Positions 1 to 44,098 of a DNA stretch of 44,098 nt are shown here, piece after piece. This stretch comes from a bacterium. Lineage in GTDB: Bacteria > BMS3Abin14. The translations under genes were made by a program, and so were the position numbers. The notes under the pieces are model-generated. The model worked only from the letters and a program-made list of their open reading frames with translations. It did not search any database and was not told where the DNA came from. The stretch is taken from assembly GCA_029210965.1 (NCBI GenBank), contig JARGFZ010000023.1:1-44098 (forward strand), written 5' to 3'. Numbering within the stretch: the stretch's first letter is position 1; the number at the start of each line of letters is the position of its first letter.

Positions 1-114
1 TTCCGCTGCCATGGAGGAGGCATTTACTACAGGGGTTTTACGAATTTAAATGACTGGCTTTACGGGGAAGGGGACAAGATTATTATCCCGATCTTAGTCG
101 AAGGATGCAAATGA
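1..114 (+). CDS. C-terminal end of an unknown protein (partial)
   Basis: Frame 1 is open from the window edge to a TGA at 112-114, giving a 37-residue tail that ends IPILVEGCK. I do not recognise the family. The tail has a CHGGG stretch near its start and a mixed hydrophobic end (KIIIPILVEG), so it looks like folded protein and not repeat-derived sequence. A hairpin followed by a T-run at 175-202 is correctly placed to end this transcript, which supports a real plus-strand gene. The start lies outside the window. Confidence 0.5.
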   Translation, partial: FRCHGGGIYYRGFTNLNDWLYGEGDKIIIPILVEGCK

Positions 115-120
115 TTTAAA

Positions 121-155
121 CCCGAAACCTGGAACCTGTAATTTGGAACCTGGAA
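121..155. repeat. heptamer array, CCTGGAA family (5 units)
   Basis: Five consecutive 7-bp units: CCCGAAA, CCTGGAA, CCTGTAA, TTTGGAA, CCTGGAA. The same phrase occurs in reverse orientation at 25510-25530, sharing a 17-base identical core. Confidence 0.8.
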
Positions 156-174
156 CCACGCCACCGGAAATAGG

Positions 175-202
175 AAGCCCCCGAAATGGGGGCTTGTTTT
201 TT
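175..202 (+). terminator. rho-independent terminator
   Basis: An 8-bp perfect stem (AAGCCCCC / GGGGGCTT) with a 5-nt loop is followed by G and a run of Ts on the plus strand. It follows the partial gene at 1-114 and also lies just beyond the 3' end of the minus-strand tRNA gene. Confidence 0.8.
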
Positions 203-279
203 TGGTGGCGGAGCAGGGACTTGAACCCCGGACACTACGGATATGAGCCGTATGCTCTAACCACCTGAGCTACTCCGCC
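203..279 (-). tRNA. tRNA-Met (anticodon CAT)
   Basis: Read on the minus strand this is a full 77-nt cloverleaf with encoded CCA. The acceptor stem is GGCGGAG/CTCCGCC, the D stem GCTC/GAGC, the anticodon stem TACGG/CCGTA with loop CTCATAT, and the T loop TTCAAGT. The paired G1-C72 and the lack of three G:C pairs in the anticodon stem argue against an initiator tRNA. It is elongator Met, or possibly tRNA-Ile2 whose CAT anticodon is modified to lysidine; sequence alone does not settle this. Confidence 0.95.
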
Positions 280-433
280 TTTTGTTTGGTTTCCGGAAGC
301 ATGGATAAGTAACCTGATTCAGTTAAAAAGTCAACAAACACGGGAGCAAACAGGTGTCTTTCAGATTTTTTCCTGCCCGCCGACGGGTGATATTGTTGTT
401 CACCTGAAGACTATCTGTTAGGATGTCGACGCC

Positions 434-562
434 ATGAAAGAGAGGAATCACAGCACCGGAAAAAGAAAGGCCCTCGAGGCGCTGGGATGCTCTCTTTACG
501 TGATCTGCTTCCTCATCATGGGTGCCGTTCTCGTGTCCAGGTGCGGGAAAATATTTCAATAA
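434..562 (+). CDS. possible small single-span membrane protein (42 aa)
   Basis: ATG at 434 opens a 42-codon frame ending TAA at 560-562. The peptide has a basic N-terminus (MKERNHSTGKRK), one hydrophobic segment at about residues 17-36 with two cysteines (CSLYVICFLIMG), and ends CGKIFQ. An AGGA lies about 10 nt before the ATG. This positive-head plus single-helix pattern is typical of real small membrane proteins and unlikely in noise, but I know no family for it and no promoter is clear. The rest of 280-630 shows nothing else apart from the short repeat array next to 631. Confidence 0.4.
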   Translation: MKERNHSTGKRKALEALGCSLYVICFLIMGAVLVSRCGKIFQ

Positions 563-601
563 AAAAAGGTGAATTGTCATTACCTCAGCAATTCCCATGA
601 A

Positions 602-622
602 CCTTTCACTTTTCACTGCTCT
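602..622. repeat. heptamer array, CTGTTCA family (3 units)
   Basis: Units CCTTTCA, CTTTTCA, CTGCTCT end 8 bp before the CLC stop codon. The same family ends with the same CTGCTCT unit at 31039-31073. Confidence 0.65.
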
Positions 623-630
623 TCCCCTGA

Positions 631-2421
631 CTACATTTCCTCCCTGTTTATAACAGCCCTGTTATAGATATCCATAACATCCTTCTTGTTCAAAGTGCCG
701 ATGACTTTCTCGCGGTCATCCTCCTCCACCACCGGCAGATGGGATATCCCGTTCCTGCCCATCTTATAAAGGGCGTCCTGAATACTGTCGGAAGGGGTGA
801 TCGTAATGACATTGGTTGTGGCCACATCCCTTGCGATAACCAGATACTCCAGTCCCTCCTCCTGAAGCGCTGACCGTATATCAGTGAAGGAAATAATCCC
901 CTTCAGACGCCCGTCATCCCCTACCATATGCAGGTACGACACGTTTTCCTCTTTCAGCATTTCTACGATATCAATCAGGTTCATACCCTCCGGTACGGTA
1001 ACGACCTGATCGCTTGCGACATCCCTTACCTTGAGGGATCGCAGGACGCTCTGCTCCCAACCCTGGGTGATCTCAACACCTTTCCTGGCCAGCTTGCTGG
1101 TATAGATGGAATCACGCTTCAGGGAGGTCGTGATGAGGGTACTCAGCATGCAGGTGATCATCAGGGGCAGGATGATCTCGTATGTAGAGGTGAGCTCGAA
1201 GATGATGATCATGGCTGTTATGGGCGCATGGGTCGTGCCGGCCACCAGAGCGCCCATGGCCACCATGGCGTAGGCTCCGGAATCGGCTGTGATCAGCGGA
1301 AAGGACTCGTGGACTGTCCAGCCGAAAAACCCGCCAGTCATGGCCCCTATGAAGAGAGAGGGCGCGAAGATCCCCCCTGACCCGCCGCTGCCGACCGTGA
1401 TTGAGGTGGCCAGGATCTTGACGAAAACAAGAGTCAGCAGAATTATAAAGGGAAGCTGGTTCGTAAGGGAAAGGTTGATGCTACCATAGCCCACGCCGAA
1501 GACATTGGGCCAGACGATAAGCAGACACCCCAGCATGAGTCCGCCCAGTGCAGGTTTGAGATACTCGGGCATCTTCAGGGCATCAAACAGATCTTCGCTC
1601 TTGTTGACCGTCAGGATGAACAGGAGCGACACAAACCCCACGATAACGCCCAGAACCGGGTAGAAAAGAAATTCCCACAAAGAAACCAGTTTGTATGTCG
1701 GGATGATAAAGGCAGGGAAATCACCGAAGTAGTGCCGCGAGATCGTCGTTGCGGTAACGGAAGAGAGGACCACCGGGGAAAAAGTGGCCAGACCGAACTC
1801 ACCCAGGATGACCTCCGCCGCAAAGAGCGCCCCGGCAATAGGAGCGTTGAAGGTGGCCGCTAAACCCGCTGCAGCGCCGCAGCCGACCAGAGTTCTCTGC
1901 CTGAGCGGCGGTGCTTTCAATAGCTGACCGATGGTTGAACCGATGGATGAACCGATCTGGACGATGGGTCCTTCCCGGCCTACAGAACCTCCCGAGCCGA
2001 TGGTGATCCCGGATGCAAGGATCGTCACGAGTGCCACCCTGGGACGGATGTGCCCATCCCTGAGGGCCACAGCCTCCATCACCACAGGCACCCCATGTCC
2101 CTTGGCCTCCCGTGCCCCGAAATAGACCAAAGGCCCCACGATAAGCCCGCCCAGGGCCGGCAGGGCTATCTTGAGATAAAATGGCAGAGTATTGGCGAAG
2201 GTCAGGAAATCACGAGTGTTCTGGTAAAAAATGTACTGAGTCGCTTTAATGGCGTAGCGGAAAAGAAGGGCCCCGTAACCACCCAGGATGCCGATGATGA
2301 TGGCAACAATGGAAAGATAGACGTGCTGGTGCATATGCACACCGCGCACTTTAACCAGGCTCTTTCGAAAAACCCTCCGTACCATAGTGGATAGTATAGC
2401 CGACACTGGGATTGGTTTCAT
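631..2421 (-). CDS. CLC-family chloride channel/transporter with tandem CBS domains
   Basis: A 596-residue inner-membrane anion transporter of the CLC family. The permeation motifs are in order: GHGVP (108-112), GSGGSVGREGP (142-152, gating Glu150), GIFAP (350-354) and a pore tyrosine near 440 in SIYTSKLAR. Two CBS domains (about 466-520 and 530-590) form the cytoplasmic tail and probably sense a nucleotide. Compared with E. coli ClC-ec1, as I recall its sequence, the pore serine of GSGIP is replaced by His109, and the internal proton glutamate E203 aligns with Val204 (ALFAAEVILGEF). This suggests a channel-like or differently coupled protein. No clear ribosome-binding site precedes the ATG at 2421; ATG at 2385 is an alternative start. 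Confidence 0.93.
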   Translation of the reverse strand: MKPIPVSAILSTMVRRVFRKSLVKVRGVHMHQHVYLSIVAIIIGILGGYGALLFRYAIKATQYIFYQNTRDFLTFANTLPFYLKIALPALGGLIVGPLVYFGAREAKGHGVPVVMEAVALRDGHIRPRVALVTILASGITIGSGGSVGREGPIVQIGSSIGSTIGQLLKAPPLRQRTLVGCGAAAGLAATFNAPIAGALFAAEVILGEFGLATFSPVVLSSVTATTISRHYFGDFPAFIIPTYKLVSLWEFLFYPVLGVIVGFVSLLFILTVNKSEDLFDALKMPEYLKPALGGLMLGCLLIVWPNVFGVGYGSINLSLTNQLPFIILLTLVFVKILATSITVGSGGSGGIFAPSLFIGAMTGGFFGWTVHESFPLITADSGAYAMVAMGALVAGTTHAPITAMIIIFELTSTYEIILPLMITCMLSTLITTSLKRDSIYTSKLARKGVEITQGWEQSVLRSLKVRDVASDQVVTVPEGMNLIDIVEMLKEENVSYLHMVGDDGRLKGIISFTDIRSALQEEGLEYLVIARDVATTNVITITPSDSIQDALYKMGRNGISHLPVVEEDDREKVIGTLNKKDVMDIYNRAVINREEM

Positions 2422-2445
2422 AGTACTACGTTATCGGTGTCGGCT

Positions 2446-2473
2446 GAGTGTAGAGTGTAGGGTGCAGGGTGTA
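2446..2473. repeat. heptamer array, GAGTGTA family (4 units)
   Basis: Units GAGTGTA, GAGTGTA, GGGTGCA, GGGTGTA. The family recurs at 41807-41834 and, inverted, at 25690-25717. Confidence 0.8.
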
Positions 2474-2512
2474 GAGTAAAAACCGTGATTTGTGACTGGT
2501 ACTCGAGAAGAG

Positions 2513-2554
2513 TCGTGATTAGTGGTTCATAAATGGTGATTGGTGATCAGTAAT
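2513..2554. repeat. heptamer array, GTGATTC family (6 units)
   Basis: Units TCGTGAT, TAGTGGT, TCATAAA, TGGTGAT, TGGTGAT, CAGTAAT in one 7-bp phase. Two more GTGAT-type units lie at 2483-2496. The family recurs at 20671-20723. Confidence 0.7.
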
Positions 2555-2796
2555 TTGTTTGATCAATTCAATAGATCATGTAAAAAACCAGCCACGCCAT
2601 GGCAGCGATGAATACGGTGAGGATCCAGTCAAGTTTCCAAACTCACAGTCACTGGCTTCATTAATTACTTTATATTATCCACATAAATATCTATTATATT
2701 TATGTTTTTATGCATACTTACTGTGTTTTATATTTTGTAAGAATGCCTAATTTTGAGGTAAATCAGCCTTTGATTTTATTCTGCGTTCCGGTTTTC
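2555..2796. other. gene-free spacer between the CLC gene and ftsY
   Basis: AT-rich spacer with no supported gene. On the minus strand at about 2571-2625 there is an open stretch reading LDWILTVFIAAMAWLVFYMI before a stop, which resembles a membrane helix. It has no in-frame start upstream of the helix, so it may be a frameshifted small-protein relic. Confidence 0.3.
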
Positions 2797-2831
2797 CCAG
2801 ACACTAGACCCCAGACTCCAGACACTGGCCT
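2797..2831. repeat. heptamer array, CCAGACA family (5 units)
   Basis: Units CCAGACA, CTAGACC, CCAGACT, CCAGACA, CTGGCCT, just after the ftsY stop codon in the gene's orientation. The family recurs as ACACTAG repeats at 42411-42444. Confidence 0.8.
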
Positions 2832-2844
2832 CATTGCTGATTCA

Positions 2845-3774
2845 TTAACCAATGAGGCCTTTCGCGTACTTTCCGGCATCGAAGGGCACCAGGTCTTCCA
2901 GCCCCTCTCCCAGCCCGACAAAGAGCACAGGGAGGCCCAACTCCCCCGCAACGGGGATGAGGATCCCGCCCCTTGCTGAACCGTCCATCTTGGTCATGAC
3001 TATTCCTGTAACTCCAACGGCCTGGACGAACTGTTTTGCCTGAACCAGCGCGTTCTGTCCAGTGGTCGCGTCCAGGATAAGAAGGACCTCATGGGGAGCA
3101 CCTTCAATGATCCTTTCGGCTACGTTCCGTATCTTCTCGAGTTCCCTCATGAGGGGCTCTTTCGTGTGGAGCCTGCCTGCGGTATCAATGAGTATATTGC
3201 TCACTTTAGATTTTAAGGCACTTGTAAGGGCATCGTGAACCACTGCCGCCGGATCACCGCCTTCCTGCCCTCCAAGGAACGTGGCTCCTGACCGTTCAGA
3301 CCATATCTGCAGCTGCTTCATCGCAGCTGCCCGGTAGGTGTCCGCTCCAACCACCATGCAGGACTTACCAGCCTGCTTTAATCTGTGGGCCAGCTTTCCG
3401 ATAGTAGTCGTCTTGCCGGTACCGTTTACCCCCACGATCAAAGTGACCCTCGGCCCGCTGGCTGGAGAAGATAAGTCCCGGAGTTCCCCGGCAGGTGGTT
3501 TTGTCTTTACAACTCCCTCGATCCAGCCCCTGAGATAGGATTGCAGTTGAGAGTCGGACAGATCCTGGGTAACAGAACGACGAAGGTCCTTCACCAGCTT
3601 CATGGTGTACTGCATCCCCACATCGCCGGTGATGAGGATCTCCTCCAACTGCTCGAGTTCATCCTCACCGATGGAGGATTTTCCTCCGAAAACGGTCTTT
3701 ATACGGCCCCAAAGTGATCCACGGGTCTTCTCGAGGCCGCGTCGGTAAAGATCCTGATCCTTTTCAGTGCTCAT
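2845..3774 (-). CDS. ftsY: signal recognition particle receptor FtsY
   Basis: A 309-residue SRP receptor GTPase that docks ribosome-SRP complexes at the inner membrane for co-translational insertion. An N-terminal four-helix (N) domain occupies about 1-100. The NG GTPase domain follows with P-loop GVNGTGKT (115-122), ADTYRAAA (about 144-151), DTAGR (197-201), TKMDG (261-265) and the closing GLGEGLEDLVPFD typical of FtsY. It lacks the long acidic A domain of E. coli FtsY, as is usual for short-form FtsY. GGAG lies 5 nt before the ATG at 3774. It is transcribed alone or with upstream smc across a 475-bp spacer. Confidence 0.97.
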   Translation of the reverse strand: MSTEKDQDLYRRGLEKTRGSLWGRIKTVFGGKSSIGEDELEQLEEILITGDVGMQYTMKLVKDLRRSVTQDLSDSQLQSYLRGWIEGVVKTKPPAGELRDLSSPASGPRVTLIVGVNGTGKTTTIGKLAHRLKQAGKSCMVVGADTYRAAAMKQLQIWSERSGATFLGGQEGGDPAAVVHDALTSALKSKVSNILIDTAGRLHTKEPLMRELEKIRNVAERIIEGAPHEVLLILDATTGQNALVQAKQFVQAVGVTGIVMTKMDGSARGGILIPVAGELGLPVLFVGLGEGLEDLVPFDAGKYAKGLIG

Positions 3775-3812
3775 GAACGCTCCGATCGATTTTCAATTGT
3801 CGGATGAATATA

Positions 3813-3840
3813 TCTCAGATCTCAAATCTCAAATATCAAA
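3813..3840. repeat. heptamer array, TTTGAGA family (4 units, inverted)
   Basis: Units TCTCAGA, TCTCAAA, TCTCAAA, TATCAAA. This is the reverse complement of the array at 4215-4242, and the two arrays bracket the same spacer. Confidence 0.8.
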
Positions 3841-4214
3841 AAGGGCAGCCTCACGCAGAGCCGCAGGGCTCGCTGCTGAACGACATAATCGTTTTCCATC
3901 AATAATTTAACTCATTTTAGCTCTTGAGTTTTTCAATGTGGCTATATTATCTATAGTTGATTTTTGGTTTTTTGTGAGTTGCAGCATTATTCACCCCCAT
4001 GAATTTTATGTTTTACTCCGACTATGGAACTTCTCCGGGTTCTCTGTTTGAGACCGTTTTTACTACTTTTACAGGAACCCTTTTTTCTGGATTCCGGCTC
4101 ACGGCGCTACCGTGTCCGGAATGACCGGAGTAAGGAGGTGTGGTTCGCCATTCACCAGATTCCAGCCTCCCTCAGCGTCCCTTTGCGTACTCTGCGTTAA
4201 ATGTTTTGATTGTT
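3841..4214. other. gene-free spacer with one long imperfect hairpin
   Basis: No ORF or RNA gene is recognisable. A stem-loop at 4091-4122 pairs ATTCCGG with CCGGAAT and CACGG with CCGTG around a 5-nt loop. The phrase ending CTCTGCGTTAAAT at about 4190-4203 recurs in variant form at about 18520-18547. Confidence 0.5.
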
Positions 4215-4242
4215 TTTGAGATTTGAGATCTGAAATTTGAGA
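4215..4242. repeat. heptamer array, TTTGAGA family (4 units)
   Basis: Units TTTGAGA, TTTGAGA, TCTGAAA, TTTGAGA, ending 7 bp before the stop codon of the Roadblock gene at 4250. Related arrays lie at 3813-3840 and 30997-31024. Confidence 0.8.
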
Positions 4243-4249
4243 TCAGCCC

Positions 4250-4609
4250 TCATATGAGGGCTGCGATATCACGAACAGCATCTTTCAGCACCTTCATACC
4301 CTGGGAAGGGATTCCGGTGTCGTCCTGCATCAGTACAACGAACAGCCCCACCTGCACAGGCAGCATTGTGTAGGTGATTTGTTCAGACTTAACGGATAAA
4401 CCTTGGAGGCTGTCCCCGCTTTCAACACTTTTCATGGCCTCATCGAGAAGGGCAATGATAATGCTGTGGTGGGCTCCAGCCAGGCGGATCTCATAACCGT
4501 CTCCCCGGGTGAAAACATCCACAGCCTCTCCCTCATCATCAACGAGGATGGCTCCGATACCACCCCTGACCGATCCAACTACCTGCCCGAGAACTTCCTT
4601 GAACGGCAT
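4250..4609 (-). CDS. Roadblock/LC7-domain protein (MglB-like)
   Basis: A 119-residue single-domain protein with the Roadblock/LC7 pattern: GGIGAILVDDEGEAVDVF (about 16-33), a central helix with IIALLDEAMKSV, and a C-terminal strand GLFVVLMQDDTG followed by a helix. The family usually acts as GTPase co-regulators of Ras-like MglA proteins or as scaffold dimers. No MglA gene lies in the window. The start codon overlaps the smc stop as TGATG, so translation is probably coupled to smc. The role with SMC is unknown; the family call is from pattern only. Confidence 0.7.
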   Translation of the reverse strand: MPFKEVLGQVVGSVRGGIGAILVDDEGEAVDVFTRGDGYEIRLAGAHHSIIIALLDEAMKSVESGDSLQGLSVKSEQITYTMLPVQVGLFVVLMQDDTGIPSQGMKVLKDAVRDIAALI

Positions 4610-7600
4610 CAGGCCACATCCTTGAGACGGACGGAAACCACCTGGGAGGAACCCGGCTCTCTCATGGTGATCCCGTACAGAACGTCCGCTGCCTCCATCG
4701 TAAGTTTGTTGTGACTGATGACCATGAACTGGTACTTTTCGGACATCTCGCGGATGATCCTGGCAAAGTTGCCCAGGTTCTCATCGTCCAGCGGGGCATC
4801 CACCTCATCCAGAATGCAAACCGGGCTGGGTTTGGCAAGGAACATGGATAGTATCATTGTGAGGCTTACGAGGGCTTTCTCTCCCCCGGAAAGAAGCTGC
4901 ATGTTCTTGAGGCGCTTGCCCGGCAGGCGAACCTGTATCTCTACACCGGTATTGAGAGGGTCAGATTCATCCATGAGGATCATTTCGGCACTGCCCCCGT
5001 TAAACAGCCTTGGAAAGAGGGTGGAAAAGTTATCTGATACCTGGGTGAAGGTTTCCAGGAACCTTTCCCTGCTTGTGCGGTTGATCTTCCGGATGGCTTT
5101 CTGGAGTGATTCGATGGAGGTCTCAAGGTCCGCCTTCTGGGAACTGAGGAATTCAAACCGTTCACTGAGTTCCTCGAACTCCTCCACGGCTCCCGGGTTG
5201 ACTTCACCCATCTGGGATATCTTTTCACGAAGGAAAGATATCCTCTCTTCGGCAGCCTTGTGATCGAACTCCGACTCCTCAAAGCTGTCACAGGTAAGTT
5301 CCATCACATCCTGCCGATGCTCTTCCAGGACCCTTTCCACGATGTGCTGCCTCTCGGTTCTCAGTTCATGGATCCGAATGTCGATCCCGGAGGCTTCCTC
5401 TCGTAAAATACTTACCTTTGTCCTGTGATCCCTGGCATCCGCCGCAAGTTCATCTGCCTGAAGCCGGGCTTCGTCCTGATTCTTGCGCAGTATCCGGAGG
5501 GATTCCTTTTTTTCCTCAAGTACACTTACGGAGCCCATTACTTTAGCTCTGCCCTTTTCAATTTCAGCTCTGTACATTTCCATCCGGGAACTGGCATCAG
5601 CCATTTCTCTGGATATGCGCACCTTTCTATCCTCGATCTCCCGGTTGCGATCTTCGGCCGTCTGAAGGGCCCGCTGGGAGTTTTCACGCCTCAGTCCAAC
5701 GGTGTTCACTCTTATTCGAACCTTCTCAAGGGCCCCTCTGCTATCTTCCAGTTCCACGTTGAGTCCGGGAATCTGTTCCTCCAGTGCAGTTAACCCAAGT
5801 CGTGCGGCCTCTTCTTCCGTATCCAACTGGCTAAGCCTGGCCACACACCGATCAATGGTCTCGCCCAGCTCCCTATCCTCGAGGTCAGCAAGCTCTATCT
5901 CCGATCGAAGGTCTCCATGGGTACCGTTGAGCTGCTCTAACTCTCTAACGGCCATGGATAAGGAACTTTGGGCAGAGAGCAGTGCGCGCTCTGTTTCACG
6001 GGCCCTCTCCTCCAGTTCAGCCAGCGTCTTCTCGTCCACGGCAATCTTTTCTTGCAGGTCGGTCCTGGTTCTTCTCACCCGTTCCAGATCGGTCTCTATT
6101 TTTTTACCTTCCAGATCCAGTTCGCGTATCTTCCTCTTCCTTGCCAGAGGTGTTTCTTCAACATCCTGATTCCCGCCGGTGATGATCCCCGTAGGCTCAA
6201 CAACGTCACCATCCAGGGTTACCAGGGTGGCTGTGATCCCGTTCCGGCGCCACAGGTCCATGGCAAGCTTCAGATCTTCAACAAGCAGAGCATCACCCAG
6301 AAGGAAATCTCCGACACCGTTGAGGGATGAGGAGAATTTGACAATGTCAGTCAGAGGGCCGATAACCCCGGTTCCCTGGACCTGCTTCAGGCTACCATTC
6401 CCGTTCCCGTTGGCACGTGGTGTTTTCGGGATAAAGCTTCCCCGTCCGCCAGCTTGCTGCTTGAGGTAATCCACCGCCGAACGACCGATGTCAGGCCCCT
6501 CCACAATAACGTGGTCCAACCTCTCACCCAGCACGGCCATGACCGCCTTTTCATACTGCTGGGGTACATCGATATGGTCAGCCACCACTCCAAGAATACC
6601 GGCCTGGCCTGTCTCGGCGTAGCCTCTCATGACATGCCGAACTCCTTCGGGAAGCCCCTCCATCTGTTCCTCAAGGGCCACCAGAGTCTTCTGGAGACCT
6701 CTGGTCTCTGCCTGCTTCTCATAAAGAATCGACAGAGCCGATTGGGCTTCAGAAATGGTCACCTTGGACTCCCTGATGCCCTCCCTTAAAGCAGCCAGTT
6801 CAGAGGCTTTGGTCCGGGCATCCTCTCCGGTCTTTTTACACTCCTCTTCCCTGGCAAGTATGTCCTTTTGAAAACCCTCCATCCTGGCCTGAAGGTCAGA
6901 AGACCTCTGGGCAGATTCCACCCGTCGCCTTTCAAGGCTTCCCCTGGATCGAATACTGGAGTCCATTTCCATTTCAAGCCGGTTCCGATCGTTTCCAAGT
7001 GCGAAAAGCTTGTTTCTCCCTATCTCCAGCTCTCCTCTGACCATGGCCAGCTTCGACTCGGCCCCATTAAAGGTTTCCTGTGCGTCTGTCAGCTCAGCAG
7101 CAAACTTTTCATGCTCGCCCTCAATGGCGGCCAGTTCTAATTCCAGCTGCTGCAACTGGGTTCGGTCAGACTCTGTCTGTCTGCTGAGGTCGGACTCGTC
7201 TTCATTAAGCCGCTCCAGCCGTTCGGTAAGGGACCGGACAGACGCCTCACCGATGGAAACCTCTCCCTCGATACGGGCGATCTCTGACTCCACCGCCCTG
7301 ACCGCCTCAAATCCTTCCGTTATCTTTCCCTCGCCGGTTACCAGCTCGCCCCTGATAGTCTCCTCTTTTGACTCCAGAACTGAAAGGTGGTTCTCAAGAT
7401 CAGTAAGATTTTCCTTTTTACTGGTCAGTTCTTTCACCTTTTCGGCGAGGCTGGTCTCAACGGAGGTGAAATCCTCGAACCTCAACCTGAGATCAAGGGA
7501 TGAAAGTTCGTCCCGGAACAAACGATACCGCCTTGCTTTGGCCGCCGATCTTTTCATGGAGTTCAGCTGGCGCTGGATCTCGCGGATCACATCTGAGACG

Positions 7601-8178
7601 CGCAGCAGGTTCTGCCGGGTTCGTTCCATCTTCCTTTCAGCTTCGAGGCGCCGCATCCTGTACTTCAGAACACCCGCAGCCTCTTCGATGTGAGCTCGTT
7701 TTTCTTCCGGTTTAGAGTTGATCAGAAGAGATATCCTCCCCTGTTCAACAATGGAATAACCCCGGCTGCTGCCACCGGCGTCGGCGATGAGTTCACGGAT
7801 ATCCTTCAGCCTGCAGGAAACACCGTTAATGAGATATTCGCTCTCCCCTGTCCTGAAGAGTTGACGGCTGATAGATATCTCCGAATAGTCTCTCCACTGG
7901 TTCTCCAGCTTCCCCTGGTTATCGAAAACAAGGGTGACCTCTGCCCTGCCGGCCGGCTTTCTCTTATCACTCCCGTTAAAGATGACATCTTCCATCATCT
8001 GCCCGCGGAGAAGTTTGGCGCTCTGCTCTCCCAAAGCCCACCGTACGGCATCAACGATATTACTCTTCCCGCACCCGTTGGGGCCAACCACGACAGTGAG
8101 GCCGTCCTCCTGGAACTTGAAGACGGTCCTGTCCGGGAAGGATTTGAAACCATGTATTTCGAGACGTTTAAGGCGCAT
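4609..8178 (-). CDS. smc: chromosome segregation protein SMC
   Basis: A 1189-residue SMC ATPase that forms the condensin core compacting and separating replicated chromosomes. Walker A GPNGCGKSN lies at 32-40, followed by a long coiled coil, a hinge at about 510-690 (GILGVVADHIDVP onward), a return coil, the ABC signature LLSGGEK (about 1095-1101) and Walker B ILDEVDAPLDDEN (about 1122-1134). The length is normal for bacterial SMC. The start at 8178 has only a weak SD-like sequence. A heptamer repeat array starts 15 bp upstream, so the promoter must lie within or beyond it. Confidence 0.97.
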   Translation of the reverse strand: MRLKRLEIHGFKSFPDRTVFKFQEDGLTVVVGPNGCGKSNIVDAVRWALGEQSAKLLRGQMMEDVIFNGSDKRKPAGRAEVTLVFDNQGKLENQWRDYSEISISRQLFRTGESEYLINGVSCRLKDIRELIADAGGSSRGYSIVEQGRISLLINSKPEEKRAHIEEAAGVLKYRMRRLEAERKMERTRQNLLRVSDVIREIQRQLNSMKRSAAKARRYRLFRDELSSLDLRLRFEDFTSVETSLAEKVKELTSKKENLTDLENHLSVLESKEETIRGELVTGEGKITEGFEAVRAVESEIARIEGEVSIGEASVRSLTERLERLNEDESDLSRQTESDRTQLQQLELELAAIEGEHEKFAAELTDAQETFNGAESKLAMVRGELEIGRNKLFALGNDRNRLEMEMDSSIRSRGSLERRRVESAQRSSDLQARMEGFQKDILAREEECKKTGEDARTKASELAALREGIRESKVTISEAQSALSILYEKQAETRGLQKTLVALEEQMEGLPEGVRHVMRGYAETGQAGILGVVADHIDVPQQYEKAVMAVLGERLDHVIVEGPDIGRSAVDYLKQQAGGRGSFIPKTPRANGNGNGSLKQVQGTGVIGPLTDIVKFSSSLNGVGDFLLGDALLVEDLKLAMDLWRRNGITATLVTLDGDVVEPTGIITGGNQDVEETPLARKRKIRELDLEGKKIETDLERVRRTRTDLQEKIAVDEKTLAELEERARETERALLSAQSSLSMAVRELEQLNGTHGDLRSEIELADLEDRELGETIDRCVARLSQLDTEEEAARLGLTALEEQIPGLNVELEDSRGALEKVRIRVNTVGLRRENSQRALQTAEDRNREIEDRKVRISREMADASSRMEMYRAEIEKGRAKVMGSVSVLEEKKESLRILRKNQDEARLQADELAADARDHRTKVSILREEASGIDIRIHELRTERQHIVERVLEEHRQDVMELTCDSFEESEFDHKAAEERISFLREKISQMGEVNPGAVEEFEELSERFEFLSSQKADLETSIESLQKAIRKINRTSRERFLETFTQVSDNFSTLFPRLFNGGSAEMILMDESDPLNTGVEIQVRLPGKRLKNMQLLSGGEKALVSLTMILSMFLAKPSPVCILDEVDAPLDDENLGNFARIIREMSEKYQFMVISHNKLTMEAADVLYGITMREPGSSQVVSVRLKDVA

Positions 8179-8192
8179 ATGAATTCCAGAAG

Positions 8193-8220
8193 GCAGAGCG
8201 CAGAACGCAGAGCGCAGAAT
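8193..8220. repeat. heptamer array, GCAGAAC family (4 units)
   Basis: Units GCAGAGC, GCAGAAC, GCAGAGC, GCAGAAT, 15 bp upstream of the smc start. The family recurs at 30077-30111 (same orientation) and 11372-11406 (inverted). Confidence 0.85.
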
Positions 8221-8397
8221 TTAAGTACTGATGAAATCCAATCAAACGATCTGCCTCCCGTTCGGTTTCGTTACAAACCCACCTGCCCACTGCTAGAGTG
8301 GGCTGGGATATGTGTAACTGTTGATTCGCACTTGACGCTTTTGTCCTTAAAAAATGTACCATGGGGCATGAACCTTGTAAAGGGATGTTTGGTTCTG

Positions 8398-8431
8398 TTG
8401 ACAGGTGCAAACAGGTATACTAAAGTATACC
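8398..8431 (+). promoter_or_regulatory. lexA promoter with candidate LexA operator palindrome
   Basis: TTGACA at 8398-8403, a 17-nt spacer, and TAAAGT at 8421-8426 form a plausible sigma-70 promoter. An 18-bp perfect palindrome (GGTATACT AA AGTATACC, 8414-8431) covers the -10 region. LexA normally represses its own gene, so this palindrome is the obvious operator candidate. It does not match the E. coli CTGT-N8-ACAG or Bacillus GAAC-N4-GTTC boxes. Confidence 0.6.
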
Positions 8432-8476
8432 TTTAATCAGTTCCAAGTGCTGAAGGATAAGTTCTAAGTCTTAAAC

Positions 8477-8504
8477 CTTATCTCTTATCTCTTGGAACTT
8501 ATCT
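8477..8504. repeat. heptamer array, CTTATCT family (4 units)
   Basis: Units CTTATCT, CTTATCT, CTTGGAA, CTTATCT lie in the lexA leader, directly before its ribosome-binding site. Confidence 0.75.
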
Positions 8505-8520
8505 TTAAGGAAAAACATTA

Positions 8521-9159
8521 TTGAAGACATTAACTTTCCGCCAGGAGCAGGTCCTGGATTTCATCCTGGAGCACATCTCCGGCAACGGCTACCCCCCTAC
8601 CCTCAGGGAGATCGCGGGGCAGTTCCACCTCTCGGGCCCCAGGGCCGCCGTCAAACATCTGGACGCACTCCAGCGCAAAGGTCATATCAGAAGAAACACA
8701 GGGACGTCCAGAGGAATTGAAGTCCTCCACTGGAAACCGTCCCCTCCCCAGCCTGAGAAGAATACAGGCCCTGGCATTCTGGTCCCTGTTCTGGGAACCG
8801 TTCCGGCAGGTCCCATGGACCTGGCTGTCCAGGAGAATGGGAACACCCTTCTCCTCGATCCGTCCATGGCAGGCGAAGGAACCTTCCTCCTCCAGGTCAA
8901 GGGCGACAGCATGACAGGAGATCACATTTTGCCCGGAGACATGGTCCTGATAAAGAAACAGGATACTGCTGATGACGGGGACCTGGTGGTGGCCCTCATC
9001 GAAGAAGAGGCCACTTTGAAGCGGTACCGGCGCGACGGGAAGAAGGTCACCCTCCTCCCCTCCAACCCTGATTATCAGCCGATGATCTTCGATGGGACCT
9101 CCCGTGCCATCAGTATTATCGGCAAGGTCAAGGCTGTGATCAGGATCACCGACAGATAG
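8521..9159 (+). CDS. lexA: LexA repressor (SOS response regulator, S24 self-cleaving)
   Basis: A 212-residue SOS repressor. The N-terminal winged helix-turn-helix is at 1-66 (TLREIAGQFHLSGPRAAVKH). The self-cleavage site Ala96-Gly97 lies in VPAGPM, the catalytic Ser130 in KGDSMTGDHI, and the catalytic Lys167 in ATLKRY. RecA-stimulated cleavage at Ala-Gly would inactivate it. Translation starts at TTG (8521) with AAGGA 10 nt upstream. It heads a plus-strand operon with the DUF6504 gene and dinB, a damage-tolerance set. The upstream palindrome at 8414-8431 is the candidate autoregulatory site. Confidence 0.96.
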   Translation: MKTLTFRQEQVLDFILEHISGNGYPPTLREIAGQFHLSGPRAAVKHLDALQRKGHIRRNTGTSRGIEVLHWKPSPPQPEKNTGPGILVPVLGTVPAGPMDLAVQENGNTLLLDPSMAGEGTFLLQVKGDSMTGDHILPGDMVLIKKQDTADDGDLVVALIEEEATLKRYRRDGKKVTLLPSNPDYQPMIFDGTSRAISIIGKVKAVIRITDR

Positions 9160-9170
9160 GGAGAATAGAA

Positions 9171-9196
9171 TTGATGGACTTGCAAAAAGTCCATCA
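9171..9196. repeat. dispersed palindrome, GATGGACT family (copy 1)
   Basis: Perfect 9-bp arms GATGGACTT / AAGTCCATC around GCAAA, located 11 bp after the lexA stop. Copies lie at 23231-23254, 23411-23437 and 41977-42003. It could act as an intra-operon attenuator or an mRNA-stability hairpin. Confidence 0.8.
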
Positions 9197-9229
9197 GACA
9201 GTCCCGCCGATGGAGGGACCGGGGTGGGG

Positions 9230-9246
9230 TCACGCCCCAGGCGTGA
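9230..9246. repeat. dispersed palindrome, TCACGCC family (copy 1)
   Basis: TCACGCC, CCA, GGCGTGA: 7-bp perfect arms. Other copies lie at 23303-23318 and 30760-30775. With the preceding GATGGACT hairpin it fills the lexA to DUF6504 spacer. Confidence 0.75.
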
Positions 9247-9289
9247 TGACCGTCCCGCAAAAAACTCGAAGAGACTTTTGGAGAGATGA

Positions 9290-9550
9290 TTGCAAATGAG
9301 CAGCGAGAAATTTCATGAACAGATCACCGTTGGTGTAATTTTCGATCCTGCCGTAAGGCTGCGACCGGCCTGGTTCATCTGGAGTGGACGCAAGGTGAAG
9401 GTCGTGAGAACCAACAGCGTCTGGTCCGAGCGTGAAGGTATCGCAACTCTTTACCATTTTTCCGTCACCGACGGTACCGACATTTTTCACCTCCTCATGA
9501 ACAGCGAAACTCAAACCTGGTATCTGGAAGAGGTAACCCTTTCACAATGA
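9290..9550 (+). CDS. DUF6504-like small protein of the lexA-dinB operon
   Basis: An 86-residue protein resembling the small DUF6504 family often encoded beside DNA polymerase IV/Y-family genes; its function is unknown. Visible features are RPAWFIWSGRKVKV (about 22-35), a Trp-rich beta-type pattern, and YHFSVTDGTDIFHLLMN near the C-terminus, ending with TWYLEEV. It overlaps dinB by ATGA, so the two are translationally coupled. GGAG sits 6 nt before TTG at 9290 and 12 nt before ATG at 9296; either could be the start. Confidence 0.75.
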   Translation: MQMSSEKFHEQITVGVIFDPAVRLRPAWFIWSGRKVKVVRTNSVWSEREGIATLYHFSVTDGTDIFHLLMNSETQTWYLEEVTLSQ

Positions 9551-10767
9551 ACCGGACGATCATGCATGTGGACATGGACGCGTTTTTCGCCTCGGTGGAG
9601 GAGCTGGCTAACCCCTCCCTTCGGGGAAAGGCGCTTGTGGTTGCCGGTCCTGGTGAAAGAAGCATTATCACCACGGCCTCCTACCCGGCAAGGAAACACG
9701 GCATAAAGACAGGTATGACGATCAGGCAGGCCAAAGCCCTCTGGCGGGATATCGTTGTGGTCCATTCCGATCACAGGAAATATACCGACGCATCAAAAAA
9801 AGTCATGACCGCTCTGGAATCGATCACCCCAGATATCGACATAACTTCAATAGATGAAGCCTTCCTTGATATAACTTCCATAATACGAGCCGGGGACACA
9901 CCCCGGACCCTGGGAACGGAGATAAAAAGAAGGATCAAGAAAGATACCGGCCTGACCTGTTCGGTGGGGATCGCCCAGAACAGGCTCATGGCCAAACTTG
10001 CCAGCGACATGAACAAGCCGGACGGGCTGACAATTCTGGAGCCAGGGAAGGTAAAGGCCCTTCTCGAACAGACGCCGGTGGGGAAAATCTGCGGGATCGG
10101 TCCGGTGACCACAAAGGCCCTCAACGAGATGGGTTTGAAAACATGCGGCCAATTGGGCAGCTACCCTGTTGATCTGCTTATGAGACGTTTCGGATCTTAT
10201 GGAGTCAGACTGTCAGAAATGGGCCGCGGTGAGGATGACCACCATGAAGGTTATGGTAGTGAAGCGAATCCCTCCGTCAAGAGCATAGGGCACTCGGTAA
10301 CTTTATCCAGAGATCTGTCCGATCGTCAATCCATGGGCAAGATCCTCCAGACCCTGTCAGAGATGGTTGGCAGAAGGGCGCGCCGTCATAAATGCGGTGG
10401 TAAGAGCATCACCCTTATCTGGCGGTACGACGATTTTTCAAATCGAACACGCAGTACTACCCTCTCCACTCCCATATGCAGAACTGAAGAGATTTACAGG
10501 TACTCCATTTGGCTCCTGGAAAAGATCGAAATTGTACGACCAGTCCGGCTTCTTGGAATATCCCTTTCACATTTGAATTTCGAGGCCCAAACAGCCAGCC
10601 TGCTCCCGGAGGAGATCCGCCAAGAGGAGGTTCAAAAGGCCCTGGATGGAATAAACGACCGCTTCGGTGAATTCACCCTGGCCTATGCCGAAACCGTGCC
10701 TGATCTTCGCACACAAAAGGTGATTCCACCTTCCTGGAGACCGAAGGGGATAAAGAATAGTGTCTAA
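9547..10767 (+). CDS. dinB: DNA polymerase IV (Y-family translesion polymerase)
   Basis: A 406-residue error-prone polymerase that copies past lesions in stalled forks. The Y-family catalytic carboxylates are visible: Asp9 in MHVDMDAFFASVE and Asp103-Glu104 in SIDEAFLDIT. The finger motif SYPARKHGIKTGM (about 45-57) and the helix-hairpin-helix KICGIGPVTTKALNEMG (about 180-196) follow, then the little-finger domain. No clear C-terminal beta-clamp peptide is visible. It follows DUF6504 with a 4-bp overlap and lies downstream of lexA, so it should be damage-induced. Confidence 0.96.
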   Translation: MNRTIMHVDMDAFFASVEELANPSLRGKALVVAGPGERSIITTASYPARKHGIKTGMTIRQAKALWRDIVVVHSDHRKYTDASKKVMTALESITPDIDITSIDEAFLDITSIIRAGDTPRTLGTEIKRRIKKDTGLTCSVGIAQNRLMAKLASDMNKPDGLTILEPGKVKALLEQTPVGKICGIGPVTTKALNEMGLKTCGQLGSYPVDLLMRRFGSYGVRLSEMGRGEDDHHEGYGSEANPSVKSIGHSVTLSRDLSDRQSMGKILQTLSEMVGRRARRHKCGGKSITLIWRYDDFSNRTRSTTLSTPICRTEEIYRYSIWLLEKIEIVRPVRLLGISLSHLNFEAQTASLLPEEIRQEEVQKALDGINDRFGEFTLAYAETVPDLRTQKVIPPSWRPKGIKNSV

Positions 10768-10768
10768 A

Positions 10769-10810
10769 ATTCAGGATTCAGGATTCAGGATTCAGGATTC
10801 AGGATTCAGG
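10769..10810. repeat. perfect heptamer array ATTCAGG x6
   Basis: Six identical copies of ATTCAGG, the cleanest array in the window, starting one base after the dinB stop codon. Confidence 0.95.
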
Positions 10811-10849
10811 AAAAAATATATTTCACCTGCATATCTGTCCAATAAAAAA

Positions 10850-10867
10850 GGCTCCCATATGGGAGCC
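10850..10867. terminator. bidirectional terminator between dinB and the cytochrome gene
   Basis: A perfect 18-bp palindrome (GGCTCCCAT ATGGGAGCC) flanked by a run of As on the left and TTTT on the right, so it gives a hairpin plus T-run on both strands. It sits between two convergent genes. Confidence 0.85.
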
Positions 10868-10883
10868 TTTTAGGTTTTATCTA

Positions 10884-10918
10884 CTGGCTTCTGAATACTG
10901 GATTCTGGCTCCTGCTCT
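10884..10918. repeat. heptamer array, CTGGCTC family (5 units)
   Basis: Units CTGGCTT, CTGAATA, CTGGATT, CTGGCTC, CTGCTCT. The array ends exactly where the cytochrome stop codon begins. The family recurs at 30961-30988 and, inverted, at 30463-30497. Confidence 0.85.
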
Positions 10919-11254
10919 TTACTTCCCCGCCACACTGCCCAGGTATTGTACGATGGCGTTCTGGTCTTCCTCGGAAATGGCGCCGCCCTTCTGACGCTCG
11001 TGGTAGGAGGACATTCTTGTGACTGTTTTCTCCCATCCATCCTGGTCTTTCTTCTTGCCAAGAGTTCTACTGGTGGCGTGGCACTTGGAGCAGATTTCTT
11101 CAAAGGTCACTTTGGCCGCATCCAGGTCGACCTCCGCGGCAGCCATGCTCTTGGCCTCATCAGCAGTGGCAGTAGATGAATCCACCGCTACAATTGTCAT
11201 GGAAACAGCCAACAGGATAAAGATCGACAGTGCTATGGGCAATACTCTGTTCAT
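10919..11254 (-). CDS. exported monohaem c-type cytochrome
   Basis: A 111-residue periplasmic electron carrier. The N-terminal signal (MNRVLPIALSIFILLAVSM) precedes a haem-binding CSKCH at 55-59, with Met81 in TRMSSYHE as the likely sixth ligand. The C-terminal helix ISEEDQNAIVQYLGSV resembles small class I cytochromes. The frame is open upstream to 11386, but the ATG at 11254 has a strong GGAG with a 6-nt spacer and places the signal peptide at the start, so I chose it. The partner is unknown; the gene stands alone between convergent dinB and upstream dgt. Confidence 0.88.
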   Translation of the reverse strand: MNRVLPIALSIFILLAVSMTIVAVDSSTATADEAKSMAAAEVDLDAAKVTFEEICSKCHATSRTLGKKKDQDGWEKTVTRMSSYHERQKGGAISEEDQNAIVQYLGSVAGK

Positions 11255-11371
11255 TTGACTCTCCTTTTTTTTAAGATTCCAAATTCCATTTTCCACATAA
11301 CGATATCCCCTAAATTTAACAACGCTATCACAAAAATCAATAATGCTATCTTGTTTTGGTTCTCTCCTGTG

Positions 11372-11406
11372 TTCTACGTTCTGCATTCTACATTCTGCTT
11401 TCTACA
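11372..11406. repeat. heptamer array, GCAGAAC family, inverted (5 units)
   Basis: Units TTCTACG, TTCTGCA, TTCTACA, TTCTGCT, TTCTACA. The array overlaps the dgt stop codon at 11402-11404. Confidence 0.85.
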
Positions 11407-12550
11407 CTTTCTCATGAGGATCGAACAGTTTCCGGTGCTCCTCCAGTGCAAACTTGTCAGTCATCCCGGCCATATAATCACATATCACCCTCTTGACGCT
11501 GCCGTTCCCCTGAAGTTTGCGAAAGGTTGTTGGGGGCAGCTGTTTCGGTTTATCCAGATAGGCGTTAAACAGATCTGTCAGAATCCGCTGGGCTTTCTCC
11601 GCCATGCGGGTCACACGGTAATGCGCGTAAAGGTTCTCTCGCAGAAAGGCTTTCAACTCCCTGTTCATAACTTCCATTTCAGGTCCGAAGGCAGCCACTC
11701 TCTCCGGCGCCCGTGACAGTTCCTCTCTGTTGCTGATGCCCATCTCCCCGATCTTTCTTCCGATAGTAGAAATAAGATCACTAACCTGCAAATTGATGAT
11801 CCTCCGGATACCCTCGTGCTTAAGCATGGTGGGCGAAATGTTTGGCATCTCGGACCTTACGGACTCGGTGACGGTTCTCCAGAGCGTTACGTCAGAGAGT
11901 TCATCCTGTTCGAGCATTCCTGAAGTAAGACCGTCATCCAGGTCATGGTTGTTGTAGGCGATCTCATCGGCCAGTTCCACGATCTGTGCTTCCAGGGATG
12001 GCTGGTTTTTGCCAAAAGCAGCTATTCCAGGCTGATCGTAGTCTGTACTGTGTTTGGCGATCCCCTCCCTGACCTCCCAGGTCAGGTTGAGCCCCGGGAA
12101 ATGGGGGTACCGGTCCTCCAGAAGATCCACTACCCGAAGGGTCTGGGTGTTATGTTCGAACCCCCCGTCATCGGCCATGAGATCGTCCATAACCCGCTCC
12201 CCCGCATGTCCGAAGGGCGTGTGTCCCAGATCGTGGGCAAGGGCCACCGCTTCGGCGAGGGTTTCGTTGAGGTCCAGGGCCAGGGCTGCCGACCTGCTGA
12301 TCTGGGCGACTTCCAGGGAGTGGGTCAAACGTGTCCGGAAATAGTCACCCTCGTGGTAGAAGAAGACCTGGGTCTTGTACTCCATCCGCCTGAAGGCGCT
12401 GCAATGGATGATCCTGTCCCTGTCCCTTTCAAAGGCGAGCCGGTACCGATGCTCCTCCTCGGAATACTGCCGTCCCCTGGACAGGGAGTTCAGGGCCCCG
12501 ATATCGGAAAGCTCATTTCTCTCCTTTTGTTCCCTCTCGACTCTCAGCAT
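11402..12550 (-). CDS. dgt: deoxyguanosinetriphosphate triphosphohydrolase-like protein
   Basis: An HD-domain dNTPase of the dGTPase family, which releases triphosphate from dGTP or other dNTPs. The N-terminal HRYRLAFERDRDRIIHCSAF pattern is followed by metal-binding THS (His77) and HDLGHTPFGHAGE (His106-Asp107), then HNTQTLRVVD. The frame is open to 12658, but ATG at 12550 is preceded by AGGGG at a suitable distance and leaves a normal 382-residue protein, so the upstream extension is rejected. The stop codon lies inside a heptamer repeat array. A divergent plus-strand gene starts about 150 bp upstream. Confidence 0.92.
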   Translation of the reverse strand: MLRVEREQKERNELSDIGALNSLSRGRQYSEEEHRYRLAFERDRDRIIHCSAFRRMEYKTQVFFYHEGDYFRTRLTHSLEVAQISRSAALALDLNETLAEAVALAHDLGHTPFGHAGERVMDDLMADDGGFEHNTQTLRVVDLLEDRYPHFPGLNLTWEVREGIAKHSTDYDQPGIAAFGKNQPSLEAQIVELADEIAYNNHDLDDGLTSGMLEQDELSDVTLWRTVTESVRSEMPNISPTMLKHEGIRRIINLQVSDLISTIGRKIGEMGISNREELSRAPERVAAFGPEMEVMNRELKAFLRENLYAHYRVTRMAEKAQRILTDLFNAYLDKPKQLPPTTFRKLQGNGSVKRVICDYMAGMTDKFALEEHRKLFDPHEKV

Positions 12551-12688
12551 GTGTTTTAACCCCTGGCAAAGTTTACGGGATATGCGGCGTACAAGGTTAC
12601 CACGCCGCGGGGTTGAAATTCCACGACAGGATATGGCCTGAAGTTTGCCATTTACCACGAATATCCCTTTTTTCGCAGCTTATGGTGC

Positions 12689-12702
12689 TATACTTTGGTC
12701 CA
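12689..12702 (+). promoter_or_regulatory. candidate -10 element placing the start at the ATG (leaderless)
   Basis: TATACT at 12689-12694 lies 7 nt before the ATG at 12702, and no ribosome-binding site is visible in between. Transcription would begin at or next to the A of the ATG. The -35 is not convincing. Confidence 0.35.
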
Positions 12703-13943
12703 TGGAAAACACAGCTGCCCTGCTTGCTTTCCAGAATTATCTCCTGGCGATCCTGCTCGGCGCCCTGATGGGTCTCGAACGGGAGTTGCGGGAACCCCGC
12801 CTGGCAGGCCTGCGCACCTTTATCCTGGTCACCCTTTTCGGCTGCATCTGCGGACATATCTTTACCCTGGCCGGTGATAGCCTGATCCTTCTGGCCGGCA
12901 TGGCTGCCGTGACGGTTCAGATCGCACTCGTGTATTTCCTTCGCGCAAGGGAAGACATGGAGATTGGGATCACCACCTCCATCGCACTGCTGATGGCCTT
13001 CGGTGTCGGAGTCCTGTTGGCCATGAAACAGACAGCGGCCGCTGTGGCCCTGAGCCTGGCAACAGCCGTCGTCCTCTATTTCAAGCTCCAGATGCACGAG
13101 TTCTCCCGCAAGCTGTCCCAGCACGACATCTACGCCATGTTCCAGTTCGGCCTCATCGCTTTTATCATCCTGCCCGTCCTGCCAAACCGCGGCTACGGCC
13201 CCTACGAGGCGCTCAACCCCTACAACATCTGGCTCATGGTGGTGATCATCAGCGCACTGAACCTGTGCGGCTACGTGACCTTGAAGCTGGTGGGGCACCG
13301 GTGGGGCGGCCCGGTCCTGGGCATCCTCGGGGGCCTGGTGTCCAGCACAGCCACGACCCTGACCTTCAGCCGACATGCAAGGGACAGCTCCGATTCGTCC
13401 ATGCTTGGGGCGGTTGTCGTATCCCTTGCTTCGACCGTGGTCCTGGTGCGTATCGCGTTTCTGGTGGGGATCATCCATTTCGACCTGCTCCTGGAGCTTG
13501 CGGTGCCGCTGACAGCGATGTTCCTTGCAGGACTGATCCCGGCCGTGATCGTGTGGAAGGTGACAGCCAGGCAGGAAGCCCCTGTCCCGGAAGCAAGCAA
13601 CCCGGCGGCGCTGAAACCGGCTATCATCTTCGGTCTCATCTACGCTGTCGTCCTTCTGGCGGTGTCCGGCGGCAAGCTCCTCTTTGGGAACAAGGGTGTT
13701 TACATCGTTTCCCTTATCTCGGGCCTCACCGACGTCGATGCCATCACCCTGTCGAACTCGCGCCTGGCCCTTACCGGACGCTTCGGGATCGCCCAAGCCG
13801 CCATCAGCATCCTCATCGCCTACGTGGCCAACCTGGCCTTCAAACTGGCCATGGTCTGGGTCATCGCCCCCGGCACAATGTTCCGGTGGACCCTGCTGTG
13901 CTTCCTGTGCCTGGCGCTGCCGGCGATCGTGATCGTTATTTGA
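12702..13943 (+). CDS. MgtC/SapB and DUF4010 family membrane protein
   Basis: A 413-residue polytopic inner-membrane protein. The N-terminal part (about 1-140) matches the MgtC/SapB pattern (LLAILLGALMGLERELREP, then GLRTFILVTLFGC). The remainder is a DUF4010-type membrane domain with about eight helices, including GGLVSSTATTLTFSRHAR and GLTDVDAITLSNSRLA. The function is unknown; MgtC relatives act in Mg or membrane-potential stress. The gene is richer in G and C, uses mainly GC-ending codons, and is on the plus strand between minus-strand genes, so it may have been acquired. Start chosen at ATG 12702, not at 12645. Confidence 0.85.
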   Translation: MENTAALLAFQNYLLAILLGALMGLERELREPRLAGLRTFILVTLFGCICGHIFTLAGDSLILLAGMAAVTVQIALVYFLRAREDMEIGITTSIALLMAFGVGVLLAMKQTAAAVALSLATAVVLYFKLQMHEFSRKLSQHDIYAMFQFGLIAFIILPVLPNRGYGPYEALNPYNIWLMVVIISALNLCGYVTLKLVGHRWGGPVLGILGGLVSSTATTLTFSRHARDSSDSSMLGAVVVSLASTVVLVRIAFLVGIIHFDLLLELAVPLTAMFLAGLIPAVIVWKVTARQEAPVPEASNPAALKPAIIFGLIYAVVLLAVSGGKLLFGNKGVYIVSLISGLTDVDAITLSNSRLALTGRFGIAQAAISILIAYVANLAFKLAMVWVIAPGTMFRWTLLCFLCLALPAIVIVI

Positions 13944-14066
13944 AAGGAACCGGAAGCATTGGTGCCCTGTCGCCGGATCGTAATCCCTGGTAGCGCCCTA
14001 CGGGCGAGTCGAAGATCCTGAGCCTGTGGAAGGAGGGACACGACCCCAAGACCCCACCCCCCCTCA
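13944..14066. other. short spacer between convergent MgtC-family and mazF genes
   Basis: Contains a GCGCCC-TAC-GGGCG hairpin near 13993-14006 and a diverged version of the CCTTCGACAGGCTCAGG-type repeat at about 14008-14035. Confidence 0.4.
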
Positions 14067-14420
14067 TTACATCCTCCGTGGTTCGATGACCAACATGGTC
14101 CCCTCGATGACCTCCGCCGTCCGGGATGGCGACAGTATGCCGATCTTTTCCAGGAGGTCTTCCTTGTCAACCGTGACCAGCTGGGTCACGTTGACGACGG
14201 AATCCTTCGGCAGGTTCGCCTCCCCCCTGGGCAGGAGAACATTGCCGGGGGATGAGGCCCGGGTGATATTTGAGGTCAATGCGCATAACACCACCGTGCG
14301 CAGCCTGCTGCGGTTGAAGATATCGTTGGAGATGACGATGTGGGGGTGGCGATAGCCCGGCGCCGAACCCATGGGCTCACCGAGCTCGACCCAGTAGACC
14401 TCACCCTGCCTGATATTCAA
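14067..14420 (-). CDS. MazF/PemK-type endoribonuclease toxin
   Basis: A 117-residue toxin of the MazF/PemK/CcdB fold, which cleaves single-stranded mRNA at short sites. Motifs: RQGEVYWVELGEP (4-16), HPHIVISNDIFN (about 25-36), LCALTSNIT (about 45-53), LPKDSVVNVTQLVTVDK (about 70-86) and the C-terminal strand-helix. The TTG start overlaps the antitoxin stop as TTGA, with GGGGAG 5 nt upstream, so toxin translation depends on antitoxin translation. The antitoxin is encoded first, as in standard type II modules. Confidence 0.92.
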   Translation of the reverse strand: MNIRQGEVYWVELGEPMGSAPGYRHPHIVISNDIFNRSRLRTVVLCALTSNITRASSPGNVLLPRGEANLPKDSVVNVTQLVTVDKEDLLEKIGILSPSRTAEVIEGTMLVIEPRRM

Positions 14421-14665
14421 TAGGGCTCCCCGGAGAGGATCTTCGCGTAGCGCTTTCCTGCACCTTTCCGAACCTTCACTTCTTCAGAGGTCTCACCCTG
14501 ATCACAGGCACGGTTCACGGCTTCGAGAAGCTCCCACGACCGGCGTTTCTCGAAATACTCTTCAACTGCGCGGGCAAAGACCTCGCTTCGGGAAATCCCG
14601 TGCTCACTGGAGAACTCCTCCACCTTGCGGAAGAGGTCGTCGGGAATGGAGATGGCAGTTTTCAT
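14417..14665 (-). CDS. ribbon-helix-helix (CopG-type) antitoxin
   Basis: An 82-residue antitoxin. The N-terminal MKTAISIPDDLFRKVEEF and SRSEVFARAVEEYF (about 26-39) form the RHH DNA-binding fold, and a charged tail should bind the toxin. It likely represses its own promoter as a complex with MazF. The reading frame continues in-frame upstream to 14866 through Rhs-like sequence, but the RHH domain begins exactly at ATG 14665, so that start is chosen. An AAGG lies about 14 nt upstream, which is a weak fit. Confidence 0.88.
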   Translation of the reverse strand: MKTAISIPDDLFRKVEEFSSEHGISRSEVFARAVEEYFEKRRSWELLEAVNRACDQGETSEEVKVRKGAGKRYAKILSGEPY

Positions 14666-14866
14666 ACCGACAGTATGACCTTCGGTAAGACCCGTGTCAA
14701 CCATATCGTTGACGAGGAAAACTTCGGGTTCCTGGGGTCTACCATCGGATTTTAGATCGAAAAGGCCTAATGGGTCGACTCGATTAACCGGGTCAGCACT
14801 CGTATAAAGGTACAGATTTGTCTGAATTGAGGGTTTTCCGACAATGTCCGTGTACACAGACTCCAA
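14666..14866 (-). pseudogene. decayed Rhs-repeat core C-terminus
   Basis: The minus-strand frame upstream of the antitoxin reads TNLYLYTSADPVNRVDPLGL (residues about 16-35 of the extended frame). This is the signature end of the Rhs-associated core domain (pattern NLYxYxxxxPVNxxDPxGL). A stop codon lies a few codons upstream of 14866, so the rest of the Rhs gene is gone. In intact Rhs proteins this motif precedes a variable toxin domain; here it runs in frame straight into the antitoxin. Confidence 0.65.
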
Positions 14867-14943
14867 GCTAAAATTTTTCGGAACAGGTTATACTGCCTTC
14901 ATGTAAAAGCGAGCGATATTGAAGAGTTACGATCCAGAGCAGA

Positions 14944-15009
14944 GGAAAGGGAAAACCACGCTTTTCCCTTTCCGAGGAGCAAAAAGCCGATAACGGACTT
15001 TTTGCGACC
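14944..15009. repeat. 66-bp double-hairpin element, copy A
   Basis: Two adjacent stem-loops: 14944-14973 (perfect 12-bp arms GGAAAGGGAAAA / TTTTCCCTTTCC) and 14979-15005 (GCAAAAAGCCG / CGGACTTTTTGC). The reverse complement aligns along its whole length with 41853-41918. It is downstream of glyS and could help end its transcript, although no T-run follows. The rest of 14867-15031 holds no gene. Confidence 0.85.
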
Positions 15010-15031
15010 CTGTCAAATGTGAAATTTGAAA

Positions 15032-17104
15032 TTACTCTGTAACGATCTTCCTGAAATCCGCCACCTGGGCGAACAGGCCGGATACCGTGCCCAGGATCGC
15101 CAGTCTGTTCTTCTGGACGGACGCATCCTTGTCCATGACCATAACGCCGTCAAAGAAGGCGTCCACAGGCTTTTTCATCCCCGAGAGGATATTGAGGACT
15201 TTCAGGTAGTCCCCTTTTTCCAGCATGGCGGCTGCCTCCTTGCCCAAAGAGCCCGCTGAATCCAGGAGACCCTTTTCCACAGCTTCCAACGCCTTCCTGG
15301 GATCGACCTTCCCACTAAAACCTTCCGGAATAATGTTCATTACCCTTTTGAAGGAGAGCATGAGATCCGCAAAGCCGGCTTTTTTGCTGAAACTGGTAAG
15401 AGCCTCCAGCCTGCCTGCCGCGTCCACGGGGTCGGTCCAATGGTCTTCCAAAACCGCCGTTACCAGATCATGCCTGAAACCGCGCCCCGTAAAGAGGTTG
15501 TGAAGCCTTCCCTTGAAGAACTCTTCCAGGGCGGGAAGGACATCCCTGGGCGCCTTGTCGATCTTCCCCTGGAGAAGCTTTAACGACTGGGCCATCAGGT
15601 CAGACAAGGAAACGCGCCACCCGCGATCCATGAGGATAGCGATGATGGCAAGGGCGTGACGCCGCAGGCCGTAGGGATCTGCAGTCCCGGTGGGAGAGAT
15701 CCCGATACCGAAACAGCCGCAAACGGTGTCCAGTCTGTCTGCGATGCTCACAGCGGCTCCACCTACGGTGGACGGTGTCCTGTCACCGGAATAACGGGGA
15801 TAGTAGTGCTCCAGGATACCCTCAGCGACAGCCTTGTCTTCACCTTCCAAAAGAGCATATTCCTTGCCCATAACGCCCTGCAGGTCCGCGAATTCACCTA
15901 CCATCTGGGTGACCAGGTCCCCCTTGCACAGGAATGCGACACGCTTGACCTCCTTGAGGCTGTCAGGGTCCACTTTTTTCGCAAGATAAGCGCCCAGAGA
16001 AGAGAACCTTTCCATCTTCTCCCAGGAGGTGCCCAGCTTTTCCTGGAAAACCACATCCTTTAACTCTTCGACCCTGGTTTTGAGGGGGATCTTGCTGTCC
16101 TCATGGAAAAAGAACATACCGTCTTCCAGGCGTGCCCTCAAAACCCTCTCGTTGCCCATGGCCACCACGCTTTTGTCCCGGGTGACGTTGTTGCTGATAG
16201 TGATAAAGTAGTGCATGAGCTTTTTGCGGCTGTTAACTACGGTAAAATACCGCTGATGAGATCTCATTGAGGTTATGAGGACTTCCCTGGGAAGAGACAG
16301 ATACCTGTCCTCGAAGGTTCCGGTGACGATGACCGGGTACTCCACAAGATAGGTCACCTCGTCAATGAGAGACTGGTCCTTGATAGGCTTGCCGCCAACC
16401 TTTTCAGCGGCCTTCATCACGCCTTCCTCGATAATAGCGCGCCGCTCATCCTGATCAAGGACCACCTTGGCTTTTTTGATCTGTCTGAAATAGTCCTTCA
16501 CGTCTTTGATTTCGAAGGGCCCGGGAGCCATGAACCTGTGGCCGCGCATCAGGCGACCTGACTTTATACCCTCGAGCTCAAAGGGTACAACATCGCTGCC
16601 GAAAAGGCACAGGATCCATCGGATAGGTCTCGGGAACCGCAGGCTCATGTATCCCCATCTCTGCATTTTTGGAAAATGCAGGGTTGTGATTATCCTGGGC
16701 ATAATTGCCGGGAGGATCTTCGCTGTGGGAGAGCTTGCCTCGGACTTGACAGCGGCCACGTAATCACCCTTGGGGGTGGAAACGAGCTTCAGGTCCTTAA
16801 CGGCGATCCCCTGCCCCTTTGCGAACCCTTCGGCGGCTCTGGTGGGCTTGCCCTTATCGTCAAAGGCTACTGATTTTGCGGGACCCATAACCTCCTTGAC
16901 GCTGGTCTCCTGCGCCAGGGCCACATCCGTGACGTGGAGTACGATACGCCTCGGTGTCGCGTACGCATGGATCTTTCCAAAGGGTATCCTTTGCGCGCCG
17001 AGCTCCTTTTCAGCCAGTATTTTGATCTGTTCAAGGGCCGGCGGCAGGTAGCTTGCGGGAATCTCTTCTGTTCCTATCTCAAGTATCAGATCCTGGCTCA
17101 TCAC
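15032..17104 (-). CDS. glyS: glycyl-tRNA synthetase beta subunit
   Basis: The 690-residue beta subunit of the bacterial (alpha-beta)2 glycyl-tRNA synthetase. It recognises tRNA-Gly and assists glycylation by the alpha subunit. The N-terminus [19 protein letters not shown] and the [12 protein letters not shown] segment are family hallmarks; [22 protein letters not shown] is also typical, and a DALR-type anticodon-binding tail closes the protein. Length is normal. The ATG overlaps the glyQ stop as ATGA, so alpha and beta are made in a coupled, roughly equal ratio. The two hairpins of element A lie downstream. Confidence 0.97.
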
Positions 17105-18021
17105 TTGGTCCCTCCAACAAGCCCCTTTTGATCGGCGATAAGGTTCTTGCCCATGAGGGGATAGCCCATGGCCTCCCTCTGGGCAACGTACGCCTCAGCA
17201 CTTCCTTTACACAGGTCCCTGACCCTGTGGATATAGCTGGTCCTCTCCGTGACGCTGATGGCGCCTCGGGCATCCAACAGGTTGAACGTGTGGGAGCATT
17301 TCAGACAAAAATCGAGAGCCGGCAGAACCAGACCCTTTTCCAATATACGCTTTGATTCAGCCTCGTACATGCCGAACAGTTTGAAAAGCATGGCAGTGTC
17401 CGCCAATTCAAAGTTGTAGGTGGAGTGCTCGACCTCTCCCTGGTGATGCACGTCCCCGTAGGTAACGTTATCGGTCCAGATGAGGTTGTAAACGTTGTCT
17501 ACCCCCTGGAGATACATGGCAATGCGTTCAAGACCGTAGGTCAATTCGGCGCACACCGGGTTGCACTCGACGGTGCCGGCCTGCTGGAAATAGGTGAACT
17601 GCGTGATCTCCATGCCATCCAGCCAAACCTCCCAGCCCAGGCCCCATGCTCCGACGGTGGGGTTCTCCCAGTCGTCTTCCACAAAACGTATGTCATGCCT
17701 TCCGGGATCTATCCCCAATGCGTAAAGGCTCTCCAGATACAAGTCCTGAATGTTGTCAGGGGACGGCTTGAGAATGACCTGATACTGGTAATAATGCTGG
17801 AGCCTGTTGGGATTCTCACCATACCGGCCATCCGTGGGCCTTCTGGAGGGCTCTACGTAGGCCACGTTCCACGGCTCCGGGCCCAGAGCCCTGAGAAGGG
17901 TTGCCGGGTTCAGTGTACCGGCTCCCACTTCCAGATCGTAGGGCTGCTGGATGACACACCCCTTTTCAGCCCAGAACCGTTCCAGATCCAGAACTACCTG
18001 CTGATAGGATTTTTTCTTCAT
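17101..18021 (-). CDS. glyQ: glycyl-tRNA synthetase alpha subunit
   Basis: The 306-residue catalytic alpha subunit (class II aaRS) that activates glycine and charges tRNA-Gly with GlyS. Recognisable segments are the N-terminal [20 protein letters not shown] (5-24), [19 protein letters not shown] (about 56-74), [10 protein letters not shown] and [13 protein letters not shown]. Length matches the family. GGGAG lies about 10 nt before the ATG. Synteny recO-glyQ-glyS is the arrangement I recall from Geobacter-type genomes; here a 526-bp spacer separates glyQ from recO. Confidence 0.97.
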
Positions 18022-18157
18022 ATCGGATTGTCTCCCTTATAAATTATCACGGCATTTCGTCCCTGGTAATTTATCCGGCAAGCTGCACTTTCCTTTAGCT
18101 CTTCCCACCCGGAAAAGCTCTTCATGTTCACGTCAAATTGAGTGCCTGGAAATATAT

Positions 18158-18187
18158 ATATTCAAGTTTTTCACGAAACTTGAATAT
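18158..18187. repeat. perfect inverted repeat upstream of glyQ
   Basis: 12-bp perfect arms (ATATTCAAGTTT / AAACTTGAATAT) around TTCACG, about 135 bp upstream of glyQ. It could be an operator or the terminator of recO; no T-box sequence is present. Confidence 0.6.
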
Positions 18188-18233
18188 AAACAGGGAAACC
18201 GCTTTGATGTCAAGGTACAGGGTGAAAATACGG

Positions 18234-18261
18234 TCCAATGTCCAAAGTCCAAGATCCAAAG
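18234..18261. repeat. heptamer array, TCCAAAG (4 units)
   Basis: Units TCCAATG, TCCAAAG, TCCAAGA, TCCAAAG, directly beside the terminal-repeat relic at 18268-18283. Confidence 0.8.
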
Positions 18262-18267
18262 GAAAGG

Positions 18268-18283
18268 AATTATGCGGGCTAGA
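18268..18283. mobile_element. relic of the 30574-30676 element's terminus
   Basis: GAATTATGCGGGCTAG matches 15 of 16 bases of the right terminus of the inverted-repeat element at 30574-30676. No opposite end is visible nearby. The remainder of the 18022-18547 spacer holds no gene I can support. Confidence 0.45.
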
Positions 18284-18547
18284 TAAGCTGTGTAAAATTT
18301 TGGGGTTTTAGGGTTACGGTCTATCAACAAAACAAAGTGCATGCGAACAGCTCCCAGTACAACCCAATACATTAAAATCGCCTCGCCTTAACAGCCCACC
18401 GTGGCAAAAAAGCAATTTTTCCCTGATTTCAGCCTTCCTCTGTGTTCAGTGAACTCAGTGGTGAAAAACATCGCCTTTCATAGTAACCACCGGGCCTTCC
18501 CCTGGATTTAAGCTTTACTCCGCGTCCCTGCGTCCTCTGCGGTTAAA

Positions 18548-19291
18548 TCATCTCTGAATCATTTTCAGAGCTTTTGATTCATAGCCCAGGTGGTGGGCCG
18601 AGAAGGGATGCAAAATATCAAAGATCCGCATGGCGTCCTCCTCCTTTACGGAAAGTCTGGAAACGGCCGAAAGGCTTCGCTGCGAGAGATATCGAAGTAC
18701 CGCCAGGTCTCCCCCGGAAAGGATCCCTTTGTACTCCCCGGCAGAACATTTCCGGTGAAGGATCCCTCCTCCCCCTGCATCCAGATAGGCTTCTCCAGCC
18801 ACCTTTTCCATGCATTTAATGCAATGGGTAATTTCCGGAAGTATCCCCATTTCCCCGAGAAGTTTTACCTCAAACAGAAGTATCACCCCGAACGGGGCCG
18901 CCGCATTATCAAGGCGACGCAGACAGTAGAGCATAAGATCGTAAGCCCCTGATGACGGATCATCTTCCTGGATACAATGAGCGGCAGTCTGACCCATGTA
19001 GGATGCGGCGCAAAGTCGGCCATAATCGGCCCTTATGCCCAGGAACGGATCGATCACCTCGGCAGATCCGATGCGCTTGAGTTTCCCTTCTTTCCCGGGA
19101 ATATTGACGAGGAGTCTTGTCTGAACGAAGAGATCCAGCGGAGCAGCCCTGCCTTTTTTCAGGTTCCTGGCAGAGGTGGCTGCCGCATTTAGAAGCCCGA
19201 TCTCCGGCGTCAGAAAGGTGAGGATCCTGTCCTCCTCTCCAACATCCGTTGCCGCAAGGACCACGGCCTCCGTAGTAATGCTGGACCTCAT
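18548..19291 (-). CDS. recO: DNA repair protein RecO
   Basis: A 247-residue recombination mediator that helps RecA load on SSB-coated DNA in the RecFOR pathway. An N-terminal OB-fold (TTEAVVLAATDVGEEDRILTF, split in the family's usual pattern) is followed by a helical domain. A zinc-type cysteine set is visible in THCIKCMEK and LHRKCSAGE (about 165-205). Only 6 nt separate it from upstream mgtE, so the two are probably co-transcribed. No strong SD precedes the ATG at 19291. Confidence 0.93.
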   Translation of the reverse strand: MRSSITTEAVVLAATDVGEEDRILTFLTPEIGLLNAAATSARNLKKGRAAPLDLFVQTRLLVNIPGKEGKLKRIGSAEVIDPFLGIRADYGRLCAASYMGQTAAHCIQEDDPSSGAYDLMLYCLRRLDNAAAPFGVILLFEVKLLGEMGILPEITHCIKCMEKVAGEAYLDAGGGGILHRKCSAGEYKGILSGGDLAVLRYLSQRSLSAVSRLSVKEEDAMRIFDILHPFSAHHLGYESKALKMIQR

Positions 19292-19297
19292 TGCGCC

Positions 19298-20650
19298 CTA
19301 TAAAAGGATAGCGGTAGCCAGCGCCATGTAGATGAGGATCCCGAGACTGTCCACAGTGCTGGTGACAAAGGGCCCGGTGGCCACGGCCGGATCGATCTTC
19401 ATAAGATGGAGCAGGATGGGCACCAGAGTTCCGATGGCAGCCGCCATGAGCATGGAGATGAGCAGGCTCATTCCCACCACGAAGCCGAGATAGTTCACTT
19501 CTCCGAACTGGAAATATGCCAATGCCGCGAGCATGAGCCCGTACAGGACTCCCAGGATCAACGCAACATAGAGCTCTTTAAGGATAACGACCCGGAGCTC
19601 CTTGACGGCGATCCTTCCGGTGGCCAGACCCCGGACCACGATTGTCATGGAGGTGGCGCCGATATTGCCGCCCATGGCAATAATGATGGGCAGGAAAAGC
19701 GCCAGCGCTACGATCTTTTCCAGGGTCACGTTGTATATGTTGAGGAACTGGATACCTATGATCTCTCCAACAAAGGCAGCCAGCATCCACGGCATCCTCA
19801 TGCGCGCCCTTCTAAAAACGGACCGGTTAAGGTACTCGTCGCCAGTACCCACCATCTTCATGATGTCCTCGGTGGCCTCGTGCCTGATGACGTCAATAAC
19901 ATCGTCAACGGTGACGATACCTAAAAGCTTGTTCTCATCGTCGGTCACCGGGACAGCCAGGAAATCGTACTTCTCCACAAGCCTGGCGACGTCCTCCTGG
20001 TCTGTTTCCGCGCTGACGCTGACCACATCGTGGGCCATAACGCTCATGACTGTGCTGGATGGCGGCACCAGGAGAAGCTGCCTGAGGGAACAAACTCCGA
20101 TCAGGTGGTTTCTCGAATCCACCACATAGATGTAAAAGACCATCTCTGTAGCGTCTGCTCCCTTTTTCTGGAGCTCACTGATAGCATCGGAGACCGTTAC
20201 ATCCTCCTGAAGTGCGAAATAGTTGGTGTTCATGATCCGCCCGGCGCTGTCCTCCGGATACTGAAACATCTCCTCGATGCTCTCGGCATCCGACTCCGAA
20301 AGGTGGGCCAGGATATCGTCCCGGACCTCCTCCGTAATACCCTCAAGGATGCTGACCTTGTCATCCGGGTCCATCCCATGGAGGATCTCGGCTGCCTTTT
20401 CGCGTTCCAGCTTGGTGAGGATACGGGCACTGGTGGGTGAATCGACCTGGCTCAGGATCTCGGAGGCCATCTCACTATCCGCGATGAGACCGAAGACTTT
20501 ATGTTGTTCCCCCTCGTTGAGGTACCGGAAAAGGTAGGCAACGTCGGCCGCATGGAGTTTTTCCAGGATATTTTTTACATTGTGGTAGGCACCCCGCCTG
20601 GTAAGCTTCCTTATGCTTTCGAGCAGGGTGTCGACTTTGCTTATAAACAT
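19298..20650 (-). CDS. mgtE: magnesium transporter MgtE
   Basis: A 450-residue Mg2+ channel of the inner membrane. An N-terminal MgtE superhelical domain (about 1-130) is followed by two CBS domains (about 135-255) that sense Mg2+, then five membrane helices. The last part carries the pore signature DPAVATGPFVTSTVDSLGI, in which the conserved Asp binds Mg2+. GAGGT with a 7-nt spacer precedes the ATG at 20650. No Mg-sensing leader is seen: the 110-bp upstream spacer is mostly heptamer repeats. Downstream recO follows after 6 nt. Confidence 0.96.
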   Translation of the reverse strand: MFISKVDTLLESIRKLTRRGAYHNVKNILEKLHAADVAYLFRYLNEGEQHKVFGLIADSEMASEILSQVDSPTSARILTKLEREKAAEILHGMDPDDKVSILEGITEEVRDDILAHLSESDAESIEEMFQYPEDSAGRIMNTNYFALQEDVTVSDAISELQKKGADATEMVFYIYVVDSRNHLIGVCSLRQLLLVPPSSTVMSVMAHDVVSVSAETDQEDVARLVEKYDFLAVPVTDDENKLLGIVTVDDVIDVIRHEATEDIMKMVGTGDEYLNRSVFRRARMRMPWMLAAFVGEIIGIQFLNIYNVTLEKIVALALFLPIIIAMGGNIGATSMTIVVRGLATGRIAVKELRVVILKELYVALILGVLYGLMLAALAYFQFGEVNYLGFVVGMSLLISMLMAAAIGTLVPILLHLMKIDPAVATGPFVTSTVDSLGILIYMALATAILL

Positions 20651-20670
20651 AACGTGTACCTCTAAATTCC

Positions 20671-20723
20671 GTGATTCGTTATTCGCATTGAAGCCGCGAT
20701 TTGTGATTCGTGATTCGTGATTT
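20671..20723. repeat. heptamer arrays, GTGATTC family
   Basis: Units GTGATTC, GTTATTC (20671-20684), then after 11 bp GCGATTT, GTGATTC, GTGATTC, GTGATTT (20696-20723). They fill most of the era-mgtE spacer. Confidence 0.8.
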
Positions 20724-20760
20724 TTCCAATCACAAGTAACGAGTCTCCAGTCACGGCCCT

Positions 20761-21651
20761 TTATTCGTATCCCATTTGTCTTAATAACCCTTCACGATCA
20801 GTCCACCCTTTTTTGACCTTGACCCACAGTTCCAGGTAAACCTTTCTCCCGAGCTGGCTCTCCATTTCGAGACGGGCCGCAGTACCGACTTTCTGGAGCA
20901 TGCTCCCCTTTTTCCCGATAATAATTCCCTTCTGGGACTCTTTTTCAATGAAAACGGTGGCACTCAACTCCATAAGACCGTCTTCCCTTGTCGCCATATG
21001 TTCCACAACGACGGCAGTAGAATAGGGTATCTCATCCTTGGTCAGGTCGAATAGCTTTTCACGAACGATTTCCGCCAGCCTGAAACCCAGAGGCTGATCG
21101 GTAACCATGTCCTCAGGGAAATAGGGAACCCCCTCTGGCAGCATGAGGGAGATTTTTTCTACCAATTGATCTGTCCCGGCTCCGGTAATGGCGCTGGTGA
21201 TGAAGGTACCCGAAAAATTAAACAACCGTTCAAGGAGTTCTACCCGTTCAGCCACCTCCTCGGGACCAACCAGGTCAGCCTTGTTTACAACGAGCAGGAC
21301 CGGTACCCGGGCATCCACCGGCAGCATGGAAAGCGTTAACCCATCCTCCCGCCCGTGGGCTCTTGTGACATCTGCCATATACACCACGATATCTACATCA
21401 GCAGCCACCTTGGCAATAACCTGCTGCATATACCTGTTGATGGCACGATCTGTTTCGTGCATCCCGGGTGTATCAAGAAACACTATTTGCGAACCAGGAT
21501 GATGAAGAACACCTAAAATGCGGTTCCTTGTCGTCTGTGGTTTGGAAGAGGTGATAGCCAGTTTCTCACCACACAGCCAATTAAGCAGTGTGGATTTCCC
21601 AACATTGGGCCGCCCTAGTATGCCCACAAACCCTGATCTGAATCCGCTCAC
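20761..21651 (-). CDS. era: GTPase Era
   Basis: A 296-residue ribosome-assembly GTPase that binds the 3' end of 16S rRNA during 30S maturation. G motifs: GRPNVGKS (13-20), DTPGMHE (about 60-66), NKADLV (about 122-127). The C-terminal KH domain contains KGIIIGKKGSMLQKVGTAAR and ends ELWVKVKKGWTD. The GTG start (21651) overlaps the rnc stop as GTGA, with GGGAGG just upstream. rnc-era is a conserved pair linking rRNA processing with 30S assembly. Confidence 0.97.
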   Translation of the reverse strand: MSGFRSGFVGILGRPNVGKSTLLNWLCGEKLAITSSKPQTTRNRILGVLHHPGSQIVFLDTPGMHETDRAINRYMQQVIAKVAADVDIVVYMADVTRAHGREDGLTLSMLPVDARVPVLLVVNKADLVGPEEVAERVELLERLFNFSGTFITSAITGAGTDQLVEKISLMLPEGVPYFPEDMVTDQPLGFRLAEIVREKLFDLTKDEIPYSTAVVVEHMATREDGLMELSATVFIEKESQKGIIIGKKGSMLQKVGTAARLEMESQLGRKVYLELWVKVKKGWTDREGLLRQMGYE

Positions 21652-22346
21652 ACATCCTCCCTGAACAGTTCAAGGGCTATCAAGGCAGCCGCTTCCTCGG
21701 CACGTTTTTTACTCCTGCCAATACCGAAACCGAGGTAATGTTCCCTGTGATAGACCTTGGCCGAGAACCTCATCTCGCCTGACGCCAGATCGTTTTCCGT
21801 AACCTCGTACCTCGGAACCTCACCGTTAAACCTTGCCTGGAGGAGTTCCTGCAGGGAGGATTTGGAACCTTTTAACTGATCGCCCGGCTCCGGCACCTCA
21901 GTGAAGAGAGTTGTCACCAGTTCATAGGCATGGTCCCATCCACCGTCCAGATAAACGGCTCCGATCAGGGCTTCTAATGCATCTGCTGCCACGGTTCTCC
22001 AGGCCACCGTCGGAGCAGACTCCAGGCTCGGTCCAACCTCCATCATCTCCATAAGCTCGATCTCGCCTGCCACATGGGCAAGGTTCTCTCTCCTGACCAT
22101 TTCGGCCCTCAGGAAGCTGAGATCCCCTTCTTCCGCGAGGGGATAACGCATCATGAGAAGGTGGGAGACTGCCAGTTGCAGGACCGCGTCCCCCAGGTAT
22201 TCCAACCGCTGATTATCAGGGCCCGAACATCTACCCTCCTTCACTGCTGACGGATGGGTCATGGCCTCGGTGAGAAGCTCCTCGCTCTGGAATCTGTACC
22301 CCATCCTCTCGGCCACCATCAGCGATCTGGATTCAGTACTATCCAA
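21648..22346 (-). CDS. rnc: ribonuclease III
   Basis: A 232-residue double-strand-specific RNase that processes rRNA precursors. The signature NQRLEYLGD is at 45-53 (Glu49, Asp53), with further catalytic residues Asp122 and Glu125 in ADALEALIGAVYLDGG. The C-terminal dsRNA-binding domain (about 155-229) includes SSLQELLQARFNGEVPRY. It starts at TTG 22346, overlapping the end of the upstream phosphatase gene by 8 nt. It is coupled to era downstream by a 4-nt overlap. Confidence 0.96.
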   Translation of the reverse strand: MDSTESRSLMVAERMGYRFQSEELLTEAMTHPSAVKEGRCSGPDNQRLEYLGDAVLQLAVSHLLMMRYPLAEEGDLSFLRAEMVRRENLAHVAGEIELMEMMEVGPSLESAPTVAWRTVAADALEALIGAVYLDGGWDHAYELVTTLFTEVPEPGDQLKGSKSSLQELLQARFNGEVPRYEVTENDLASGEMRFSAKVYHREHYLGFGIGRSKKRAEEAAALIALELFREDV

Positions 22347-23148
22347 GGATCATCACCCTTTCTACAGCGATTCGCCATCCTCTGGGCCCAACCCCGCTGA
22401 CTCTGCATGCAGCATCTTCAGGGACGAGAGGATCGTAGGTGCCGTCCGGCTTCTGGACAAGGAAAGGCATGTCTACAGAAGTGAACATAGGCAGATCGTT
22501 GAAACTGTCGCCGATACCCACGAAGAGCGGATCAGGCAGTTCTTCCCTATAAAGGTTCGCCAATATTTTTACAGCGTCGCCCTTATGGACACCGGAAGTC
22601 AGGTGATAGAAGCGCCCACCCTGTGTAAAGTGTAACCCCTTTTCAGCGGCTTTTTTTCCAATGGAGTCAGCGTCGTGTTCTTCAAGTATGATAAATAGCT
22701 CCTCGTGCTCCCTGACCAGGCACTGATCCAGCTCTTTTCCGGCCAGGCCCGTGAGAGAGGACAGCTCATCAGCCGACATCTGACCAAAGGCTCTGTATGA
22801 AAATCCTGCCGATTCAGACAGTTCCTCCAGGCCACGCCTGACTTCTTCAATGCCAGCGCCCAGTGATATCCTCCATTCTCCATCCTTTTCCACCGCCCCA
22901 GCCGGTCTGACTTTAAGGGAACCTGCGGGAATAACGACACCGCACCCGTTTTCACAAATAAACGGCCCTTCCAGAATGAGCAGCTTAACCCAGCGCCGCG
23001 TCTCTGCTGCTGTTTTGCTGGTAACAGGTATTATGGGAATTCCTCTCCGGACCAGCAGGTCAATTGCCGGCAGTGCTGCTCTAACACCATAGGACTTATG
23101 GTCCAGAAGAGTGCCGTCCAGATCGGTGAAGACGATTACTTCAGCCAT
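22339..23148 (-). CDS. HAD phosphatase of the mannosyl-3-phosphoglycerate phosphatase family
   Basis: A 269-residue HAD-IIB hydrolase. Motif I TDLDGTLLD (8-16; nucleophile Asp9, Asp11), motif II VTSKTAAE (about 42-49), cap segment, and motif III/IV GIGDSFNDLPMF (about 217-228). The pattern matches MPGP/YedP phosphatases, which make the solute mannosylglycerate or act on similar sugar phosphates. No mannosyl-3-phosphoglycerate synthase is in the window, so the substrate is uncertain. GAGG lies 9 nt before the ATG. It heads the rnc-era overlap chain. Confidence 0.85.
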   Translation of the reverse strand: MAEVIVFTDLDGTLLDHKSYGVRAALPAIDLLVRRGIPIIPVTSKTAAETRRWVKLLILEGPFICENGCGVVIPAGSLKVRPAGAVEKDGEWRISLGAGIEEVRRGLEELSESAGFSYRAFGQMSADELSSLTGLAGKELDQCLVREHEELFIILEEHDADSIGKKAAEKGLHFTQGGRFYHLTSGVHKGDAVKILANLYREELPDPLFVGIGDSFNDLPMFTSVDMPFLVQKPDGTYDPLVPEDAACRVSGVGPRGWRIAVERVMILG

Positions 23149-23189
23149 CGTTTTTTATCCTCATAAAGTATTTCTTCCACTTTCTGATT

Positions 23190-23437
23190 GGCGGTCACGC
23201 CAAACCTTCGACACGCTCAGTACAGGCTTGGATGGACTTTTTTCCAGGTCCATCAACCTGGAAAACCTCGCAAACTCTTCTTCAAAACATTTTGCGAGGA
23301 GGTCACGCCTTGGCGTGATCCCCCACTTGTCCCGCCTTGGCGGAATCGAGGGAGCGAAGTGAATCCGCCTGGTACCTCCCCCACCCCGGTCCCGTTCATA
23401 CCGGGACCGGTTGATGGACTTGAAAAAAGTCCATCAA
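23190..23437. repeat. composite palindrome cluster
   Basis: This spacer between fusA and the phosphatase gene holds at least five hairpins. They are GATGGACT family at 23231-23254 and 23411-23437, TCACGCC family at 23303-23318, CCGCC-TT-GGCGG at about 23332-23343, and a perfect 9-bp hairpin CCGGTCCCG / CGGGACCGG at 23386-23410. A diverged CCTTCGACACGCTCAG repeat lies at 23205-23220. The last hairpin begins within the fusA stop region, so the cluster may serve as its 3' structure. Confidence 0.8.
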
Positions 23438-25455
23438 CCTTCCACCTCTCTGTAATGCGCCAGTTCCATGGTGAAACTCCCCCGGCCTTGAGTCATGGAG
23501 CGCAGGCTGGTCGTATAACCAAACATCTCGAGGAGAGGAACCTTCCCGCTGATCACCTCTACGTGACCCTGATTTTCTACCCCCTCGATAATGCCGCGGC
23601 GGTGGGTCAGGCTTCCCATGACATCTCCTGTAAAATCATCCGGAGTCTCAACCTGCACAGCCATGACCGGCTCCAGCAGGACCGGACCAGCATCTCGCAA
23701 GCACTGGTTCAGGGCGTTGGATGTTGCCGCTTTAAAGGCCACATCGGTTGACCGATCAGGATGATACTCGCCATCAAGCAGGAGGATTTTCATATCGATA
23801 ACAGGGTATCCTGCCTTGACGCCACTGGATGCGGCCTCCAAAGCCGCTTGCTCTATAATACGCTTCATTTCAGGCGGGATCTTTCCATCAGCGACCTGAT
23901 CTTCGAACTGTACGGCACCACCCATTAGCAAAGGCTGGACCTGGAGGGTGACTGTGGCCTCCTGGTCCTTTCCTGCTATCTCTCTTGCGAACCTTTCTGT
24001 TACCGAAACAGTTTTTGTTACTGTTTCCCGATAAGACACCTGGGGATTTCCTACCTTGCCCTGAACGTTAAATTCTGTAAATAATCGTTCTGAAAGAACA
24101 TCCAGGTGAAGCTCACCCATTCCACTTAAAATAACCTGCCCCGTTTCCTCATCCACACGAACCTGAAATGTAGGATCCTCTTCAGCAAGAACATCCAGAA
24201 CGCTCATTAGCTTTTCCTGATCCCTTACGCTTTTAGGTTCAATGGACACAAAAATCACCGGTTGCGGGAAGACGGGCTCCTCAAAGCTTATGGGGCTTTC
24301 AGGATCGCAAAAAGTATCACCGGTCTTTGCATTCTTCAGGCCCACAAGAGCCAGGATGTCTCCGGCGGCCATTTCCCTGATCTCTTCCCGCCGATTGGCG
24401 TGCATCCGCATTATTTTCATGGCGCGCTCAGCCTTTTGGGTTCTGGTATTAAGCATTCTGTCACCCAGTGCGCAACGCCCCGAATATATCCTCAGATAAT
24501 AAAGGGTTGGTCTTCCTGCATAAGCCATAACCTTGAACAGCAGGGCTGAGAACGGCTGGTCCACTTCCGGCAGTCTGACTTCAGGTTGATCCTTCCATTT
24601 TCCCTTCACCGGCGGCAGATCCTCAGGTGAAGGAAGATAACCGACAATGGCGTCAAGCAGAGGCTGCACACCCTTCTTTTTTAAAGAAGAGCCGCATAAT
24701 ACGGGCACGAAGCTGCCATTTATCGTTCCCTTTCTGATAGCCTCCTGAACAAGAACCGCAGGCACCTCTTTCTCCTCGAGATAGAGAGCCATTATCCGGT
24801 CGTCATGCTCTGACAGGGTCTCAAGCAGCTTGTCTCTCGATCTAAGGGCCGCATCAAGGTACTCGTCGGGAATTTCTGTTTTTTCAATCTTTTCTCCCTC
24901 AGGATCTGCCCAGTACAGGTTCACCATGTTTACGAGATCTATAATCCCCGCGAAGTTGGATTCGCTCCCTACAGGCATCTGAACCGGCAGAGGAACGGCC
25001 CCCAGAACCGCTCGTAAACCCTCGAGTACTTTATGATGGTCTGCTCCTATCCTATCCATTTTATTGATAAAAACCAACCTTGGTACAAGATATTTCTCAG
25101 CCTGCCTCCACACCTTTTCTGACTGGGGCTGGACGCCAGCTACTGCACAGAAAACAGCAACAGCTCCGTCGAGTACTCTAAGGGAACGCTCTACCTCGGC
25201 AGTAAAATCCACGTGTCCAGGAGTGTCTATAATGTTGATTGTGTGATCTTTCCAGATACAGGTAGTGGCAGCAGAAGTGATGGTTATCCCCCGCAGCTGC
25301 TCCTGGGGCATCCAGTCCATCTGTGCCGATCCCTGATCCACCTCCCCCATGCGGTGAATCTTCCCGGTGTAGAAGAGGATTCTCTCTGTAGTAGTGGTTT
25401 TGCCCGCATCAATGTGGGCAATAACACCAATATTTCGCATTTGGCTGATGGGCAT
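23434..25455 (-). CDS. fusA: elongation factor G (possibly a paralogue outside the str operon)
   Basis: A 673-residue translocase GTPase. P-loop AHIDAGKT (13-20), switch I region QLRGITITSAATT (about 53-65), DTPGH (77-81), NKMD (131-134), then domains II-V including GMGELHLDVLSERL and GDVMGSLTHRRG. The residue before RGITIT is Leu, where the usual EF-G has Glu (QERGITIT). The gene is not next to rpsL, rpsG or tuf, so it may be a second EF-G such as those common in this group. GAGG lies 5 nt before the ATG; ATG six codons in is an alternative. Downstream is the palindrome cluster. Confidence 0.93.
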   Translation of the reverse strand: MPISQMRNIGVIAHIDAGKTTTTERILFYTGKIHRMGEVDQGSAQMDWMPQEQLRGITITSAATTCIWKDHTINIIDTPGHVDFTAEVERSLRVLDGAVAVFCAVAGVQPQSEKVWRQAEKYLVPRLVFINKMDRIGADHHKVLEGLRAVLGAVPLPVQMPVGSESNFAGIIDLVNMVNLYWADPEGEKIEKTEIPDEYLDAALRSRDKLLETLSEHDDRIMALYLEEKEVPAVLVQEAIRKGTINGSFVPVLCGSSLKKKGVQPLLDAIVGYLPSPEDLPPVKGKWKDQPEVRLPEVDQPFSALLFKVMAYAGRPTLYYLRIYSGRCALGDRMLNTRTQKAERAMKIMRMHANRREEIREMAAGDILALVGLKNAKTGDTFCDPESPISFEEPVFPQPVIFVSIEPKSVRDQEKLMSVLDVLAEEDPTFQVRVDEETGQVILSGMGELHLDVLSERLFTEFNVQGKVGNPQVSYRETVTKTVSVTERFAREIAGKDQEATVTLQVQPLLMGGAVQFEDQVADGKIPPEMKRIIEQAALEAASSGVKAGYPVIDMKILLLDGEYHPDRSTDVAFKAATSNALNQCLRDAGPVLLEPVMAVQVETPDDFTGDVMGSLTHRRGIIEGVENQGHVEVISGKVPLLEMFGYTTSLRSMTQGRGSFTMELAHYREVEG

Positions 25456-25509
25456 CGGGGCCTCGCTAGGGGTCTGGTGAGGTTCTCCGATAGTCTCCCA
25501 GGCTCGGAG

Positions 25510-25537
25510 TTCCAGGTTCCAAATTCCAGGTAAACCA
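25510..25537. repeat. heptamer array, CCTGGAA family, inverted (4 units)
   Basis: Units AGTTCCA, GGTTCCA, AATTCCA, GGTAAAC; the inverted counterpart of 121-155. Confidence 0.75.
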
Positions 25538-25602
25538 GCAGGCTGACCTGTAAATATTAAAAAGTGATAAAATTGAATGAGGTAGCAGGGATAGGAATAA
25601 CA

Positions 25603-25676
25603 GTAGAAGTAGAAGTAGAAGTAGAAGCTGAAATATTGTCGATGCCCTTAACTTATACTTATACTTATACTTCTAC
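25603..25676. repeat. paired hexamer arrays with opposed, near-complementary units
   Basis: GTAGAA repeated four times at about 25603-25627 is followed 24 bp later by ACTTAT repeated three times plus ACTTCTAC (25651-25676). The second array is close to the reverse complement of the first, so the RNA could fold into a long imperfect hairpin. The unit here is 6 bp, not 7. Confidence 0.7.
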
Positions 25677-25689
25677 GTATCCAACCCTC

Positions 25690-25717
25690 TGCACTTTACA
25701 CTTTGCATTCTCTATAG
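25690..25717. repeat. heptamer array, GAGTGTA family, inverted (4 units)
   Basis: Units TGCACTT, TACACTT, TGCATTC, TCTATAG. The array overlaps the rodZ stop codon at 25712-25714. Confidence 0.7.
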
Positions 25718-26464
25718 ATTATCTTTCGTGATCACATAATTGGAAATGACCTGTCCGGAAGTTCCCAGCGGCCCGAACCGTTTTCCGTTTAACTCGAACA
25801 TTATACCACCGGCATTACCTATATAAAGGGTTACCCTGTCCACAGCCTTGAGTCTGATCTCATCTCCCGATTTCATGGTAGTTTCCCACGGTTCGGATGA
25901 ATCCGCCTGGATTCTCAACCATGTTTTTTCAGTTGCTCTCAGGAGAAGGTCCAACTCTATTATCGGCTCTTCCCTGGCAAACCCTTCCTGGGCGACCTCC
26001 GGAGCTACCAGTCCCGTGGCTTCAGTCTGAACTGTTCCCTTTTCCTGTACCCCATCCTCACCTTTTTTATCCCCCCCATGAAGAAGAATGCCGCCGGTGA
26101 CAAGGGCCGCCAAAAGGAATCCAGACAGGATGAGGGGCGTTATCCTTTTGGAACCGCTGGTTCCATTACCCTCCTCTGCAGGTTCTTCGGAATAGATCTG
26201 GTCTACGAGATCCATGAGAGGCAAGGGATCGCTTTCAAGCTCGGCACAGATTGCCCTTATGAAGCCTTTGATAAAAACCGGTCCAGGCAGATCATCCAAA
26301 TTGCCATCTTCTATGGAGTGCAGATATCTGGCTCCAATCCTTGTTCGGGTGGCCAGATCGTTGACTTCCATGCCCGCATCGGTCCTGCAGCTTCTGATCC
26401 TTCCCCCCAGCTCCCCGGCAAGGAGGAGTGCCTCATTCGATGAGGTCCAGGTAGCCTCTTGCAA
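25712..26464 (-). CDS. RodZ-like cytoskeleton/helix-turn-helix membrane protein
   Basis: A 250-residue bitopic protein. An N-terminal Xre-type helix-turn-helix of the RodZ kind is at about 18-78 (LGGRIRSCRTDAGM, LATRTRIGARYLHSIEDG), one membrane helix at about 109-128, and a periplasmic DUF4115 domain at about 165-250 (ATEKTWLRIQADS, FGPLGTSGQVISNYVI). RodZ links MreB filaments to the cell-wall elongation machinery. No ATG suits the HTH start; TTG at 26464 has AGGAGG with a 7-nt spacer, so it is the likely start and the gene overlaps the TPR gene's end by 32 nt. The stop lies inside a repeat array. Confidence 0.87.
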   Translation of the reverse strand: MQEATWTSSNEALLLAGELGGRIRSCRTDAGMEVNDLATRTRIGARYLHSIEDGNLDDLPGPVFIKGFIRAICAELESDPLPLMDLVDQIYSEEPAEEGNGTSGSKRITPLILSGFLLAALVTGGILLHGGDKKGEDGVQEKGTVQTEATGLVAPEVAQEGFAREEPIIELDLLLRATEKTWLRIQADSSEPWETTMKSGDEIRLKAVDRVTLYIGNAGGIMFELNGKRFGPLGTSGQVISNYVITKDNL

Positions 26465-27194
26465 GTCTGGCCTCCTCACTGTTTCGGTCAACAAGATCCA
26501 CGACCACATTGAATTCCCGTCTTGCGGCAACAAAATCTTTCTCTTTGTAATATACGATACCCAGATTAAGCCTTGCGCTTGCAAATTTTGGTAATCTCTG
26601 CACTATGTCCTGCAGGATTATCTTGGCTTTGTCGTACCTGCCCTCATCCAGATAGATCGTTGCGATCCGGTTCTCGGTATCAGGCTGATTGTCCTTGATG
26701 TTGAGAGCCCTTTTCAACATCTCCAGAGCTCTGGCTGACTCTCCCTTTTTGTAGTATGCCCAACCGATGATGGTCATAGCCCTCTCAGGCGTGTCGTAAT
26801 TTACTTCCTCCAGGGCCTTCTGACAGGATTCAATGGCCTCATCCCACCGCCCCAGCTTCAAATAGGCGTAACCAAGGTTGTTGTAGGCATCAGCGTGTTT
26901 TTTGTTAAGTTCAATTGTCCTTTTAAACTCCTCCATAGCCAACTCGGGTTCCTCACGAAGAAGATGCACTGTACCGAGAGCGAAATGGACATCCGGCTCC
27001 TTGGGGATCAGTCTCGATGCCTTCGTAAGCTCGAACAATGCCAGTTCCACATTACCCTTACTCAGATAATTAGAGCCTAACTTCATGTGAATCTCGCCTT
27101 CTCTCTGATCGGTTGCCTTCATCTGGGAGGTTCCCGCACAGGAAAGGCTCAATAAGGATAATAGCATGGCAAACAGCAAGACCACGATTTTCAT
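26433..27194 (-). CDS. TPR-repeat lipoprotein (PilW/PilF-like)
   Basis: A 253-residue outer- or inner-membrane-anchored lipoprotein. The signal MKIVVLLFAMLLSLLSLSC ends in lipobox Cys19. About six TPR units follow from residue 35, including YNNLGYAYLKLGRWDEAI and ARLNLGIVYYKEKDFVAA. TPR lipoproteins of this form (PilW/PilF) help assemble type IV pilus secretins, and in other Proteobacteria such a gene sits beside rodZ, as here. No other pilus gene is in the window. The frame is open to a TTG at 27215 directly after GGGAGG; ATG 27194 gives a clean signal peptide. Confidence 0.82.
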   Translation of the reverse strand: MKIVVLLFAMLLSLLSLSCAGTSQMKATDQREGEIHMKLGSNYLSKGNVELALFELTKASRLIPKEPDVHFALGTVHLLREEPELAMEEFKRTIELNKKHADAYNNLGYAYLKLGRWDEAIESCQKALEEVNYDTPERAMTIIGWAYYKKGESARALEMLKRALNIKDNQPDTENRIATIYLDEGRYDKAKIILQDIVQRLPKFASARLNLGIVYYKEKDFVAARREFNVVVDLVDRNSEEARLARGYLDLIE

Positions 27195-27238
27195 ATTTGT
27201 TTTCAAATCTCCCAACCTCCCGATACACTTAATAATTT

Positions 27239-28225
27239 CTAAAACCTTGAGAGAAACCTTATTACTTCCATCCTGTTCTTTTTCACAGGCAGGAAGCTTT
27301 CGTTAAGCCCTGCAGGAACTTCTACATTGCCAAGAGCCAACTCTTCACTGGACCATTCGACCACTTCCTGCACAACTGCTTCAGGCTCCTCGGGTATTTC
27401 CTTTTCCTCATCCAATTCAGTGTTCTCAACGGCCTCGAACCGTTCCGATTCCTCCTCAACCATCTCCTCGTCATCCTGGACATCGGCTGGTTCTTCAGGA
27501 ACAGAGAACTCTTCCTCGATCTTTACCGACTCCCTTTTGCTCTTATTTAACTTGGTTTTATCAGCAACATCAGGTTTTAAAAAAGCCTGCTTCAGAAGTT
27601 CATCAAAATCCCCCTCTGCTATGACAACACCTTTCATGCCGGAAGATTCGGTACCATCAATATCTTCTTCATCAAAACCCTCAGGTTCCTCTTCATCGAT
27701 CTCTTCGTATTCCCCCGCTTCGATCTCATCTTCATCCGCCAACTCCTCCGGTTCATCATCGTCGATCCCCACATATTCCACCCCTTCGATCTCATCTACT
27801 TCCGCCAACGCCTCCGTCTCATCCAGTTTCTCCAACTCCGCAATTACCGGCGCCGCATATAGGATCTCTTTTTCAACCCAGGCAGACCTCTGGTCAGGAG
27901 TCATCGTCTCCCACGGGACCTCTTCAAGGATCGACCCCATTTCTTCAACGAAAACAATTGCCTCCTCAAGAACCTCCTCCTTCCGGTCAAGGGAATAAGG
28001 GTTCTCATCACACCCATAGACCACGTGTATCCCTGGTTCCAGCATGTAGAAGATAATGTAGGATTCCAGATTCCCACTGGAGTGGCCGGTAATGATGTAC
28101 ACCTCAGACGGTTCCGAGCTGTGTTCCCCAACGGAGACACGAACCTTGTTCATGCCGCGGTGAACCATGGCAAGAGAGTTCTGATCTATAGGTACCGATT
28201 GCACGTTAGAAAGGAGTTCAAACAT
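27239..28225 (-). CDS. hypothetical protein with acidic low-complexity region
   Basis: A 328-residue protein I do not recognise. Residues 1-110 look folded (VHRGMNKVRVSVGEH, then EVYIITGHSSGNLESYIIFY and GIHVVYGCDENPYSLD). Residues about 130-300 are extremely rich in Glu and Asp, with a diverged repeat of about 20 residues (DEIEGVEYVGIDDDEPEELA, then DEIEAGEYEEIDEEEPEGFD). It is probably cytoplasmic since no signal or membrane span is seen. It sits 44 nt upstream of the TPR lipoprotein in the same direction. GAGGG is only 1-2 nt from the ATG, which is unusually close. Confidence 0.75.
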   Translation of the reverse strand: MFELLSNVQSVPIDQNSLAMVHRGMNKVRVSVGEHSSEPSEVYIITGHSSGNLESYIIFYMLEPGIHVVYGCDENPYSLDRKEEVLEEAIVFVEEMGSILEEVPWETMTPDQRSAWVEKEILYAAPVIAELEKLDETEALAEVDEIEGVEYVGIDDDEPEELADEDEIEAGEYEEIDEEEPEGFDEEDIDGTESSGMKGVVIAEGDFDELLKQAFLKPDVADKTKLNKSKRESVKIEEEFSVPEEPADVQDDEEMVEEESERFEAVENTELDEEKEIPEEPEAVVQEVVEWSSEELALGNVEVPAGLNESFLPVKKNRMEVIRFLSRF

Positions 28226-28298
28226 ACCCTCACCTCACTGACCTGAATTATCTGATTTTTGTACCATTTATAAGGGGTTTGGCGCAAGGAGAAGAACT

Positions 28299-28340
28299 GT
28301 GAACAGTGAATGGTGAGCGGTGAATGGTGAGCGGTGAACA
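28299..28340. repeat. heptamer array, GTGAACA/GTGAATG family (6 units)
   Basis: Units GTGAACA, GTGAATG, GTGAGCG, GTGAATG, GTGAGCG, GTGAACA; an almost mirror-ordered series between divergent genes. Confidence 0.9.
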
Positions 28341-28391
28341 GGGTACTGTTGAGAAAATGCACTATTCCATGAAATTTCATTTCTTTAACCC

Positions 28392-28419
28392 ATTCACAAT
28401 TCACTATTCACTTTTCACC
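28392..28419. repeat. heptamer array, ATTCACT family (4 units)
   Basis: Units ATTCACA, ATTCACT, ATTCACT, TTTCACC. This is the reverse-complement family of the array at 28299-28340, 50 bp away. Confidence 0.85.
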
Positions 28420-28466
28420 TCTCTTTAAAGCTACCGTCTGTCTTGCATATCTGTTATTTAGTTAAC

Positions 28467-30113
28467 ATGGAAACTGACATTCTTATCATTGGTAGCGGTG
28501 TGGCAGGTCTCATGACCGCCCTCAAATCCTCCAGCTTCGCCAACGTCACCATCGTCACAAAAAAAGAAGCTGAGGACACCTCCACCAGCAAGGCGCAGGG
28601 TGGGATCGCCACTGTCCTGGACGATGTCGACAGGTTTGAATACCACATCCGTGACACCCTGAACGCTGGTGCCGGACTGTGCCATGAGGATGTGGTGGAG
28701 GTTATTGTTACCGATGGTCCCCAGGCCATTCGTGAACTCATAGACATGGGTGCACACTTTACCGTATCCAAGAACGGTGATCTTGATCTCGGGCGGGAGG
28801 GCGGCCACAGCCACCGGCGTATTGTCCACTCACAGGACATGACAGGGCGCGAGATACAGAGAGTCCTGCTGGAAACAGTGCGGCGATCAGACAAAATACG
28901 CCTCCTTGAGCACCACACGGCGCTTAACCTTGTCACTTCCGGTACCATCAGCGGAATTTTGCCTGAAAACTCGTCCGAAGATAGATGTGTAGGCTGCTAT
29001 GTTCACGATACCAAAACGGGCGAGATCATACATTTTCTGGCTCGCGCTGTCGTGCTGGCAACCGGCGGAGCCGGGAAGGCCTACCTTTACACCAGCAACC
29101 CCGATGTAGCTTCCGGTGCCGGCGTAGCGTTAGCTTATCGGGTAGGTGCTGATATAGCCAACATGGAGTTTATTCAGTTTCATCCCACATGCCTGTTCCA
29201 TCCAGAGGCTAAATCGTTTCTGATAAGCGAAGCTGTCCGCGGTGAAGGGGCCATACTGAGGACCCTGGATGGCCGGGCTTTCATGGAGGATTACCACCCC
29301 ATGAAAGATCTGGCCCCGAGGGACATCGTAGCCAGAGCTATCGACAGCGAACTTAAGAAGAAAGGAGACGATTTCGTTCATCTGGATATTACTCACAAAC
29401 CAGCCAGAGAGATCATTGATCGGTTCCCAAACATCTATCAACAATGTCTGGAGTACGGTTTTGATATGACCAAGGATCCTCTTCCTGTAGTTCCTGCTGC
29501 CCACTACCTATGCGGTGGGGTTCTTACCGACCTGGATGGGAAAACCACCATCCCGAGGCTTTACGCTTGCGGCGAGACAGCTTGCACCGGTCTCCACGGC
29601 GCCAACCGCCTTGCCAGCAACTCCCTTCTCGAGGCCCTTGTCATGGCGGACAGGATCGCCAGCTCTTTCCGGAAAGATTGGGACACTTTGTTGCCGCCAT
29701 CGGGTGACGGGATCCCCCCCTGGGACCCAGGGGATTCGGTGGACTCGGATGAGAACGTTGTCATTACCCATAACTGGGACGAGATCCGAAGAACCATGTG
29801 GAACTACGTGGGGATCGTGCGCACCGACAGAAGGCTTCAAAGGGCTCTTGACAGGATCTTGCTGCTCAAGAAGGAAGTGGAAGAATATTACTGGGATTTC
29901 AAGATAACAAGAGAACTCATCGAACTGAGGAACCTCGTTTCTGTCTCCCTGCTCATCATCCGTTGCGCCATGGCCAGGAAAGAGAGCCGCGGTCTTCACT
30001 ATACCCTGGACTACCCCGAGCAGGACGAGGCGTACCGGAAAGATACGGTGATAAATCGAAGGCAGTATATGAAGAAGCAGAATGCAGAACGCAGAACGCA
30101 GGACGCAGAATAA
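28467..30113 (+). CDS. nadB: L-aspartate oxidase
   Basis: A 548-residue FAD enzyme that oxidises L-aspartate to iminoaspartate, the first step of de novo NAD synthesis (fumarate or O2 as acceptor). The FAD-binding GSGVAGLMTAL (about 9-19), the TSKAQGGIA and REGGHSHRRIVHSQD motifs, LATGGAGKAYLYTSNP, the substrate-site HLDITHKP and the GETACTGLHGANRLASNSLL signature are all present. It is paired with no nadA here. ATG 28467 puts the FAD motif at the normal position; the frame is open to TTG 28443, and neither has a clear SD. The last residues (KKQNAERRTQDAE) are encoded by a heptamer array. Confidence 0.96.
   Translation: METDILIIGSGVAGLMTALKSSSFANVTIVTKKEAEDTSTSKAQGGIATVLDDVDRFEYHIRDTLNAGAGLCHEDVVEVIVTDGPQAIRELIDMGAHFTVSKNGDLDLGREGGHSHRRIVHSQDMTGREIQRVLLETVRRSDKIRLLEHHTALNLVTSGTISGILPENSSEDRCVGCYVHDTKTGEIIHFLARAVVLATGGAGKAYLYTSNPDVASGAGVALAYRVGADIANMEFIQFHPTCLFHPEAKSFLISEAVRGEGAILRTLDGRAFMEDYHPMKDLAPRDIVARAIDSELKKKGDDFVHLDITHKPAREIIDRFPNIYQQCLEYGFDMTKDPLPVVPAAHYLCGGVLTDLDGKTTIPRLYACGETACTGLHGANRLASNSLLEALVMADRIASSFRKDWDTLLPPSGDGIPPWDPGDSVDSDENVVITHNWDEIRRTMWNYVGIVRTDRRLQRALDRILLLKKEVEEYYWDFKITRELIELRNLVSVSLLIIRCAMARKESRGLHYTLDYPEQDEAYRKDTVINRRQYMKKQNAERRTQDAE
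30077..30111. repeat. heptamer array, GCAGAAC family (5 units), inside the nadB 3' end
   Basis: Units GCAGAAT, GCAGAAC, GCAGAAC, GCAGGAC, GCAGAAT. The array encodes the final codons of nadB and supplies the T of its TAA stop. Confidence 0.9.
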
Positions 30114-30181
30114 CACCAACTTCCGGGATTCTGGATTGTGAGTCCTATCTGAGATTTGAGATACCAACAAGGAATTTTAAT

Positions 30182-30457
30182 ATGATCGAAAAGCCCGACC
30201 AGCGCATTCTCAACCTTCGAAACGCCATCGACACCGTGGACAGCAGGATCATCGAGCTGCTGCAGGAACGATCTTCCCTGGCCAGAGAGATCGGTAATGT
30301 GAAAAAAGAGATCGGGATGGAGATCCTGGATCCCTCACGGGAGGGCAAGATCAGGAAGAAACTTGCAAGCGGCACTCAAGGTCCTATGGAAACGGGCGCA
30401 CTGGTGAGGATCTATGAGGTCATCATGGCGGAAAGCAGGAGGCTTCAAGAGGATTAG
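30182..30457 (+). CDS. chorismate mutase, AroQ type
   Basis: A 91-residue all-helical enzyme that converts chorismate to prephenate on the way to Phe and Tyr. Active-site residues of the AroQ fold are visible by comparison with the E. coli domain: Arg13, Arg30, Lys41, Asp50 and Arg53/Glu54 (LRNAIDTVDSRIIELLQER, then EILDPSRE). AAGGA lies 8 nt before the ATG at 30182, so the longer frame from 29963, which runs inside nadB, is not used. It is a stand-alone domain with no fused dehydratase. It follows nadB by 68 bp. Confidence 0.9.
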   Translation: MIEKPDQRILNLRNAIDTVDSRIIELLQERSSLAREIGNVKKEIGMEILDPSREGKIRKKLASGTQGPMETGALVRIYEVIMAESRRLQED

Positions 30458-30462
30458 GGAGC

Positions 30463-30497
30463 AGGAGCCAGTACCCAGGAGCCGGGAGCCAGGAGAA
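30463..30497. repeat. heptamer array, AGGAGCC (CTGGCTC family inverted, 5 units)
   Basis: Units AGGAGCC, AGTACCC, AGGAGCC, GGGAGCC, AGGAGAA, six bases after the chorismate mutase stop. Confidence 0.85.
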
Positions 30498-30573
30498 AAC
30501 CCATATTTCTTAGAAAGCGGTCGAAGCCAAAAACACAAATATCAGGGTAAACACGACTTATCCTACTATATGT

Positions 30574-30676
30574 CTAGCCCGCATTATTCATGATGTTTAT
30601 CGTGCCATTCCCATTTATCCATATTTGCCGCACAGTTAGCTGACATCTCATCACCATCATGAATAATGCGGGCTAG
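30574..30676. mobile_element. 103-bp MITE-like element with 22-bp perfect inverted termini
   Basis: The left end (30574-30595) begins CTAGCCCGCATTATTC and the right end (30655-30676) finishes AATAATGCGGGCTAG. The two 22-base arms are perfect reverse complements with 59 bp between them and no ORF. The outermost CTAG on each side may be a 4-bp target duplication. A 16-base relic of the right end lies at 18268-18283. It resembles a non-autonomous transposon; the parent family is not identified. Confidence 0.7.
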
Positions 30677-30960
30677 TTTCCGGATATCGGATCATTAACT
30701 GAAGACTAACAGCTGTCTGCTTTTTCCCCTATAAGCCAACACACAGATACCAGGCCTGTTACGCCAAAGGCGTGATTTCACCGTTTCAAACCGTATAATG
30801 CAGATGTTTATCCCCGATACTCCGACACTCAGTCTCCACCCCGATTCTCCGGTTCACCGCCTGCCCTGAGCCTGTCGAAGGGTTTCTCCGTTTCATTCCG
30901 AAGGAACTGTTATTCCACTCCGACACACCGATACGCCTTTATGCCGATACATCTTTTCTA
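30677..30960. other. gene-free spacer with known-type short repeats
   Basis: No gene is seen. It contains a TACGCC-AAA-GGCGTGA palindrome (30760-30775, third copy of the TCACGCC family), the GCCCTGAGCCTGTCGAAGGG motif (30863-30882), which recurs in many bacterial genomes, and loose CCGATAC/TCCGACA repeats at about 30816-30945. Confidence 0.6.
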
Positions 30961-31024
30961 CTGGCTCCTGTATCCTGGGTCCTGGTTCAAATTTAAGATC
31001 TGAGATCTGAGATCTGAGATCGGA
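30961..31024. repeat. two adjacent heptamer arrays (CTGGCTC x4, GATCTGA x4)
   Basis: CTGGCTC, CTGTATC, CTGGGTC, CTGGTTC (30961-30988), then GATCTGA, GATCTGA, GATCTGA, GATCGGA (30997-31024). Two different families lie end to end. Confidence 0.9.
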
Positions 31025-31038
31025 GATTGTGCAGTCTA

Positions 31039-31073
31039 CTGTTCACCGTAAACTGTTCACTGTTCACTGCTCT
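31039..31073. repeat. heptamer array, CTGTTCA family (5 units)
   Basis: Units CTGTTCA, CCGTAAA, CTGTTCA, CTGTTCA, CTGCTCT. It spans the stop codon of the hypothetical gene ending at 31057. Confidence 0.85.
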
Positions 31074-31449
31074 TTTCATACTCCCCCATCACATCTTCAG
31101 CGATCTCCCGGAAGTAAGGTGATGGACAGAAACGGATGAACCCGCTAAGGATCCAAAGCGCCTGGCCGCGGTTTCCCTGATCCATCTCGGAAGCAGCGGT
31201 GATGAGGGTCACCTCCAGCCTCTCAGCCCAGATCAGCTTCGTCTCGTACAACTCCTGAACCACCTTCACAAATCGGTTTTCGGACAACACTCTCTCAAAG
31301 TTCATCCCCTCCTTAAGCACCCAGGAAACCTGCCTTATTGCCTCGATGTTATCACTTGTGAAGTGCCCAAGAAGCTCCTCTGTCTCAAACTGGCCGAGAC
31401 GATCAAGGAGCCCAAAAAGTTCCGCTATTTTTTCGTCGGATAAATGCAT
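31057..31449 (-). CDS. hypothetical protein, mostly helical
   Basis: 130 residues, not recognised. The sequence is amphipathic-helical throughout (IAELFGLLDRLGQFETEELL, EAIRQVSWVLKEGM, GQALWILSGFIRFCPSPYF) with no signal, membrane span or metal motif. The last four or five residues (SSEQ) are encoded by repeat units. There is no clear SD before the ATG at 31449. It is transcribed in the same direction as the DUF2284 gene, about 170 bp away. Confidence 0.65.
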   Translation of the reverse strand: MHLSDEKIAELFGLLDRLGQFETEELLGHFTSDNIEAIRQVSWVLKEGMNFERVLSENRFVKVVQELYETKLIWAERLEVTLITAASEMDQGNRGQALWILSGFIRFCPSPYFREIAEDVMGEYEKSSEQ

Positions 31450-31586
31450 GGAATAGTTACACTTTCGGTGTCCGTTTGTGATTCAGGCTCGGAAAGGCCT
31501 GGTTCTGAATGCCATACCCCAAAGTGGCTGTAAAAGAATAGGGAATATGGGAGGAGGAGTTATGGCACAAACGCTGTTTTCTTCCT

Positions 31587-31614
31587 TATTCCCTATTCCT
31601 CATTCCCTCTTCGG
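31587..31614. repeat. heptamer array, TATTCCC family (4 units)
   Basis: Units TATTCCC, TATTCCT, CATTCCC, TCTTCGG, four bases beyond the DUF2284 stop. The family recurs at 34061-34088 and 34980-35014. Confidence 0.8.
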
Positions 31615-31618
31615 CTTT

Positions 31619-32155
31619 TCAATCGATCATCAAAAACGCATACCTGTTCATCTCTTCATCATAGTCCTTCAGCACCTGAATGGGTAAACTGTACTTTCTC
31701 ACAGTCTCATACACATCCACTCCCATGGATTCCGGGCACGGCCTTGCCATGGCCAGGTTAGTGCAATCGTGACGTGTACCACGACACCGGGCGCACAAAT
31801 GACATTCGTCCATGAACAGGAGGAACGCCTTCCTGAAATCCCTCAGGAAAACCTCGCGTTCAACCTTCAGAAGTCTGGTGTTGATCTCCCGGCTGAACAC
31901 GTCCCTGGTTGCTGGATCTTCGAGACTGGCCCTTATATGGAAAACTACCCCATGGCTGTACTCGCTAAAAAACTCCCTGCACTCTTCGATGGATGGGGTA
32001 TTGGGCGGACAGGTGCCTTTCTTCCCATAGGAACCGCACCCGTACATGCACTTCATCCTGACCCACTGAGCGACAACGATATCCGAGGGTTTGATCCACT
32101 TGAACCTGTCGAAACCGTTCTTTTTGAAGACCTTTTCCAGGTCAGGGTAACTCAT
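31619..32155 (-). CDS. DUF2284 predicted metal-binding protein
   Basis: A 178-residue cysteine-rich cytoplasmic protein. Cysteines sit at about 36, 40, 49 (KCMYGCGSYGKKGTCPP), at 118, 121, 124, 131 (CHLCARCRGTRHDC) and at 140 (RPCPESMG). This matches the DUF2284 family found in anaerobes and methanogens, thought to bind a metal or Fe-S cluster; no reaction is established. AAGGGA precedes the ATG. It lies just downstream of the ABC permease, but a functional link is not evident. Confidence 0.85.
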   Translation of the reverse strand: MSYPDLEKVFKKNGFDRFKWIKPSDIVVAQWVRMKCMYGCGSYGKKGTCPPNTPSIEECREFFSEYSHGVVFHIRASLEDPATRDVFSREINTRLLKVEREVFLRDFRKAFLLFMDECHLCARCRGTRHDCTNLAMARPCPESMGVDVYETVRKYSLPIQVLKDYDEEMNRYAFLMID

Positions 32156-32239
32156 AAAAGTCCCTTCGAGTTTGAATTCACAATCAGTAATTCTGAATCC
32201 TCAATACTTTAAATCATTCACTCTGCACTTAACCAGGCT

Positions 32240-33937
32240 TCACCTTGAACCCGACCAATCACCGACCTTGCGCAGCCCGGCTCCCAGAGGTATCACTCCC
32301 ACAAGGAGGGAAAGAACACCGGCCCCTATCAACCCGAAAATGGCATCACCGCTTGTCAGTGCTGAAAGACCCATCCGGCCGGCGAAAAGTCTGTAAACCG
32401 GGGCAGCCAGGAAAACCACCATGAACCCGATATAACCGAGACTCAGGATCATCGATGCAACTCCAGCAGGTGAAGCCGGGATCTGAGCCTCGTTCTCGAA
32501 ATCGAACCTTGGGTACAGGGCCCCCATGCCCAGACTCAATCCGGTCAAGGCCAGCGCCATGGCCAATGAGGCGACTGAACTCAGTATCATCATACCGCCT
32601 CGCACCCCCATCACCAGGTTTGTAGTAATTGTGAGTATCAGGGCCAACAGGCATAAAGGCAGGGCCGCGAAAAGATACTTGGCCATAAAAAACCGTTTCA
32701 TGGAGACCGGAGAGGAAAGTGTTATCCATAAAGCCTGTCCTTCGAGGCTGACGGAGGGAAAAACAAAACGTACGCAAAGGGCTGATAAGACAAACCCGCT
32801 TATGGCAAGGTTAAGGAAAGCTACCAAATTCTTGTAAAACATCCCCCCCATTGGAAAAGTGCAGGCATTGTAAACGTAAAGTACAACAAGGGCACCCAGT
32901 AGAAAAAGCTGAGTCCAGCGGGAAGGATCGCGCGCAAAAAGCAGGATATCCTTTGTTATGTAGGACCCGGTGACCGGGTGATACCGGTTCATGATCCGCT
33001 CCACCAGGGTAATACTCTTCCTCCTTTTTTTAACTCGCCCCTCGTCCACGCTTGCCAGGCTGCTGCGATAGAAACACCTGAATACTGAGTAAAAAAGGAA
33101 GAGCATAAAAGCGGAGGTGGCGAAGAGGGCCAGGATGTTGTTCCAGTAAACCTTCCCTGCGCCTTCCGTACTGAGACTGACCACCGCCCTGGTGGCCCAG
33201 CTGGTAGGCATGAAAGAAAATTCAGGGACAGTCATGGCCTTTACAAAATCCATGACCTGCTCTGTGGGAACGTCCATAAAAAGGCGTTCGGGGCGGCTCA
33301 TCCGAAAAAGCATGATGATCATTGCCGCCACTGCCAGACTGATGAAGCTCACCGCCTGGTTGACCCGGGACGCTGGCAACAGTTTCATCAGAAGCATCGC
33401 CAGTGTGGAGCCCAGAACTACGGGAATCGTCACCAGCAGGAAAAACGCCGGTACCCACCCTGCGATGAAACTCCATCCCAACCCCAACCTGCCGGCATAG
33501 GCAAAGAATGGTGGTGATCCGAAGATGAGGATCATCCATGAACTTTGAACAAATACCAGAGTGAGCCGCTGATAAATGAAAGCTGTGGGTGAAACGGGGG
33601 AGGTCACAAGGAAAGGTATCTCACGGCTCATATAAAAGCCTGAGATGGCCGAAGACATGCTGGACAGGGTAAGGAGACCAAAAAAGGATAAAAACAGCGT
33701 ATGGATGAGCTGCTGGAGCAGGAAGGGGGCCAGAAACTCCAGTTTCTCCTGGATGGCGGCGATGAGACGGGAGAAAAAAATATTGTCAAGCTTGATGAAC
33801 ACCAGACCCAGCAGCAGGACACCAAGGAACCAAAGCAGATCCTTCCCTTTGCCGAAACGAAAGTGGTTGACGAATTGTCTCAACCTGTATCCAGCCAGAA
33901 GGCCGGAAGATCTTGTGAAGCCTACTACTGAACCCAT
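32240..33937 (-). CDS. ABC exporter permease subunit (multi-span membrane protein)
   Basis: A 565-residue protein with about 12-14 predicted membrane helices in two similar blocks, each opening with a soluble stretch (LRQFVNHFRFGKGKDLLWFL; GSYITKDILLFARDPSRWTQ). This matches the putative ABC exporter permease type encoded next to an ABC-2 style ATPase. The substrate is unknown. It is the next gene downstream of the ATPase at 34069-34836 on the same strand, separated by a repeat block. AAGG lies 6 nt before the ATG. Confidence 0.82.
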   Translation of the reverse strand: MGSVVGFTRSSGLLAGYRLRQFVNHFRFGKGKDLLWFLGVLLLGLVFIKLDNIFFSRLIAAIQEKLEFLAPFLLQQLIHTLFLSFFGLLTLSSMSSAISGFYMSREIPFLVTSPVSPTAFIYQRLTLVFVQSSWMILIFGSPPFFAYAGRLGLGWSFIAGWVPAFFLLVTIPVVLGSTLAMLLMKLLPASRVNQAVSFISLAVAAMIIMLFRMSRPERLFMDVPTEQVMDFVKAMTVPEFSFMPTSWATRAVVSLSTEGAGKVYWNNILALFATSAFMLFLFYSVFRCFYRSSLASVDEGRVKKRRKSITLVERIMNRYHPVTGSYITKDILLFARDPSRWTQLFLLGALVVLYVYNACTFPMGGMFYKNLVAFLNLAISGFVLSALCVRFVFPSVSLEGQALWITLSSPVSMKRFFMAKYLFAALPLCLLALILTITTNLVMGVRGGMMILSSVASLAMALALTGLSLGMGALYPRFDFENEAQIPASPAGVASMILSLGYIGFMVVFLAAPVYRLFAGRMGLSALTSGDAIFGLIGAGVLSLLVGVIPLGAGLRKVGDWSGSR

Positions 33938-33950
33938 GGAAAACCTTGAA

Positions 33951-34088
33951 GAAGGAAGGTAGAAGGTGGAAGGTGGAATAAATAACTGGTGCAGCAGTGC
34001 AATAAACAGGTGCGTGAGTGCACTCCCTGCACTATTGCACTAATGCACTTTTCGTTCTCCCTCATTCTCTATTCCTCATTCCCTATTC
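33951..34088. repeat. composite repeat block, copy 1 (three heptamer families)
   Basis: GGTGGAA units (33951-33978), a GTGCA-rich segment able to self-pair (about 33990-34050), then CTCATTC/CCTATTC units (34061-34088). Bases 33968-34050 align with 34893-34976, and both are followed by the same TATTCCC-type array. It overlaps the ATPase stop at 34069. Confidence 0.85.
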
Positions 34089-34836
34089 CAAAAAAAGCCT
34101 GATTTTCCCCTTCACTCTCAATTGTAAGCCGCAGAAAGATCTCTTCCAGATGAGATCCGGGAACGCGGATCTGCTGCCCAAGTTCCTCCACACTTCCCAG
34201 GGCGGTTACCCTCCCGTGATGAATGATCCCGATCCGGTCGCAAACCGCCTCTGCTGTGGAAAGCTCGTGGGTCGTTAAAAAAATGGTCATTCCTTCCCGA
34301 GCCAGATCCCTGAACAACTTCCTTACCTTCCGGGCTCCCCTGGGGTCCAGTCCCACCATGGGTTCATCAACGATAAGGACTTTGGGGCTGTGGAGCAGAG
34401 CTGCCGCCATGGCCAACCGTTTTTTCATACCGTGGGAATAGCTTTCAATCAGTTGGTCAGACCATTGGGTAAGATCGAAAAATCCGAGTTGTCCGGCAGC
34501 CGCCTCACCTGCGGCACTATTGCTCATACCGTAAAGCTTTCCTGCAAACCGCAGGAATTCACTCCCGGTCAACCGCTCAAAAAGAAAGGGTGTATCGGGA
34601 ATAAACCCCGTAACAGCTTTGGCCTTGAGCGGTTCTGTGACCACGTCATAACCCCCCACCGAGACATGGCCCCTTGTGGGGAGCAAAAGTCCCGATAACA
34701 CCTTTATAGTGGTCGTTTTTCCTGCACCGTTGGGGCCCAGGAAACCAAACACCTCTCCTGCAGGAACCTGCAGGTTCAGGTCGTGTACCGCCTCGAAATC
34801 ACCGTAACGTTTTGTGAGGTTGTTTATGGAAATCAT
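34069..34836 (-). CDS. ABC transporter ATP-binding subunit
   Basis: A 255-residue ATPase that should drive the permease encoded downstream. Walker A GPNGAGKTT (about 34-42), Q-loop region, signature SHGMKKRLAMA (about 134-144), Walker B VLIVDEPMVGLDPRG (about 152-166) and the switch His in TTHEL. The pattern is that of ABC-2/drug-resistance type exporters. The final residues FFGIGNEE are encoded by TATTCCC-family repeat units. It and its flanks are bracketed by two copies of one composite repeat block. Confidence 0.93.
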   Translation of the reverse strand: MISINNLTKRYGDFEAVHDLNLQVPAGEVFGFLGPNGAGKTTTIKVLSGLLLPTRGHVSVGGYDVVTEPLKAKAVTGFIPDTPFLFERLTGSEFLRFAGKLYGMSNSAAGEAAAGQLGFFDLTQWSDQLIESYSHGMKKRLAMAAALLHSPKVLIVDEPMVGLDPRGARKVRKLFRDLAREGMTIFLTTHELSTAEAVCDRIGIIHHGRVTALGSVEELGQQIRVPGSHLEEIFLRLTIESEGENQAFFGIGNEE

Positions 34837-34892
34837 GAATGGCGCGCCTTTATTCTACCTGCTATCCAGGCTCGCTGTCGCGCCCGGAATAT

Positions 34893-35014
34893 GGAAGGTG
34901 GAAGATATAACCGGTGCACAAGCGCAGTAAATGAGGTGCATGAGTGCACTCCTTGCACCATTGCACTAATGCACTTATCATTCTTCCCTATTCCCTATTC
35001 ATCCTTCCCTCTTC
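34893..35014. repeat. composite repeat block, copy 2
   Basis: Direct repeat of 33968-34088: GGAAGGTGGAA, the GTGCA-rich segment, then ATTCTTC, CCTATTC, CCTATTC, ATCCTTC, CCTCTTC (34980-35014). It ends 4 bp from the degP stop. Confidence 0.85.
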
Positions 35015-35018
35015 GCCT

Positions 35019-36500
35019 TTATTGTTTCAAAACCATCTTCGCTGTTAATTCACTCCCCTCCCGAATGATACTTACCTTAACATTCTCTCCCCACTCGACG
35101 GCCTCGAATTTGGATTTGAATGTTTCAAGGTCAGGGGTGGGAGATCCGTTGATCTTGACAATGAGGTCCCCCGGCCGAAGCCCGGCCTTGTCGGCCTGGC
35201 TCATCCTGGCGATGCGTGTGATCAGGACTCCTCTTTCGTACCTGTAGCCGAGTTGCTCCGCCAGTTTTTCTGTCAGTTCATCCACCGAGAAACCAAGAGC
35301 TGTCTGCAGGCGCACACCCCCATCACGGGGCCGGGCGGGCAGTTCTCCCACCTTGACCATGAAGGTGCTCGGCAGACCATCCCTGATCAGGACTACCGGA
35401 ACTTCATGACCAACAGGAAGGACACTTGATATCCTGTAAAAGGAATCCACATTTTCCACGATCCTCCCCTTGACCCGTGTAATGATGTCCCCCCGTTTAA
35501 TACCGGTGTCTTTTGCCACTCCCCCTTCAAGAACTTCACTGACGATCACCCCTTGGCTCACACCGGCTCCAAAAGCTTCCAGGATGGCGTCTGTGACCTC
35601 CTGAACCCTCAAACCCAGATCCGATCGGACCACCCGGCCGGTTCGAAGAAGATTTTCCATGATAGTGGAGGCCATGTTGGAAGGAATAGCAAACCCGATC
35701 CCCTGGTAGCCGCCGCTTCGGCTGAAAATAGCGGTATTGATGCCGATCACCTTACCGTCCAGATCGATGAGCGGGCCTCCGCTGTTACCTGGATTGATAG
35801 CCGCATCGGTCTGAATAAAATCCTCCAGGTCGGCCAACCCCACATCAGCCCTCCCTTTGGCGCTTACGATCCCCACCGTTACACTCTGTCCAAGTCCAAA
35901 GGGGTTGCCTATTGCTATGGCCCATTCTCCCACTTCGATATTGTCGGAATCCCCCATCGTGGCGACCGGGTAGTTTCCCTCCGGCAGCTTGAGCACGGCG
36001 ATATCGGTCCGCGGATCGCTGCCGATTACCGTAGCGGAAACCTCCGCCCTGTCGCTTAAAGTGACTCTGATCTCCTCTGCACCTTCGATGACATGGTTGT
36101 TGGTCAGGATAATGCCCTCTTTTTTAACGATGACCCCTGAGCCCAACCCGACCTGGAGCATTTTTTCATCAGACGGGCCGAAATACTCTCTTCCGAAGTC
36201 CTGTCCAAAGAACTCTCTGAACGGCTCGAACATCTCACCGAAGAACCGGTCCGAGGGCCCGAATCTTCTGGATGAAGAACGCCGAAAGGTCCTTATGTTC
36301 ACGACAGAGGGGGTGACGTCACGACTGATGCGGACAAAAGCCCGGCCCGTACTCTTAAGGGCAAACAGTTCACTGTCCACGGAGTCGGCCACAGCCAAAC
36401 AGGCGAAACCAGCTAAAAAAAATATCGCCGCTGCTGTGGCGACCTGGAACAGGCGGAAGCTAGCTGAAAAAATCCGAGGCACTGAGTCCCTCTTTTTCAA
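35019..36500 (-). CDS. Do/DegP-family periplasmic serine protease
   Basis: A 493-residue envelope-stress protease and chaperone. The N-terminal signal is at about 8-39 (ATAAAIFFLAGFACLAVADS). Catalytic triad: His136 in TNNHVIEGA, Asp166 in DPRTDIAVL, Ser240 in INPGNSGGP. Two PDZ domains follow (about 290-390 and 400-490). The start is TTG 36500 with AGGGAG close by; GTG 36482 with GAGGG at 5 nt is an alternative. It overlaps the end of the sigma-factor gene, so the two are co-transcribed. An RpoH-type sigma upstream of a DegP protease fits a protein-folding stress operon. Confidence 0.95.
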   Translation of the reverse strand: MKKRDSVPRIFSASFRLFQVATAAAIFFLAGFACLAVADSVDSELFALKSTGRAFVRISRDVTPSVVNIRTFRRSSSRRFGPSDRFFGEMFEPFREFFGQDFGREYFGPSDEKMLQVGLGSGVIVKKEGIILTNNHVIEGAEEIRVTLSDRAEVSATVIGSDPRTDIAVLKLPEGNYPVATMGDSDNIEVGEWAIAIGNPFGLGQSVTVGIVSAKGRADVGLADLEDFIQTDAAINPGNSGGPLIDLDGKVIGINTAIFSRSGGYQGIGFAIPSNMASTIMENLLRTGRVVRSDLGLRVQEVTDAILEAFGAGVSQGVIVSEVLEGGVAKDTGIKRGDIITRVKGRIVENVDSFYRISSVLPVGHEVPVVLIRDGLPSTFMVKVGELPARPRDGGVRLQTALGFSVDELTEKLAEQLGYRYERGVLITRIARMSQADKAGLRPGDLIVKINGSPTPDLETFKSKFEAVEWGENVKVSIIREGSELTAKMVLKQ

Positions 36501-37605
36501 GATACTCCCTCAGGTTTTTGATGATCCTGGCCTCCAGCTGCCTGACCCTTTCTCTGGTTATCCCCAGCTTTTCACCAACGACCTGCAGCGTATATGGATC
36601 ATCTCTCATCCATCTCATTGTAAAGATCTTCCGATCCCGGTCAGCAAGTGTCGCCACAAATTCGGACAACTTTTCAAGATAAATTAACCTTGTTTCGGCA
36701 TCCGCAACCCTGGTCTCTGTATCCGGTTCAAGAGCGGGGATCGTATCGTAAAGGGAGAAATCTCCATCATGTCCGCGCTTGGCCTCCAGGGAAAGATCTC
36801 CTGTGCTCAGGCGCATGGTCATCTCATCCACTTCCGATTTTTTTACCTTGAGGGATTTTGCGATAGCCTTGGAATCAGGTTCGATCCCCATCCGTCTTAG
36901 CCGTTCACGCTCTTTCCCCAGCTGGAAATAGAGGGTCCTCTGGGCCTGGGTCGTCCCTATCTTCACCATCCTCGTGTTATTCATGATGTAACGTATGATA
37001 TAGGCTCTGACCCACCAGGCGGCATAGGAAGAAAAGCGTACACCTCGATAGGGGTCATATTTTTTGACTGCCTGCATCAGCCCCACATTCCCTTCCTGAA
37101 TAAGGTCTACAATCTCCCTCCACAGGCGCCTGTACTCAAGAGCGATCTTTATGACAAGTTTGAGGTTCGACGTTACGAGGGTATAAGCAGAATCGATATC
37201 CTCTGTTTCCAGGTACCTGATAGCCACTTCCTTTTCCTCCTCCCGAGTCAGGACAGGGTAATGGCGAAGTGTCTGATAATAGGCGGAGACCGGATCGTAT
37301 ATGGCCGGTCTGGAGGAGGAATCACTTACAACATTTGTTCCTTTGAGATCCGCCGGTTCATTTTCAGGGAGAATTTCTGACTCCGAAAGGATGATCTCAT
37401 CGGGGGAAACCACCTCTTCCGGAGTTTGCTGGCTGGCTTTATCTCGGGGAGCAGGATCGGCTTTAGACTTTATCCGGGTCTTAGGCTTAGGCTTAATCCT
37501 GGCCTTAATCTTAGTACTGGTACTGTCCCTAGCCTTGGGCCTGGCCTCCGGCGCCAATTTGGACCCGGACCTGGTTTGGACTGTGGTTTTCTTCTTATCA
37601 GTCAT
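36460..37605 (-). CDS. RNA polymerase sigma factor, RpoH-like
   Basis: A 381-residue sigma-70 family factor. Region 1.2/2 begins near 105 (VSAYYQTLRHYPVLTREEE), followed by DLIQEGNVGLMQAVKKYDP and SSYAAWWVRAYI, and region 4 ends with GITRERVRQLEARIIKNLR. The segment QAQRTLYFQLGK (220-231) resembles the RpoH box, pointing to the heat-shock sigma-32 group. An unusual 100-residue N-terminal extension is rich in Lys, Arg, Pro and Ser (IKARIKPKPKTRIKSK). It overlaps rlmN by 8 nt upstream and degP by 23-41 nt downstream. Confidence 0.93.
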   Translation of the reverse strand: MTDKKKTTVQTRSGSKLAPEARPKARDSTSTKIKARIKPKPKTRIKSKADPAPRDKASQQTPEEVVSPDEIILSESEILPENEPADLKGTNVVSDSSSRPAIYDPVSAYYQTLRHYPVLTREEEKEVAIRYLETEDIDSAYTLVTSNLKLVIKIALEYRRLWREIVDLIQEGNVGLMQAVKKYDPYRGVRFSSYAAWWVRAYIIRYIMNNTRMVKIGTTQAQRTLYFQLGKERERLRRMGIEPDSKAIAKSLKVKKSEVDEMTMRLSTGDLSLEAKRGHDGDFSLYDTIPALEPDTETRVADAETRLIYLEKLSEFVATLADRDRKIFTMRWMRDDPYTLQVVGEKLGITRERVRQLEARIIKNLREYLEKEGLSASDFFS

Positions 37606-38635
37606 GTTGATTCCCGGCGGATCCCGCCTTTAATTGACCACATGCAGCGCCGATCTCCTGCCCTCGGCTCCTTCTCATCGTTGCCAGAACACCGTGATCA
37701 AATAGACTGTCCTGAAAAGCCCTGGTTTTGTCCTCAGAAGGCGCCCTGAGGCCTGAAAAGTTCTCGTTGCACGGGATTAGATTGACCTTGGCGGGAAGCC
37801 CCTTGAGGAGCTTCTGTAAACGCCGGACATCCTCTTGTGTATCGTTGACACCCTCAATGAGCACATACTCGAATGTTATCCTGCTCCTGGCCTTCAGCGG
37901 GAACCTGCCGACGGCTTCCATTAGAGATCCAATGGGATATTGCCTGTTAACCGGCATTATCCTTGATCTGGTTTTGTCATCGGTGGCATTAAGAGATACG
38001 GCCAGATTGATTTCCGGTCCCTCTGTTGCCAGCCGTATGATACCGGGAACCCAACCACAGGTGGAGACTGTTACCCTCCGCGGGCTGAAATTCAACCCCC
38101 TGTCCGAAAGGATCACCTCCAGGGCCGGCTGCAGGGACTCGAGATTAAGAAGGGGCTCTCCCATTCCCATAAACACAAGATTTCTCACATTCAGCCTGTC
38201 ACCGGTAAACCGTATGGCGTACACGATCTGAGCCAGGATCTCCCCTGTAGTGAGGTTCCTGCCGCCAGGGTTCCTGCCCGTCTCACAAAAGGCGCATGAC
38301 ATGTTGCATCCGGACTGGGTGGATATACACAATGTATTGTGACCGTCCTCCGGGATGAGAACGGATTCTATCATCTCTCCGTCCTCCAGCATATGGAGGA
38401 ACTTCACTGTTTGGTCGCAGGTTTCGCTCCTCTCGATCTCCCTCAGAGGCAATAGATCGCAAAGACCGGCAAGTGATTTCCTCATTGATACCGGCATATC
38501 GGTCATATTCCTGAAATCAGCTGCGCCCAGCGTGTAAACCCAGCGCAGCACCTGGGCCGTTCGAAAAGGACGGGGATCGAGACCAGCTAATAGCTCCTCG
38601 AGTTCCTCAAATGACAGATCAAAAAAATTAACCAT
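37598..38635 (-). CDS. rlmN: rRNA/tRNA C2-adenosine methyltransferase RlmN
   Basis: A 344-residue radical-SAM enzyme that methylates A2503 of 23S rRNA (and A37 of some tRNAs). Radical-SAM cysteines lie at 110, 114, 117 (CNMSCAFC). The catalytic cysteine near the C-terminus is at about 331 in GAACGQL, with SRGQEIGAACG matching the family. ATG 38635 is chosen because the N-terminal helix (FFDLSFEELEELL) begins there; the open frame to 38719 runs through repeats. It overlaps the sigma-factor gene by 8 nt, tying ribosome modification to a stress sigma factor. Confidence 0.96.
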   Translation of the reverse strand: MVNFFDLSFEELEELLAGLDPRPFRTAQVLRWVYTLGAADFRNMTDMPVSMRKSLAGLCDLLPLREIERSETCDQTVKFLHMLEDGEMIESVLIPEDGHNTLCISTQSGCNMSCAFCETGRNPGGRNLTTGEILAQIVYAIRFTGDRLNVRNLVFMGMGEPLLNLESLQPALEVILSDRGLNFSPRRVTVSTCGWVPGIIRLATEGPEINLAVSLNATDDKTRSRIMPVNRQYPIGSLMEAVGRFPLKARSRITFEYVLIEGVNDTQEDVRRLQKLLKGLPAKVNLIPCNENFSGLRAPSEDKTRAFQDSLFDHGVLATMRRSRGQEIGAACGQLKAGSAGNQHD

Positions 38636-38640
38636 GGGTA

Positions 38641-38695
38641 TATATATCCGTATGTGCGTATAGCGTACGTGCGTATGTGCGTATGTTGTTACGCA
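38641..38695. repeat. CGTATGTG-type short tandem repeats upstream of rlmN
   Basis: Units of CGTATGTG, CGTATAG, CGTACGTG, CGTATGTG and CGTATGTTG, 7-9 bp each, alternate between ndk and rlmN. The period is less strict than in the other arrays. Confidence 0.6.
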
Positions 38696-38731
38696 CGCAC
38701 GCCCCGCGCAGTCACGCAAGCACGTGTCGTT

Positions 38732-39154
38732 CTAAAATATTTCCTCATCATCGAAAAAACAGGCGATCTCAACAACAGCCGATTCCGGAGAATCGGAACC
38801 GTGAACAATGTTTTTTTCAATGCTCTCGGCATGATCGGCCCTGATGGTCCCGGGTACAGCCTCTTTCGGGTTGGTAGCACCCATAATATCACGGTTCCTG
38901 GAAATGGCATCGTTACCCTCGAGCACCAGGACCACGACTGGTCCGGAGGACATGTACTCCATTAACTCCCCATAGAAAGGCCTTTCCTTATGTACGATGT
39001 AGAATCCACCTGCCTGTTCCGGTGTCATGTGTACCATTTTTATAGCTGCGACCCTGAGCCCTGCAGACTCAAATCTGGACAGCACATCGCCGATGACATT
39101 TTTTTTAACACCGTCGGGCTTGATGATGGAAAGTGTTTGTTCGATCCGTGCCAT
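38732..39154 (-). CDS. ndk: nucleoside diphosphate kinase
   Basis: A 140-residue enzyme that balances NTP and dNTP pools by phosphate transfer through a phospho-histidine. Lys12 in IIKPDGV, the active His118 in NIVHGSDS, and the GTIRAD motif are present. GAGG lies about 9 nt before the ATG. It lies just upstream of rlmN on the same strand, separated by a repeat-rich spacer of about 96 bp. The upstream spacer holds DnaA-box-like sites. Confidence 0.97.
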
Positions 39155-39479
39155 GTAAGAACCTCTCTTTCACTCCTTTGTCGGGAGTCTGGCACCGCTG
39201 ACCGGCACCATAAACTACCGAAAAATAATGGTTGATCATCCTTTTCCACAGAAAATGTGGAAAGGTGGTGGAATACCCTGTGCACAACCTTACTTCATGA
39301 ACGGCCTAAAAGGGGTTTTTCCTATCTGCATAAATTTTAATCATAAGATATTTTGTTCATTTTACAAACACTTACAGGCTTTTTACCCAAACTCATTGAT
39401 TCGAAGTAAACTTCCGGTAGAACTACAAAAAAGGAAGCATAAATCCAAATATTCCACAAAAACGCCTGTTGATAAAGCT
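39155..39479. other. AT-rich spacer with a cluster of DnaA-box-like sites
   Basis: No gene. Sites near the TTATCCACA consensus: TTTTCCACA (39242-39250) and TGTGGAAAG (39256-39264) as an inverted pair, TGTGCACAA (39279-39287), TATTCCACA (39450-39458) and TGTTGATAA (39467-39475); a further TGTGGAAAC (39495-39503) lies inside the recG end. A strongly AT-rich stretch occupies about 39326-39376. This could be a DnaA-regulated promoter region for ndk or a replication-related locus; none of the usual oriC genes are adjacent. Confidence 0.4.
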
Positions 39480-41588
39480 TTAACCAGAAGTTGTTGTGGA
39501 AACCTCCTCCGACCACATCCTGCGAACCTCCTCAAGCATACCGGTGGGTAGTTGGGCACCCTCAGGAAGCATTTTAAACGCCGCTTCCCTTGCTCCTGAC
39601 ATCAATTCTCCTTCCCTGAAAGGATGAGCAAAGCGAAATTCAGGCATACCGGCCTGTCTGACTCCGAGGAAATCCCCCGGCCCCCGGATGTCCAGGTCCG
39701 CCTCAGCTATCTCAAACCCTGAATTGGTCTTCGAAATGATCTGAAGCCTCTGTCTGGCTTCATCGGAACTTTTGGCCCCCTCCATAAGGATGCATGTGGA
39801 TCTGTTTGTACCCCTTCCCACGCGGCCTCTTAACTGGTGCAGCTGGAACAAACCGAAGCGCTCGGCGTGCTCTATGACCATGAGGTTTGCATTGGGGACA
39901 TCAACACCCACCTCGATAACTGTTGTTGAAACGAGGACCTGGTAATCCCCCGCTCTGAACTGCTCCATGACGGAATCCTTTTCACGGGAGGTCATCCTGC
40001 CGGTGAGAAGGCCAATGCTGAGATGTGGGAAGATCCTTTGTCTGTAATTTTCGGCCATTTCCCTGGCAGCGAGGAGCTCCAACTTTTCAGTCTCTTCTAC
40101 CAGAGGATAGACAATATAGACCTGTCGGCCGGCTTCAACTTCCCTCGCTACGGAAAGGTGCATCCTGGAGCGATCCGATTCCTTGAAGATAACGGTTTCC
40201 ACCGGAGTACGGCCAGCTGGCATTTCATTGATAGTGGTAATATCCAGATCTCCATATATAACCATGGACAGACTACGTGGAATGGGCGTGGCTGTCATCA
40301 CCAGGAAATGAGGGCTGGCCCCTTTCCTGCCCAGTGCCAGACGCTGAAGGACACCGAAACGATGCTGTTCATCAACAATCGCCAGGTTAAGGTTCTTGAA
40401 TTGGACGCCTTCCTGAATGAGAGCGTGGGTACCTATGAAAAGTTTCGTCTCACCGCTGATGGCTTTCATCAGCACTTCTTTCCGCTGTTTGCCGTCAACG
40501 TTTCCTGTTAAAAGGGCCACAGGTACACCTAGTAGCTCGCACCACTTTGATATGGTCCTGTAGTGCTGCTCGGCCAGAACCTCTGTAGGAGCCATAAGGA
40601 CGGCCTGGTAGCCTGCCTCGCAAACCCTCAGCATGGAGATGAAAGCCACCAGGGTCTTGCCGCAGCCAACATCTCCCTGAAGGAGACGGTGCATGGGAAC
40701 CTTCGCCGCCATATCCCTGCCCACATCCTGGAGAGCATCGAGCTGGGATCTTGTCAGGTCAAAGGGAAGAACCCGGATCAACTTTTTCTCAAGGGAACTC
40801 ACCGGAGTTACTGGATGGCTTCTCCTGCTGTCCAGGGCTCTCCTCCTTGTGAGAAGCCCCAACTGGAAGGTAAGCAGTTCACCAAACTTAAGGCGTCTGT
40901 GCCAACAGCTTGCCCCCAGGTTCAAAGCCTGGACATCGTCAGTATCCGGTGGTTCATGCAGGCCGGCAAGAGACTCTTTCAGATCGGGAAGATTGTATTC
41001 TTTGCGAATATTTTCCGGGATTTCGTCACTGACAGTGTTTAAAAGCTGCGATACCGCTGTCTGGACCGCCTTTCGAACAGTCTGCTGGGAAATACCATCA
41101 GCCAACGGATAAACAGGGACGATCCCCCCACCAGAGTTTTTGGATGCCTCGCTAAGATCCGGATGATGCATTTCCAGGCTGCCTGAGAAACTGCTAACTC
41201 TTCCGCTGGCCAACACCTGGGTGCCGGGAGGATATTTTTTTTCAATGTTTGCTTTTAGCCATCGGCCGAACCTGAACCACTTCAACAAAATAACACCGTG
41301 TCCGTCGGATATCATAACCTCCAGGGTCTTTCTGGACCGGTACCCTCTTTCGCTGATGGACATTATCTGTCCGCGTATAGTAGCGAACTGCCCTTCATTA
41401 ACGGCGGGTATAAGCTGGGGATGAGTTCGGTCCTGATAGGCCCTCGGTAAGAGAAAGATCAGATCCCGAGCGTTGTAAATACCAAGGCTCTCGAACCTGG
41501 CAGCAATCCTGTTCCCGATACCCGGCAGTTCAGTCAGCTGCATCCCTTCGGATTTACCAGCTTCCACCTTAGATGCCACCCAATTCAA
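39480..41588 (-). CDS. recG: ATP-dependent DNA helicase RecG
   Basis: A 702-residue branched-DNA helicase that reverses stalled forks. An N-terminal wedge (OB) domain lies at about 60-150, then helicase motifs: GDVGCGKT (305-312), APTEVLAEQH (about 333-342), DEQHRFGV (406-413), TATPIPRSL, and the TRG-region VSTTVIEVGVDVPNA and QLRGRVGRG. TTG at 41588 abuts the DUF1858 stop with no spacer; GTG seven codons in, or ATG sixteen codons in (MQLTELPGIGNR), may be the real start. Its 3' spacer holds DnaA-like sites. Confidence 0.95.
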   Translation of the reverse strand: MNWVASKVEAGKSEGMQLTELPGIGNRIAARFESLGIYNARDLIFLLPRAYQDRTHPQLIPAVNEGQFATIRGQIMSISERGYRSRKTLEVMISDGHGVILLKWFRFGRWLKANIEKKYPPGTQVLASGRVSSFSGSLEMHHPDLSEASKNSGGGIVPVYPLADGISQQTVRKAVQTAVSQLLNTVSDEIPENIRKEYNLPDLKESLAGLHEPPDTDDVQALNLGASCWHRRLKFGELLTFQLGLLTRRRALDSRRSHPVTPVSSLEKKLIRVLPFDLTRSQLDALQDVGRDMAAKVPMHRLLQGDVGCGKTLVAFISMLRVCEAGYQAVLMAPTEVLAEQHYRTISKWCELLGVPVALLTGNVDGKQRKEVLMKAISGETKLFIGTHALIQEGVQFKNLNLAIVDEQHRFGVLQRLALGRKGASPHFLVMTATPIPRSLSMVIYGDLDITTINEMPAGRTPVETVIFKESDRSRMHLSVAREVEAGRQVYIVYPLVEETEKLELLAAREMAENYRQRIFPHLSIGLLTGRMTSREKDSVMEQFRAGDYQVLVSTTVIEVGVDVPNANLMVIEHAERFGLFQLHQLRGRVGRGTNRSTCILMEGAKSSDEARQRLQIISKTNSGFEIAEADLDIRGPGDFLGVRQAGMPEFRFAHPFREGELMSGAREAAFKMLPEGAQLPTGMLEEVRRMWSEEVSTTTSG

Positions 41589-41789
41589 TCAGCGCTTCAG
41601 GGCCTCGTTGAGGTCCTTGAGAAGAGAATCCAGGTCAACACCGTGTGCAATCGCCCCGTACTCCAGGGACTCAGCCTCGGCGCCCAGGCACCCGAAACAG
41701 TTCATGCCGAATTTCTTAAAAACCTTGACGGAATCCGGATATTTTCTGAGAACTTCATTAAAAATCATATCCTTGTTTATTTTAGCCAT
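41589..41789 (-). CDS. DUF1858 disulfide/redox domain protein
   Basis: A 66-residue stand-alone DUF1858 protein, a domain often attached to hybrid-cluster and other redox proteins of anaerobes. It has the typical N-terminal IFNEVLRKYPDSVKVFKKFG and a CxxC pair (Cys31, Cys34 in MNCFGCLG), then a helix. The CxxC may form a disulfide or bind metal; the partner is unknown. It directly precedes recG, and recG may depend on it for translation. It is divergent from rpmB. Confidence 0.85.
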   Translation of the reverse strand: MAKINKDMIFNEVLRKYPDSVKVFKKFGMNCFGCLGAEAESLEYGAIAHGVDLDSLLKDLNEALKR

Positions 41790-41806
41790 GGGGTTTCCTT
41801 ATAGAT

Positions 41807-41834
41807 GAGTGTAGAGTGCAAAGTGTAGAGTGCA
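41807..41834. repeat. heptamer array, GAGTGTA family (4 units)
   Basis: Units GAGTGTA, GAGTGCA, AAGTGTA, GAGTGCA, 17 bp upstream of the DUF1858 start. Confidence 0.85.
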
Positions 41835-41852
41835 GATTCCAAACTTGATAAA

Positions 41853-42003
41853 GTCGCAAAAAATCCAATCCGGGACTTTTCGCTCCACGGAAAGGGAAAA
41901 GCGTCGTTTTCCCTTTCCTTACAAATCAATGACTTACAGTGAGAGTCATTGATTTGGGCGCCCCGCGCGGGGCGCATTGATGGACTTTTTGCGAGTCCAT
42001 CAA
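41853..42003. repeat. 151-bp chain of five hairpins (element B plus three palindromes)
   Basis: Element B (41853-41918) is the inverted homologue of 14944-15009, with the same 12-bp GGAAAGGGAAAA hairpin and a second, weaker stem. It is followed by AAATCAATGACT / AGTCATTGATTT (41923-41955, 12-bp perfect arms), a perfect 18-bp GC palindrome (GCGCCCCGC GCGGGGCGC, 41958-41975) and a GATGGACT-family hairpin (41977-42003). It lies in the divergent promoter region of DUF1858 and rpmB. Confidence 0.9.
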
Positions 42004-42152
42004 ACTTAAAACCTCAAACTACAAACCCGGTTTACCTCAGCACTGAACTGGTCCACTTGCATTTTGTCCGTGTTTATGTTAGCAATCCAAGTCTTTTACC
42101 GCAACACAAAAGCCGTGAAGCGGGCCAGACCAAAATCAACCAGGAGGCAAAT

Positions 42153-42344
42153 ATGTCCCGCACATGCGAATTATGTGGAAAAGGCCCCATGGTGGGGAAC
42201 AATGTCAGCCACGCCCACAACAAAACCAAACGCCGATACCTTCCGAACCTGCAAACCGTCAGGATCAAGGAAGGCGGAGGCGTGAAAAAAGCTACTGTCT
42301 GCACTCGCTGCATCCGAACCGGCAAATTCGAGAAGGCGGTATAA
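42153..42344 (+). CDS. rpmB: 50S ribosomal protein L28 (zinc-binding form)
   Basis: A 63-residue protein of the large ribosomal subunit. It has the C+ form with two CxxC pairs (Cys5/Cys8 in CELCGKGP and Cys50/Cys53 in CTRCIRTG) that hold zinc, and the conserved [23 protein letters not shown] with a 5-nt spacer precedes the ATG at 42153. The longer open frame from 41949 is not used. A clear terminator follows at 42511. The promoter should lie between the hairpin chain and the gene. Confidence 0.97.
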
Positions 42345-42410
42345 ATCAGGTGTTATGTGCTTGAGACCAGATCCTAGACCCTGAAATCGGGAACGCAGAA
42401 GAAGTCCCAG

Positions 42411-42444
42411 ACACTAGACACTAGACACTAGACACTAGACACTG
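42411..42444. repeat. near-perfect heptamer array ACACTAG x4 plus partial
   Basis: Four identical ACACTAG units and a final ACACTG, 66 bp after the rpmB stop. Same family as 2797-2831. Confidence 0.9.
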
Positions 42445-42510
42445 ATTATAAGCTATATCCTCCGGGAGGTCTTAATACATCTTCCCTGATAAAGATTCCG
42501 GAGGTTTTTT

Positions 42511-42538
42511 AGGCCCCCTATGGGGGGCCTGTTTTTTT
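42511..42538 (+). terminator. rho-independent terminator of rpmB
   Basis: AGGCCCCC / GGGGGCCT stem followed by GTTTTTTT on the plus strand, similar to the terminator at 175-202. Confidence 0.85.
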
Positions 42539-42545
42539 GAGCTGG

Positions 42546-42632
42546 TAGAAAGTAACATGTTGAAAGTAGAAAGATGGATATTCTAAAAGCAGATTTGATT
42601 TACCCTTTCTACTTGCCACCTTCTACTTGTCA
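42546..42632. repeat. two opposed heptamer arrays (TAGAAAG and CTTTCTA types)
   Basis: TAGAAAG, TAACATG, TTGAAAG, TAGAAAG (42546-42573) and CTTTCTA, CTTGCCA, CCTTCTA, CTTGTCA (42605-42632) are of opposite polarity and could pair across 30 bp. The second overlaps the ridA stop codon at 42630. Confidence 0.8.
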
Positions 42633-43013
42633 CTCGATGGCGGCTATTGCCGCCATCTCGATCTGTGCCCCCATGGGCAGTCCCGAAACTTCCACTGTTA
42701 CCCTGGCAGGGGGGTTGTTGTTGAACACCTGGGCTAGACACTCGTTTACCTCAGGAAATAGTGACAGGTCTGTCAGGTAAACATCCAGGCGAAGGATACT
42801 TTCCAGACTGCTCCCCCCTTCCTCGAGGACCGCTATGAGGTTATCCAGGATTCTGTTAACCTGTTTTCCAATGTCCCCGTCAACCAGTTTCCCGGTTGAC
42901 GGATCCAGTGGGATCTGCCCGGCGCAAAATATGGTATTATTCCACGATATACCCTGGCTGTAGGGCCCGATGGCGGCCGGCGCACGGTCGGTATTTATGA
43001 CTTTTCTAGCCAT
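42630..43013 (-). CDS. ridA: RidA family enamine/imine deaminase
   Basis: A 127-residue trimeric RidA/YjgF protein that hydrolyses reactive enamines such as 2-aminoacrylate. It shows the N-terminal INTDRAPAAIGPYSQG, the catalytic Arg104 in PPARVTVEV, and Glu119 near the C-terminus (IEMAAIAAIE). ATG 43013 has GGGAG with a 6-nt spacer. The frame is open to 43064 but that extension is not conserved-looking. It is a single gene between two repeat or terminator regions. Confidence 0.95.
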   Translation of the reverse strand: MARKVINTDRAPAAIGPYSQGISWNNTIFCAGQIPLDPSTGKLVDGDIGKQVNRILDNLIAVLEEGGSSLESILRLDVYLTDLSLFPEVNECLAQVFNNNPPARVTVEVSGLPMGAQIEMAAIAAIE

Positions 43014-43116
43014 TGAATGCTCCCGTTTAAAAGCAGCTGTCAGTTCCGCCGATGGCGGGATCAACTAAAAGCTGTAACCTGTCTTATTCAGCTGCTCCTC
43101 TTCTTTTTTCAACAGT

Positions 43117-43142
43117 AAGGGGCGCCCTGAAGAGCGCCCCTT
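43117..43142. terminator. GC-rich hairpin between ridA and the exported hypothetical gene
   Basis: AAGGGGCGC / GCGCCCCTT 9-bp perfect stem with an 8-nt loop. There is no strong T-run on either strand, so termination is weak or factor-assisted. Confidence 0.5.
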
Positions 43143-43198
43143 AACGTTGTATTTTCTATTTAAACCTGACCGGATCTAAAACCCGGAAATATGCAAAA

Positions 43199-43699
43199 TT
43201 AATCGTTGCAGAAAGGACTATACCATGGGCATACAACGTCAGCTTCATAGTACTCTGTTACATCCAGTACCATGAAACCACCCTTGGGGCCTCTCACCTT
43301 GATATCAAGGTTCAGGTTTGTCAGGCCCTCTATCGCCTCTTTACCGAGGGTTCCTACCGCACTGCCGACTTTCTGGTTGAACTGGTCCGGAGTGATGGCC
43401 ACCGCTCTTTCTTTACCGTTTTCATCCAGCAGGACGATCTTCACACTTGAAACCCTGTTTTTACCATTGCTGTCTCCGTTTTCAACCATGAATTCAATTT
43501 TGCTGGTTTTCTTATTAAGCACCAGACTTGCAGCAGATCTGGCATATGGGGCGGGTACCGAATAATCCCCCTTTTCAAACGTCAGTCCTTTTAAAAGAGG
43601 ATTCTCCACTTCTCCGGCTGATACTACCGACGGCACAATAAACGCCGCACAAATCGCCAGTACCAACAAAACCTTCATCCTACTCGATAAGCTTTTCAT
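43199..43699 (-). CDS. exported hypothetical protein
   Basis: 166 residues, not recognised. A Sec signal is visible (MKVLLVLAICAAFIVPSVVSAG, cut after about residue 28 from the first Met, split here only for description). The mature part alternates hydrophobic and charged residues (SSVKIVLLDENGKERAVAI; NLDIKVRGPKGGFMVLDV), suggesting a beta-sandwich. Two cysteines near the end (VCPWYSPFCND) could form a disulfide in the periplasm. GGGAGG lies about 8 nt before the ATG at 43699. There is no partner nearby. Confidence 0.75.
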   Translation of the reverse strand: MKSLSSRMKVLLVLAICAAFIVPSVVSAGEVENPLLKGLTFEKGDYSVPAPYARSAASLVLNKKTSKIEFMVENGDSNGKNRVSSVKIVLLDENGKERAVAITPDQFNQKVGSAVGTLGKEAIEGLTNLNLDIKVRGPKGGFMVLDVTEYYEADVVCPWYSPFCND

Positions 43700-44098
43700 C
43701 TCATTTCCCTCCCGAATCAGGTTAACCGGTTAATTTATTTAATTAAACATCTTCACGGGATTAGATAAGCAAGAACAATGCCTGATTTTTGACTCTGTAA
43801 CTGTTTGATAAATAAGGATTCAATATATTTGCGAAGGGAAAAGGGGAAAAAAGTTCATACGCTAAGCACAAAAATGTAATCCAATTTTGCTTAAAAACCG
43901 ACTTTTATATCAGTTTAGTCAGTTTATATGGCCCGAGTTCTCACTAGCGGTCTGAAATTGGACTGGAAGGATTTTTCAGGGGGGTTTTTGGTGAACTACC
44001 ACGGGCTTACGCCCGTGGCACCCTTAAAGGCCAAGCTTCGCTTGCCCGCTGTCTTCTTCACCTTGCATGCGAACATAGTTTCGAATCGTAGCTTCGTT
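43700..44098. other. gene-free right end of the window with one strong hairpin
   Basis: No supported ORF. AT-rich to about 43980, which probably holds the promoter of the exported protein. CCACGGGC-TTAC-GCCCGTGG at 43999-44018 is a perfect 8-bp hairpin of a type seen as a dispersed intergenic repeat in other bacteria, followed by the partial phrase AAGCTTCGCTTGCCCGC. Confidence 0.5.

Follow-up and report, generated by a model that had tools for sequence, protein, structure and literature searches.

Five adjacent hairpins upstream of rpmB are one copy of a 155-bp, MITE-like mobile element

The closest described counterparts of the element treated here are the bacterial MITEs, which, as reviewed in PMC10969869, are shorter than 200 bp, non-coding and intergenic, carry terminal inverted repeats (TIRs) and target duplications, reach high copy number and form stable stem-loops. 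The present element is like them in each of these respects, but differs in its chain of five hairpins, its covarying stems and its variable number of units, and no parent IS was found for it among the families searched. A second point of reference is the BOX element of Streptococcus pneumoniae (PMC3049150), likened here by description, which has fixed end modules and variable inner units, is mobile and is predicted to fold; that lineage is unrelated, however, and in the present case an AANNTT duplication flanks ends that are inverted repeats of each other, and two kinds of unit (C-B and E) expand. Also compared by description, bcr1 of the Bacillus cereus group (PMC6542083, PMC3446304) is likewise lineage-restricted, with mobile-element features and a short recurring target motif, but its lineage and its motif (TTTAT) are different ones; up to about 130 copies of it are known. 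Lastly, the REP/BIME/REPIN repeats with their TnpA-REP transposase (PMC2817692, PMC8266576) share intergenic hairpins and high copy number with the element, whereas TIRs, a target duplication and the lack of any link to a Y1/RAYT gene set it apart. Viewed against these systems it represents a known kind of element but a new family within that kind, MITE-like with BOX-like modularity.

The window, meaning the whole stretch of 44,098 nucleotides that was analysed, contains five successive hairpins at 41853-42003, beside the genes for DUF1858 and rpmB, both confirmed by Pfam. Four are perfect inverted repeats, at 41889-41918 (12-bp arms), 41922-41956 (13-bp), 41958-41975 (9-bp) and 41977-42003 (10-bp), and the leftmost, at 41856-41883, is imperfect. 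Folded as DNA, the 151-nt stretch reaches -43.5 kcal/mol against -19.8 +/- 3.0 for shuffled sequences (z = -7.85), a value equalled by 0 of 200 shuffles. A long imperfect inverted repeat pairs 41834-41867 with 41981-42014 and thereby joins the two ends of a single element, so that hairpins 1 and 5 contain its TIRs. The five hairpins in a row had been reported in a first-pass annotation, and both the inverted-repeat search and the fold bear this out; the extent given there holds for the hairpins, but the element itself begins with the GAT at 41847, 6 bp to the left of that. The same annotation had described a 66-bp part, its element B, as homologous to 14944-15009 in the opposite orientation, and this too is correct (83% over 75 bp). 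The features, with modules lettered from left to right, are as follows.

41841-41846, no strand: left target duplication AAACTT, identical to 42002-42007; a single AAACTT stands at the empty site of the same-genus relative G001
41847-42001, plus strand: whole element, 155 bp by the GAT...ATC convention, in the orientation A-B-D-E-F; near full-length copies number at least 40 (92-99% identity), with abrupt divergence outside the ends
41847-41866, plus strand: left terminal inverted repeat GATAAAGTCGCAAAAAATCC, paired with the right end; TIR core TCGCAAAAAGTC
41856-41883, plus strand: module A, imperfect hairpin holding the left TIR, from the fold; helix 1 of the covariation set, with 3 double-changed pairs
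41889-41918, plus strand: module B, 12-bp-arm hairpin GGAAAGGGAAAA..TTTTCCCTTTCC, from inverted repeat and fold; helix 2
41922-41956, plus strand: module D, 13-bp-arm hairpin CAAATCAATGACT..AGTCATTGATTTG, from inverted repeat and fold; helix 3
41958-41975, plus strand: module E, GC palindrome GCGCCCCGCGCGGGGCGC, from inverted repeat and fold; helix 4
41977-42003, plus strand: module F, tip hairpin TTGATGGACT..AGTCCATCAA, from inverted repeat and fold; its arms switch register together
41982-42001, minus strand: right terminal inverted repeat, GATGGACTCGCAAAAAGTCC on the minus strand, paired with the left end
42002-42007, no strand: right target duplication AAACTT, from the empty site and class-wide duplication statistics
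14943-15016, minus strand: truncated copy (A-B half) belonging to a sister subfamily, 83% identical to the element over 75 bp

The last two bases of module F (42002-42003) fall within the target duplication. In its left TIR the window copy reads AATCC where the majority of copies read AGTCC, and the truncated copy at 14943-15016 matches one in L062 at 98.7% over 76 bp.

The sequence is mobile and recurs throughout the genome. A search of the genome with 41850-42006 gave at least 40 copies covering nearly the whole query at 92-99% identity, among 179 candidates, and the 12-bp TIR core occurs exactly 226 times in the 3.19-Mb genome, compared with 0 for the reversed pattern as control. From about 0.8 Mb of the genome together with whole-genome pattern counts, the copy number is estimated at about 150, and the density at about 45-55 element loci per Mb. 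When copies are aligned with their flanks, similarity breaks off abruptly beyond GAT...ATC, and an exact direct duplication of 6-7 bp adjoins 65% of 63 distinct copies, as against about 5-6% when flanks are re-paired at random (some 5% for 6-7 bp, plus 1.5% for 5 bp); the remaining 35% or so of the copies have no exact duplication. The duplicated motif is AANNTT, within an AT-rich palindromic target of consensus TCAAYYTTGA, and because this target resembles the element's tips the true duplication could be anything from 4 to 7 bp. Copies largely avoid genes, 23% of them overlapping an ORF of at least 100 aa by more than 60 bp as compared with 75% of random 150-bp stretches, while the orientation of neighbouring genes around them shows no clear preference. 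Some copies lie in tandem (L050 1284-1654, L106 4572-4713 and G007:C196:5171-5479), and the tandem neighbours in L050 have a common target, AATGTT, which suggests that insertion can also occur beside the element's own ends.

Evidence for insertion at this particular locus comes from related genomes. Ten relatives yielded the rpmB locus, and in all ten the element is absent upstream of rpmB. For G001, whose flanks align well, the sequence at the site is GTCAAACTTCAGACCTCAAACTACAAACC and has one AAACTT where the window has AAACTT-element-AAACTT; this is the one base-exact empty site, the other nine relatives being too diverged at this level. With TIRs (imperfect ones), a target duplication seen both across the 63 copies and at the empty site, a length of 155 bp, no coding content and a high copy number, the array has the properties by which MITEs are recognised, apart from a parent IS, which the families searched did not yield, and it is very probably the product of one insertion of a non-autonomous mobile element.

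How such an insertion would come about can be proposed from the anatomy. The two imperfect inverted ends (GAT..A.TCGCAAAAA) are putative sites of binding and cleavage by a transposase supplied in trans, and insertion into the palindromic target would duplicate about 6 bp (AANNTT); the interior chain of hairpins gains and loses whole units (C-B, repeats of E, or all of it down to the tips), the ends being kept, and the tips alone may suffice for movement. Inverted ends, a short target duplication and an AT-rich palindromic target are the anatomy of elements moved in trans by a DDE transposase, and we infer that an enzyme of this type is the mover. Genes with matching ends were sought among the DDE_Tnp_1, rve, DDE_Tnp_1_4 and Y1 genes of the phylum and none was found, although IS present in several copies are easily lost from draft assemblies; as candidate parents, the DDE_Tnp_1, rve and DDE_Tnp_1_4 genes were checked together with their flanks, and the ends never match. 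An IS1182-type element in L062 was also considered as parent and rejected, as it simply interrupts a copy of the element. A search of about 0.8 Mb of the genome for long elements bounded by the TIRs gave chance pairings only.

The first-pass annotation had seen in the hairpins a mosaic of mobile palindromic modules comparable to BIMEs built from REP units, and had proposed looking for a TnpA-REP gene elsewhere in the genome. High-copy intergenic hairpins are indeed what such a system would produce, and Y1 transposase genes are present in the genome, but their supposed connection with the element did not materialise: the element stands at the ends of 0 of 14 Y1 loci, and at two of these (L153 and L157) an ordinary copy lies more than 800 bp away. 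Across the phylum Y1 genes and element occur independently, since the G003 genome (100% complete, a single contig) lacks the element although it carries two Y1 genes, while the reverse holds for G009 (98% complete), G001 and G008, which are rich in elements and gave no Y1 match. REP units are single palindromes of 20-40 bp, tagged at one end (GTAG/CGTC) and free of target duplications, and the element has a different form; neither a RAYT gene with these repeats on its flanks nor co-occurrence of RAYT genes and repeats among genomes was observed. Together with the TIRs, the target duplication, the fixed order of a single element and the empty orthologous site, this makes it extremely improbable that a TnpA-REP (RAYT) tyrosine transposase moves these hairpins as REP/BIME units, and the array should no longer be read as a REP mosaic. 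Separately, a RAYT-like Y1 gene lies between GTGGGGTCAGTTCTCGTTATTC repeats at L032 (G000:C12), 60-1280, and is plausibly part of a RAYT/REP system that the genome possesses in its own right.

The mosaic idea was nonetheless partly right, because a MITE-like element with BOX-like modularity is both mobile and modular; what falls away is the notion of independently mobile palindromes, since the hairpins travel together as one TIR-bounded element. Its modules are found elsewhere in the genome in quantity, in fixed combinations as had been asked, the order A-B-D-E-F being constant and the number of units variable. In about 0.8 Mb there are 44 loci (55 per Mb, counted liberally so as to admit A or B hairpins standing alone), and 20 of the 44 have exactly the order A-B-D-E-F of the window; further loci are truncated or have units added in fixed order (ABCBDEEF, CBCBbEEEF, CBDEE). 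Long forms gain C, B and E units, as in a form of about 415 bp at L065 1501-1918, while at the other extreme 50-bp forms consisting solely of the two tips (L203/L078, L105) also bear target duplications, and one of 47 bp is found in L157. End modules thus stay constant while the number of inner units varies, as in BOX; this modularity, real as it is, consists in units gained and lost inside one element.

Two observations concern what else such tips may accompany. At L126 436-582 the tips of the element surround an unrelated repeat (GTCATTGCGAGGAGTGAAACGACGAAGCAATC), suggesting that they may carry other contents. A second hairpin-rich repeat family is present in the window at 23231-23437 and 9171-9290, and in L074, L220, L103, L039 and L125, with units such as CTCGYAAAAAGTCTCTTCGAG, GGTCACGCC..GGCGTGA and paired GATGGACT tip hairpins; an F-like tip hairpin is common to this family and the element, and the family may be a related mobile one.

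The point of real interest is why the stems of the element covary. In 36 diverged copies compensatory change is found in all five helices, and 92.9% of cells are paired; 17 pairs have double changes, amounting to 67 double-changed cells as against 20.1 +/- 4.6 in shuffled and 5-15 in slid controls, while a measure of further pair types is no higher than its shuffles. In hairpin F the register is GACTT/AAGTC in 34 copies, GGACT/AGTCC in 18 and GACTT/AGTCC in 2, and GGACT/AAGTC occurs in none. The loops have fixed polarity, with 0 of 111 B loops and 0 of 69 F loops inverted. Private events comprise 64 double changes from one Watson-Crick pair to another, beside 64 to A.C and 36 to G.U. Mismatch cells number 178 A.C to 46 G.U with two G.U-rich pairs left out, much of the excess being inherited, and on the full pair set private events number 79 to 51 (p = 0.018). 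A working strand is not claimed from the mismatch types.

Such covariation exceeds what a passive MITE needs, and this is to be counted against the MITE-like reading. It fits either selection on a folded strand or correction by template switching. According to the second of these explanations the stems stay paired by mutation, one arm of an imperfect palindrome being corrected from the other during replication, and any palindrome-bearing mobile element would look structurally conserved because template switching keeps correcting its arms. Template switching has been described as both creating and maintaining hairpins (PMC8794818), and the Watson-Crick to Watson-Crick double changes are frequent, as would then be expected; on the other hand, switching from arm to arm is also reported to invert the spacer (PMC8604942), and no B or F loop is inverted here, though arms may be corrected without inversion of loops. 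We regard this as a real but lesser possibility, and as it concerns the hairpins it is compatible with the MITE-like reading.

That the element is instead a functional structured RNA or an exposed single-stranded DNA, whose fold is under selection because it serves mobility or the regulation of neighbouring genes, seems unlikely. The compensatory changes in five of five stems, the conserved loops of fixed polarity and the conservation in eight genera would all suit it; against this, an Rfam search of L062, L065 and L075 finds nothing up to E = 1 and one of the window only a tRNA, a terminator and promoter scan gives no match either, neighbouring genes have no clear orientation preference and the number of units varies freely. 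More speculative still, and rather improbable, is that the chain of hairpins itself takes part in the movement, as a folded single strand or RNA recognised by some unidentified enzyme of the phylum, which if true would explain the covarying stems, the fixed-polarity loops and the failed search for a DDE parent at once. With so many diverged copies and covarying stems, the family offers natural material for finding out whether selection or template-switch correction preserves palindromes in mobile DNA.

The MITE-like family was found only in one small candidate phylum. Within it the element occurs in 11 of 12 species examined and is conserved across 8 genera, the exception being G003, a single contig rated 100% complete; genomes from other families gave 0 of 29. 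Among about 85,000 species genomes the exact 22-base tip pattern occurs in a handful of uncultured MAGs only, the phages and plasmids searched contain no match to the element, and a literature search for the tip sequence brought up unrelated papers only. One viral contig matches hairpin A by chance, as the profile of the element does not match it. A repeat family abundant in most examined species of one candidate phylum and unseen elsewhere is, for that reason, a marker of the lineage, and it also supplies variation between genes.

As to the genes beside this copy, ten related genomes have a conserved block upstream of rpmB, which in the window lies at about 42057-42086 and can be read as TTGCAT-N17-TAGCAA; it is intact and falls outside the element, on its right. 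Because this block is untouched, the insertion probably changes rpmB little and is probably close to neutral there, while the DUF1858-recG side, about 50 bp from the element, may be affected. In the flanking intergenic DNA of the window, at 42407-42443 and 41805-41835, there are short tandem heptamer-like repeats (TAGACAC; GTGTAGAGTGCAAA), and the element often inserts into similar AAACTTCAAAC tracts.
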